Assembly (NCBI RefSeq): GCF_003073045.1
Contig: NC_037590.1
Coordinates: 13,416,311 to 13,480,310 of the forward strand
Direction of reading: 5' to 3'
DNA from: Pomacea canaliculata
Taxonomy: Eukaryota > Mollusca > Gastropoda > Architaenioglossa > Ampullariidae
DNA: 64,000 nt
How positions within the stretch are numbered: the first letter of the stretch is position 1; the number at the start of each line of letters is the position of its first letter. A program made the translations under genes and the position numbers. Below the pieces are notes generated by a model. That model worked only from the letters and a program-made list of their open reading frames with translations. It searched no databases and was not told the origin of the DNA. Shown here piece after piece: positions 1 through 64,000 of the stretch.

Positions 1-1493
1 TGTGGCGGCCGTAGGAGCAAGCAATATGCATTTCTCTCCCCTATGGTTATTACAACGGCGGGATTTTTTTGTAGCCAATTAAAGATCCCGTGAGAGACAT
101 TGACAAAGCAATCCTATCCTTACTTCCGGCCAGGGATCAGCCTTGTGGTAAATGGTCTCAGGCCGTCTTTACGATAAAGGCGAACACAGTTGGCGGCCCG
201 GCGATGCTGGTTGTGAGACATTTTTTGTGGATGAGTTCGACCTCCAGCGTAGTCTTGCTGCTTTGAACTGCGGCCTGAGTAGAATACAAAGCAGGATGTT
301 TCCTATCCTTCAGATTGCCAGTCGTCTTCAGTGTGCTGAAAGATGGCGGATAGGAATTTCCACAGCAATATCTCTTCGGTCTTAGGAGGGACTAACGACT
401 CCTTGTCATTCACGAACTAACACACTCACGCGCGTTAACGCACGTGCGCACTCACACCCACGCTCCATCCCCAACCATCCCATCCAAGCACGCACATACT
501 CTACCAGTTAATATTTCAGTTGAAACAGTATAGTTCAAAGGATTTTCCCCTTTTCATGTAAAATTCAACATGTTTAGATGCTATAAAAACGCCTGTGCTA
601 AGCGCTGTAACAAGATGAGTGCAGTTACATTCCCTTGAAACGTTGGCTGGCTTTGCCATCACCAAAGCAAGTTTGCTCCCCTTGATGATGACCTCCAGAT
701 TTGGAGACCTCAAAGGTCGTGTCGGGCAGGTCCTTGCTCTGCAACTGTCTTTTTGCCTGTCCCGGATGATTAATATCACCATGTTCATCTGCTTCCATTC
801 TTGTGCTGTGCTTGGGTGCGCGCGCAGAGAGAGAGGAGGAGGGGACAATGTGTGGAATGGGATAGTCTCTGTTGTTTCACATCACTTAATAATAATATGA
901 GGTAATATGAGCGATTTCATACAGCACACGGGATTTAAAAGCATGCAACCCGAAACGGTTGGCTACAAACGGATGGGGAGTGAGGTGCAGTTATGGCCTT
1001 CGTTTTCTCTATACCCTATATACCACACGTGTTCATACACGTTTGTGGGTGTGTAAGAATGTGTGTGCTTGTGTGCGTGTGTGCGTGTGTGTGTGTGTGA
1101 GAGAGAGAAAGAAAGAGACATTGTGTGTGTGTGCATGCGATTGTTTGTGGGCGAATCGTCCTTCGGGCTTGCAAGCTCAGTTTCATTAGTTTTTCATGTG
1201 CGGACAGGACAATCCTATCAAAAGTAGAAATCTTTTGCTGAAATATCATGAGAGTCATTAAGGAAAATAAGTTAATTCTTTAACTGAGCTAATGAAGAAA
1301 TGAAAGACATCCAAAACGTGTATTCTTTTACCCCGCACAATCACATAATAAAGAACATCATGCACACTTTACACAAGATTATATATATCTTTAGTTAAAA
1401 GATAAAAGTGATATCAAGGGTTCCAAGGTAGTGTAATGCACGCAGGTAAAAATTATGGAAAGCCAGTCTCATCCTTCTTTTCTCTTCAGTGAT
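1..1493. other. no recognisable gene
   Basis: I see no supported gene here. A frame at 152-385 is open but has no splice context, homologue or start environment that I can defend. The stretch 1-380 is less AT-rich than what follows and could be a transposon remnant, but I cannot name it. A GT microsatellite lies near 1060-1133. Confidence 0.5.
1060..1133. repeat. (GT)n/(GA)n microsatellite
   Basis: Alternating GT with a GA/GAAA interruption is followed by a second GT run. Opposed spurious frames on both strands arise from it. Confidence 0.85.
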
Positions 1494-1600
1494 AAACCGG
1501 GTACCCATTTGCCGGGTGGATAGTTGAATATTCAAATTCCTCGGATTTAGAACCGGACCCTTCGAGCTCCGAAGTAGAACATGTTAACCATTTGGTAGCG
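1494..1600 (-). mobile_element. tRNA-derived SINE fragment (tentative)
   Basis: On the minus strand there is a degenerate tRNA-like head. A GGTTAACATG A-box-like stretch (around 1579-1597) is followed by a decayed B box, GGTTCTAAATCC (1545-1556). After that come a CCACCCGGCAAATGGGTACCC-type segment and GGTTTATCACTG. The GGGTACC tail after a tRNA head resembles SINE families common in molluscs; this is an impression from memory, not a search. It is too diverged to be functional. Confidence 0.35.
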
Positions 1601-2045
1601 ATATATTCAATCCCATCCATGGTTTACGAGCTCGCGAACACACTTGCACATACACACAAACACACCACATCAAATCACACAGTGAGAGAGACAGAGAGAA
1701 TACATTTACTCAACACACTGAATAACCCTCAAAGGTAACCTGAGCACTGACCAAAAAAAAAAAAAAAGAAAAAAAGAAAAATACTAATAATTGACAAGTT
1801 GATTCATTTCAAATTACGGATTGCATTTGGCAGAAAGCTGACGATTATATTTTTTATCTCCAAATGGAGTTTATTGCTTTCAAGCCACTAATGCCACATC
1901 CCATCTCGTGGACCGCGCACCCATCCTGACTAACCTACGGTTAATGAAATCAGTCCCAGCTAAGCTGGACAAAAGCTGGCACTGTAAATTTTGTGTAGGA
2001 AATTGGATGTGAAGCAAACTGTGGTGTGATTGATTTCCACCATAG

Positions 2046-2218
2046 CTGCTGAAGATCCGACACGTGTAGGGCACGGGGACACACCGGCGGCAGAAGACGC
2101 ATCCGCGCCAACGAGCAGAGACAACAGAAGGCTCAAGGAGTCGTGCGCAGGAACCTTCCCGAGGGCCACCAAGGGAGACGAAGTGCACGAGTCCACTGGA
2201 ACCGGATGCCAAAAGTAA
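2046..2218 (+). CDS. possible terminal exon, unknown protein
   Basis: A GC-rich island of about 170 bp sits in AT-rich DNA. It is preceded by an acceptor-like TTTCCACCATAG and stays open in one frame for 57 codons, ending at TAA (2216-2218). The peptide is hydrophilic (AAEDPTRVGHGDTPAAEDAS at the start) with no domain I recognise. The minus strand is also open across it, which weakens the case for coding. There is no partner exon in the window, so it may be a chance frame or part of a mobile element. Confidence 0.2.
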
Positions 2219-4394
2219 AGAGTCCCTGTAGGGACTGGTCCTGACACGAGTGTCTCGCGATTCCGCTACTGTGTCGTCCATCACCAATCAGGTAGATGCA
2301 CTTCTGCGTCTGAGGCCTGCCACGTGACCATAAAGTCTTCTTCCAGCCAAGATCAGCATCCTTACTGTGACCCTCGCGTTTTTGCTTGTGGAATTTTTTT
2401 TAAATGGTCGTCTGTAAGTAGATCTAGGTAGCCACTAACCTTTCCCTGATGGCTTTATCCTACTTCCGCTCCCATTTCACCCACAATTCTAATTTCTTAT
2501 GGACAAGAGTCAAATCAAAGAGACAACTCAAGGGTCAATTGTCTGTTAAGCTGATTGGCTCTCGGTTAAATTATCGTTGAACTGTTTTCATTTCTTTTAG
2601 TTACATCTGTAATAAATAGTTTCTCTATACTGTGTTGGTTTTTTGTTCATTTTTTGGTAAGTTGCAGCAGAATCCAATCGTTTCTCGATGGCTTTGCACA
2701 TTTGCAACCTTTCGGTTCGCTTTCGTTAAGAATTTATTTTTATTTTGATAAGTAGACTGCTATTCGTGTCTTATTTGACTCTCCAGACAAAAGCACTTTT
2801 GAAAGATCAAGCAAACCGCCTACATTTGTATCAGAACCCGTCGTCAGCTTTGAGGTCGAGAATTCTTTTGCTTTTTCTTGATCGTAGTAAGCAGTGCTTG
2901 CCTGCAGACAAGGTTTCTGATATTCATTTCACCAGATCACCTCATACCTGAGTCAGTTGTTGTGAGTTTTAAAACTTTATGCGTATAAAAGTTTTAGTAG
3001 GGCAGCATTTCTTTTTTTAAAACAGCAAAAAATTTGAAAAGGTAATAATAAATACATCGATGCACTGTTCCCTGATTTGGTTTCTGTATAATGGCTATCG
3101 TTGGATCTTTTGCTCGGTTTCAAAACTGTATTTTGCTAAGCAAAGGAGTTTTATGTGAGTGCTTTACTTGATATTTACTTTCAATGCCCTGTTTACAACC
3201 ATTTGAAATAGAAAGCAGCGAAGAATAGCTCTTGTATCTCTAGTCAGACATCAATCCAGCGGATGTTTATTTGCAGATGTGTGTCTAAAAGCTCAGAAAA
3301 AAGTGTAAAGGTCACGGTTTACATTTGTAACCGGGATAAAACTAGAGATAGTTGAGACAGGAAACCAAATCTTTGATGTGAAGAGTACAGGTACACTCTT
3401 CCACCTAACGTACACGGCTAGACTTTCCGCAGGTTTCCTTTTCACTGAATATTACTAAACAAATATTTATTTATAGATGGACAAAGTTTGCTTTAGAGAT
3501 GATTTTTCCAAACAGGTGTCTGTGAGAGCGAGAGAGCGGTGAAGGAAAGGTAACGATAGTGTTGCTGGGTGAATAGCAGGCTTGTGATCTAAATGAAATT
3601 TAAAAGTTAAATACACACTTTCTTTTCAAGACAATTTTAAACAAAACAGTTTCAACTGAAAAAGTGGGTATTTATAATAAAAATCTAATGCACACACCAG
3701 ACGTGACTGTCTCGTGTTAGTGACGGGACTGACAGGATTGCGAGACTTGAGACAGCAATGCAATACATACACACGTGCAATCCACATTACGTGACTTGAG
3801 ACACCAACACAGTTCATCTGCACGTGCAGTCCAGATGGCATGGTTATTCCTGTGGGCCACTACCTTCTTAGGAAGCAGAATAACACAAGCCCTGCTCTGA
3901 GGGAATAAAGTTGCTCGGGAGAAGCAGCCGTCTATTTTGAAACTATTTTTAACTTCGAGACTTTGCAATCAGATTAAAATCATCCTAAATCCTTCACTTG
4001 GAAATTAACTGCGTGATAGACACTGCGGGCAAGATAACTGTTGAGCATCAATCGATGAAAAAAAAATAAATAAAAGAAGAATCGACATGGGGGAGAAAAA
4101 AGAGAAAAAAATCTGAAGTAAGTAAAGTCTAAAGAAAAGCAATAAATATCAGACTATTTTAACAGAAATATTTTCGAAATGGCAAATTAGACATTTATCC
4201 CGTTCATCGATACATCTGGAGCTGCATATGTACAAGGGAAACAGTCCACCATGTTATTAGTACAACACGTGCCTAAATGTGCACGTATGTCTCCCTCCCT
4301 CACGTGCGTGCCTTCTTTGTTGCACTTTGAGCGGGTAGAAGGAATTGGTGTTTTGTCAGCAACTGATCCTATATCATGGAAAGAAAGAACAGTG
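2219..4394. other. no gene seen
   Basis: AT-rich DNA without a supported exon. The only structure noted is a diverged tandem duplication at 3738-3835. Several CACGTG palindromes lie between 3770 and 4310. Confidence 0.5.
3738..3835. repeat. diverged tandem duplication, 49-bp unit
   Basis: Two adjacent copies of about 49 bp start at 3738 and 3787. Both contain GACTTGAGACA near the start and CACGTGCA followed by TCCA near the end. The copies have drifted in the middle. Each carries a CACGTG palindrome. Confidence 0.6.
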
Positions 4395-4482
4395 TGCCGA
4401 AGAGGAGATCCGAACCTTGGACAGCAAATCTTCTCTGTATTGACACAGGCGCTAACCGTCGCGGACCACCTCTACACCAGGA
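4395..4482 (-). mobile_element. tRNA-derived SINE head
   Basis: The minus strand has an A-box-like TGGTCCGCGACGGTTAGCGC (complement of 4451-4470) and a B box GGTTCGGATCTCC (complement of 4405-4417), spaced as in a tRNA. No acceptor stem closes, so it is not a tRNA gene. This is the usual look of a tRNA-derived SINE head. Where the body ends (about 4250-4390) is unclear. Confidence 0.5.
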
Positions 4483-7400
4483 ATGAATTTAAAACCATTT
4501 TGTTTCACTAAAAAGTATAAAGTGAAACTTCAGGCATGACTAAAACTGCTAAAACAGACAAACAATTTTTTTTAAGCTTCTGCCTCTTCTTAACACGTGT
4601 CAGCCATCAAGCGCGTTGCAACTACCTCCCATAAGGCCTGTCGCACCAGGGCAAAGGTTATCGGTTTGACACCAGTTCACGCTAACCGACAGCCCATGAG
4701 CATGAGTATGCACACTCCACATATCGGTCAGTCGGTCTCAGATTTAGCTGTTGTTAGAGAGGGGCTAAAAAGACGATATGAAAAAGCACTCCACGACGAT
4801 GTAAACCACTCTCGTTTCCAGGAGCTGAAAACATGCAAAGGTGATGCACTTTCCAGACTAGATTTTCATTCATTCTTTTCATCTTTCTTTTCGTTTATTC
4901 GTCCCTTGTGTTGCTCTCTAGTGTTTATCCCTTTCTTTTTTTCTTATGCTTAATTTTATATTTTTTTTTCTTTCTTTCTCCTTTCTCTTCCACTGTATAT
5001 ACATGCAGGCATGTTTTTCTTTCCAAGAATTTCTTAAGTGTATTTGTGAGAAACCGTTAGCCTGAACTTCTGCAAGCAATCACTCTTATGCATTCACTGT
5101 TCTGGTTGGTTAGTCAATCCATCGCCGTCAATCTCTTTAAATGTTTCCCAGACAGCTCTTTTGTTCGAGATAAAGCTAAGAAAAAAGTACATCTGCCACC
5201 CAGCCACCAAACCACCCACACCTCTTCTTCCCGAAATTCTCAGCCTCTAGACTGCCTGCCAGCAGCCCACCATGCGTGACATGGAGTGGATTGGGGGTGG
5301 GGCAAGTGGGAGGCAGACTATGCAGCATCGTCCACTGAAGCCAAGAACTGCGTGGATGGAAGGAAAGACGACTCGATGGGTGGTAAGCTCCAGAATGCAA
5401 CATCAAACGCATGCTTGGATGGCTCGACAGAGCAGAAGCTGTCGTAAACTAGTTGTGTTCCACACTGCTGGTCATCCAGCTAGCGTTCATCATGCGTGCC
5501 TGTGATGTCGCCAGGAGAGCAGGACAGGACGGGGAAAGATATGCGGCAGGGTCATATGTTGTGGGGGAATAGAACTGGTGATCAGGAAAGCCATGCGGAC
5601 GTCTTGAGTATGTTGCTAACCTCCCAATAGATGAAGGGAGACACTAAGGAGTGATCTGGAAAGAGCCGTTAAAAAAAACAGAAAATCACATTGAATAAAA
5701 TATTTTTTATTTATTTTATTTATAAGCTCGAGACAAATCACATGCTTATTTTATTATTTTTACTATTTATTTTTTTATTTAATTGAGAAAATTAGATCTC
5801 AATAACAAATATTTTTGAGTTTTTTACTCAAAAAAAAGTGATATCGAGAGAATGATTTAAACCAGCCCGGAAGTTAAAAAAGTGACAGATCGCCGATACC
5901 ACTGGAAAAACTTACACTCTTATTGACTCTTGATTCCTCTCCCCTTTATTCTATTCTAATTATTTATTCTTATTATATACTACCTATCTTTACTATTTAT
6001 TATAAAAAAATAATTCATTTACTCAATTATCAATATTATATTCAACTTTAACTTTTATATTAAAAACTTAGGTTGTAGAAGTATTCAAGATAAATACTAT
6101 TATAAAAAGTATTAAAATTAGTAATTAAATCATATATTTATTAAAAGGCACGTAGCGAGAGCACCCCGCGCCCCAAGACCACACAAGGGAAGGGGGTCAA
6201 AGTTTAGTGGCTGGTAGACCTACTGCCAGGTAGATGAACCTTTTCGTAAATAGATCAGCTTCTTACCCCCCCCGAGGAATTAAAAAAAAAATAAATAAAA
6301 TAAAATCTCTCGGCAAAGCAGCCCCTAAAAAAGCAACAACATGATTTAACATATAACCACGCCATAATATATCTCCTAATTTATAAAAAAAAGATCCCAC
6401 GATAAGCATGCTGCACAGAGCTTTCTCTCTTTTTTTAAAAAATATATTTTTGTTCTGATTATTGCTGTCGGCTATTCAAACTTCCTTCGCGAGCTTTACG
6501 ATCTCTCTAAGAAGCGAACATAATACCTGTGATCATAATTGTGGAGGGGTTGGACGCGGCGTTCCTTTGGGAAGAGATTTCTTCTCGAGCCTTTATTGGT
6601 GTCTTTTCTGTCTTTCTCTTCATGGGGCTCAGTTTTGTCCTCTCCTGTTAAAAATGTTTTGATACTGTGTCTCTGCTGTATTTTCCTTTTGGTTTTTTGC
6701 AGATGGTGCTTATGTGGTTTAGCTTTGACAGTAGACATTTTGCAGAGGTTCCAGAAAATTATGTCTGAGATAGATGATTATGTTGTAGTTGTCCTTTTCT
6801 TTATATCACTACAAAATACCATTGGTGCGGGATTACAAGAACTTTATAATGATTGGAGATTACTAAGTGTGGTGTGGTGGGGGATACATTTTCGTCGGCT
6901 GTACGATCCTGAAAAAGCCAAAAAGAAGCTTTTATGCTTCCTTTTCCAGTGTGATTTAGTTTTAAAAAAAGTTTTTCCTTAGGGATGCATCTGATAAAAA
7001 TAACAAAAATTCAGAACAAATAAAATAAAACAATTTAAACAGTTTTGTGTGAGAGATCTAACTTTCAATTTATTAAGTTTAAGATATTTAATTTTTTATA
7101 TTTGCATTTTACTGGCGTCTTCGCATCAGTTGCTTACTGAAGGGGATGGTTGACGGAATACGTCTTGACCTTAAATAAAGGATGTACTAACATGGTGCCA
7201 GAAAATACAAATTTCTTCATGTTTTTTAAACGCATACTTTATTGTTAATGAAATGCTAATTATCAGAAAGATTTATTTTCTGCGATATGTGCTTAGTTAC
7301 AAGTTCAGTGTTTTATAATAACTCAAATTAATAGTAATTCGAATTGTATAGACCTTTTTCAAAGGTGCTCGCCAATCGTTTACCCTTTAGAAATATTTAA

Positions 7401-8315
7401 CACACTGCGAAGTTTGTTAGCACTGCAGTTTACTTGACTCGTGCAGGACACAGGACTCGTGGAAGGTGTGATTATTTGACTCGCATTTTCGGGAGGTTGT
7501 GGGTGCATGCTGGACCCCCTGCGTATGTTTATTGAGGGAAATACAGAGACTGTATTGAATTGTTTTAACACCACACACTTGTGCTCCGTACCTTCGATTG
7601 CCTTGTATTGTTGTGTCTCTTCATAGCTGTTGTCATTTTTTTTGTGGGGGGGTTCGTGTGTATGAATCCATGTATGTGATATCTTGAGTCATTTTGCTTG
7701 ATTAAGCCTACGTTGGGAAAATGAACAAAAATATATTATTATTACAACACAGTATGCTCTAACCATCATTCGAGGAACTTTTCTAAAATTTTTTTTCTTT
7801 CTTAATATCTGAGGTCAGCAGAGAAATAATATATAGCATGAAAAAAACGCATGTTGACTATTTCTGGAGAACTAATTGTGAGAGAAGACCAGAATGGTTT
7901 ACAATTTTATAGCAATCCTGTTAAGGGGAACCTAATCTGATATGCTGAAAGCTTGTAAGTTGTAGCCTCCCTTGTTAACGTCACCAACGGACACTGACGA
8001 CTCCTTTGGATTGGTTTGCGAAAAAGAATGAAAAGGTAGAGAAAGACAGATTATAACTTTTAGCGTCGTCTGCTTAGTCAGACCACATATTAAATATAAA
8101 ACAAACAAAAAAAGAGAAAGTGAAAATAATTTGTAAAAATCTACGGACACTGCAAATGACATTTACCTAGACATCAGAAACACTATTTGCGAGAGGCAGC
8201 ATGCAGCTTTATAGAACCGTGAAGTATATCAAAATAACATCACAATCTGAACAAACAGGTCGTCCATAGCAAATCATATCTATATAAACCTCCAAATGAC
8301 ACAATTTCATCGCGA
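4483..8315. other. no gene seen; includes an AT-rich block
   Basis: No exon or RNA gene could be supported. Frames such as 4597-4953 and 6539-6982 are open but low-complexity or hydrophobic by composition, with no splice signals or recognisable motifs. The AT-rich block is listed separately. Confidence 0.5.
5690..6480. other. strongly AT-rich block
   Basis: About 800 bp is dominated by A/T homopolymers and TTATTT-type words. It is interrupted by a GC-rich patch at about 6148-6260 (GCACCCCGCGCCCC). The composition differs from both flanks. A nuclear copy of mitochondrial DNA was considered, but I found no mitochondrial gene in it. A satellite or transposon end is also possible. Confidence 0.4.
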
Positions 8316-8397
8316 GGTAGCGTGGCCGAGCGGTCTAAGGCGCTGGTTTAAGGCACCAGTCTCTTCGGGGGCGTGGGTTCGAATCCCACCGCTGCCA
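8316..8397 (+). tRNA. tRNA-Leu, anticodon AAG
   Basis: A complete type II tRNA of 82 nt. Acceptor stem GGTAGCG pairs with CGCTGCC with one T-G wobble, and the discriminator base is A (8397). The anticodon stem CTGGT/ACCAG encloses loop TTAAGGC, so the anticodon is AAG, which reads CUU after A34 becomes inosine. The long variable arm CTCTTCGGGGG is typical of leucine. The T arm GTGGGTTCGAATCCCAC holds the B box. No CCA is encoded and no intron is present. A TTTT run follows within 12 bases as a Pol III terminator. It differs from the tRNA at 23829-23910 at only three positions. Confidence 0.95.
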
Positions 8398-9032
8398 GTG
8401 TTCTTTTATATGTTCTTTCTTTTATTTACATTTTTTTTTTAAAAGATAAATATCATTTGAAAAACTTGATCCCTCAAAAAGCTATTCAAAATCATGTCTT
8501 CATAAATACTATTGCTTGCTTAATAAAAATTATAACAGTAAGAATAACAGTAATACCCTCCTCTTAATATGTGTCTTTTGCCCCCACCATTAATGCAGGC
8601 TCAAAATACATTGGAAAAAAGAAGCACACTGCAAAAGAGTTGTAAAAGCTGCTATGAGCACAAGGTGATCAATTCGAGGAAATATGCTTTATCTACAAGT
8701 ATCAATCAACCTACACATTTACTGTTTTGAAGAGGACATAATATTAGTTCTTTAAAACCCATAATTAGATGGCTTCTCTTTTCTGAATCTGGCGTCGGTG
8801 GCGGCTCTTTTTATTATGACCCAAGCAACGATTACATTTGAGCTGCTCACGGAACATTGCTGCCTGTTTTAATGCTATCTTGTCGTTCTGCAGAGCGTGT
8901 AATCACTTGGAATTCGAACAAGAACTTTGTATTCACCTTATTCTACCATAGGTATGAGATAAGAATGAAAACTATAACAAAATTTATTCTAAGAATAATA
9001 AAAAAAATAAATAAATAAAAATAAAAAGATTC

Positions 9033-9157
9033 GGCAGCGAGGTGCCTCCTTGTTTGTGTTCCCCTCTGGGATTCGAACCCACGCCCCCGAACCCTCCCAG
9101 AGACTGGGTGCACTAAAACCAGCGCCTTAGACCGCTCTTTGGGCACAATGTGCTACC
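9033..9157 (-). pseudogene. broken tRNA-Leu(TAG) copy
   Basis: On the minus strand, GGTAGC is followed by inserted bases, then AGCGGTCTAAGGCGCTGGT, an anticodon loop TTTAGTG, and an intact T arm GTGGGTTCGAATCCCA. Another insertion then separates the T arm from the 3' acceptor half CGCTGCC. The core matches the two intact leucine tRNAs, but insertions in both halves of the acceptor region and an altered variable arm break the cloverleaf. It could be a decayed gene copy or the head of a leucine-tRNA-derived SINE. Confidence 0.75.
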
Positions 9158-10199
9158 TGCAAACGTGTGTGAACTCAAATAATGCTAGAAAAAATATATC
9201 TTCCTAGTGTTCCTCATAGTTCAAGGAGGAGGCAACTCCTGTGACGAGATTGGATGTGTAATATTATGTCCCTTGTATATTTCGCCCTTGCCTAATTCCA
9301 CGAGCTCTGATATTAAATCTGAAAACCTGAAACAATGTCCGACACGTTTATCACTCATCTGTGAGTGTGTATGTAAGGAAGAATAAATGAATGCTTGCAT
9401 TCGTGTGTATATGTAGCCTTTCTGCTCTGTTATTAAAACAAGCAAACAACAACAACAAAAAGCTAAATAATAATTAGGAGTAATCGTGAGGGAGAGTTGT
9501 TTTGTCCTGATGTCGATTCGCTCCAATTTCTTTTCTCATTGGCGAGTTCAACGCCTAATTTTCTGATCACATCACTGTCAGTCGTACACTAAAGGCTGCA
9601 TCGGCTGCACCTGTCTACTGAGCAAAGTAAATACAAAATTACTCAGAGAGCTGCAGAAATCTCTACAAATACGTGTATCTTTTAACATTATCACTGGCAC
9701 ATGCCTAAGATACCCTTCTAGTCTAGTCTTCTCTCTTTCTCTACTTAATCTCGTTTCATGTGTTTCTCCACATTCGTCTTCATTCTCTAGACCGCTTCAA
9801 GCGCGAATTCCGTGGTTGTTGTTATTATTATTATTGACCTAAGCTCTGGTATTCTTTGTCCTACAATGTTAGACACTCATCCATTATCTCAGCCTTTAAA
9901 TCTGTGTCAGAGAACTACTTGTAAATGTGACACAGTTTGGTATCTCTTTCTCTCGCCCCTCTCACATCCAAATAATAAACACAGTCTCTCTCTCACACAC
10001 ACACACACACCTGTACTCACATATGTGTCAAATGTATTCTGCAACTTGTTGACATTGTAAACACACAAATATGTATAAGACTGTAAGATTAATAATTGCA
10101 AACAGTGTTTTCTGCATCTTAGTTGTTTACAAGCAATGTATAAAAAACTCTTGCAACAAGATGATTACAGACGGTTACCCCAGTGAACAGCCCTAATGC
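9158..10199. other. no gene seen
   Basis: AT-rich spacer between the broken tRNA copy and the zinc transporter gene. It contains a CT/CA microsatellite at 9985-10011. Confidence 0.5.
9985..10011. repeat. (CT)n(CA)n microsatellite
   Basis: A short CT run changes into a CA run. Both strands remain open across it by composition only. Confidence 0.8.
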
Positions 10200-10750
10200 T
10201 GTGTGCGACCAAAGCTTGCCAGGACAGATCAGGGTCGCTGTGAACGTGTCGTGTGGCCCTGTGGGGCTGCTGTACAGCCCGTGAACGTGCTCAACCACAC
10301 CAGTCTCGCAGCCGCTCTTCTTAGTGCCGGAGAGGGGGTGCGTTCAGGTGCGCCTCTCTCTGCCGTCGCCCGCGTTTGTTGCCAAGAAGAAAGTCTGTAA
10401 CAATGCACACTGTCCCGTTGCGGGCAATGACAACTGAATGCAGACTGAGAGCCAGGCTCAGGTTGAAGACAGATTTTACCTAAGCTTCACCCGAGACACC
10501 GCTTCGTTCCTTAGCTCTGGATAGGGAAAGTCTTAGGGGAAAACTTGACCTGCTACTAGTGACGTGGTGGTCAAGACAGTTGTTCGAACAACGATTACAT
10601 TTCTTTTCTCAGATGCTGTTCAACTGTACACAGAAAAGCTTTTCAGGCTTGGACTTCTCCTTGAATGGACTTTCATGCGAGTAACCAAAATTCCTCTGTG
10701 TCCAGAAACTTAAATCATCAGCAAGAAGCATCATCACAGCATCTATGTAG
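10200..10750 (+). other. likely non-coding first exon and promoter region of the ZIP gene
   Basis: The segment is GC-richer than its surroundings and ends in a near-perfect 5' splice site, TAG|GTGAGT, with GT at 10751-10752. The matching acceptor is CTTGTGTAACTACAG, ending at 11415, 39 bases before the ATG at 11455. That makes an intron of 665 bp in the 5' UTR. The transcription start is not visible and the left edge is only a guess from composition; no TATA box is evident. Confidence 0.45.
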
Positions 10751-11454
10751 GTGAGTAACAGTTTTAGCTGCTATGTTTTTTTCTATCAATATATTGACAT
10801 TGAAGCGGGGAAAGAAACAGTTATTAAATCAAATTACTGGGGAAATTAAGCATAACCGTAAGTATATGGGAATAAAATAAATATGAGTGAAAATTCCCAT
10901 GTCACAGAATTTTTCTCGAAAGTCCTTACGCGTGTAAACTGTGCGAGGTCACTCGGGCTTACGACAGAATAAAAATAACTTTGCTTTCAATGGTTTCAGT
11001 TGAGATAAGAAAGTCACTTATCTTTATCTCAAGAAATTAGAATTGTATTGCAAAGATAGAAATATACAAACTCACCTTCCTCGCTATGATGTGTTTCTTT
11101 CTCTCTGAGAGCGGTGGTGTGTGGGGTGGTGGTGGTGTGTGTGTTGGGGGAGGGGGCATGCCTACCTACCTTCGTTTATGTACATGAGAGCGTGCGTGTT
11201 TGTTCTCTGTGTGTGTGTCTTACTTCGATAAATTTCTATTAACAAACCAGTATGTGACACAGTATAACTACTATCCTAGTTTGTATGTGAGTTTTGTTAG
11301 TTAGCTACCATCGTGTAACATCTCTTCAAAGGACTTTAGCAAGTAGACCCTATCAGAGCACCGTCCAGATGTCTACCTTAACTCACCTTAACTCCAGCCT
11401 CTTGTGTAACTACAGTTGGGTGCAAAGTCCTTGCCAAAGGTAATCACAACCGAC

Positions 11455-11707
11455 ATGCAGAGACGAGACCTGTTGCTGTTGGCCTTCTTAGCAGCCGCAG
11501 CCTGGAGAGTGGTACCGAAGGTTGTCAGCAAGACTCCGCCTGCCCGAGGGGGATAAGGATCTGGAGAGCCTCATCAGGCAGCTGAACCACTCAGCTCCAA
11601 GCCCCCGTCAACTGTGGACGACACTGGTCACAGACCTCCTGACCGCCGCTGGCTGCGAGAGTCGAGTAAATGGACAGCCCTGTGGTGCCAGACAGCTCTG
11701 TGAACAG
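11455..11707 (+). CDS. ZIP gene, coding exon 1: signal peptide and first Cys motif
   Basis: ATG at 11455 starts [17 protein letters not shown], a good signal peptide with basic residues before a hydrophobic core. This frame hits a stop at 11554-11556. The next frame (from 11522) encodes an acidic helix-rich stretch with [19 protein letters not shown], matching the first cysteine-containing helices of the ZIP4/ZIP12 ectodomain. The two frames would join if the run of five G at 11548-11552 were one base shorter, so a homopolymer miscount is the simplest explanation. Alternatively an acceptor TTCTTAG at 11491 starts the exon and the signal peptide is accidental. The donor CAG|GTGACT is weak; the exon ends in phase 0. 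Confidence 0.6.
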
Positions 11708-14700
11708 GTGACTACCACTCACTCATACTCTCCACTGGTTCGAATCTTGACATCTATGGCGCTGTTGACAGAATTTTCACTCTTGCTGGTAGACTGACTT
11801 CGTTTCTTTCACCTTCTTACTTGCTTGCTACCTTTCTCTGGAATCTCTTCAACATCATCTTGTCCATTATGAACAACATCTCGGCCATTATCAGCATCAT
11901 CTTGCCTACTATTAACTGAGTCTTCAGTCAGCACTGGCCCTTCGACTGTCGGTCGCACCTTTTTGTGCTGTCATTCTTCCTCAAATCATTTTCCTCTATC
12001 AACAACATCCGCTGTGAGCAGCTTCTCGGTTACTGATACTTCTTTTCCACAGTTAAAGTCAGTATCTATCATTGTGAATGTATGTGTAGACTATATAGTG
12101 AAATATTTCTCTATCGCTCTGGGCACGTGGGTGTGAGTTATGCCGTAACTTTTATTACCCATGATCCCCTAACCCTGCTGGGGAATGTTACGTACAATGC
12201 TCACACGTCAGTTGTTTAAAGCCAGGGCATGGGGCTCACTAACCGCCACCCCTGCTCTACCCCGAATGAAAGAGCAATATAAGTGCAACAAGAAAAGATT
12301 TATTAAATATTCTAATGATGCAAAATACACCATTTGGCTCATCTAAAGGGGTCTTCTACCCTAAGTACTATCCAAATAAAGAGAAGACTTGCACAAAAGG
12401 CCCTTTTAGTTAGGGTTTCTGTTGCTGTGTATGCATAAACAGTTTTAGTCTAGACCTTACCTGGGGTAATTTCTATGCTCATCATAAAAATAACACAATA
12501 CAGAGAGAGAGAGCTTTGTATTCTTGCTGCATGAAGTAAGACAGTCAAAGCACACTGTATGTCACTTTTCTTCATGTCATTGTGTCTTTCTCTGAGTTCT
12601 TCAGTTGTCACAACACGCAGTGGCATCTATCCACCGCTTGCGCCGGGCACCAGAGGTGATGGACTTTGTCACCACAGGATTCGACCCCAAAGTCACTCAG
12701 GTGCTTCCCGGGGCTTCAGCGCCGGAAACGAGTGGGGAGGAAACTGACCAACAGGGGCACGTTCCTGACACAAGGCCAACAGACAACGGCCAACAGAAAT
12801 ACGATGACCAAGGGAAGTCGGCGCCGGTCAGAGAGCTGTTCTCAGAAACTCTATTGGACGGGGCTCGCCCAAAGCGATCGCCAATCGAGGCGAAAGTCCT
12901 GACTATCTTTATCTCTACGCAGATGACATCCCTCGCGATCTAGTTCCACGCGATTACGGCGACGTAGTGGGAGCTGATGGCGGTTCAGGGCTTTCCGCTC
13001 GCTTCCACCCGTTTCCGAGACACAACCAGCAAAGAGGCCACCCCCAGCTGCCTCCCCATCCCCAGACATCTTGGTGGTTGCAGCAGGACATGATGTCAAA
13101 CTGGCCCAATGAACCTGCTGCAGCACCTGGCCTCCAGGAAACACAGGGGCATCATGAAAGGAGAAGGATACACGGCCAGAGACATGGGTTTGTCAGCCAT
13201 CTTGATCAGATGTCTACGCATGCTCATCCACACTCAGGTAGTGACGTCAGGTCTCATGGTGCATTGGAATCACGATCTATGATGAAACAACAACAACAGC
13301 AACAACAACAACAACAACAACAACAACAACCAATCCAAAAGGAAAATAATCGGCGTCGCACTGATAACAGACATAATAATAAACTTGTGCCTAGAGACCG
13401 TAGCGAGGAGAGACAAGATGGTGAACAGCATCATCACAGTCAGCGACCACTAGAACTAACGTCACAAAGCGTTGTTACAGCAAACAACATGGTTCTTAAG
13501 TCTGGTACTTCCCCGTCACCTTTGGAAACTTCTGTTGTCCGAACGACATGGGCGAGCGAGACGTTTCGAAACGTTGGTCATCTACAACACGGACATTCAA
13601 ACGCTGAGCCTCCAGACTCGGACAACCACCATTCTCCGAAACAGACGACAACATGGGTCCCGGCACGTCATTCGAGCATGACGTCACCTCCGGTGAATGG
13701 ATCACTGAAACAGCATCGAGGATTCTCTTTGCCGTGCTCCACGTGGAGGAGAGCAACTGTCAGAGGTTGTCCAGCGCCGGATGGACCCTCAGAGATGGGT
13801 GGACGGTGTGTGCCGACCCACGTCACGAAGAGACAAACGGAACGAAATGGGCGACGACGACGACGACGACGACAACGTTCACAGGGTCAACAACAACATC
13901 GAGAACTCGGTGCAGCGCGCCATTCAGAACCTGGAGGCCAAGATGGTGGTCGCCCTGGCTCACTGGAATCCCGCTCACATTCTCGGCAAGGTCTGGACGG
14001 GTCTCAGCGACGAAGCTTTTCTTCAGCATCAACAGGTGAGTGACCGCTAGGTTTATTTATTTATGTGCAGTTTGCTTGGACTTCCTAGATTCCCTGTGTA
14101 AATTCATACTCAATGTTAAACAGCTAGACAGAAAATTAGGAAACTGAGGGTAAAGAAACACTGAAATATCTTCGTCGGCGACAGAAGTGGATTTCAATTG
14201 TATTGACAAGCTGTTCATGGTGCTGATCAGCGGACAGTACAAACAGATGAAATAGTTTTGGGGAATAGTGTGTTTTGAAAATTTCTTATCAAAATGTGTA
14301 GTGTGTGAAAGGCCTAAGTTGCAGTATTTGTCTCCATTACTGGGCACAGATCAGCACAAACTACAGTTTCCCAATATCTATGTAAGCACCACGTGTTCAT
14401 TCCCACCTGCTAGCATCGCCGTATTCAGAACGAGGTCAGAGTAGTATCCACAGATACCCGTAATTAATATATGGTTCCATCTGACAACACATGTGTGTCA
14501 TGTACATACAATCCTGATGTCAGTGTTGTTGACCTCGTTTTCGTGTGTGGTAATGTTTGTAGGCGTGTGTCTCTAAAACAGAAAAGGGGTGGAGGTGCTC
14601 ACCCAGATGTAGCGAGTTCGTATCTGGCACTGAACTTTACTTAATCGCTAGAAAAAAAATACTGTGCACCTCATTAGACCATAAAACAGAAAAAAATGGT

Positions 14701-17700
14701 CGTATTGGTGTCGCCGCTTCTCGTCATTTCTCGGTCTGTACGAGCTTCTTACTGTCCCATTCCGTGTCCAGTTACCCATGCAGTCATGCCACAGTCCATT
14801 AGTTGTAATTAGTTTTTGTTGTGATGGTGACTTCACATTGTTACTGTTTGTGATCCCCACCGTCTACTTGCTAGCTGCACTCGACTGTTTCAGTGTTTCC
14901 ACATCCGGCGAGAGGTGGTCCTCGCCAGAGAGGCGATGCGTCCTGTCAGTGCGGGTGTGTGTCACCTGGAACTCTGGAATTTTCTCAAGCGCCTAACCGG
15001 CACCGTGCTGTACAAACTTCTCAGAGGTCAGAGGTCGTCTGGTCTATGTTACTGAACTTACTGTATAAGATGTTGATCAAAATGTAAGGATGCTATTGTT
15101 AATGAAATACGATACAAGACACATGTCACGTCTCCTTTCAGATTTAAATGTTGTCGTCAACTTATTCAGTTCCACTATCAATTAACAGTACAGTTCACAA
15201 ACAGTTTGTAATTCATAACAAGAGCATGCTAATACAAAGTAAAACTTTTAAGGGATGAAATGTGCAGGTCAGCGACCAGTAACGGAAGACACTCCTTGTC
15301 AGATGGACTTTGTGTCGGACATGTTTAGCAAGTATGGCTCCAGGGACCAACCCGGGGGCTGCACGATGACCCAGTCCATCTCCTTGAAAGGTGTCTTCTT
15401 TGTGACTCGGTGACACAGAGGATGAAGCTTGCATGCTATCACACTGTTATTAGTGATTTGAATTTTAATGTCATTTCTACACTTGGACAGTCATACTAGG
15501 CAAACCCGACTCAAAACTCTGATGCGTTAATTGAAAATAAAAGAATTTCAAAGTTTTTTTTAAAGTCAGTATTAGAACTTCATCAAATATGCAGCTTTAT
15601 TTAAATGTCATAGATCAGTAAAAGCTTTTTGCCCTATTTTTTTAATTGTTATTTATTTTTATTAATTTATTTTGCACAAAGCACTTCATAGACTACAAAG
15701 GGAAAAAACTCTTGACAATTGTAACGCAAACATGGGTTGTCTCTCTTCTACTGTGCAATTAACTTTGAAGACACGTTCTTTTCAAGTTTTAATAAAGAAA
15801 CTTTGTTTTGTTTCTGGGAATGAGAAAGTGGTTCATTTGTACCACATGGTCCTCAGAAATACATAACACTTAACTCTGATTGGAGTCATTGTTTATTTTT
15901 GGATTTTTAATACCATGTTCTGAAGTAATTTCTTATTCTTCTTATATAAATACCAAATAATTCTCACTTGAGTACTACAAGTATTAGAGAGGCTCCATTA
16001 AGTTAGTTTCAGAAAAAAATTAAGTAAAAGAAAGGATAGTTTCAAATATTCAAGCGTAATAAAAATGTATAATGATTTAATAATTTAGTTGTTATATGAT
16101 GTTTTAATATAAAGCTCTATTCTAATTCTCCAATCTTCCTGCATTTATTTGGTGTCGCAGGAATAGAGAACATTTTGACTGACGCTCGTAGCTCACCCAG
16201 CGACAACAACATGACAACAACACAAAGTGTCCCCCTCGCCTCTGGCTTGTTGACAGTCAGCCAGGTATTCCTAGTTATTGTCAGAATCGTACTTGCTGTC
16301 CCACTTAGTTAAATAACTGTGTGTATGTGTGTTCGTACTATTTCTCATTCATTCAATTGGTTTTTCGCGTCCTCGCTCGCTCGCTCTTGTTTATTCGCTG
16401 GTTTATTCGTTCGTTTCCAGAATTTCTCGGCTCTGGAGATCGTGGGATTTGTTTTCCCCAACCACACAGGTGTCTTCAGTGTGCAGCAGTTCTACCAGAT
16501 GTGTCCAGTCCTCTTACAGCAGGTGACCATGGTCCGACACCCCGTTGGTCCGACAGCCCATGTTAGACGAAATGAAGCAACAGTCTCTCTTCCCGATCTG
16601 AAGAAGGTGACCGTTATTGAAGCCACGGGAATTCAGTGTAAGTTACATCACATTATCATCCTTCTGTCTTTTGGTATTTTGATAAAATGAACATATTACT
16701 GGGGCAGACATAGGGACAGCCATAGTTTTGAATAGAAACATACTAAAGACAGATGTCGGTGATTAAGCCTGAATTGCCCCCGTTAACAGACTCATGTGTA
16801 ATGTCTTACATTTCGGTGATGTTCATATCCCGAAGCCTACGGCCTGGGCACGGTGTCGGTGGCCGTCATCACCCTCTGCTCCTTCGTTGGCGCCGTGCTG
16901 GTGCGCGTGTGTCGTGGCCTCGGACACCACTACGCCATGGCCGCCATGTTGGCGCTGGCTTTCGGGAACCTGTGTGGGGACGCAGTTCTGCACCTCCTAC
17001 CAAAGGTAAGCTGTTTACCCTCCTACCACACACACACCTAACTGGCATCCTAGCAACAACGACAGTGGATAGGGGCGATTAAAATGGATTCCGACATGAA
17101 TGGACAGACAGCTGAGATGATGGATAGATAAGCTACATAGATGGACAGATAGTTTAGTGAAGGGATGCTTTACTTTAGGTGGCTGAATGGAAAGTCCTAT
17201 TGACCTACATGGATGGATCTAGCTGGGTACATAGACCAATAGATAGATTGTTACATCGGTGATTGCATGACGGAGGATTCACCCATTTTGTGTTCTGTAT
17301 GTAGTGATACCATCGTGTTGAAAACAATCGCTGCTACGCATCAACACATGTATTTATATTATTTACCATCGATTTTATTCTCCGCACACCTTCCTCACTT
17401 ACATGCACGTGTGTGTTCTCAGGCTCTAGAGTCTCACGACAGCGGCAGAAGCGCCTACACGCTCCCCGGCAATATCCATGTAGACGTGTCGGTGGTGAAG
17501 GGGTTTTGTCTACTCTTCAGTGTCTACATCTTCTGGCTGCTGGAGCTGTTCACGTCCAGATACTACAGACACCAACCTCACACCAAGAAAGATGCTCGCC
17601 CAGTGGGTAGCTATCTTGTGGAAGTAGCGATACAAAAAGGTAGAGGGGGAAGGGTTAGTGTTCTTGTTGCCACAGCTCAAGAAACCTTGGCACGAGTAGC

Positions 17701-19705
17701 CTCCCTTGGCACAGGGAGGGGCAGGTGGTGCGAATGTACAACAGTAATGAGTGCCTTTGTGTGTTTGTGTGCCTTTGTGCATGAATGTATATGAAATCTA
17801 TAGACAGATTAAACCTGGCTGGCTGTCTGCCTACATACACGCGTGCAATCATTAAATTACCAAGTACATTTATATTCCAGAAATGATTCTTTTCTTTCAA
17901 ATGTCTCAAAATATGGCAGGACACAACTGTGAAGACTAGACACCAAGATATAGACCCTAGACACCGGATCCCAATGAGTGACATGCGTGAAGAAATGGAA
18001 ATGACTATGGTAAGTAGACAACTGCAACACATGGTAATCCACGATTTCAATACTAGACCGTCATACGCAAAACTGTGCGAAATCACAGTATTTCCAAGTG
18101 TGTCTCCTGTCACAGTGACAATAGATTTTGTTTTAACGGTCACTACAGCAGCCACTGAGATCCTTACACAACTACCTCGCTAACATCGCGTTCGTTGTTG
18201 ATGCTTGCCGGCTTCAGGAATTTTTTGGATCCCGACACAAATGTGGGCGAACCTCTGACTGGTCGGATGGAGACAGTTTTGCTTCCCTTGCCAACGTCAA
18301 TGTTGACTGTGTTCATTAGAGAAATAACTGAGTGGGTGGCAAGCTACGAGCCAGCGGTGAAGCCTCGAAACAATATCGAACATCCTGATTAATTGTGTTC
18401 TAGCGTTTCTTGCATAAGTCTTTTGTTTTATTCGCAAAGACACGCTGAAGACAGTTACCTGCTTTTTTTCCAGCAAACAAATCAAATGACAGCACCACAG
18501 ACCAGTTCGTACGAAATCATTTCTGCGAGGCCTGTGTATCCAAGTAAACCCATCGTCATGGAGGTGGAAGAGAACGTTGGTAAGAAACTACAAGGACAGT
18601 GAAATAGTCTGTCTGTACGAATTTAGATAGGTGTCTATAGGATTTTGTTTTTAAATTGTATCCTTAATGTTTGATACTGGTGACACAAGAAAGTGCTTTT
18701 GGTATGTGACACTGCAGTGACCTCGGTGCACTTGGTGTGGATGATAGTGGTTGGTGACGTCATACACAACCTGGCGGACGGGCTGGCGATTGGTGCGGCC
18801 TTCTCTCACTCCTTGCCGCTCGGCCTGTGCACGTCCTTGGCCGTCGTCTGCCACGAGCTGCCGCATGAATTGGGTGAGTACTGCTCAGCGTTCGTTTAGG
18901 TTTCCTTTTTGTTTTCTTTTTTATTTCTTTTTTTTTTTTTTTGCAAAAATCGTTAGATATAGGCGATATAAATGTAATGGAGGGAAAGAGAAGGAAAGAG
19001 AGAGAGAAGGAAGATTTAACAAATGGGTAGTGTCCTCTTGAATAGTTTTTCCTGATTTCTGGGTTTGAGAAGATGAACTAGTACAACAAGCGTCTGTATG
19101 TTGCAGGTGACTTTGCAATCCTCCTGTCCACCGGAATGCCCATGAAGCGGGCCCTGCTGCTGAATGTCCTGACAGGTCTGGCAGCATTTGTCGGCCTTTA
19201 CACAGGTGTGGCGCTGGGCTCCGATCACCTGCAGAGGCAGTGGGTCCTGATGTCCGTGGCGGGCATGTTTCTCTATGTCTCGCTCGCAGACTTGGTCAGT
19301 AAAGCTTTTTTCTTTCAAATCTTACTGTAACATCAGTCCTGTAGTTGTAAACTTTACACCCTGTCAGAATTGTGCTTTTCTCGTTAGATCAACCATCTGA
19401 TTGTAAAACTCACACTTAATCAGCAAAGATTTTTTTTGTTATAATTATGAATTCCAGACATTGTCAGCGAAATGGTTTTTACTGTTATCTCAATCCTAGT
19501 GGAAACTAAGACGTGAGGCTAACGCCATTAAAATCTGTCTGCGCAGGTTCCGGAACTGGTGCACTACTTCCGTCTCTTCCAGAATGTCAGGATGTTCTTG
19601 GTGCAGAATGTGGGCCTGCTCTCAGGTTTCGCTCTGATGTTTGGTCTCGTTCTCTTGGAAGATAAAATGCGCTTCCTGCCAGAGAAGATCACTGCTCACA
19701 CATGA
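11455..19705 (+). CDS. ZIP-family zinc transporter, ZIP4/ZIP12-like (whole gene span)
   Basis: Zn2+ importer of the SLC39 family, expected to move zinc from outside, or from a vesicle lumen, into the cytosol. The reconstruction has a signal peptide, a large ectodomain, eight membrane helices and the paired metal motifs HNLADG (helix 4) and [10 protein letters not shown] (helix 5). HELPHE rather than EEFPHE excludes the ZIP8/ZIP14 branch. ALLLN, AFVGLY and AGMFLYVSL in helices 6-7 match ZIP4/ZIP12, as does the two-part ectodomain. Coding exons are 11455-11707, 12605-14035, 14894-15026, 16161-16264, 16421-16637, 16836-17005, 17423-17602, 17920-18009, 18474-18579, 18718-18873, 19107-19294 and 19547-19705. 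From 14894 on every junction is in phase (501 codons with the stop). The first two coding exons need four frame changes, so they contain sequence errors, unseen introns or true damage. Invertebrate genes may predate the vertebrate ZIP4/ZIP12 split, so I do not choose between them. Confidence 0.9.
12605..14035 (+). CDS. ZIP gene, coding exon 2: ectodomain with Gln/His-rich insert (frame-disrupted)
   Basis: Acceptor TTCTCTGAGTTCTTCAG ends at 12604; donor CAG|GTGAGT is at 14036. Entry is in phase 0 ([20 protein letters not shown]) and runs open until 12943. A second frame takes over near 12895 ([15 protein letters not shown]) and carries a His/Gln-rich region with 14 consecutive Gln from (CAA)n at 13286-13332. 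A third frame from about 13606 encodes [20 protein letters not shown], which fits the ZIP4 ectodomain helix around RLSAAAVLYLSN. A fourth stretch from the (GAC)n at 13852 encodes [17 protein letters not shown] and FLQHQQ at the donor. All three shifts are in the same direction, as one-base losses would give. An alternative is an intron 12701-13676 (CAG|GTGCTT to TTCGAG), which is in phase and would remove the insert, giving a spacing closer to the human proteins. Confidence 0.55.
13286..13332. repeat. (CAA)n repeat, poly-Gln if translated
   Basis: Fourteen to fifteen CAA triplets with one CAG sit inside ZIP coding exon 2. In the frame that is open here they encode polyglutamine. Pure CAA rather than mixed CAA/CAG is typical of a young microsatellite, so its length may vary between individuals. 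Confidence 0.85.
13852..13873. repeat. (GAC)n repeat at a frame change
   Basis: About seven GAC triplets read as Asp in the downstream coding frame, Thr in the upstream frame and Arg in the third. The apparent frame change in ZIP exon 2 falls at or just before this repeat. Confidence 0.8.
14894..15026 (+). CDS. ZIP gene, coding exon 3 (ectodomain)
   Basis: Acceptor TGCACTCGACTGTTTCAG ends at 14893. The phase-0 frame reads [20 protein letters not shown] and on to GTVLYKLLR, a Cys-containing amphipathic helical segment that fits the membrane-proximal half of the ZIP4/ZIP12 ectodomain. The exon is 133 nt and ends in phase 1. The donor (GAG|GTCAGA) is weak, but it is the one that keeps the next exon in frame. 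Confidence 0.75.
16161..16264 (+). CDS. ZIP gene, coding exon 4 (ectodomain)
   Basis: Acceptor GGTGTCGCAG; donor CAG|GTATTC. It enters in phase 1 and ends in phase 0 (104 nt). It encodes [20 protein letters not shown], a helix then a polar linker with an N-linked glycosylation sequon (NMT), then LLTVSQ. In ZIP12 the same place is a helix followed by a variable loop. Confidence 0.75.
16421..16637 (+). CDS. ZIP gene, coding exon 5 (PAL-motif region)
   Basis: Acceptor TTCGTTCGTTTCCAG; excellent donor CAGT|GTAAGT. It is 217 nt, phase 0 in and phase 1 out. It encodes [20 protein letters not shown] then [11 protein letters not shown]. This aligns with the ZIP4 segment ending SPALLQQ and ZIP12 SPGIIQQ, the ectodomain dimer-contact (PAL) motif. 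Here the motif reads P-V-L. A sequon NHT is present. The end of the exon leads into the first membrane helix. Confidence 0.85.
16836..17005 (+). CDS. ZIP gene, coding exon 6 (TM1 and TM2)
   Basis: Enters in phase 1 after CCCGAAG and ends in phase 0 at AAG|GTAAGC (170 nt). It encodes TM1 ([19 protein letters not shown]) and TM2 with [18 protein letters not shown], the ZIP signature in which Asp and His of GDAxLHLxP line the pathway. Human ZIP12 has TLSGDALLHLIP at the same point. Confidence 0.93.
17423..17602 (+). CDS. ZIP gene, coding exon 7 (TM3)
   Basis: Acceptor TGTGTGTTCTCAG ends at 17422. Donor CCA|GTGGGT at 17603 is required for phase (180 nt, phase 0 in and out); a GTAGCT four bases downstream would bring in a stop in the next exon. 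It encodes an extracellular loop and TM3 ([17 protein letters not shown]), then a basic, His-containing start of the cytoplasmic loop ([11 protein letters not shown]). Confidence 0.88.
17920..18009 (+). CDS. ZIP gene, coding exon 8 (cytoplasmic loop)
   Basis: Exactly 30 codons, phase 0 in and out, between ATATGGCAG and ATG|GTAAGT. It encodes [20 protein letters not shown], a charged segment with two histidines in the TM3-TM4 loop. That loop is long and His-rich in ZIP proteins and is involved in zinc sensing; here it is shorter on histidines than in ZIP4. Confidence 0.82.
18474..18579 (+). CDS. ZIP gene, coding exon 9 (cytoplasmic loop)
   Basis: Strong acceptor CTGCTTTTTTTCCAG; donor GTTG|GTAAGA. 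106 nt, phase 0 in and phase 1 out. It encodes a Ser/Pro-rich, then acidic stretch ([20 protein letters not shown]) that completes the TM3-TM4 loop. Confidence 0.85.
18718..18873 (+). CDS. ZIP gene, coding exon 10 (TM4 and TM5, metal site)
   Basis: Acceptor GACACTGCAG; donor TTGG|GTGAGT. 156 nt, phase 1 to phase 1. It contains the catalytic heart: [20 protein letters not shown] (TM4; His-Asn and Asp bind metal) and [14 protein letters not shown] (TM5; His-Glu and His-Glu). All expected metal ligands of the LIV-1-type ZIP binuclear centre are present, which argues for a functional transporter. Confidence 0.96.
19107..19294 (+). CDS. ZIP gene, coding exon 11 (TM5 end, TM6, TM7)
   Basis: Acceptor CTGTATGTTGCAG; donor TTG|GTCAGT. 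188 nt, phase 1 in and phase 0 out. It encodes [20 protein letters not shown] and [18 protein letters not shown], then [12 protein letters not shown]. These are the most ZIP4/ZIP12-like segments in the gene. Confidence 0.96.
19547..19705 (+). CDS. ZIP gene, coding exon 12 (TM8 and C-terminus)
   Basis: Acceptor AATCTGTCTGCGCAG. Fifty-three codons with the TGA at 19703-19705. It encodes VPELVHYF and TM8 ([20 protein letters not shown]), then LEDKMRF. Human ZIP12 has the equivalent LLLLAIYEQNI. The short tail after TM8 is longer than in human ZIP4 by roughly ten residues. Confidence 0.95.
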   Translation, partial: VPELVHYFRLFQNVRMFLVQNVGLLSGFALMFGLVLLEDKMRFLPEKITAHT

Positions 19706-21317
19706 GCATCAGCAGTTGACCACAAGGTGACAGCTCAGCCATGCTTACCGAATACTTCTTGGACAATTCTTCGACATGTCAACCATATGACGAACAGAAC
19801 CTGTTGGCCTGGTGCATTTTCCAATCCTGGATTTCAGAAAGTTGTGTTACTCTGTGAGCTGAAAGGTCACCAAGTGTCTTTCTGATGATGTGTCTGTTGT
19901 TGTTGTGTCTTGAAGCACTTTCTTGCCTCAGACACGATCAAACAAACTGAAAACCAAACGTCGCCTTGTACCTGCTTATAACTGACCTTAAACATGCCCT
20001 GCAAGATAAGAGAGAGAGATGGAGAGAACTGATTAAAAACCTGTGATAGTTATAAATTAGAAAACCACTTTTTTTGCCCATTACATCATTCATTAAAAAA
20101 AAAAATCTTATTTTCTTAAAAGACTGTTGATCTTTATGTCCACGGGGTTCTCTCTCTCTCTCAATCCTATTTGTGAATGCCTATGCATTTGCTTTTTATG
20201 TTACGTGAATGAACCTCTTAAGTGTCTATTCATTTAATTACTTACATATATATCAAACTGTGTAAAGGCTTGAAATGAAAGCATTGTTCGATAAACCATC
20301 AAAAGCAGATTAACGACTTGTGGCACTAAAGAGATTTGAAAGTTGCAAACAGAAAAAGAAAAAAAAACCCACAGCTCACCCACAAGCTATTTGTTCTGGT
20401 TTCATTTGCCGCGAATGGCGGCTTTCAGGTTTAGATTGAGTTGAAATGTTGCCTACCTGGCGAGCTGTTGAGCTGGCAATGACTCACAGACTCACACGAT
20501 CTTATCAAACACACAAGTGTAGGGATCGACTCCCATGTCGTTACACGGAGTTTGAAAGCTTTCTATTCGTTGTTTTGTAATTATTCTTTCTCACTCTCTC
20601 ACTCACTCACAAAAAGCGAACTATCGTATCAACATATCGTGCAGTCTTTCAGAATTGCTTAAAACCTGTGTGCCTGTCTGTCTGCTTGCCTGTTTAATAA
20701 ATATGCGATAAAACATTAAACAGAGCAGAGAGAAAAAAACTGCAGACTGTGCATACATTTGTCGTTGTTACTCTAGAGTATTCTATGTATATATACTTTA
20801 TACTGTGTCTATACTGCAGTCTGAGTTTCTATACACGATACTTGTCTGTACGGCAGCCTGGGTTAGATTGTATCTGACCTATGTAGGGTACATATGGCGA
20901 TTGTCAAGACAACCAAAACTGACCAAAAGTACCTCCTAACCACTTTCCAAGCACCTCGACAGAAATACCTCCAAATACTTTCAGAACACATCGAACATCA
21001 TCAGAAATATCTTCCAAACATCTCGACAACGTTGGCTAGACTTACCTCTACACACTGTCCAATAGTCAAACATAATCAAATCACGTGGTCACTGTACTTA
21101 CAACGGCTACGCTGGTGGACACCTGAGATCACCTTCCTTTGATGAGTCACCTTCACCGTTACTGCCAGTCACGGTCCTTATCTCCTTACCTACTTGACGA
21201 GAAAGGTTGGGAAACGTACCTGACATAACGGCTTGTCATTTCTTCCTCCAGTCCCAGCCCTCATGTGCCCAGGGTCTGTAACACATCTACAGTGTGTACA
21301 TCGTAATTAATAATAAA
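19706..21317 (+). other. ZIP gene 3' UTR, candidate poly(A) signals
   Basis: Non-coding DNA after the stop. AATAAA hexamers on the + strand occur at 20696-20701 and 21312-21317; either could end the transcript. No other gene is seen in this stretch. Confidence 0.5.
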
Positions 21318-23122
21318 GTTTAGAAAGGTCGGGTCAGCTCGGACATGTTTGCTTTGATACAATCAGTTTTTGTTTGGTTAATGAAGTATCATTGGCAGAA
21401 AAAAAGAATGAATGGTAGATTGATTGATTGACTGACTGATTCATGCCAAGGTTCGTTGAACATTATTCTACAAAACCTCCATGGTGACATTAATCAGATA
21501 ACCCAGCTTCTCCCATTAAAAACACGATGTGCATCTGATGTTGTAGGCGTTCATCTGAAGAACGGAAGAGAGGTGTTAATCTACATTTTGGGAAATTGCT
21601 TTTCTTTATTACCCAGTCTTTATAAATTTACATAAATTTGCGCCCTACTGGGCCTTTAACAATAGACCAGCAGCCAGTCACATCGGCAGCCACGGTAACA
21701 GATGTTTACTACGTAGACTGCAGTAGACACCAAGAACAGATGTCAGATGAACACAACACACACAGCAATGAGGCAGAATAATAACAGCAAGCACAACAAG
21801 AGGCCATCAGTTGACAGCACTCATATCAACAGTTGGCAGCAGCATAACACGCGTGCCGTCGACAGACGCGCAAACACAAAGTTTAGCATAAAGTCCACCA
21901 ACAACAGGATAAGTGCAGAGGACCTGGACTTAGAAATAATTAATGAAACGAAATTGAGTTTTGGTCTAAGTAAAATATTCTTCCGCTCTCTGGCCTTTGT
22001 TTTCTTTCATTAACGAGGGGCTGTCGCACCGTTACTTGCGATAAGGCACGTGAGTGTGACGTCACTGGAACTGCGGGTTTTCCTAATGAGCTGGCATCTG
22101 ATTATTCCCAGCTCTTCTCACAGGTGCTTTGATCTCCGGTTCATTACCATAGTCCGAAGCCAAAGAGCACAGCATTTACAATGTGTAGTGCCAGCTGTAC
22201 ACGAGTTCTACACAGGACACTCCACAGCCAACCTTGTGACATGTCGTTTGTCATGTCCTGCCATTACTGATACCAGCAGGGTAACAGGTGACACAAACAT
22301 TGTTCCTTCTGTTGTTTTCATATTACAGGTGACATCACAGCTAAAGACTTACCTGTCTGACTGCCGGTTAGAATAGAATCTGTCGATCTTGCAGACGAGA
22401 GATTGAGAGCGAATACATTTCAGTAGCAGGGAATACAATCTCTCTTTAGTTTTTACACAAGCAAGATAAATGAGGGCGAGGGCATTACAAGTCACTTTCC
22501 ACCTCGTCCATGAGTCACCGTTACAACAAATTACTGTTTTTCTTATTCAGGTAGTACCCGGGCTTTTGTGGTCAAGAGATTTATTTTGTCGTGCGTAGGT
22601 GGAAGGGTTAAAGTACAATTCTTGAACGACTAATTTTCTCTCTCTCTCTCACACCGTGTTGTCTCGGGTTTTCCTGTTGTTTTTAGTTCCCTGTACTTCA
22701 GAAGTAGGTTCATGGGTTCACTTCCAGGTCAAGGTGTTTGCGCCAGGTACGTCTCACGGTTTGTCACAGTACTTTGTGACTCCGCCGGTGATAAGCTGCG
22801 ACTCGCTACCCGCTTTCAATAGATAATTAGCATCAGGGTGTTACTCAGACCCCTCGGGCTCTCGACCACTCCTCGTGTTCTGACAACATTTTTTTAATGT
22901 CTGCTGATCAAAAGACACGCGAGCGAACGGACTTGATCACGAGGATTGAGGTTTGAGGACTGAGTGACTGAGTGGCTGTCCTGCGACAACACCAGAATAT
23001 CCTCCACACTGAAAAAAAAATCACACACACAAAAACAAAACTTACATCCTTCACAAACACACACATGCCCAAACGCGGTAAGACACAGACACACTTTATC
23101 CTTCTGCAACTTCTGTGGCGAG

Positions 23123-23156
<34 letters not shown>

Positions 23157-23828
23157 GGTAATGTGCAGTAACTGTCATCAGATGGCAAGTTTTCAAGTTT
23201 TGCGACTTCAACAACTGTCGCCACAACTTCACGCTGTTGTCACACCTGTACGTGCATTTCATATGCTCAACGGATGGTTTGCATGCGACACCTGATAAAG
23301 ATTTGGTGAGTCAAGCGTGATTCACGCTACCTTGAAGTACATATATCTATCTTCTGTCACGTGACACAGTGTTAGATGAACAACTAGTCTACCACGTGAC
23401 ACTGAAATTTGACATGCACTAAACCTACGACGTCACACCAGCACGCAGGACGATCAGCTATACCCGGTGTACCCGGTGTACCCACAGACTATGTTTTTGT
23501 AGTTTATCGTACAGGTTGAGGTCGGCCCAAGATATGTCAACGAACTGAACGTGACTGAATGAATGCAAAAGGAAATTCTCTTCCGTCTCTCACAAGGATG
23601 AAGATGTCAGGACTACAGCTGAGAGCTTTTAAATATTTGTTCTTGCACATAGGCGCGTTCTTGCAAATAAATAATTAGAGAGACAGGAAAAATGATTCCT
23701 GTAATTAGCATTTTGATAAGGGAAACTTTCTAGCCACAAACCCTGCAAGCTTCGAACCGGGGCTTCGTTTATATGTAAGCGTATGCAATAACCACTTACT
23801 GTTATTACAATACGTGCAAAAAATACAC
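21318..23828. other. no gene seen
   Basis: Intergenic spacer. A CRE-like TGACGTCA lies close to a CACGTG near 22046-22065. A CAA/AAC repeat is listed separately. Frames at 21747-22013 and 22050-22376 have no motif or splice support. Confidence 0.5.
23125..23157. repeat. (AAC)n microsatellite ending in a splice-donor-like site
   Basis: About ten AAC/CAA triplets lead straight into CAG|GTAATG. In one frame they would encode polyglutamine. There is no supported exon around them. Confidence 0.8.
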
Positions 23829-23910
23829 TGGCAGCGGTGGGATTCGAACCCACGCCTCCGAGGAGACTGGTGCCTAAAACCAGCGCCTTAGACCGCTCGG
23901 CCACGCTACC
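23829..23910 (-). tRNA. tRNA-Leu, anticodon TAG
   Basis: A complete 82-nt leucine tRNA on the minus strand. Acceptor GGTAGCG/CGCTGCC, discriminator A (complement of 23829). The anticodon stem CTGGT/ACCAG encloses TTTTAGGC in sequence, giving loop TTTAGGC and anticodon TAG, which reads CUA. The variable arm CTCCTCGGAGG is fully Watson-Crick paired, and the T arm is GTGGGTTCGAATCCCAC. A run of six T follows about five bases after the discriminator on that strand, as a Pol III terminator. No CCA and no intron. Confidence 0.95.
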
Positions 23911-24285
23911 TGTGCGTGATTTTGCGGTGATAAATGCATAAGGGAACATCGCAGTGATAATCTACACCAGTTCAGTATACCCTGTACCTATTCCACCCCT
24001 TTGAAAACTAAATGCTGCTAAAGGAGCACCAATGCAGAGGAGAGGAGAAAGATGGCTGCTTGACCGAGTCAGTCTGCATCTCTCATTCTCGCATATCAAC
24101 TGTATAATTGGTGCAGTATCCAGTGTCCTCCTTGTACTCTACATCTACCACAGCTGTGACCCAGTAAACCTATACGTTAGTCGATAATGTTCATATTACA
24201 CTGTACCTGTTTACCTGCTTTAAATTAGGAACTCAGTCTTGTTCGGTAGACATCTCTAACTCTTTACCGCGGCCTCTGTGACATG

Positions 24286-24320
24286 GGTGGTAGTCGTGGT
24301 GTTGGTGGTGGTGGTGGTGG
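24286..24320. repeat. (GTG/GGT)n repeat
   Basis: Imperfect GGT triplets on the + strand. Confidence 0.75.
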
Positions 24321-25849
24321 GTTACGAGCAGGAGCACGGAGGGAGGTTAAAGGAGGAGCCTGTTTGTAGCAGGGTTAGGATACGCTGTTCACCTTGTGTT
24401 TGCTCTTCTCCCACCCTTTTACCTGTCGCCGAGGTCAAGCCCAAGGGTCGTCTTGGGGCTGAGGTTAGCGCGCGGGTGAGACCTGAGAGTGGCGGTGTGG
24501 AGGAGGGAGCAGAGAGGTGGTGATTGCACCTGCCCCACGTTTCCCCCCTGATGTCGAGATTGAATTTCAAGAGCCAGACATCAAAGACAGTGGTTGCCGC
24601 TCCCTCTTGCAGTAACTTCCGTTGGCCAGCCTGCGGAAAAGACGTTAACAGGTGCTGGTGCGCATGCGTGAGCGTGCTTTTAACTTAAATACTTCCCGTT
24701 CAAAGGCCAAGACAAAAGAAGTAAACATTTATATCAGCTTGTTACGTACTTGAGAGCGGTATCTCTGTGTCTGACATTTTGTACAAACCCGAGACATAGT
24801 CGGGGCGGGATATTGTCACACCTACAGCAAGTCCTTTTATTTCTAAGGTTAATTAAGCTGACTGTTCTCTGCAATGAAAACGAGGCTAATAGACAGTCCA
24901 GCTGTCACTCTTGTCACTGGCTACCATTGTCACTGTCACTGCCATCGTGTGTTGTAATCCCAGACTTTGGTTGTGACTTTCCCTCCCTTGTTGAAGGTGG
25001 AATGCCTCCCTCGCTGTGTATGTGAGTGCGTGCTCGCTTGAGTGGACAGACGTGTGTGCTGTGGACAGTTGGTGCCCAGGAAGTTTATTTTGCTTCGTGT
25101 GTTTGCCGTTTGCTGGTATGTTGTTAAAAGTCAGCCTTAGTCCCACGCATTTCTTGAGATGCGAGTTCTCGATGTTTTCTTTTACGGTCTGCAAACCTCT
25201 CCTTCCAGCCTAAACAATCAGTCGTTGGTGTTCTTCAGTGCCGCTCACCATTCTCATTCTGGCCAAGAGTGCCTGAAAAAGGATATAATGTTTATCATTT
25301 TGTGTGGCTTGATTTCTGGGTATGTTTGAAACATACACACACACGCGTGCACATACATATACCACACAAACATATTATACTTATTTTTTAAAGCTCCTAC
25401 GAATCATGAACCTCAAAGAAGTTCACAAAAACGTTTTTCTAGGGTTCCTTCAAACTTTGTCTTGTGATCTTTTTTGTGAAAAAAATTTGTGCCCCGACTA
25501 AAAAAAAAATATCGTAGGAGTATGTAGAGAAACATTAAAGCTATCAAGAGATTTGGAGAAATCGTTAGACAGCCCTTAGCAACAACAGCCCCAAATGTAA
25601 CCACCATTCATCTTCTTTATCTGTCTTGGTCAAGAGAAAGATCGAGACAGAAGTTTTACATTAGACTGTTTTGTCTGTGTGCCAAAAGGAAAAGGTCAGG
25701 GTTTCCGGGTCACAAATCTTCAGCATCAAGCTCGTGAAGACTGGGAGATGAGGAGGCCTTATATGTGAGTACTTCTCTTTAAAGTGCGAATGGGACTCAA
25801 ACTTCTTTTTCCATGCTGATGGTAAACGATGTTCACATTCTTGTCCCCT

Positions 25850-25915
25850 TAATAATTTTTTTTTTGTTTTTGAGGGGGGCGGCTGTCCACCTTGCCCCCT
25901 GGTTTCTACGCCACT
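25850..25915 (-). mobile_element. possible end of a hAT-like transposon
   Basis: Read on the minus strand, the segment begins CAGTGGCGTAGAAACCAGGG and continues through a G/C-rich stretch. CAGTGGCGTAG is a common terminal sequence of hAT-type DNA transposons. I did not find a matching opposite end, so the element is truncated or the resemblance is accidental. Confidence 0.3.
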
Positions 25916-27589
25916 GAAAAGTATACGTATATCGCGAGAACGGAAGAGCATTCACCCAGATTTTGGGAGTGAGTATGTTGCACTGAAAGCTATCCAATCA
26001 TTAGGAGAATGCATTTACATCCCACTAGCCCTTTAAACGTTTAAGCAAGACCTGGTTTGCACCTGCGGCGTACAGGTGTTGGGGCCACGAAGAGCGTGAC
26101 AAGGTAAAACTTCCTGGTTTCAACTGAAAAAAAATCAGTGATCTATGCCTTTAAAATGAATGATCTATGGTGTGAACATCCTTAGTGCTAAAATGTTAAC
26201 AACTGACCATTCGCGGCTACCTGCAATACAGAGCAAGAAGCAGTCAACACCAGCTTGAGGTCCTTCTCTTTGTCCAAGGTTTCGTCGGGAGGACATGGCG
26301 GACAGGGTTGTTGTTTCCTGTGAGATTGTTCCAATGCCGTGGTCGTTCAAAGCAACTTCTAATGAGATGTGATCATATTCAAGAAGTCGCCAGGGTTCAT
26401 TCGGAAAACTTTTCTTAGTCTAAGTAGTGATGTATGAAAGTTTTATCGGCCATTTATCATTAAAGCCTTTTCTCTGATCTTCTTTCCCTACTTTTCTCAC
26501 ACACTTTCTTTCTTTCTTTACAAAAGCTTACAGCAGAGTTTATGTGTCCACTGTATATCTTATGTTTATTTTACATTTATTTTATGGATTAACGTTAAAG
26601 GGGGCACAGAGAATCGCCTTGAAACCAGCACACATAAACTAGTTTAGGGGTTTACCATGGCCGACAAAGGCTCTTTAGGTGGCCTTGCTCTTCACCACAC
26701 AGAGAAGACACTGTGCAGCAGGCAGTCCACAGGTTTACATTAAAATATATTTTAAAAAAACTATGTGAACCAATAGTCTGTAGATTGAAAGAAAGAATGA
26801 GAGCATGAACACTAATGTGCTCACTCACCTGTACGTTGTTCCTACTCGCACCCGGCCACACCCGTGATCCTCGCCTCGCGTCCACCCAAGCCGCTCCATC
26901 TGTCGGGACAGAGACTTTCTTTTCTCGTCGAGGGCACGTATTCAAAGGTCAAGATCAAGGAGCAGGAGAGATTTACAAAGCAGCAGGTGACGACAGGATA
27001 CATATAAAAGGCCATTTCTTTTTTGCTCAGTCAGCATTGTCTTCGGCACGATGGATCTTCAGGAGGTTGTAAGTTCTGATGCAATGTGCGTGAAAGAAGT
27101 CCAGTCGTAGATGCAAAGGAAATTCTAAAACTTAGTGGGTGGTGCAATGAAAATGAGAGCAGCTAACATCAGAGAAGTGGGTGAGGAGGAGGGAGACTAC
27201 AGATGGCTTGATAATATGTATTTGTGTTTGCTCGTGACCCCGGTGCAGGGAAGTATTGTTGGTATGAATAAGTGCGCCAGAAACTGTAGACAGCTGGCGA
27301 CAGGTAGAAGGCTCCCCGACAACACGATCCCCCTTCCCACCGACCCACCCAGCACACGTGACCGCCTCCCACGTTTGTGATACGCTAGATCATGACAGAA
27401 GTGTATCAGTGACCGAGGTGCACACCTGATACCATACCTGCAGTCTACTTTCTATTTCTGTCACACACTAACAAAACAACGACAGAACCTCACACAAATA
27501 ACTCGTACACCCGCATACACGCACACATATACACACAAACGCGCACGCTCATCCATCTGCACAACCGCACACATATTTATATATACACA

Positions 27590-30346
27590 AACACGCGCGC
27601 GCACTGCAGTTTGGCGGGCAATCCCGTCCCGCCCAGCCGTAAGCTCAGTGACACCTTGTCGAGAGGTTACCTGTGCCAGCGTCTGTGCCTTGCCCACCCA
27701 GCTCACCCATACACTCCCCCACCCATCACCTAGCTCCCCCGTCCCTCCCACTGCGCCGCGCGCTCGTGTGGCTGTGAGCCCGACACACAGACGGCCAGCC
27801 GGCCCGCAGTCGTCGTAGTGGTGTGGTGGTGGTGGAGGTCGTGTGGTGGAGGTGGTCGTGTAGGTACTATCTCTCATCGCGCAGGCTCACAGTCGTGGCG
27901 CGAACCTATCTGACCGCATCTGCCAGCGTCGCCATGTGGTCGGCCGCGAACAAACCTCCTTCCTCGCCTGTCGTCAGGCTGTGCTAGGAGACTGACAGGA
28001 GATAGGAGAGTGGGAGAAACCCTGAACTAATTGGTGTGTGAACGTGAGCAACACCTGGAAAGTGCCAACCGTCCTTGCTGACCGTCCAGCCACGGAGACA
28101 GGATACGAGAGAATCACATCACCAACGACAGTCGCCTGTGAGCTGCTTGTCCAAACATCCTGGTGCCAGAAGCTGAAATGAAGTCGTAATATTTCTTTTA
28201 AATGTTTTTCGGTTATGTGCTGGAATTTTCTTTTCCTGGAGTTAAAATGTGTGAACGCTCGCTAAATCAACCTGTGCGTTGTTTCCGAATTTTAAATGAA
28301 GATGAGAGCTCCTGGAACTTTCCATAGCTGCTGCTGATGTGTGTGGATGTGATTTCAGTCAGTATCTCACGTGGCACGCACACCTCCCCAGCAACCTACA
28401 ACAGCGACACATCAAGAAAGGAAGGTTGGAAGAACAATATTTACCTTCATCCCGGCCACCGACAAGATCTGGAGGGTGGGGTTGTAGTGGGTAGTAGGGG
28501 GGACTGGTGATACGGCCAAAATAAAGGTGGGTGGGTAAACACCAGGTTACTGTGGGCCGGGGGCGAGACTTGGAGGGCTAACCTGAAGGATACAGAGACA
28601 GAGAGTGTGTGTGAGACAGACCTGACCTCGGAGGTCTGGCGGGCTGGAATAAATACGCTTTGTTGCTGAATTGAGGAGCAGTGCCGACAGACCCCAGAAC
28701 ACCAGGTCGTGAACTCCCTCAGATCACTTGCAGGGGCAGCAAGGGAGGATAAAGATCAGTCGGGACCTAGAAGAACCCTGGACAGACGATCTTCTCCGAG
28801 ATCCCAGAAAACATCGGGTACCGCTCGTTGGGTGTTAGCGGTTCAGATCGTCTCACCTGGGAGCAATATTCCGACCATCGTCCACTGGTTTAAACACTAC
28901 ATCGGTGGTGTTAGTCTGGAGACATGTCACCTGCTTCGTGGATTTAAACTAAAAATGTTTCACAGACTGTGATGAGAGTGCTGTAACTTTGTGAAGCTTT
29001 TACAGATGTAAGGTGCATGCAACATGGCGATCAATGAGTAATTGCAGGATACAGTATACAAGATTACCTTGTGCATTGTGCCTCGTCAAAGTAATTTTCC
29101 AGGAGATCGTTATTAGCTCACACTTCATCTCAAAAATTAATTGACACTAATTGAGTACCAGATGTGTAGCTTCTCTAGGAAAGTTGTCTGCTTTTGAAAT
29201 CTGCTCCCTCTTTTTTCCCTCCCCTCTCCCTCTAGTTGTCCCCACCCACCCTCGTGAGCATTCAGCCAGAAACAGTTAATGGAGGTCGATAGTTAGAGCG
29301 AGCTCAGCCTCCAGTGCGCCAAGCCGTTGGTGGAGTGCGGGTACTTCACACTGCGCTCAGTCAGACGGGTGGGTTGGTACCGTTAGTACCATCTGGCAAC
29401 AGATACCGGGACATACCCCGGTATCCACCACGATTGCTTAACTAGTTAGGCTTGAGGTCCTGCGCACACTTGACGAAGAAGATTTGTCGAGGGATTTGAA
29501 CCAGGCTGTCTGTTTTTATCTGTTCCATCTCTCCCAGCTGATAAGCGGAAGAAAGGATGACACTTTACAGACGATTACAGAGTCTGTTGGTTCTTTGTGA
29601 TACACATCAACCCCTCTTAAACTCATGATAACCTGCCAACCTGTCGTCATGGAAACGAAATGTTTTGCCCGAAAATTGTTGGAATTACAACACAAGAACG
29701 ATTTATTCTGACAAAATCAAGGGATTTGATATTTCTAGAAGGAGCTGCAAACCAGACTATTTATTTAAAATCTTTCATCCGTTCGAAAGATGAGCCATCC
29801 TTGTGTGGTCGAAGACACGAGGTTTCTTAAGTCAGTTTTCTGCACTGACCATCAAAGTTGTGGAATAATCAACAATCGTCGTTGGGACCTGTCGAGTGTC
29901 GTTGGTGGCCCTGCAAATGACGACAGAAAGCAGATACCTGTGTGAGAGGACACGGGACCACTGCTATCGATTCGCACCTTGTCGTCGCGCCATTGCCCCT
30001 GGATCTGCATAGGAAAGCCATTCATGCATGCCACCGCCCAGGTTTCGCACACAGCCGATACCCGGAGTGTTTGATCTGCACCCTTGATCTCGTGCTGCGC
30101 GAGACTTCAACGGACCTGCTCGGCGAGCGTGGAGTTCTCGCAGTACTTCTCTCTCTCCCTCCCCCGACCCTGCAACCCTTGACATTATAACCCCAGGAGG
30201 GTGGAACCGCTACAAGAGTGGCCAGTCAACCTCGTTGTTTGTTGAGGATGTTGCAGCAACGATAAGTGTTTCGCTCACCGGAAGTGGATATCTGAGAGGA
30301 GCCAGTCAGAGAGGTCGTCAAGAGAGGATACTCATCAGCGGAGACG
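27590..30346 (+). other. likely promoter and 5' UTR region of the second gene
   Basis: 27590-28200 is relatively GC- and CpG-rich (GCGCCGCGCGCTCG and similar), flanked by a CA-rich stretch at about 27460-27600. It is the best promoter candidate upstream of the exon ending at 30402. The remaining 2 kb contains no supported coding frame. The transcription start and any 5' UTR introns cannot be fixed from sequence alone. Confidence 0.35.
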
Positions 30347-30402
30347 ATGAGGGCATACGGGTCGTGTAGTCAGCTGGCGACGACGTCGAGGACAAGAGAG
30401 AT
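30347..30402 (+). CDS. unknown gene, first coding exon
   Basis: ATG at 30347 opens MRAYGSCSQLATTSRTRE and runs to a strong donor AT|GTAAGT at 30403. The exon ends in phase 2, leaving AT. Joined to exon 2, which begins with G, this creates a second in-frame ATG across the junction (M-Y-S-V). The left end of the exon is 5' UTR of unknown length. Confidence 0.4.
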
Positions 30403-33400
30403 GTAAGTATATGATGTCTGTCCAGATGACCATCTGAAATGTGTGCTTGGCCTCCCATGCGAGTTTAAACTGTTTCCCAGCTGCGGTCCTTGTAGCCACA
30501 ACCTGTTGCAGTCTGAAGTTTGATAAGCTGATCGTTAGGTCACCGAGGTTGCGATTGGGTCGCATTGATGTTTGGAAACATTTTTTATTTCTCTATCTCT
30601 CATGTTCGTGCCACGTACATGTACAAGCGATTGTAACACACACAGAGCTGAAATTGGCAGTGAGTGTAAGTGGTCCACTGTGTCTAGAGCACTATTAGCA
30701 GATGTACCTGTATATTCAAGATAACGTTTAAAACAAGTAATCAACAAAACAAACTGATATTACAGTCAGCTATCATTAGATGTTATCTTAGTTCCGTGAT
30801 TTGCTTTTAAAGACACTTCTTTAGCTGTCACTGTGGTCATGACCGGCTCTGTCAAAACACATGGTCGCTCTCATTGCCAGCTTGTTTGCTGCCATTTAAT
30901 TGTTACCTCAGCTGCAAACTTTGCAGGCATTTGTAAACATTTGCTGATGATCTCAGTTAGGTTGCTCCTCTTAATATTGGCGCGAGACTGAGGATGTCGG
31001 AGGGCGTTTGCCGTCGAGCGCTTGAAAAATAATCTTCATTCCGTGGGAAAATCTTGTTTCTCACGTATGAGGATCTACAACACATAACAGGACATTCTAG
31101 GAGTCGAGCGTTGTTGAGTGTTTATTTGCGATTTCATTTTCCATTTGACCTGAACAGCATGTGGTGAAGTAATTCGAGCAATGGAAAACAGTCTCTTTAG
31201 GAAATTACTAGACACACCTATGCCGACAGGTATAGACAGGTGTTTTGAAGACCTACGTGTACTCGGTGGCACGGATCCGGCTCTAAAGAACCTTCAGTCA
31301 CTAATTAAGGTTAGAATACTGATAAACAGCTACTGATAAAATTAATAAAATCTCTTTGCCCACCACACTGTCATGACCCTCGATACCTCAGCCAACTGTT
31401 CACACGGTCAGCTGCTGATCGCAGGCTTAAAGAAAGAATCTGTCACCTTACGATTGCACCAGACAACAGCCAGCATGTTACAGTTGCACGTTACGACGAC
31501 AGGTAAAAACAGGTGTGCAAACAAACCACATGTGAATAAGCTCAGTGAAGTGGCAACGGCTTCCTTTATCAAGCTGTGACTTTGTAACCCACTCACCCCA
31601 TCCACCCACCCTGTATCCCCCCACCTCAGTCAGACGAACCGTTGAGTGACTGTGACAGACGTCCTGCCGTCAGGACCCGTTAGGACGACGATAATCCAAG
31701 AGTACGGATCCCCATGCCTTACCACCCACCTCAGAACTATGGAGGTATTTGCTCGTTCCGGGTTCGCATATAAATTCAAGCACCAGTTTCCAAGGGACGA
31801 GGGCAGGTAGCGAATTATGCCGTCATTTGCACCTGGCAAAGAACAGACTCTCAGACATGACTGATTTCTCGCTAAGCGCTCGGCAGATATCTCGCAGCAG
31901 GTAGACGAGGTCTGACAAAACCCTCGGCGGAAATGGCGATAAGGTGAGAGTCAGGTATCCGCGGAAGACTCCTATCTATGTAATGCCAACATTTTCTTTC
32001 AAAAATAGTCTGGGTCTGTGAGAAAGTTATGTCTGATAGAATAAAAACGGTTGGCACGTGCAGACGTTCTCTCATCCTGGATCCTTTACCTTGCTGATGG
32101 AGGCGATCCCATGAAGTTCTGACACCTTGGTGATAAGAGGCGCAAAGTGGAAACGTGATCAACTTGAAAATATTTGAAACACATGCATGTGAATGTAAGC
32201 TTCTGAATAGTGAGTGACTGCAGACGTGAAAAGGCATCAATGATTGCAACCACATTTAGCTAAAAGTCATTTCAGTCTTTTGAAGAAAACAACAAAAAGA
32301 AGACGAAAGAACTATACTAGCGAATAAAAGACCTCGTGACCAGGAAATGTGTGCTGAAATATTACATCTTTCTTCTTCTACTTCTTCTTCTTACACTTTA
32401 TACTTTTGTTAGACTTTGCTGTTGTTAATTCTCTTGCTTCAAAGGGACGAGAGGTGTCGTGTGGCGAGGCTGTGAAATCTGCTCGACACTTGCTAGTAAT
32501 TTAATTTGTCAGCTTGTGTGTCATCCTACAATGGAACGAGCCAAGTTCCTCTGCTGGGATATCGGAGGCTGTCTTAGAATCAATTTAAGCTCTTTTTGAA
32601 CACTAATGTAACATAATCAAAAAGTGCAGCTCAACTTGTCAATATTTTGAGGAGAGACGAGAAAGAACCTGTAAAACTTAGGCACATTATTTTAATGACT
32701 GTTTTACTTAATTGACCATCTGATTTAAAGTTCAGAAATCAACTGAGACTATGAGAGTATATAGCAGACATTAAAATGTCACGTGACCTGATTCAGACGA
32801 AGAGATTCAGCATCGAATTGGAACCATCAAGTGATAGTACTAATTGCAATTATTTGTTATATATGGTTGTGAACTCTGACATCTTTTTCACTGCACTTTA
32901 TAGAGGATTGTTATGATAGGTGAGTGCTGTTTGTGTCATCTCTAGCTGTTGTCGTGAATATGTAAAGTCGTCCTGTTCTGTGGCAGTCAATAAGGAGATC
33001 AAGGAACACGAGGCGCTGTTGAGGGAATTATCTCGCAGCAAAACAGACTCGAGGTTGTTCTGAATTTTAATAAGATATTCCTGAAACATTTGAATAGACT
33101 TTTTTTGGGGGAGAGGGATGTTGTTGGTGGGAACGTTGAGAAAGGAAGGTAACGTGCGCGCATGCGCTTTTATCTTCACAGTCGTGACCAGATAGTTCCG
33201 GATCTCGCTTATACGACCTTTAGGTACTAACCACCCTTAACTGTAACTGTTTAACACAGAGCCTCTAAATAAAAAGTCTTCTGACAGCAAAGACTGACTC
33301 AGCCCTCACCTCAAACATTCCCGCAGAGTCACCGTGATTCACGGCAGACGTTCGCCAAAGCCGCCAGTCGACACAACGTTCGCCAAGCATTAGGCTCCTG

Positions 33401-36400
33401 CCATGCCATTGCTTCTCTCTTTTTATTTTATTACATCCACATGCAGTGAGTTCAACGGGACTCGCCAGTTCATCGGCACAATGGACCTGTCTCGAAATGT
33501 CAACCAAGTCACGCGAGAAACCACGGAGTCTGAAATGGAGAACACTCCCGTTCAGTTTCTCCTCGCACCGTTGGGTTTAGGAGTTAAATGCTGACAGATT
33601 CATTCTCGCCATTATTTTTATTTTTATATATGGTAACGAAAAATGGCGACGATTAACATGGACCTCGACTGTACACGGAGCTACCGCGAGCGTGGAAGGA
33701 GCTGGAGCAGACAGGTGCATGACGGGTGACACTGACGTAGTGCCTTTGTTGCTATAAATAAACTTTTTACCAGAAGGATCTGGGTGGAAGGTTAGATCGC
33801 GACGGTGACATGTTAATAATGTCATTTGATGACTGCGTCCTTAGCGAGGTTTTCACGAGAAGCCACTGGCTTTGTGCTGTTGCAGTAGTTTGCATGTGCG
33901 CGTGCCTGTCTCACTACTCACAGTCCACTTGTTCGTTATTCACAAAGGAAGGGGGTTGGGGAGGGTCAGTGTCAACAGGAATCGAAGGAGCACGTACTGA
34001 AACATGGCAGTACCAGGAACTTGTATTACTGGACTGCTGGCAGACGATTTTTTTCCCTAAAACGAGGCAAAAGACTACAAAGCTTCCGGTTTAGTCACAT
34101 TCTTTGTTAAGGCTCGCCGAGACTAGAACTTCGCAAGAGACTAAGCGATGGTCTTGGCAGACAGACAGCAATCCACCTATACATGTCCATATTGCTGACC
34201 TCTTGCCATGTCCGACGTAGTGTCACTCATGTTCAGTCAGTACGGTGGGTCAAAGGTCAGAGGGTCTGTGACAGAAGGGTGCGCCAGTGGAGTCTAGTTC
34301 TGACTCATAGTACAAATAAATCAAACCGTCAGTTATGTAACGGATGTACTTCCATAGGGACTGATGGCTGGGCGCAAGAAGTTCCTTACGAGAAGCAATG
34401 GATCCGATATATGCAGAGATGTTAATCAAGCTTTCACGTGTGTTTTTGAACAGCTGCAGCAAAGGATTAAATTAAACCGAAAATGTTGACATCTCCCATT
34501 ACGTCTCCACTTCTGACAATCTCCAGCTGTCATAGATAAAGTGGTTGCGGCCGAGGATTGGAAGTGGATGGGAAGCGCTGAAGTACCGGGACGATCCCTC
34601 AAGGGGTGGAGAGGAGAGCAGCGACCATGGGGGATAAATACGAAAGGCAAACAGACGATGGACGAGGAGCTAAGAAAGCTGATCTCCAAAAGCCTGCACG
34701 CTTCACGTGCTCGGGTCAATACCTCGCCAACTCCACTTTCGCCAGTCTCGCGAGATTTTGCACAACTGGGGGTTCGGCTACGGTGCGCCGAGTGGAGAGG
34801 ACACGAGGGGCCATTGTGATGATTGAAGAGACAGTGACTGTCCGACGACTAGATGGACGACATGCAATCAGACGACGATGGACGTTTCGTGTCACTTGGC
34901 CCTTTGCCCAGGATGAGTAGAATGAGTGATGGGAGAGGAGGGGAAAGTTGGGGGGTGGGTACTCGCTAAGTGTAATTAGACCAAAAGGGTCGACTGTTGA
35001 TCTGCTCACGTCCATTAATACATTACTGATGCAGGTTCACGGGTGAGAGCGTTCTCATTGAACGAAAAAGGTATTGTGATGTTACGGAGGAGAGAGGATT
35101 TCTGGGTCCACTAAGGCAATCATTCTCTTTGTCCTTTTTATTTTTTTGCGTGTGAGGGAGGTGTTCTGGGAAGGAGGGGGAGGTAGTGGTCACGCAACAG
35201 TTTATGCTTTTATTCTGGAAGCCAAGATTCGATCAGAAGAACCGGAAAAAAGGTTTCGAGCAAACAAGTATAGACACTGGAACTCGGTATATACTCCAAA
35301 GAACCTTTCTCTTCTTTTGGTCAAAGCTATGACCTTTGAACCAACGTAAAACGAAAAAGGACACTTTACACCAAGTAATGTTCCCGGTCTCTGTCCCTGG
35401 GTGTAATGAAGACAAATTGTGACACAATCTGGAGCTTACATTAAAACAGATGATAATGGAATATAAATAAAGATAGAAGAGATCTTATTGACACAATCTT
35501 TAGAAATGTTCCGGCCAACTGCAGGTATTTGTATTCTGTTTGAAACAACAACTCTTGTCCTTATAATCTCTAGAATGTACCCCGCACCCGACACCCAACG
35601 CAGGGCAAGACCCATTGCAACATACCCATATCCCAGATATATATATATAGAGAAATATTAATATTACCTGTACTTGGCACTGTGAAGGGTAGACCACTGT
35701 GAAGGCCAAAGCCCGCGATGTTTACCTGGTAAACAGGTTGCGACTCAGTCTGTACCCGATAGATTGGCGCAATTACCGGTATTACGGAGCCAGCTGTGGC
35801 GGGGAGGGGAGGGGAGGGGAGGATATTGCTAGTCCTTGCAAACACTGTGTTTGATTACCTGGGGGGTAGCTGTGTGTCTGATAATGAGAGTGACAAAATT
35901 CAGGTTCCGTGTGGCTGGTTTCTTATCTTGATGTGTCTGTACACATGGATGAAGCCGAGGTCTTTGAAGTGGCTGTGTGGTGACCTGACTACGTAAACAC
36001 GTGACCTCGATGACTAACACACAGACCCACAGAAGCACCTGGTCTTGTGACAGAAGTTATAGATAGAGAGAGGGGCAGAATGGAAGGAAAAAGACAGAGA
36101 GATTGAAAGAGAGAAAAAAAAAGACAAACGTTAATTAAAGAGAGAATAACATTATATACACGTGTGTATATATATATAGATTACAGAAAATGAATGTGAA
36201 TTTTTTAAATCATTTAAACAATCTCGTTTACAATTTCGTTTACACGTGCGTGTATCTTCAAGTAAATATATGTGTGTGTTCGTGTGCTCGTGTTTGCTTT
36301 GGCTGACAGAATTTGCATACTTGTTCCCATGGCTTTACTCTAAGTGAATAATCTGATGATCTTTTGTTTGCGTGCCTGTCTGCATGTCCGTTTACTCTGT

Positions 36401-39400
36401 ATGTGTGTGTCACAGGTACAGCGTCCGAGAACAACGAGGTAGAGTGGTGGAGGTGTACGATGGACGCAAGTGGCCTGTGGTGAGTAGTTTAGTAGTAACA
36501 ATCTGTGGTGAGTAGTTTAGTAGTAAAAATATATTGTGAGTTGTTCACTAGTAACAATCTGTGGTGAGTAGTTTACCCCCCACTTCTCTCACCTGAACAT
36601 TACAGGACCGACAGAATACCTCCTTCAGCTGGTTACTTCATCATTTCCAGCCTCGACATCGTTATCTGCCGAGGCTAAGCCGCGCAGTTTGTTCCTGCAA
36701 TTCAGGCGATAGGGAGGCTGAGTCTGGGCGACTGTAGATAAGCCCAGCCTCGCCCAGCCCCTGCACCGCGATCCTACAGGTGTTGAGGGTCAGACAACTC
36801 TGGGTGAGACCACTCCCCCAGTTCATTCTGTCATTATCTGGATCGTGCTTGTCCCTCCACTAAACCGTCTGACCTCTTCTTTAAGGCGGGCGAGTCAGGC
36901 TTGCGCAGTTGATGATCTGCTCACCTCAAGCGGAAAGCTTTGGCGCCATCTGGCGATCATTTCCGGTCTGGTTTAGGCTGCATGAGGTTCGTTTGTAAAA
37001 GCCGATCAGCAAAGAATGGATTTCGTGCTCTTGGATAATTTAAAAGTTCGGTTCGTATTTCGCCCATCTCTATGGCATGGAAAGGGAGTCGAAAAAAAAA
37101 AATTGGCGAATAAAGTGACATACGGGGTTATTTATTGAGATGGTAGCAGCTTTGTTATTTGTAACTTTAAATAGTCAATACTTTTGCATTATTTTTATGA
37201 TATTGTTTACACATTATTAATATGTCCATTGTTGAAAGCATGAACCCTTCAATAAAATTTTAAAATAACTGAAAGTAGTTAAAAACAACAAAACAATTCA
37301 GATATCAGAATTGTACGTGGATGGTTTTTGCTTTGTCAAGACCTCAGCCAATGGGAGAGCTGTGACTATAAATTATGTTAATGAGATGATTCTGTGTACA
37401 GGGACATTACTGTTGAAACCTTATTCTGTGTAGGCGTGTAACTCGAGTAGAAAATGAAAGAGGGGATGTATTCACTCAGACCTGATGATATAGTAACTGA
37501 CACTGAGCTTTGTCTTCATTAGAAAAAATATATTCTCCACTAGGCCTTTAAGGTTTAATTATATATTGTATAGCTATCACCACATCAAGCAGCTCGGTGC
37601 AACAAAGAAAGTCAGGCACCGGGTGACCGACCAGACGACCCTGAAGACAGGAACAATGAGAGGGACCTGGGCAAGAAGCGGCATCTGTAAGAAGGAGGAG
37701 AGTGTTGACAAACCCCTCCAGGTCTCCTTGTCTCCATTAAGGTGGTGCGTTTGAAATCAAAGCATTGCCGCGAGCTTGAGTGTTGAGAAATTAATTAGCG
37801 AGGCGGACAATGTGTTTGGTCTTTCGTCTGTGGGAGGAGGAGGACCTGCAGAGTCTTCTGTCGAGTGGCTAAGCAGTTGTTGTCACTTTGCCATCAGCCT
37901 AATGCGCGCGAGAAAGAAAGTTTGAACGATCGAGACAACATTAACAGGTGAATCACACACACACATGCGCATGCGCAACTTGTTAGTCACCGCAGGGTCT
38001 GTTGGACTGTGAGTCACTGAGTGTACTGAAGGTGCACTGAGTAGACGGAGAGCTGACCCAACATCAACTCCACTTGTTTGTCCTCGTCCTTGTGTTCATG
38101 CCGAGCAAATGGGTGGCTACCATCTCTGATGTCGGACTACGATTGCTGACCGCAGGCTCTTCCTAACCATATTGGCGAAGGTGAAAAAGAGGAGAAACAG
38201 AAGGTTTATAGAGGGATAATAAATATGTCCTTGGTATGGACACGTAGGGCTGGAGAAAGAAAATAAAATTGAGACCAATTTATAGTCGGTGGTTAACGAA
38301 GAAACTGGAGAACGAGCCTACTTTCTGGTACACAGACCAGCAGGGATCTGTGCGGAGTAATTTACGACCTCTGTTAATGAAGTAACTGGAGTCGCTCACT
38401 TTGCTGAATGCTTCAGGGATGTTTGTCACTCAGCATCCTGTTACAGATTACGATGGCTTCTAAGTCTCACCATTCATTAACAACTTCTGAATAAATTCAG
38501 TGAATTGTTTTCATCAGCACTATCACTCATCAGAGAAGTGATCTTACTGTCATTATGAAAGAAAAATAGGAGCAAAAACTTCTTTCCTCGTTTTTTAAAT
38601 ATCTCATTTTATCTTCTTTTTTATGCCAGTGCAGTGAGCCCCAGGACACACACAAACAGCTTGATAGAACAAGGACATCCAATAAATTTCCAGTAACAAT
38701 AGGATTTAAAAAAATATTGGCAGAAAGGGTTTCACTCTCCTTAGCCTGGGTAAAAGAAAGGACAAGGCAGGTTTCGGTCGTCGTCTCCACTCATAATGTA
38801 CTCCAGGCGTTAACTCAGACGAGGAGCGCGTTGTTGTCCAGTAATCTTTGTCGCCGGGTGTATGCGCCAGTGAGAGTCCATGGTCTCTACAAGCACCCAC
38901 CCGTTTCACTCTGGGTCCCCGAACAGAGCTTATGGCCTCATGGCCTCCACCACCCGTGGAAGACCACTCGCTAATGGCGGGGTGAGAATGGCCGAGGATT
39001 AACGGCCGAAAGGAACAAGTGTATTTCGAGTATCTTCTCAGACACGACAAGAGTTTCTTTGTGCGAACACAGACAAGAGTAGCGGTGTTCCGTTTCCTTT
39101 GGGGAACCGCACATAATCTACACACTGTAATGAGTTTGCTGTGACCCCATCTCTCTCTCACACACTCACTGTAGACACACATACACGCACGCACACATTC
39201 TCTTATGTTTCTACTATAGTCTTTCAATAGACAGGTGAGTTGCACAAGGTACAATATTCTGCAGGGACACAGGTAGATGCTTAGTTTTGTGGGTGGGTAG
39301 CAAACTCCATGCTGACAGTGAATATCTGTTTTTGTCCCACCCCACCCACACCCCAGTACCTATGCCAGTGTTTGGAAGGGGAGAGAAGAACAGGGGACAT

Positions 39401-42400
39401 AATAAAGTTGTCGCTGTGTCCTGGGGAAACCCTCCGACTAAATAAAAATTTTAAACAGTATTTCAGGAGGGTGAGGCCTACACAAATGAAACATGAGATC
39501 TGCTTTTTAAAAAAAAGGTGAAGGATGTTTCTTTTCCCAGTGAGTTGGTTTTCAGATAAAAGAAGCCTTTGTTTGCTCAAAGCGACGTCTACAACCAGTT
39601 GTCCCCCGTCCCTCACGCCTGCTGCTGTGTGATCAACTAAGTTCTCTCCCCTTCCTCTTTCTCCGTCATCAGCAGAAGGATATGGTGGCTTTGGAGGCAA
39701 ACAATGACCTCTGTTCCTAGCCTTCACCATTTTTTTATTTTAGTCCATCTGTTTGAGTGTTTATTTATGACCGGACGTCAAGTAGATTTAAGGGGAGTGA
39801 ATACTGTGTCGAAGAGCCAAGCTTTTCAAGCAACAGGAAATTGTATACAAACAGTGTGTGTACTGATTGGCGGTGTGATGGTTTAAAATATTGTATTGCA
39901 TTTATTAGTTTTCTATTTTCTTTATCTCAGCATGTCTGCCTGTGTGCATCAGTGAATATCCAACTGTCGCTGACACACTGACGAACATCAGATGATAAAC
40001 CTGTTCTAAGCAAACTGTGTGTTCGCTCCATGCCACCCGATTGATCCTCCGTGTATCGCCTTACAGCAGTGACGAGGCGCAAATAGCTCATACCTCCAGG
40101 GAATAATAATTCATATCAGACGAACACTTAAGCTTGACATCCTCCGGGCAAATATTTAATTTGTTTATGTCGCCATGGTGAAAACAATTATTGACTCTTA
40201 GCGGGTTAACAGATTTTAGCGGTTCGCTCGGCGCAACTGAACATTCCGACATTTCAAGTAAATGGTTGCTGACAGTCAGAAGCTGTGGCTTTTATCCCCG
40301 ACTTTATGGGAGTCCATGCCTGCAGCTGTCGGCTCCCTCCCCGGGTGGGGACATATCGGGCGCTGAACTCCCTCCATCCATTTGTTGTCTCTCGATGGTG
40401 ACACCAGAGGGCACCAGTGGTGGGAGACATGGCGGCAGATGGTGGTGGCAAAGCAATCCGTCTTTCTCCAGACACCGAAGTTTTCATCGTCATCACACAG
40501 ATGATTCATGCGCAGCCTCAGCTAGAGAAAATGTGGACTAGAAGGCTAATGGAGGGGAGGGGTGGGACGTATAACCGTTAAACACTTTGTTTACCTGAAG
40601 GAGCTGGAAGTTTGGAGTCCTCATGAAGGTTTGATAGCGCAGGTGTGGGTCTGTGGAATGCCTCCAGTTCAGGTATTTACTGGTAGGAAAGTGGTAACCA
40701 CCACTTCAGGGACATGTCCTAAGCTGTCTGCCAACAATGAGGTTGGTGACCCTTTATGAGCGTGCAACTTTTCGACCTGCTGAGTATAATAAAGCTTCAG
40801 GAGGGTTTGCCGAGGTTTTTGTGTTTTTGCACTTGAGAGGTGGAAGTGGTCCTCCCTCTACTCTGATTGGGTTAAAGAGGTTTGCTATTGTGGAACGAGA
40901 AACAGCCGTTTGCTTTTCGCTCTGGATATGTTTTCCAAATTCTTTTAGTCACGAAATTTTTAGTCACAAAGGAAAAAAAACATTCCGTGTGGTGTAGATG
41001 TCACAATCGAGTACAAACAAGCACAACATACATACACGGTTAGCAATAAGAGAACATATAATACAAGAACAATACAAGGAACGTAGAGACGGTAGTGTGG
41101 AAGAGAAAAGACAATAAGAAGGACGAGTTATAGTAGGTGTTTCCGAAAGAGATATGTCCAGATAGGAAGGCCTGTACAGCTGTGTGGAGCGACGGAGGGA
41201 GACCATTGCAAATACTGGGGCCGGAGGAGAAAGAGCGACGACCGAACGTTTCCAGTCTGACACGTGGAATAGAATCACGCGCCTTTGATAAAACTAATCC
41301 CGGCATCGGAGGTTTGTAGGACATCTGCTGAAACCCAAGCTTAGACACAGGAAGCAGTGAAAATTGAGGAGGGGAGACAAGCAGTATACTGACCACTCAC
41401 AACGGATGGGAAAGGGAGACAATTTATCGACATGTGGCTTGTCCCTGTACACGCAGCCAATGAAGGGTCTTTGGCTGTACGGGTGCGATGGGTAGGAAAG
41501 AAAATGGGGAGGGCAGGGGCTCGAGTATGTACCTGTGTACAACTGGATTTGCTGTTCTCCCAAGTTCTTCTCTTTCCCCGCAGAAAGTAAGGACTTGACC
41601 GAAGTCCTGCTTTTTTTGAAAAATACAGACCGCTGGAGGCGTAGTGGCCAAAGCACTTCTCACCGTGACAGTGAAAATTAACTGTTCACCGTGTGTATGT
41701 GTGTGTGTTCGGAACACGATTCTGATGCTCTTCTTTCTGCATGTGACACCTGCTCACTGGATTGAGCGTCAGTGTTTTTTTCAGGGTACTTTGGTTGCCG
41801 CCACCCTTTTTCTTTGTGATAGTAAGGTACAGGTGATACCTGCTTGAAATGTCTGCTCTTGCAATGTCCTGTTAATGTGGGTGTCAATGTAAAACGCTGA
41901 GTCCGCACTCAATGGTTGAAAATCGCACCTTACAAATAAACAGATTTATTTATTTCTTTTTACTTCTTTAATGTCATTTTGGACGTGGAGGCGTGGTGAG
42001 CTGGCTGTGCATTTTTTTTTGTCAGTGTGTTTGAATAATTCTCATTGAAAAGCTGGTTTAAAGACCAGATCCTTACTGTTTAAGTGACAATGCATGACAG
42101 CATAGGTTAAATAAAAATAAATTAATCTACAGAATAGGCTTGTTATTAGAGTCTCCCCATCAGCCTCGTCTTAAATTTAACACCACCAGATCGTTGGTTG
42201 TGGATGTGGTAGCAGACATAGTCCCACATTTGCGCTCATTTAGCATTCGGTTGTCGTCTTTCTTGCCTAGTCTCTGGTTACCCGCGGCTAAAAATTAATG
42301 AAGCTCGTAGCGCTCCACCCGTTTCAAGCAGTTTTGACATTTTCCACCAGGTGAAAAGTAACTCGGGTGCCTGACTGGCGGCGTGTGCTCGCACAATGAC

Positions 42401-45400
42401 AAGGAATTAATCGTCAAGCAAAATGGCATTTCAAGCAGTGGGGCTCCTTTTGTAGTCTTCGGTTCTCGGAGGTCTTTCATGCAAACTAATACACCCACTC
42501 CGTATGGACAGATTATTTGCTTCAGTGGAGATTAAAAGAACACACAAGCACACACACACACACACATTTTGCATGCATTCAACAAAAAGACTGAACTTAA
42601 ACAAGTTCTTTTATTGCAGCCATGTTACTGTCATTATATCCTCGCTGTCAACACAGACCTTTGGTGTAACGAGATCCAAAGAAGACAATAAAACAATAGA
42701 ATACAGACTACAATAGAGTGGACGAATAATGATGGCTATTGGGTTGTAGTCATTGTGGGACTACCCTGGACTGCGTATGCTAAGAACTCCCTAACCTTTG
42801 TGTCTTTTGAAATAATACATTTCTGCGCTCAATAAACAAATATCCTGGCAGCTCTTTTGAAAGTTTGACGGAAAAAATACACATCGTTATGAACCCGCAA
42901 AAGGACTTTCTTTAGAAATAAAAAACCAGTTGGTCTTCGCCAACCAGCAACATACTAAACAGAAGAGGCTAGGGCTGCAGGAGCACTAAGATGTGCTGAA
43001 CTTTATCATTTAGACTTTACTATTACTTATTTATTTTCCTGCTTCCCTCTAAAAAAATTATTCAATGTTAATCTTTGTTTAATGCTGTCCCTATTTCGTT
43101 GTAAACAAAATTCGTACTTGCTACCCTACTCATCATCTTCGGGAAGAAAAGTGTTTTAGTTCTCTTTCCAAACCAACCTGACACTGGCGACCACGTGTTC
43201 CTACGTCCAGTGCACTAACAAGGTTAAGGTGTCTCAAACCGCAGAACTAAGCAACGGGGAACCACGTGAAACCAGCTTTGCGAATGTAAATAAAATTGTC
43301 AGCAGTATAATGGGTTTTAAAAAAAATAAAAACTTGGGCACACGACACCGTAAGGTTAGATTAATCTTTCATAGCTTCCTTTAGGACGAGGCTGCCATTT
43401 TAATAATCCTCTTCCGCCAGAACTACTTTATTGTAGGTTATTTATAGCTGCATGTCGCCGGCGCTCACAGCAGACGCCATTGCTCGTTTTTGGAGGCTCC
43501 AGCCTACGTCGGCCTTCTCCACGCGACAGGTCTGCCACCTAGTGGCGGTGAGACTTCAAGGGAGACAAGCCTCCGGCAACGCGACTACGCATGTCGACTT
43601 AAAAAAGAAAAATAAAAAAAAAAAGGAAATCGCGTTTTTTTTTAGTCTCATTGCCCAGCTTCGTTTGAAACACAAAGTTGAGGAAGCTTTATCTGACAGT
43701 ACTCCCGTGTAAAATGTGGATCTCGTGCACCCCCCGCTCTGTACTTTAAACCCTTGTCTGAAAGGTCACAGGTAAAATATCTGGCACGCCATTATGTCAG
43801 GTGATAGGTGCGTAGGCGCTGACAGGTGCTTTTCAGTTTTGGTAACCTTATTTTTTTTTTTCTTGTGCTCTGTGTGAGATAGAGAGACCGGAGCAGGAGC
43901 CAAATATATCTGTCGTGAAAGAGAATCATAACTGACCGCTGTAAAGACTCCGAAACACTTAAACGATGTGCGTTAATTCTAGTTGGCTTATGACCTGTGA
44001 CCTCTGACAGACGATTATGACGTGAGCTGGTCTGAGAGGAATTCCTGGTGTGTTTGTGACCTGTGCGTCACTTTGCAGTTGTTTGCCAGGTGTTAACGAG
44101 GAACTCGCTGTTTGCTCTCTTCACCTCGCCCTGTCTCTCTCTCTACCTGTCTGCGTGCCTGTCTGTTTGTCATCCTGCCAGGCTGCCAGTCTGTCTCCAA
44201 GTCTGTATAATTCTTGCTTTACGCAGAATAATATACTTAGTTTATGTTGACTGACAAAGTGTTGGAATATATTGTGACCTGTGCCGACCTCTATCTCCAA
44301 ATTGAATTTATATTTCACGCGTGATCACGTGATTTAAAATAATTTAAACGGCAATGTTCTGGCACATCAAAACTATTTTTTCCCCTTTGAAAGACACCCA
44401 AGCGCTGAGTCAGCATCGGCTGCTTCCAGTGCCAAAACACACTGCACTTCTCCTTAAAGATGAAAGGTCGCCCGACGAGATTCATCTTCTTCATCGTCTG
44501 CAGCTTTCAGGCTTTGAGCAAAGTGCGGCAAGCAAATGCTGGGAGAGCTCGCCGCCATTAGGGTTTGTGGACCGAAGGGTTTGTCAGGTAATTGGAAAAT
44601 AGAGGGACCTTTCTTCTCGAGAGCAGGTCAGCGAGATGAGACGTAGTTGAGGTAGAAAAGTTGTCTGCACTCTTGGGCAGAGCAAAGTGTTACCTGCGTT
44701 CTACCTGTGTCAGGTGTGGGCGGCGATCAGGAGACTGAAACTGGAGTTTACTGACTGGTTTATCGAGAGGCTACTTGTTATTGTTTGCTGTGAGATTATT
44801 GTTTCTTGGGATGCTGTAATTATTTTTGTAAGGGCATACTGTTGTAAGAACATTGTTTTGTAAGGATACCTTTTGCAGTGGCAAAGTTTTTTGGGACAAC
44901 TTTTTCAAGGGACCTTAGCGGGAGAGAGGGGTAATTAACGACTAGAAAAACAGTGGAAATGAGAGAAGTGAACGAGAGAGGGAAAACGAACAGAAGGACC
45001 GAAAACACTTAACGTTGTATGTGACGTCACGCAACCGTCTTTTAGGAAGGCTTTGTGGTCTTGTGAACTTCACTTGACCAAAGTTGCCGGTTCGAACCCA
45101 GCTGTGATTGAACGCTACGTAACTCTTTTTCTCTGTCCATTCAGTCTTGATTAACATTGAAGGTAAAGACAGCGGAAGGAGACAGCTGAGTTCCTCTGGG
45201 ACTCTCAAGATACGGGGACACATCATAATGCTCAGCATTTGATTGTCTACGCCATGAAAATAATGTTAGCTTGTGGTACAGAAAATTTTTGTCGATGCAT
45301 CTTTATACATTTCTCTCTCACACGCACTCAAAGAAAGAGAGGGCCACTGTAACCTCCCATCCCGTAAGCTGACCTAACTCTTACACACTTTCGAATATTT

Positions 45401-48400
45401 CTAATACGATTTTAACAGCATGTTTGAGAACACACCAACACAAACCTCGAACTTCAACCCAGACACTAATCTTTCCTACAGGTTAGCGCTGATTACTGAC
45501 TTTATTTAAACGCCTCTTGGCTGTGTAGCCTCCCTTACATATCGGTGCTGACACCTCAGGTTAAAGAAACAAAGAGAGAGGTCGGACCATCTGCTTGTCT
45601 CGACACTGTAGCCAACAGTCCAGAACATGCAACGTATGCCGTGCACGCTGCCGTGTTTCTGCGTGTTTGTGGAGGGTAATGAGAGGTTTCACCTGCACCC
45701 GCTCTCTCCAGTCTCTTGTGTCAGTGGCCTGCAGCCGCGCGCATCAGGGGTAAGGTCAGAGCGAGAGCAGCGCGACCCGGGCAGCCTGACCTTTGTGGTC
45801 ATTTGTTGAGGTACGCTGATACGGCCAAAAAACAAAAACAAAAAAACAAACAAACAAAACAAAAACAAACAAAAAACAAAAATAAAAAACAAGCAAACCA
45901 AAAAACCCCTATATATTTGAAAACATTTTGTAGACACTACAGAGCTAGGTTATAGTTCTAAAAGCTTGATTAGTTGATTAATCTCATTTTTCTTCATCTT
46001 GAGAAAAGTTAGTTTTAAAAAAAAGTATGACTGTGAGTGAAATGAAAAAAAGCATCAGAATAATTGTAAAGGTCTGTATAAATCTATTTAAGGGATATAT
46101 GACTCTGGTATACAAAAAATACGCGTTTAATGCAGTCATTTCATTTAATATTTTTAGAACATATATGCTAGAAGAACTTCGTGTTGTCAGATCCACCACA
46201 CGTTTACACCGGTTCTCCCTCGCTTACAGCTTCAGACACTCGCGAAAAGGGACTTGACCATCAGATGAGGAGTTCGGAGTAATTTTCTACGTGAAAATGA
46301 AAGATTAATTTTAATGACTTCAACACAAACTGTTCCCTTCGAACAAAAAGTACAGTTCAAGGGAGGCTAATCTGTTTCGACAGTCAAATTTTGACGAGTC
46401 CTTATTACTTCCCCTACTATTAAATTGCTATTGCTGATTTTCGCATCAGGTTCCTCTTTCATTAGGGTGAACTGTATTCTGTCACGGACTAAATAAAAAG
46501 ATTATGATATCTTTTAATTGATTACTATTAATAAAATAAAAATGAAATAAATAAGAGATGTAAGCACGCAAAAGCATGTCTTTCGAGGCTGAGGTTTGTA
46601 ATTTTGTAACAGTCAGTCCTGTGTCGTGTCCTACTACAGTCGTCGGCTAATTTATATTTTTACAGTTGGAAGAAGGACTGAAACTGTGAAAACATTAAGA
46701 AACATTAGAGTTGAGGGGGAGTCAACGTTTGTTAACAGCAACACCCGCCCTAGGGCATTCGTGGTGCTCGTGATTGCTCAGCTCACCTGTCGCCTCACGT
46801 AGTCGGTGATCAGATCAGGGGAGGACACTGCTGCTGCCTCGTCCTTTACTACAGTCATTATCCATCTTGATCAGCATTACTTAGCTTGTATCTATGTGTG
46901 TCAGCAGGTGTCAACGAAGCTTCTCGAGCCCAAGTTTTGATGGATATGAAGAGACTCAGGATGATGTACAGGTCACATGATCATTTGTCAGGAATGTGAC
47001 AGAAATGGACGGTTTAGACTTCCTAGAGCTAGTACCACGTGTTATCTGCACTCATTGATCCCGCCTGTAAATCATAATATATACAATCGACTAAAGGGCA
47101 GGACACACACACACGAATGCAGAAAGCTATACTGCTTGCCTCTTTTTGAGGTGTCTACATTTACATACATGCGTGCGTTTGAAATGATGTTATATTCGCC
47201 TGTGTATTTTCCAATTTTAAGTGGCAAGATGGATGTGTAGAGATTTTTACTAATTGCGAGATAGGGATTATAAGTGCCAGCTTAAATGAACTGTATGTAG
47301 TCAGGGTATTATTTTCAGTAGCCTGTATAGTTTATAGAAAGTAATGTTGTCGTATTACTGTTGGCAGACAAAACAATGTGCTGAAAGGGTTTAACGAAAA
47401 TATTTGTATTGACATTTGTATGTTTTGACAGCTGTAGGTGGTAGTATTTGCTTTAAAATGTTTGCCTCAGCTTTACCAGCATCAAGGCCGTACTCCAGTT
47501 TCTGTCTCCATCATCCCCTACCCAACCACTCAAAGCAGTTGCTTTGGAATCAATTTGACTAAACTCTAACTTTTATCAGCTGAAGCTGTTTGGCAATAGT
47601 CTACATTGCAGCACAGAGATTAACGGTCTTTTGCCTAACTGTTGTGCCATATTTCGTGGAATATTGTTTACAGTGTCTAAAAAGACACAGGTGTGCACTG
47701 GAGTGTTTACAGGAACACAAGACGAGATCAAAAATGAATTGATGGAGTCTATGATTTATGGAAGTGTAAGATGTAAATAAATGAAAGAAGGAGGTTTTCA
47801 AAGAAAGTAGACAGGGTAATAAAAAAGGATTAGCAACAAATACCCAAGGGCGTTCTCTGCAGCTACATAAAATGTAAAAAAAAAAAAAATGGTTTTTTTT
47901 TGTATGGTGGTCTTATCCTCAACCGCGGGAGGTGGGCTCACAGTGCTTTGTATAACATCGGCACATCCACGAATTACGGATCAAGAGAACACGCTGTAAG
48001 CCAGGGGCAGGGTGGGTGGGCAAAGTATTTGTTGTTTTTTTTTTTTTTTTTTTTTTTGGTGGGCCGGTAAAATACCAAAACCCACGTCAGCTGACTACAC
48101 AACAAACCAGTGTCAATAGAATGAACAACAAATAACATAAAGGCGTTCACCTACTGAATTTAATGTGTTAAGTGAAGCTGGTTGAATTCACTAAATAAAA
48201 CTTTAAAACTAACCTTTCACTTGAAGGTAGCCGCCCCCGACACTCTCTAACGACGACCTCAACCATATCAGCCGTGTTATTTATTATCTCTGTATTTTGT
48301 TTTAGAATGTTACGGATTGCAAATTTTTAATGCTCTTGTCCTTGATAAATTTAATTTCAATCAAATTAACCTGGGCTGAATAAAAATATGTAAAAATAAG

Positions 48401-51400
48401 TACACTTTACATTTTGGCAGACGAACCGGTCTTAACACTACCCTCTAGCCCTCGAGCCATAGTTTGCCCACCCCTGGTACAAGCTGACATGTCTTACAAT
48501 CACTCACACCGACACACACACTGGGTGGAGGAAAGTGAGGTATTTGGACAAAACCACTGACAGCCAGCAGGTGTCACAACCAGAGAGAGGACAGACTGAT
48601 TCTCACTGTGATGACAGTTCTTTAACCACTTCTACCTTCAAGTTGTTTTTTTTTTTTTTTTGATCTGCATTGTTGCTGAGTGAAAAGAGAACTTGTCGTG
48701 CTCAATGACCCATGGAGTTCATGACCATGTAGGCTGACTAAACAGATCTCATCCCGACAAGACAAGACTGCGAAGATCGAATGGCGATATTCCAGGCCGA
48801 TGGTGTCGACACAAACCTGTTGATTCTTGTCAGTTCTCAAGGCGATTCACTATCAAACTTCACCCGTGCATCGCCACCCAGGTTCACATGGCAAGCCAAC
48901 CATTCGTCACATCACAGGAATGATAAGTGTTAGGGGACCAGGGGTAGGGGTGTGGGTGGGCTTACGATTAATCCTTAGAGATATTGAGCTCACCTCGTAT
49001 TTCGCTCTGAAGATCACTGTCGTCGACATCAGAGTTTTGTGATCGCGAGCTGTGAACGTGTAATTAATTCTAGGTTTTGCTGTTCAAGGGGGTGGGCAAG
49101 CTCTGGACTGCTGCTATTGGACTTGAACCACGCTTGTGATGATTTTTGTGTGTTACAGGATATTTGACATACAAGATTTTTTTCAAGCACAAACTAACTT
49201 AATATTAAGGAAATTCACAATAGCAACACAAAGCTTATCTTTTAATTTATTCTGTGAAAGTCTCCGTGAAGGCTGTGCTCGTGAGAGAGTGTCCGTCCCA
49301 CTTCAACAAGGCCTGGCTTACATTTGCTCCCTTGGGCTCAAGCCTGGACAGCCTCGAGGGCCTTCTTAATCACACACCTGTGTCCAGTATACAACAATGT
49401 TTAAAACGAAGTGCCATGAAGTGTTCACCACTTCCCAACCCCTATAGCGGTCCGTTAGTCTCGGTCCCACTAGTGTCTCAGCAGGTGGGCCGCCCCAAGG
49501 AACAAAGACACAATACACGTTCCATCTTGCTGGAACTGTGTGTAACTCAAACCTGACAATGGTACAGGCACAGGTGATAGCAACCCCCAGTGCTATAATA
49601 TCCCACCTGACGGAATAGAGTTCGGTTGTTAATTACCGTCACCTGAATTTTCTTTCATCAATTTTTTTTTTTACTTATCGTGTGTGCGAGTTTGTGCTAA
49701 TTAATTTAATACAGTTGATACTTTTTGCTGGGTTCATGGATATACCTGAGGTGGCCAGAAACGCAATACTAACCCTGGAGATTTATTTATTTAATCTTTC
49801 TCTTGTGCAGGTCCACTCTATGGCAGAATATGGCTGTCTATGCAGTGTTGATACATTTTGAACCAAACTTTCTTTACATAGGACTAGAAATAAGTTGTGC
49901 TGAACAAGCAGGCTGAATAAACAACCTCAAACACTACCTCACCGCACATACCCAATAAATCCTCCATGTGTGTGATTAACTTCAGCCGTTGTTTGCCACG
50001 TAAACTTCTCTACGAGTGCAGCAACTGTCCTACAATCATTTTCTTCGTTTTTCACGAGAGAGAGGTTGCGACCCGTGCGGGAGGCAATGCTTATCGGCTG
50101 TCGTAACTCGAGATTATCCCCTCCCCCTCCACGCCGTGGAGCCCAGTTACAAGCACGAGGCTGATGGAAAACAACGGGGCTGTCACGTTGACGTAGCGAC
50201 GTCACGGCACGTGCACGAGTCAGGTGTCGGGAGGCGAAAACTACGTGCTGATCACATGGTCATGTTTGTTACGTACACGAACCGCTGTGACGTGGCTTGT
50301 AAGAACTTGTTACGTGCCTAGAATACGCACAGCTGCTCTGTACAGCTGTAGCTGTGGAGACAAAGCAGCGGAGACAGGGAGGGAAAGTTAGCTTTGTCAC
50401 AGCAATGGCGGCAACAACCGTGAAGAGTACACCACAGAACCGAGTGGTACACCGTCAACAACACCGCGATTTGAACTCGGCAAACTTTCATTTACATTTT
50501 AAACCCGAGAGAAGTTTTCCATTGAACTCTCTTGCTGTGTGTCTGTTTACGCGCCAGCTGGAACAGTCAGATCTCACCTGCGTCTCTAGGGCAAGGTGAG
50601 ATATTTTTAATCAGTTGAAAAATGACGAGTTTTAACAGCTCGCCGTCAAAGCGAGGCTTAGGGCGATTTCAGACAAAAAAGTACCTGGTTCAAAGCGGCC
50701 TAAAATATCTGACAAGAGCAAACAACAAGTCTGACGGTCCCACGAGAGAAAATGAAAAGCGTCCTGTACCTGGTCTAATAATAGTCTTGAGTTCCCACCA
50801 CCACGACCACACTCTTCCTCAATCTTCGGTTTTTCTCGCCTTTAAGTTGCCGGTCTGGTTTTTCAATTTTCCTCTTTCAACAGTTTATTATTTGACTCTT
50901 AACAGCCGCTGGTTCTTACTGTCCCCACCCTTACCGTCAGATGTGTTACATGTAATAATCTTTATCACGGTAATTAAAATATAAGAGCTAATTAACTAAA
51001 AAAAATTGTGTACGTGTGATGTGGAGACAAAGAACACGATAAATTTTAGAGGATAGAGTGGTAGAGGGTTAACATACGGCTTTTGAGTTTCTGTATTATG
51101 ATTCCTTCGCATGGACCTTTTTATGTGTGCGTGCCTGTGTCTGCATGTAGATGTAATGAAAACAGTAAACACAAACGTTCACTGTCGTCAGGGCAAAGGT
51201 ATTCCATTCCTCCCTCGCCCCTCGTTGCTGCTGTGTCCTCCCCCTCTTGATGACGACTGGTACCGGGTGGTGCCAGTGAAAGGAATGATGATAATGATGG
51301 CCATGTTGACTGCCTCACACACCCCATGCCATGAACAAGGTGTGTGTTGCGTGTGATATCTACCCCCACATCTCCACCCTCCACCCTAGCCGATGGCTGC

Positions 51401-54400
51401 TCTTAGCGTTTCCGCTGACCCCCGCAACCTGGAGGTAGGATGTCTGACAGTATCTCTATAACACCCTGGGGGTATGATTGTTGTCGGTGAGTCATCACAC
51501 AACATTAGTGTTTACTGCTGTGTGCAGTGTAACCTGTCCCCTACCACTACCCTACCAGCCCTACCACCACCACCCATTCACAAAATGGCGACAGACCATT
51601 GCAAACACAGGACTGATGTGATAAGGTTTGCTTACAGAATGGAAATCTGCTGAACTGTAGTAATGTGGTAACCATAGTGTAATTATTACAACCAATTACA
51701 GCCTGAAACGACCATTAAACGACCATTGCAACTATTCCTTTCCTTGACTGCAATATATTCCACTGACCCTTAGTGTTAGGGGAGGCTGTGAAAGGTCGTC
51801 TTGACTGGGAGGATCGCTGAGTATTACAGACTCCTTGTCCCAGGCATTTAGCGACACGTGGCTGCAGGAGTGGACACCGGTGACACTACAGAAAGTAAAC
51901 ATAAGTGGACAGCTGTGTGTTGGTCTTGAGCACGTGACCCGCGAGTCGTGACCACCAGCGACTTGTGGTTTGTCTGACAGCCAACACTTGCTGCAAGCTA
52001 CGGTGGCGGTGTGGCCTCGTTCTCCGCCCCGGTTACTATTCACAGGTGTGTTCAACGTAGATCAGGTGTCGTCAACGATAATTGGAACGAAATCCAAGAA
52101 AGAAACGCGTCCACAAGCTGGTAGCCACACAAGCTGAACCCACCTGGTTATTTTCTCGTTGTCGCCTGCTGAGAACTGTTTTGTTTGTCGTAACGACATA
52201 CTGATTGTGAGAGCGCTTGTCGCGGAAGGACACGCGAGGTGGCGACAATGTAGAGCCCCTGGACAGAGACTGACCACCAGTGGACATTGGTCCTGCGGCG
52301 TGTTGGCAAAGCTCTAGAAACTGTGCTTTGAAGGTTCAAATCTTGCTCTAGGCACAACCAATGTTTTTCTGTGTCCACTGTTTACAGACTGAGAGACCAA
52401 ACAACTTGTGGACGTATTGTCTATCAAGAGTAGTGACAACCGTCACCAACTGATGTATTGCTCGTTCGTCAAAGAGTCACACGGTGGTGTGTCCGAGGAG
52501 ATTCCTCTCGATCATCACAACCGTCACTTCCACTGATGACGTCGTCAAGACAACTTACGGGCGCGTGCGCAAGCGTGTGTGCTGGCCTGCGCGTGCAGGG
52601 ATCTCTTCATTATCTTTTCTCTCATCGGCCATTTCCGATAGCGAGGAAATTTCAGCCCCGCTACCTTCAGTCAAGCGGCCACTTAACAGGTGATAAGAAA
52701 GTCGTTACCTGCGTCGTTATCAAACTCGTTGACATTCTGCGATAGGAACAGTTCCCGACATTTCCGGTGCTGCTCAGAAATCTTTTATTCAATCGACACC
52801 GACGTTGTGTGGAGAAAAGAAATGTTGCACCGCAAAGGAAATAAGAAAAATCGTTGGATGGAGAAAAATTACGTGTAAGGTCAACATTTGAACTTGGACA
52901 ACAGCGAGAAGAAAGGTGCGTTTGATTGCACAAGAAATCGTGCTGAGGACGACGATTAGGAGCTGACTGCCAGCTGAGCGGTGTTTAGTCTGTTCAAATT
53001 AGCTTTCGTGGCCAGAAGGCCCTCGGCCATGGAGCTCTACTTTCCCAAACCTTGGCTGTAACCCTGCAGAGTGGAGATCTCATGGGATTGACTCTTACGC
53101 CGAGGCGATCATGCCGGGTCAAGGGTTACGTCAGTTACAACGGTATCTTGCGAGAAAAGTTAAAGCTGACGTTGAGGAGGTTGTTTGTTAGTGTGGCTGC
53201 GCATCCAGCAAGTGAGCGAACTCAGCTGCTAGCTGTTGGTATGTGGAGTTGGTGGCTGTAGGGTCACACCGTTGTCTTGGAACCGCCGAGGTGTAGACAG
53301 TGTGGGTTCGAGGGCTGTAACCGCAGACAGTTGAAGGAATTTCTCCTTTTCACAGTTACGTGATATGTGACGTGCTACGTCGTCCGTGAATGATTCTAGC
53401 GGCTTCGGGGGACTCTTTCAGTAATGCCAGGTGGCAATAAAAGTGTCTGGCAATACAGAACTGGGGACAAGTTGTGGCATGCAAGCAGAGAAGTGCTAAC
53501 ATTTCAAAAACAAAACAACAAAACAACTGAAATCGTAGAAAAGAGGTAAAGTTTTTAGTGAGTCAGATTTTCCGATGAGACAAGACAGAATCTGGATGTG
53601 AGACGAGGTCTTGAGAGGAGAATCAGACCGGAACACTATCATGTGGATCGCTTACATTGCCACCAGCACGAGCAGGGGGTCCGAATGGCGGCCTATTATC
53701 TTCCAAGCACAGGTATATATATATATCAGTTGTATGTATGAATGTATGACAGCTGTTGTCAAATGTGTGGGTGTGTGTGACATGTCACACTAAGTCTTAT
53801 GCACTATTTGCCAGTCATACAGCCGACCGCATGAGTCACATAATCGACCATACTAGTCCGGTTGAGAAGATCAAGAGAGCGACAGACGGGGAGAGAAACA
53901 GAGACAGAGAGATGTACGTGTGTGTGTGTGTACGTGAATATTTGCACTCTATGCCTACCTACGATGTTTGCTCGTGCACTTCCTTGAGCCCTTCTTCGGG
54001 GGTGGGGAAAGGTTCTTTTTATATTACATAAACATTATTATTAGTAGTAGTAGTGGTGATGGTGGTGGTAGTTGATACACAAATGTTTCGCTCTAAGCTG
54101 AAGGTATCTCCAAATTCCTCATTTCCCATCCACCCCCCCCCACCCCCCTCAAAGATAACATTCCCTGTAAAGTACAGTTTTCTTTGGACCGATAGAAACA
54201 GTTGAGGGAGAGGAGGAGAGAAAAGTACTGAGATTACTTAGAACCAGTTTTTGCTGAGAAAGTTGGTCGTCGCTCATTTCCTATAAACACTGAACTAAGA
54301 GTGCAAACGTTTACGAACCCTAACCCCTTGCCCTCTACAACGGCCTGGCATTCCTTTCGTTGTCATCGGAATTTTCTTTCTCTTAGTAGAAAGACTCCCT

Positions 54401-57400
54401 ACAAAACTGTCTACATAACACTATTCTTTCTACATAACACTAATCTGTCTACATAACACTGATGTGGGTCCCTCGGTGGCCTGCTCAATCAGCGTCTTCA
54501 GTAAATCTTTTCACGTGGTGTGGTGTGGGGGTGAGGGGGCACAGGGGTTAGGCTGTGAAGTAGGAGGAGGAATTGAACTTGTGTTTCATATCATTTACTG
54601 CTTGTCTTGCTTGTTATACAGTACACAAGCTCCATCACATACGTAATAACTAACATACAGCTAAGAGTCTATTTAATAAACAGCTCAGTGAAATGTACAG
54701 ACTGTCATGTGTTGAGGACTAGGCCTCCCTGTCAGTAATACTTGCTGTGAATGGTTCTGTTCTGTAAATGTAGCACAGACACGAGTTCAGACTGATTGAG
54801 TCATGACGGAATGTAAGATGGTCAACGTAAAACATCGTAGGAATGGAATGAAAACTGTGGAACTCCCACCAATCCCCACCCCACCAAAAAACAACCCAAA
54901 AACAGCAACAACAACAACAACAACAACAAACAGAGTTGGGGGGAGGGGAGAGTCTTAGTGACTCATCTTATCATCTTAGTGACAGAAAGACAAGTGAGTG
55001 GATGAAGGCCATCGACAGTTCGCTAGATAAACTCACTTGAACTTGTGTGTTTTAACCTCCGTAGCACGTTCACTGTCGTACCTGACAGGCAATCAAAGGG
55101 ACGATACTTCGCAAAGTGCCCTACAAAAGTTAGTGGCGAGCTACCTCCCCTGAATTTCATTATCGCGCAAAAGAAAAACATCGTTTGTCATATTTTCATA
55201 TTTTTCTGTGACATTTTCTTTTTATTTGGCAAATCGCTTATAACACAACAATTTTCTTTGATGTGCGTGGATGCGTCTGACTGATTCATATTTAAATGTT
55301 CCAACGTGTCTGTTGCGTGCATGTGTAAAGATTGGGAAGGCATAATACAGCCCGTGCAAATGTCTTTTTGGGGAGTTAAGCATCAAAAACAAACAAAACG
55401 AACAGAACCAGGGCATACAAAAATTATAGAACCACGCTCTAAAACACACACATTTATGCAAAAAAAAAAAAAAAAAAAAAAGAAGAAGAAGAAGAAGAAG
55501 AAGAAGAAGAAGAAAGCAGGCACAATCAAACAACGAGAAACAAAGAAACCTGACTTTTTTTTTTTTTGAAGAGTGGCGCTCAATCCTTTCATGTGTGTTT
55601 GTCGATCTGTGTGCTGCAGGTGCGGTGCGGCAGTGTGTACGTGTCGTCAGAGGACAGCACGCAGGCCGTGACGCAGACGGTTGTAACGGCGACATCAGTG
55701 GCGGAGAAGAAACGGCGAGCCAGCAAGTACACGGTGGCCATCGGAACATCACACGGCCATGGTGAGTGGCTAGACGTGTGGTGAGTGGTGTGGTGAGTGT
55801 CTATACTTGTGGTGAGTGGCTGTACTTGTTGTGAGTGGCTGTACCTGTGGTGAAGGAGCCGAGGCTGCAGTGATGGTGAGAGGGCTGAGGCTATAAGATG
55901 GTGCTACCTGTGGCTCTGAAGTCATCGGACGTATTCGTCCCGACTCCAAGAGCTAGAACTAGCCATAGTGGGTGGGCTAGGATAGCCAGTGGATAAGCTA
56001 GGAGGACCAAAGGATGACAGGCAACTTTGTGGTTTATGATCGTGGCTTTCTGTTATGGTGTTGGTGAATCTCTTTCTCACCTAGATGAACGGTTGTCGAT
56101 GACAGTGTGAAGAGGTGAAGTGTACGGCTTTGACCGATTGCCTCCCCCCGTACCCACAGACACACCCGACTGCTCTTGTTCTACTGACGAGGCGAGATGT
56201 GGGTCTGAGCACAGACAAGGGTGCATGGTTGGATCTCACAAGCTGATGAAAGACGTCGGGCTCCTACCTGTGTAACCGATATCACCTGCACACACTCGTG
56301 GGTCTAGAACAAAGAGCTTCTTGTCCTCATTGTCAGTTTGTAAAGGTTACTGCTCTGAGATATCCAATCGTGTAAGCCTCAGGATCAAAGGTTATCGGCG
56401 AAGCTTGTATTTTTGTTTACATTTGGGTGTTGTTGCTGTCACTCAAGAGACAATGTCAATGCAAAGTTTGCAAGAAAGCCGGTCGATACTCTGGAGAGAG
56501 AGAAAAAAAAGGTGAGGTTTGCAGGTCAAGAGATAAGAACGCTGTAAAGAAATTCAACTTTCACTCAGAGCACGCACAGACACGCGCACACATGTATACA
56601 TGTATACACATTCTTGCACGTGTACACACAGCACACAGGCACATATACATGAATAGATATATATACACGGATACACATGCATAAACACACACACAAACAG
56701 ATATATGCACATACGCAGACACTTCACATGCGCACCACCACGCAGACACACACACATACATAGACTAATTTATTTTCTGTCGTCCCTCCAACATCAACAC
56801 ACACACACAGATCGCAGTATCAGATGGCTCAGCCTGCATGCCGACATGCACTAACAAGAATGCGCCGACGGCAACGACCGCCATTCGACACCAAGCATCT
56901 CTGTGACGTCACGACATTTTATCCTTTCTTCTCTTTCCTCCTTCTTTCCTTCCCAACAGCTTACTCTTTGCTCGACCTTTTAGCTTTCTTCGTTTATTTT
57001 TTTCTTTCTAAGGTATTTCTTGATCTCGTTGACCTGTGTGCGTCGACAACATTTACCCATGCGTCATCGTGGAAACATTTGTAGTGACGTGTCCACGGTG
57101 TTGGAACTTAACTACAACAACGGGCCGCAGGTGACCACAATGCCCGGCGCCACTTTGTATCGACCCTCCTTCTGTCCCCGCTCTCTGGAATGAAGACCGG
57201 CGCTGTTTAATTTGCTAACAGCAGGATGTCATTTCTTTCTTTCTCTCATTCATTCTTTCTTTCTGCCTGTCTTTCTCTGACTTGATGGCAGCCCCACAAC
57301 CAGGACTTTCAACGCTAAACAAAACTAGGAATATATCACCTGTTTCTGAACCCCTTTCTTTTTCCCTGAAAAGGGTCTTGAGTCGAGGGAAGCCAGACAC

Positions 57401-59470
57401 TAAAGTCGTTTAGTCCAGCGACTTCTTGATGTCCAGGACCTGACTGGAAGGTCAAACATACTCTCCAGGCAAGAAATCGCCCGGATGTACACTCTAATGA
57501 GCTGTGGCCAAACCATTGGGTAACTTAAAACTTTAAACGGCAAGTTAAAAAGATAAGGAGGGGTCCCGGGCCTCTCCTCCCATGTAAAGGTAACGAATGC
57601 AGCTTGTATGATGACTAGTGTCATTACCACAGTCTACTGTACTGACTAAACAGTTTTGCAAAAGAAATGGCAGCTCACAACGAGCCTTTTTGTTAAAGAG
57701 TTGTAATTACTGAGTGCAAGGTGTGGTTGTTAGTGTGTATGGGGGGAATCCTGGTTGAGAGCGATTCTTGCACACAACACACCTACACCCGCTGTGTCCC
57801 TCCGGTGTTTACGCAAGTTTAAATTATCTTCCGTTAAAAAAAAAACAAAATCTGCCCTGAGTGTGTGTGTCGGAGGGTTGGTGTTAGGGGGATATAGTAA
57901 AATCTCAAGCTGAGATTTCGACATCAAGAAAGCCGGCTATGAGGCTAGAGGGGAGTGTGGGGAGCAGCGGCTTGTGTTTTGTAAACGATTCCCTGTGTCG
58001 CGAGTGAAAATTGTTTTCCTGGTGGAGACTGGGTGAGAGCGTGTCACACAGACCTCATTACACCATTGGGAATGAGCCACACAGCTTCTACAGCACTGGT
58101 TCAAAGAGCCCTCGATTAGCAAGACACTTTCTTGTGTCTCTTCTGAAGGTGTTTGCAGACTGGAGGAAGAAAATCCGACTCGACGATCCTGTATTTGAAG
58201 TGGAAACGGTGAAGTTTTGGGGATTTCCACCCCCTTCCCTTTCCCCCTTGCCTCCTGCAGAGCAGGGTCTTTACCTGGCTAAAGACTGAGTCATGTTTTG
58301 TTTGTGAGCCTGCCAGGGTGTGGGAGGGGGACACGCAGGAGGAGGAGGAGACGCACATGAACTCGGGGCTCAACTCTTCTCTCCGAGTCCTCGGGCTGTC
58401 GGTAGCTGAGAGTCTGTCGTCCTGTTGGCTCTCACCATCGGTAAGTTGCTTCTACTTCATTTACCGCCTGCTTACCTTGATCTTTTCTGGTTGCTGTGAA
58501 AAATCAGGATGTTGTTAGATTAATCATGTTTCTCGAACAAACGCAGTCCGCGCAGGGACTAGGGAGTGGAAGAAAGATGGAAAGCTCAAACTACGAAGTT
58601 ATTCACATAGATTGGGAGACAGGCAATCAGATGCTAGTTTTGTCTGTCTCCACATTTTTGAGGTCTCATGCTGACAGACGGGATCACAAGCAGTTCTACT
58701 GTTGTATACAACGGTTCTTCCATCATTCTCCCGGTTTGGCGGTGATGGAGGTGTCACTTTTGATAAACACTGTCCGTATGAGGATGTCGTATATCCCCTA
58801 ACTCTTCAAACCACAGAAATGACAGTGCTTAAATACTCTGTTTTGGATAGATTTGCCTCCCTATGAAGACAATAAATAAATATGAATAGCCGAAAAGTAG
58901 TAGAACTCAACATCATCGCTATGTTTGTGAGTATTAGAACAGGAATATCGTGGACTTCAAACCGTTCATTTCTTAAGCAGCGAGCTATGATCGAGTGACG
59001 TATGGAAAAGGCCACGTAACATAACACGTGCATCACTTTCTGATTGGGTTACGTTTAGCTCTGTAAAACATTACAGTTACAGTTTTGCCTTTTTTTTAAA
59101 TATAAAATTTGACGTGATTGTCCACATCTGCTGAAGATCACAATGACCACGAATTCTACCGTCAGCCCTGACTTTTGACCTCTCAATGGTTGACTGATAG
59201 CTACACACCTTCACATCCACTGTGTGACGTCATGTGGTGATTTGTGTGGTCACACACACACACGTGCTTCTCGTCCTTTGCTGCCCAGAGGTAATAACTG
59301 TCCACAAAAGCCGCTTTATTCTTTTGGTTAACGCGCGTTTTCTGGCTGAGCTGACTAAATTGTCTCCCTTTCTTTTCCAGGATGACAGAGTTGTTGTCCT
59401 TAGAGATCCACACGGATACTTCCTGTGTCCATTATTATTACTTGGGACAGGAGAGAATGCCTTTTGCTAA
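30347..59470 (+). CDS. unknown small protein, five-exon model (whole gene span)
   Basis: I do not recognise this gene. The model has exons 30347-30402, 36416-36479, 55620-55780, 58317-58440 and 59381-59470. It totals 495 nt, or 164 codons plus TAA, in phase throughout. AATAAA lies at 59506-59511, 36 bases after the stop. The protein would be soluble, with no signal peptide or membrane helix, a basic cluster (EKKRRASK), a Thr/Val-rich stretch and an acidic run (GDTQEEEE). Introns are about 6.0, 19.1, 2.5 and 0.9 kb. Exons 2 and 3 end in tandemly repeated donor sites. Exon 3 has two usable ends: the first donor (55762) leads to a stop soon after the junction with exon 4, and the second (55781) keeps the frame open. 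Missing exons cannot be excluded, so the joined product is an inference from splice sites and phase only. Confidence 0.4.
34627..34920 (+). CDS. isolated 97-codon open frame, unknown
   Basis: The ATG sits in a strong initiation context, GCGACCATGG, and the frame runs 97 codons to TAG. The product is basic and Arg-rich near the C-terminus (RTRGAIVMIEETVTVRRLDG). It resembles nothing I know and has no splice signals that tie it to the surrounding gene. The opposite strand is also open over much of it, so it may be a chance frame within an intron. Confidence 0.2.
   Translation: MGDKYERQTDDGRGAKKADLQKPARFTCSGQYLANSTFASLARFCTTGGSATVRRVERTRGAIVMIEETVTVRRLDGRHAIRRRWTFRVTWPFAQDE
35800..35822 (+). 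other. G-quadruplex-type motif
   Basis: Four GGGG runs separated by single A residues, followed by GG. This fits the standard G4 pattern with one-base loops. Confidence 0.6.
36416..36479 (+). CDS. unknown gene, exon 2
   Basis: Acceptor ATGTGTGTGTCACAG ends at 36415; donor GTG|GTGAGT at 36480. The exon enters in phase 2 and leaves in phase 0 (64 nt). It reads YSVREQRGRVVEVYDGRKWP, a charged segment with the look of a folded conserved core. A second reading phase is also open through this exon, but it meets a stop in exon 3, so the chosen phase is the only one consistent on both sides. Confidence 0.5.
36476..36570 (+). repeat. tandem 28-bp repeat carrying the exon 2 splice donor
   Basis: The unit begins GTGGTGAGTAGTTTAGTAGT and continues AACAATCT. 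GTGAGT hexamers start at 36480, 36508, 36536 and 36564, each exactly 28 bp after the last. Copies 1, 2 and 4 are nearly identical over the first 15 bp; copies 1 and 3 share the AGTAACAATCTGTG end. The repeat starts inside the last codon of the exon. Confidence 0.9.
36942..36955 (-). promoter_or_regulatory. CTCF-like motif
   Basis: The minus strand reads GCCAGATGGCGCCA, close to the bilaterian CTCF core (CCASYAGRKGGCRS). This is a motif match only. Confidence 0.3.
40401..40414 (+). promoter_or_regulatory. CTCF-like motif
   Basis: ACACCAGAGGGCAC matches the vertebrate-type CTCF core CCACCAGAGGGCGC at all but two positions, one of which is tolerated. It is the best of the three motifs in this intron. 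Confidence 0.35.
41040..41300 (-). mobile_element. 3' end of a non-LTR retrotransposon ORF (truncated)
   Basis: On the minus strand a frame encodes ETFGRRSFSSGPSICNGLPP followed by SLHTAVQAFLSGHISF. The pattern RRSFSxxGPxxxNxLPxSL...FxxxL is the hallmark C-terminal end of the reverse-transcriptase ORF in many animal LINEs (CR1, Jockey and relatives). The reverse-transcriptase core is absent, so this is a 5'-truncated dead copy. The boundary on the far side (about 41300-41600) is uncertain. Confidence 0.6.
43530..43548 (+). promoter_or_regulatory. weak CTCF-like motif in a GC-rich patch
   Basis: CTGCCACCTAGTGGCGG lies inside a locally GC-rich stretch (about 43440-43600) in AT-rich intron DNA. 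It fits the CTCF core less well than the other two. The patch has open frames but no splice support. Confidence 0.25.
45049..45105 (+). mobile_element. tRNA-like (SINE) fragment
   Basis: Contains a perfect B box GGTTCGAACCC (45089-45099) with an A-box-like GGCTTTGTGGTCTTGTG about 40 bases upstream. No acceptor stem can be closed, so it is not a tRNA gene. Confidence 0.35.
45829..45902. repeat. A-rich (CAAAA)n-type repeat
   Basis: C separated by runs of three to six A over about 70 bp, possibly an old retroposon tail. Confidence 0.75.
48002..48476. mobile_element. non-autonomous hAT-type DNA transposon, 475 bp
   Basis: The left end reads CAGGGGCAGGGTGGGTGGGC then AAAGTAT. The right end, reverse-complemented, reads CAGGGGTGGGCAAACTATGG. 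These are typical hAT termini (CAGGGGTGGGCAAACT class); the left copy carries an eight-base insertion after CAGGGG. The flanking eight-base sequences CTGTAAGC (47994-48001) and GTACAAGC (48477-48484) agree at five of eight positions, as expected for an aged hAT target-site duplication. The interior has a long T run (48034-48057) and no transposase frame, so it would have depended on an enzyme from elsewhere. Confidence 0.65.
52294..52352 (+). mobile_element. tRNA-like (SINE) fragment
   Basis: An A-box-like TGCGGCGTGTTGGCAAAGC is followed by B box GGTTCAAATC (52333-52342) and TTGCTCTAGGCACAACC. The spacing is tRNA-like but the acceptor stem does not pair. Confidence 0.45.
54408..54464. repeat. 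short tandem repeat, three copies of about 19 bp
   Basis: CTACATAACACT occurs three times in succession, with spacers such as GATCTG-like or ATTCTTT sequence between. Confidence 0.75.
54903..54930. repeat. (CAA)n microsatellite
   Basis: Eight to nine CAA triplets in intron DNA. Confidence 0.8.
55460..55515. repeat. poly(A) then (AAG)n repeat
   Basis: A run of about 22 A changes into about eleven AAG triplets, roughly 100 bp before exon 3 of the second gene. It creates long spurious frames on both strands. Confidence 0.9.
55620..55761 (+). CDS. unknown gene, exon 3 (two possible 3' ends)
   Basis: Acceptor CGATCTGTGTGCTGCAG ends at 55619. The frame enters in phase 0: VRCGSVYVSSEDSTQAVTQ, a Thr/Val-rich stretch, then EKKRRASKYTVAIGTSHGHG. 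With the first donor (55762) the exon is 142 nt and ends in phase 1. With the second donor (55781) it is 161 nt, adds GEWLDV plus TG of a Trp codon, and ends in phase 2, which matches exon 4. This is the best-looking coding segment outside the ZIP gene. Confidence 0.55.
55761..55855 (+). repeat. tandem 19-bp repeat carrying the exon 3 splice donor
   Basis: The unit is close to GTGAGTGGCTGTACTTGTG. GTGAGT occurs at 55762, 55781, 55793, 55812 and 55831, and a GTGAAG variant at 55850. Spacings are 19, 12, 19, 19 and 19 bp, so one copy has lost seven bases. The array begins at the exact exon-intron boundary. Confidence 0.9.
55856..58316 (+). other. intron 3 of the second gene
   Basis: No exon supported. 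It contains a long ACAC-rich stretch (about 56567-56820) and pyrimidine-rich tracts around 56930-57010 and 57230-57280. A frame at 58011-58289 is open but lacks splice sites. Confidence 0.4.
56567..56820. repeat. imperfect (CA)n-rich tract
   Basis: ACAC and CACATA words interrupted by ATATA and GCAC, about 250 bp long. Open frames on both strands here encode Cys/Val/Tyr-rich peptides purely by composition. Confidence 0.8.
58317..58440 (+). CDS. unknown gene, exon 4
   Basis: Acceptor GTTTGTGAGCCTGCCAG ends at 58316; strong donor TCG|GTAAGT at 58441. Only one of the three phases is open across the 124 nt, phase 2 in and phase 0 out. It reads VWEGDTQEEEETHMNSGLNS and on to LSSCWLSPS. Joining to exon 3 needs the second donor of the array there. 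It could alternatively be a separate first exon starting at the ATG at 58357. Confidence 0.4.
59381..59470 (+). CDS. unknown gene, terminal exon
   Basis: Very good acceptor CTCCCTTTCTTTTCCAG ends at 59380. The phase-0 frame reads DDRVVVLRDPHGYFLCPLLL and ends ENAFC with TAA at 59468-59470. Phase fits the exon ending at 58440. No usable donor precedes the stop. The poly(A) signal that follows supports a terminal exon. Confidence 0.45.
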   Translation, partial: DDRVVVLRDPHGYFLCPLLLLGTGENAFC

Positions 59471-59505
59471 TGTAGTGAGTGAAGTAAGCATGGAATGACC
59501 AGCTA

Positions 59506-59511
59506 AATAAA
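59506..59511 (+). terminator. poly(A) signal of the second gene
   Basis: AATAAA, overlapped by a second AATAAA four bases later, 36 bases after the terminal stop. Confidence 0.5.
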
Positions 59512-61118
59512 TAAAACTTGCAGCAAACTTTTAGCAGAAAACAGAGAAGAAAGAAGTGGGATAAAAAAGAAAAATGAACATAATATCTACATAAACCAAG
59601 CCGATGTAAATAAATCATTAGATAAACACAGTTTCTGTAACATAATACAATCAATTCACTTTCTTGATCCTCTTGCCATTTGAAAGAGCCATTCTAAAGG
59701 AAATACATGTTTATCACGTAGAGGTACCAGGTTCCCCCCTCCCAACCTTGACCGTTATATGAAAGACTGAGTAAACATATCTGAGTGTTTACTGATATAT
59801 TTTTCAAGTTCTTAAAGACCTGGGGAATCAAGTGCTAAACATGTTTTTCCTTTTCTGTATTAATTCTAAACGTGTTCGCCTTGCAACATTAAGAACCCAT
59901 TAAACATCCGTGTAGTGTTCTATCGCCTTGAGAAATCCTTGCTTTTCGTTTAGCAAGATTTTGTGTGTGTACGTGTGTGTGTGTACGTGTGTGTGTGTGT
60001 TCGTGTGTGTGTGTGCATGTGTGTGTTAGGAGCTCCAGCTAATCAGAGCGTGACTTTCCTTCAGGATTTCAACTCGCGGTTATGCAGGGCAATAAAACCA
60101 TGATTTCACACAGGAAAAAAAAAAGATGCATAAAGTTTAAAATGTTATAACAGTTATTACCGGAGGGATTTACATTCATTTAAAGAACAGGACACTGCTA
60201 GTGGTGATGAGAGCTCACCCCTCACTGGAAGTAGAGATAGATGGCGTAGACGTAGTGTAGGTAAAGCGCTACAGGACGGGGTGTAGACATGGACACTACA
60301 GAAAGTGTGTGAATAAATTCACAAATAATCAGCTGACATATAACGGCTGTATTGTTCAACCGTATTAGGCCATAATGATCTGGTATAGTATAATGATCTG
60401 TTAGGTGTGATGAACTATTGATGATTAAATAGTCTTGTGAATGATTTTGTGCTCTATGCTATGATTATTATCCTATTAGTCGATGGATCGCAACCAGTAG
60501 CCTTATCGATCTGCTAATCACTGATGCATGACAAAGACAGGTATCGATTTGTCAATTGTCCGTGGACCTGCATCGACCTTTGACCCAAGACACGCGAGGG
60601 TGAACGAAGTGTGAGGGTGGGAAGGTCAGGAACACAGTCTAATGGTGCTGCAGTCAAACGTGGGACATCGACACACTGTAGCTGTGGCTGCTGACATCCA
60701 TGACCCGTGACGAGTAACAAAAGGTCAACACTGAAATTGCACCGTGGGAACTTTTAAAATACTGGGAAGCTCAATCATGAGCCGCAGCCACACACACCCA
60801 GGGCGAGAGAGCTGACATTTGGTGTAATGTCAGTGATTTATGGTCGTTATGAAATCCTTCGAGAGTAAAGCGCAAAGTTTGATGGGAAGTGGGGGCCGTG
60901 GGAGGTGCGGGGGATCTACTCCCCCGCCACTACACTCCGCCTAAGTGTCGCTGTCCGCGGTGACGTGTTGAGTCGGTCGCTGGGCAGCGGCCCCGTGCCC
61001 TGGCTGGTGGTGACTGGTGACAGCAGACAATAAATGGCCGCTGGGATGAGCCAGGCCACCCAGGGTGCTGGACGGTTAGACCGGCGGTGCGTGGCGGCTT
61101 CGGGTGGCCGAGGTCCTG
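59512..61118. other. no gene seen
   Basis: Spacer with a GT microsatellite (59964-60026). The last 220 bp become GC- and CpG-rich, which could be a promoter for the candidate exon at 61119. Confidence 0.4.
59964..60026. repeat. (GT)n microsatellite
   Basis: GT run interrupted by AC and TC, about 60 bp. Confidence 0.85.
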
Positions 61119-61168
61119 ATGGATCACTTTACAGTAGCGGGTGGTGATCTGCCTGAGGTCACACGGAG
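61119..61168 (+). CDS. possible first coding exon of a further gene
   Basis: After a GC-rich segment (60890-61110), ATG at 61119 opens MDHFTVAGGDLPEVTR and reaches a donor GGAG|GTGAGA at 61169 in phase 2. The combination of CpG-rich leader, ATG and donor is typical of a first exon. No following exon was found in the window, so this stays weak. Confidence 0.25.
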
Positions 61169-62999
61169 GTGAGAATTAAACGCCGCTGATAAATATAAAA
61201 TATTACTCGCTGATGTCTGACCGCATTCCCATCGTATGTTTGGCTTCTGTGTGTCAGGTCTGAGCACGTGACTAGTAATATGGGGAAGCGCGCGCGTGTG
61301 TGTCTGTGTGAAAGAGAATGTGTATGAGCGAGACAGAGAGCCTCTTTGTGTGTGTCTGTCTGTGTGTGTGTGATGGCAGAATATTTCAATAGGAATAAAT
61401 ACTCTGAAATTAGGGTCTTTCACCTGTCATGTGGGAACATCCAACCTACATTTAGCAGGTTTTTAAAGTACCGTGCACAAACAAGAAAAAGGGGTCGAGC
61501 GTATGTGCGTACATCATTTCTTTGTTACTGTGAGCGTCTGTGAACTGCACGACTGTACACGATTGACAAACATAAATAGCGATATGTATCAAAGAGAAGT
61601 TTTGAATCAGAGGAAATGGTTTTCTCAAGTGCCTGTCCTAACAAGCACTAATTTTAGTTAGTAGGTATCAGAAAGTTCGAAGGATTTTCCCCGACAGACG
61701 ATTACAGTACATCGCGCCGGTTACTTTGGTGACACCAGGTGACCGGTGAGATCTAACGGTCCTTGCGTGTCTCGGATGTTGTTTTTGCAGCCAGTCAATA
61801 AGGTCGAGCCGCAAACAGGTTAGAGTCGGAGGTCAAACGTTGACCCACTAACCTTGCCCTTGCCGCTGTTTATTATCCTTCTAATCCCAAGGTGTTCGAT
61901 GTACTTTATGTTTATATATACAACCAGCACAGCACACGATTCTGATATCATATTCACCCACCCACACTCACCAAAACCCACCCGGTGTGTGAGACAATGA
62001 CGAGGAGAGGAAGTGTACAAACCTTTTCCAACTGAAACCACATCTTACCTCGGTATGAAGCAGACGAATTCAACTGTCAAACACTAATCCTTGCATAATA
62101 AATAGCATTACTGTCAATTCTACCTCGGGTGGGCTTTAATACCTCGCACGATGGTTGCAGTGTGAAACTTAGTACTTTCCTCTGCAAACATCGAAACCAC
62201 CCTCCGTCTCGTCTACCTCCCACCCTAGTCGTCGTACATCCGCCACAAAGGACTGTTTACACGGGAGAGGTGTCTTTCAAAGGAGCTCAGATAAGGGTTA
62301 ATGTTCCTGGATGATTCATGAACTGTCACCTCTCATAGATCAATGTTTTGACTACGAAATTGAAAAAAAAAGGCTTCGTGTAAAAAATATACAGGATAGA
62401 TTTGGCCATGTGCGTCTCCACCCCTCCTCTCTCTACCCCGCCCCACCTCCTCTTCGTTCTTGTAAACCAAATTAAGTTTATGTTGTCGCTGGCTTAATAA
62501 ATAATAAGTAATGTCAGTATAGTTGTTTTGTTTATTACTATCAACTAGCATCACAGCACAGTTAACAGGGTATTATCTCCCCGCTCAAAATTTATGATAT
62601 ATTTATTATTATGGTAAACAGCGGAGTGTCGTCGTTGATGCAAGGTGTTGAGGATCTGGTAGCGGTGAATTTCCGTCAGCGCAACAGCGGGGGCAGGCAG
62701 GAGTAGGGCAGGAGACCAGTCTCATAAAACACATTTCGACAGCAAGGTGTCATTTGACGCATCTAACTGGGCCAGCACACCTGCCGTGGGATCAGACGAC
62801 AGGCTTAGGGAGGACAGGTGCGCAGGTGACTAACGGTGTTTTTCATGCTGTGGGTGCATACGAAACTTTTAACCTGAGGTGCGCTTTCCGAGGCTTCAGG
62901 ATCACATTCATTGCACTCCTGCATCGTTGTGCAGTTTGGACTTGTGTGGGTTGTTCATAAACAAGTTGACCTCTCAAGCGCAGGAGAGTTGTGGCCCCT
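61169..62999. other. no gene seen
   Basis: Contains GT/GA microsatellite DNA at about 61290-61372. Nothing else could be supported. Confidence 0.45.
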
Positions 63000-63200
63000 C
63001 TACGTTCTCGCGCCGTAGTGTGAGATTGTGAAGGTTTATGTTTACTACAAGAGACATCAGCACAGCAGTGACCCTCCTACGTTTTTGAGCTGTGGTACAG
63101 GACTTGTGAGGTTGTGGGTTGACTTCACGAGGCGCCGTAGTACAGGACATCAGCAGTTACTCTGCTACGTTCCTGCACCGTAGTGTAGGACGTGACTGCA
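63000..63200. repeat. decayed tandem repeat, about 77-88 bp unit
   Basis: CTACGTT followed by C/T-rich bases and GCGCCGTAGTG- or GAGCTGTGGTA-type sequence begins near 63001, 63078 and 63166. GCGCCGTAGTACAGGACATCA near 63132 resembles the second half of a unit, and ACAAGAGACATCAGCA near 63048 resembles the same part. Copies are strongly diverged. Confidence 0.5.
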
Positions 63201-63697
63201 GCGAGGCATGAAGACACTACAAACGAAAGGTTCATTAGGTGGTGTCCAAGGTGTTGATCTTGCCATCCTGGATGGATCAATCTCAAGCTTATAGAGCTAC
63301 TGGAGAAAGAAAAACAGAAAAAAGAAATAAAAACCATGATGTTTGGGTGGCAGAGCAAACCGTCCATTTCTGCTGTCCAATTGTGTGAAAACATCAGTTG
63401 ACAGAGGTCAGAGGTCGAGATTACAGAAATCCCTCGCTGATCTGACAACTTAATAGTTGATTATCGTTTGTGTTTGTGTTTGAGGGGAGCCGTTACAGGA
63501 GGGGGGATCTGTCTCGCGGCTACTGGTTCAACAGTCCCCACCCCCGTCCCACGTCTCGTGGAAACACCAATGCTGTGAGGTCATGCCGTCTGAATCGAAA
63601 TATTTGTTTTTAACCTCGTCTGTGTACTCGCGAGATCTTTTCTCAAACACCACACTCGGACCTCCAGTAAATACAGTAATCCGCCAACGGCACTGGC

Positions 63698-63774
63698 TGA
63701 CGTCAGCGGAATCTTCCAGTTACCAACGGCATTTGTCAACAAAAGTTGCGAGCCACTCAGTGCTGTTGACGTCA
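63698..63774. promoter_or_regulatory. pair of CRE-type palindromes in a short duplication
   Basis: TGACGTCA occurs at 63698-63705 and 63767-63774, 69 bp apart. Both are followed by C/GAGNNG and TCTTC- or CTTCT-like sequence, and both are preceded by CACTGGC- or AGTGCTG-like sequence, suggesting a small duplication. They are potential CREB/ATF sites by motif only. Confidence 0.4.
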
Positions 63775-64000
63775 GAGCCTTCTGAAAGTAAATAATAAGT
63801 AAAAAAAAATTAACTGAATACCAGTTAGATAGAGAAAGCATTTTCCGCGCGAGAAGACGAGCTCCGTGCGCAAACCAGATTTTTGCCGAGCTTGAAAATT
63901 TTACGAGTTATAGTAACTTCACATTCTTTGGGAAACTCTGATAATACTGTGTTGACAGACCTTTACAGCTATTTTACAACCGTCAACGGTTCTCCAAGAA

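What the first reader, a model, noticed from the sequence alone, without database searches (positions are those of the whole stretch)
55761..55855. A second, unrelated tandem donor array at exon 3 of the same gene
Directly at the end of exon 3 the donor GTGAGT is repeated at 55762, 55781, 55793, 55812 and 55831, plus GTGAAG at 55850, mostly at 19-bp spacing. The unit differs from the 28-bp unit at exon 2, so the two arrays arose independently. Two independent donor arrays in one gene, with none at the ZIP gene donors I examined, is hard to dismiss as coincidence and may point to a shared mechanism or selection.
Basis: partly seen in the sequence, partly recalled or inferred. Interest (0 to 1): 0.85.

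Follow-up and report, generated by a model that had tools for sequence, protein, structure and literature searches.

The report
Repeated splice-donor sequence at exon end
Right at the end of one exon of a snail-like gene the start-of-intron signal is copied five or six times in a row, and a second such array sits at the exon before it; a similar case is known in a human gene, and the extra copies most likely arose by ordinary tandem duplication and mostly do nothing.

Summary
Exon 3 is real: its peptide is conserved up to exactly this donor in a related protein of unnamed origin. The exon-2 array (28-nt unit) is real too. In 184 kb around the gene four complex tandem arrays pass one filter, and two of them are these (the denominator depends on the filter). 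Chance scatter of the motif is a poor explanation. The units are not wholly unrelated: both contain TGTGGTGAGT. Best explanation: two minisatellites born by tandem duplication of a short block spanning an exon end; the exon-proximal donor stays in use and the copies are mostly neutral. Every downstream donor shifts the frame or brings in a stop, and the related protein's 17 codons after the exon leave no room for GTGAGT. The kind is known: human 6-16/IFI6 has a minisatellite providing multiple splice donors. Selection or an exon-end-directed mutation process is not shown. The decisive genome-wide scan was sent 33 times and never answered.

The parts
36416..36479 (+). exon 2 (predicted coding exon, peptide ..YSVREQRGRVVEVYDGRKWPV)
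   Evidence: AG acceptor before 36416, GTGAGT donor at 36480, joins exon 3 in frame; weak Pfam Ras-association match across the junction, E 0.075, below cut-off; no homologue found for this exon
36475..36575 (+). exon-2 donor array, 28-nt unit, 3.6 copies, GTGAGT at 36480, 36508, 36536, 36564; begins 5 nt before the exon end
   Evidence: TRF; positions
55620..55761 (+). exon 3 (coding, phase 0 in, phase 1 out)
   Evidence: P0001 100% and P0002 90% identical over 70% of the exon 2+3 query; P0002 against P0001 44 of 51
55760..55857 (+). exon-3 donor array, 19-nt unit (one copy cut to 12), begins 2 nt before the exon end and ends in a degenerate copy
   Evidence: TRF 55760-55853; the repeat finder to 55857; positions
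55762..55767 (+). exon-proximal donor GTGAGT, the one that keeps the conserved exon end
   Evidence: peptide conservation stops here in P0002; best score of the array with a recalled human-like matrix
55781..55786 (+). donor copy 2 (adds 19 nt, changes the phase)
   Evidence: note that my crude exon finder ended its best exon here, at 55780
55793..55798 (+). donor copy 3 (adds 31 nt, in-frame TGA at 55782)
   Evidence: strongest U1 pairing, -11.1 kcal/mol
55812..55817 (+). donor copy 4 (adds 50 nt, in-frame stops)
55831..55836 (+). donor copy 5, weakened at -1 (T instead of G; adds 69 nt, in-frame stops)
55850..55855 (+). degenerate copy GTGAAG (adds 88 nt, in-frame stops)

Best explanation
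This is an intronic minisatellite that has captured a 5' splice site. A block running from the last 2 nt of exon 3 to about 17 nt into the intron was duplicated in tandem several times, by replication slippage or unequal exchange, and one copy lost 7 nt. The same kind of event happened at exon 2 with a block of 5 exonic plus 23 intronic nt. Such duplications are tolerated because splicing at the exon-proximal donor leaves the mRNA unchanged. The downstream copies are spare or decoy donors; if used they give frame-shifted or prematurely ended mRNAs. Shown: sequence, positions, exon-3 conservation, frame consequences. Inferred: the duplication mechanism, the use of the first donor, the near-neutrality of the copies.
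For: Regular tandem structure found without the donor motif. The array starts 2 nt inside the exon and runs only into the intron. At exon 3 the two outermost copies are weak U1 partners, -6.6 and -5.4 against -10.3 to -11.1 kcal/mol for copies 1-4. One version of the unit (20 nt, up to 2 mismatches) has 6 hits in the 440-Mb assembly, 3 of them this array, control 1 (the tool warns that counts of repeats can be lower bounds). P0002 has the same exon end followed by 17 codons (QSPCCLVTVVLLVVALI) that exclude GTGAGT in every phase, and its Gly-Gln implies GTCA(A/G) as donor (inferred from the protein, DNA not seen). GTCAGT also stands at two other exon ends read by eye here (19295, L007:7025). 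No downstream donor keeps both phase and an open frame.
Against: Two donor arrays among four complex arrays in 184 kb, both in one gene, is more than I would expect of blind minisatellites, although the finding was picked for this feature. At exon 2 the outermost copy (36564) is as strong as the first (-10.8), with a weak one (-5.5) between, so decay away from the exon is not a rule. In a hand count the GTGAGT cores of copies 1-5 (exon 3) and 1-4 (exon 2) carry 0 changes in 54 sites against 13 in 116 spacer sites (Fisher p 0.010), which hints at preserved donors; but arrays were noticed because their GTGAGT is intact and the GTGAAG copy was left out, so this is biased. My crude exon finder's best exon here ended at donor copy 2 and began at another acceptor, 55572, because the acceptor at 55620 scored below its threshold. 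No RNA data were available.
Confidence: 0.7

Rival explanations
1. Selected donor redundancy: several strong U1-binding sites in a row raise U1 recruitment at exons that precede long introns, guarding against skipping or premature polyadenylation.
For: Four of 6 exon-3 copies and 3 of 4 exon-2 copies pair with U1 at -10.3 kcal/mol or better, a level of about the top 0.6% of 8,517 GT sites in the window, both strands. Intron 2 is 19.1 kb and the next exon recognised after exon 3 is about 12.5 kb away. Core motifs change less than spacers (biased).
Against: P0002 leaves no room for GTGAGT in the 17 codons after exon 3. 0 of 6 other donors placed by eye, three of them downstream in the presumed same gene, have an array. 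Some copies have decayed.
Confidence: 0.13
2. Regulated alternative splicing: downstream donors are used in some tissues to give frame-shifted or prematurely stopped mRNA and so tune expression.
For: Copies 2-4 are strong donors, all downstream copies change phase or include a stop, as a poison switch would, and the crude exon finder preferred copy 2.
Against: No transcript evidence; no sign of the array in P0002.
Confidence: 0.08
3. An exon-end-directed mutation process (for example transcription- or R-loop-linked) seeds tandem duplications at donors in this genome.
For: Two donor arrays in one gene, 2 of 4 complex arrays in 184 kb, both with TGTGGTGAGT; G-over-C skew 0.65 at exon 3 and 0.38 at exon 2.
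Against: Seen only in this one gene. 40 kb from four other places hold one complex array (36-nt unit) without the motif, and one CA-rich array whose unit matches GTRAGT on one strand.
Confidence: 0.07
4. Assembly artefact.
For: The presumed same gene carries apparent frame changes near runs of G or C in a long exon, which suggests assembly errors.
Against: P0001, from another source (tag lgn) and with a slightly different upstream intron, reads through the same first unit into the stop made by copy 2 (..HGHGEWLDVW, then end). Divergent copies argue against false stacking.
Confidence: 0.02

Closest known systems
Intronic minisatellite of the human interferon-induced gene 6-16 / IFI6 (Turri, Cuin and Porter 1995, Nucleic Acids Res 23:1854; seen here only as a title in reference lists, and one introduction passage of PMC4526556; the paper itself is not held; further detail is recalled)
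   Same: [quoted passage not shown] The passage in PMC4526556 says that two downstream repeat units are used as splice donor sites and three mRNA species are made.
   Different: Another gene, unit length and lineage; there use of downstream units is reported, here it is unknown; here two arrays lie in one gene.
Intron evolution by tandem duplication of (proto-)splice sites (Drosophila survey PMC2891723; passages seen)
   Same: Tandem duplication copies splice motifs and can change gene structure.
   Different: That work concerns new introns from duplicated exon sequence carrying AG/GY; here only donors at an existing intron are copied.
Closely spaced tandem donors (GYNNGY and similar; recalled, from no call)
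   Same: Several donors near one exon end.
   Different: Those are pairs a few nt apart; here there are 5-6 copies over 90 nt as a minisatellite.

Membership tests
donor-bearing intronic minisatellite (IFI6 kind) | tandem repeat with unit of roughly 10-60 nt and several copies | tested here: met
   period 19, 5.3 copies
donor-bearing intronic minisatellite (IFI6 kind) | array begins at the exon end and units carry a donor consensus | tested here: met
   starts 2 nt before the exon end; GTGAGT in 5 of 6 units
donor-bearing intronic minisatellite (IFI6 kind) | more than one unit is used as a splice donor in mRNA | not testable with these tools
   no RNA data; all downstream donors would break the frame or phase
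donor-bearing intronic minisatellite (IFI6 kind) | copy number varies between individuals (usual for minisatellites; recalled) | not tested
   only one full sequence of the array was available; P0001 covers the first unit and the start of the second
new intron by tandem duplication | duplicated segment carries both an acceptor and a donor (AG/GY) so that the copy is spliced out | tested here: not met
   by eye, no AG directly before GT in the units; the array lies within an existing intron
dispersed repeat or transposon family | unit found at many places in the genome | tested here: not met
   one 20-nt version of the unit: 6 hits with up to 2 mismatches in 440 Mb, 3 of them the array itself, control 1 (tool warns of lower bounds; the exon-2 unit did not complete)

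The most novel reading that the evidence does not exclude
In this lineage tandem duplications arise preferentially at 5' splice sites, through a process tied to transcription or U1 binding, or are kept there to strengthen U1 recruitment before long introns, so that donor arrays are a general feature of the genome and the two in this gene are examples.
Probability: 0.12. Interest if true: 0.75.

Novelty: new member of a known kind. Interest (0 to 1): 0.36.

Why it matters
If neutral, it is a neat natural case of a splice donor copied many times while the gene stays readable, useful for studying how the splicing machinery chooses the first of several near-identical donors. If donor arrays prove common, they would point to a mutation process or to selection acting at exon ends, and that could be tested directly with one genome scan and one long-read RNA set.

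Tried and rejected
Rejected: a chance scatter of GTGAGT; a dispersed repeat, as far as one 20-nt version of the unit shows; protein diversification by downstream donors, since none keeps both phase and an open frame; new-intron formation, since by eye there is no AG/GT in the unit.

Led nowhere: a homologue for exon 2; the exon that must follow exon 3 in phase 1 (a search of 55900-68254 gave two weak candidates, 64734-64864 and 59389-59483); naming the gene (Ras-association-like match E 0.075 below cut-off; a solved-structure search of the same peptide gave one hit at E 1.6; three pieces of the long downstream exon gave only one match at E 2.6; PDZ-like match E 0.0017 below cut-off; PDZ chains, best E 0.0011). 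One protein search of three was left unused.

Literature, nine searches: searches found no paper; some searches listed papers. I saw passages of five: PMC4526556, PMC2915984, PMC7931591 (no bearing on arrays), PMC2891723 and PMC2572611. The others were seen as listings only. I make no claim that such arrays are unreported elsewhere.

The genome-wide pattern search for three GTGAGT with gaps of 4-34 was sent 33 times and never answered.

Full report
What is there. The window lies at G000:C1:13416311-13480310 of an assembly of 440,159,624 bases in 24 contigs. Size and contig number fit the golden apple snail Pomacea canaliculata, but that is recall; no tool named the organism. At the end of exon 3 the donor hexamer GTGAGT occurs at 55762, 55781, 55793, 55812 and 55831, followed by GTGAAG at 55850. 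The spacings are 19, 12, 19, 19, 19. Tandem Repeats Finder calls the array independently (55760-55853, period 19, 5.3 copies). The array begins 2 nt inside the exon and runs into the intron. At exon 2 a 28-nt unit gives GTGAGT at 36480, 36508, 36536, 36564 (array 36475-36575), starting 5 nt inside the exon.

Is it more than chance. The window has two clusters of three or more GTGAGT within 80 nt; 37 of 40 simulated windows had none and 3 had one. I then scanned 184 kb (20 kb before the window, the window, 100 kb after it) for six-mers repeated three times at equal spacing with similar flanks in a stretch that is not low-complexity. Four arrays passed, at 36480, 54410, 55793 and 110859, and two of the four carry GTGAGT. 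The denominator depends on the filter: a looser TRF list of the same 184 kb holds many more arrays, most of them low-complexity, and among its printed rows the donor motif is flagged only in these two. Four 10-kb stretches from other chromosomes held one complex array (36-nt unit) without the motif and one CA-rich array whose unit matches GTRAGT on one strand. These numbers are small and the finding was selected for this very feature, so I take them as showing that the arrays are real and well placed, not as a measure of enrichment.

Is exon 3 real. Yes. A search with the exon 2+3 peptide found two proteins. P0001 (source tag lgn) carries exon 3 at 100% and reads on ..HGHGEWLDVW and then ends, which is what the first array unit and the TGA in copy 2 give, so the start of the array is present in another record; its upstream intron differs slightly from the window's. 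P0002 (source tag ena, organism not named) matches P0001 at 44 of 51 positions and reads ..HGHGQSPCCLVTVVLLVVALI. Conservation stops at the donor. The 17 codons after it exclude GTGAGT in every phase (no Val-Ser, no Glu, no stop), and Gly-Gln implies GTCA(A/G) as its donor. GTCAGT stands at two other exon ends read by eye in this genome (19295 and L007:7025). The DNA of P0002 was not available, and it could be a paralogue. For exon 2 no homologue was found; it rests on splice signals and on joining exon 3 in frame. My crude exon finder did not return exon 3 as drawn here: its best exon ran 55572-55780, ending at donor copy 2, because the acceptor before 55620 scored 3.4 against a threshold of 4. 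The boundary at 55620/55762 rests on the protein conservation.

What the copies could do. U1 pairing energies (U1 5' end recalled) are -10.3, -10.3, -11.1, -10.3, -6.6 and -5.4 kcal/mol for the six exon-3 copies, -8.1 for GTGAGA at 55876, and -10.8, -10.8, -5.5, -10.8 for exon 2; about 0.6% of 8,517 GT sites in the window reach -10. So several copies are good donors on paper. But the downstream donors at exon 3 add 19, 31, 50, 69 or 88 nt. The first changes the phase; the others contain an in-frame TGA at 55782. At exon 2 the additions are 28, 56 and 84 nt; the first changes the phase and the other two contain a stop at 36513. The copies therefore cannot add ordinary protein variants; they could only be silent or lead to shifted or stopped messages.

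How it most likely arose and works. Tandem duplication of a short block spanning the exon end, repeated by slippage or unequal exchange, gives exactly this layout. Duplication into the intron is harmless as long as the exon-proximal donor is used, which explains why the array is anchored at the exon and grows one way. At exon 3 the outermost copies have decayed; at exon 2 the outermost has not, and the one before it has. A hand count of changes gives 0 of 54 in the GTGAGT cores and 13 of 116 in the spacers (p 0.010), which would fit selection on the donors but is biased, because intact GTGAGT is how the arrays were noticed and the GTGAAG copy was left out. With GT-rich sequence all around this is weak evidence of a common source.

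The gene. Downstream in the same orientation lie further coding exons: L007:4254-4367, a long exon from L007:4522, and PDZ-like and coiled-coil exons ending at about L007:8198. I take them as the same gene, with a Ras-association-like start (E 0.075, below cut-off) and a PDZ-like end (E 0.0017, below cut-off). Exon 3 ends in phase 1 and L007:4254 reads in phase 0, so at least one exon in between was not found, or the two do not belong together. Six other donors placed by eye (17006, 18874 and 19295 in the ZIP gene; L007:4368, 7025 and 7640) have no array on them in the TRF lists (0 of 6). A fourth ZIP exon end gave no donor in the stretch viewed and was dropped. Only the three ZIP sites were also tested for self-similarity; one, 18874, scored 0.575 at lag 12, above the 95th and below the 99th percentile of 3,000 random positions, against 0.65 for exon 3 and 0.925 for exon 2.

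What is known. [quoted passage not shown] 1995; title seen in reference lists, usage passage in PMC4526556, original not held). The present arrays are the same kind of thing in another animal; whether downstream donors are used here is unknown. Two in one gene is the unusual part.

What could not be done.

Noticed in passing
54407-54460: A third complex tandem array in the same intron 2, 19-nt unit CTGTCTACATAACACTAAT, 2.8 copies, 91% matches, without a donor motif, 1.2 kb before exon 3.
   Followed up: no
L007:4522-7000 (about 68522-71000 in window numbering): A long coding exon appears to change reading frame several times, near runs of G or C; assembly errors or a damaged gene.
   Followed up: partly
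8316-8397 (+) and 23829-23910 (-): Two tRNA matches in Rfam above the gathering score; could be tRNA genes or tRNA-derived repeats.
   Followed up: no
L005 and L006 (C9:678978 and C9:820149): A duplicated stretch, 88% over 340 nt, carrying TGGTGAGTGGCTGTACTTTG, 2 mismatches from this array's unit; GTGAGT is not in tandem there on the + strand of either locus.
   Followed up: partly
17100-17151: A 21-nt repeat (2.5 copies) about 95 nt after the ZIP exon donor at 17006, so near but not on a donor.
   Followed up: partly
L022:3864-3994: A clean 36-nt minisatellite, 3.6 copies at 96% matches, no GTRAGT in its unit.
   Followed up: no
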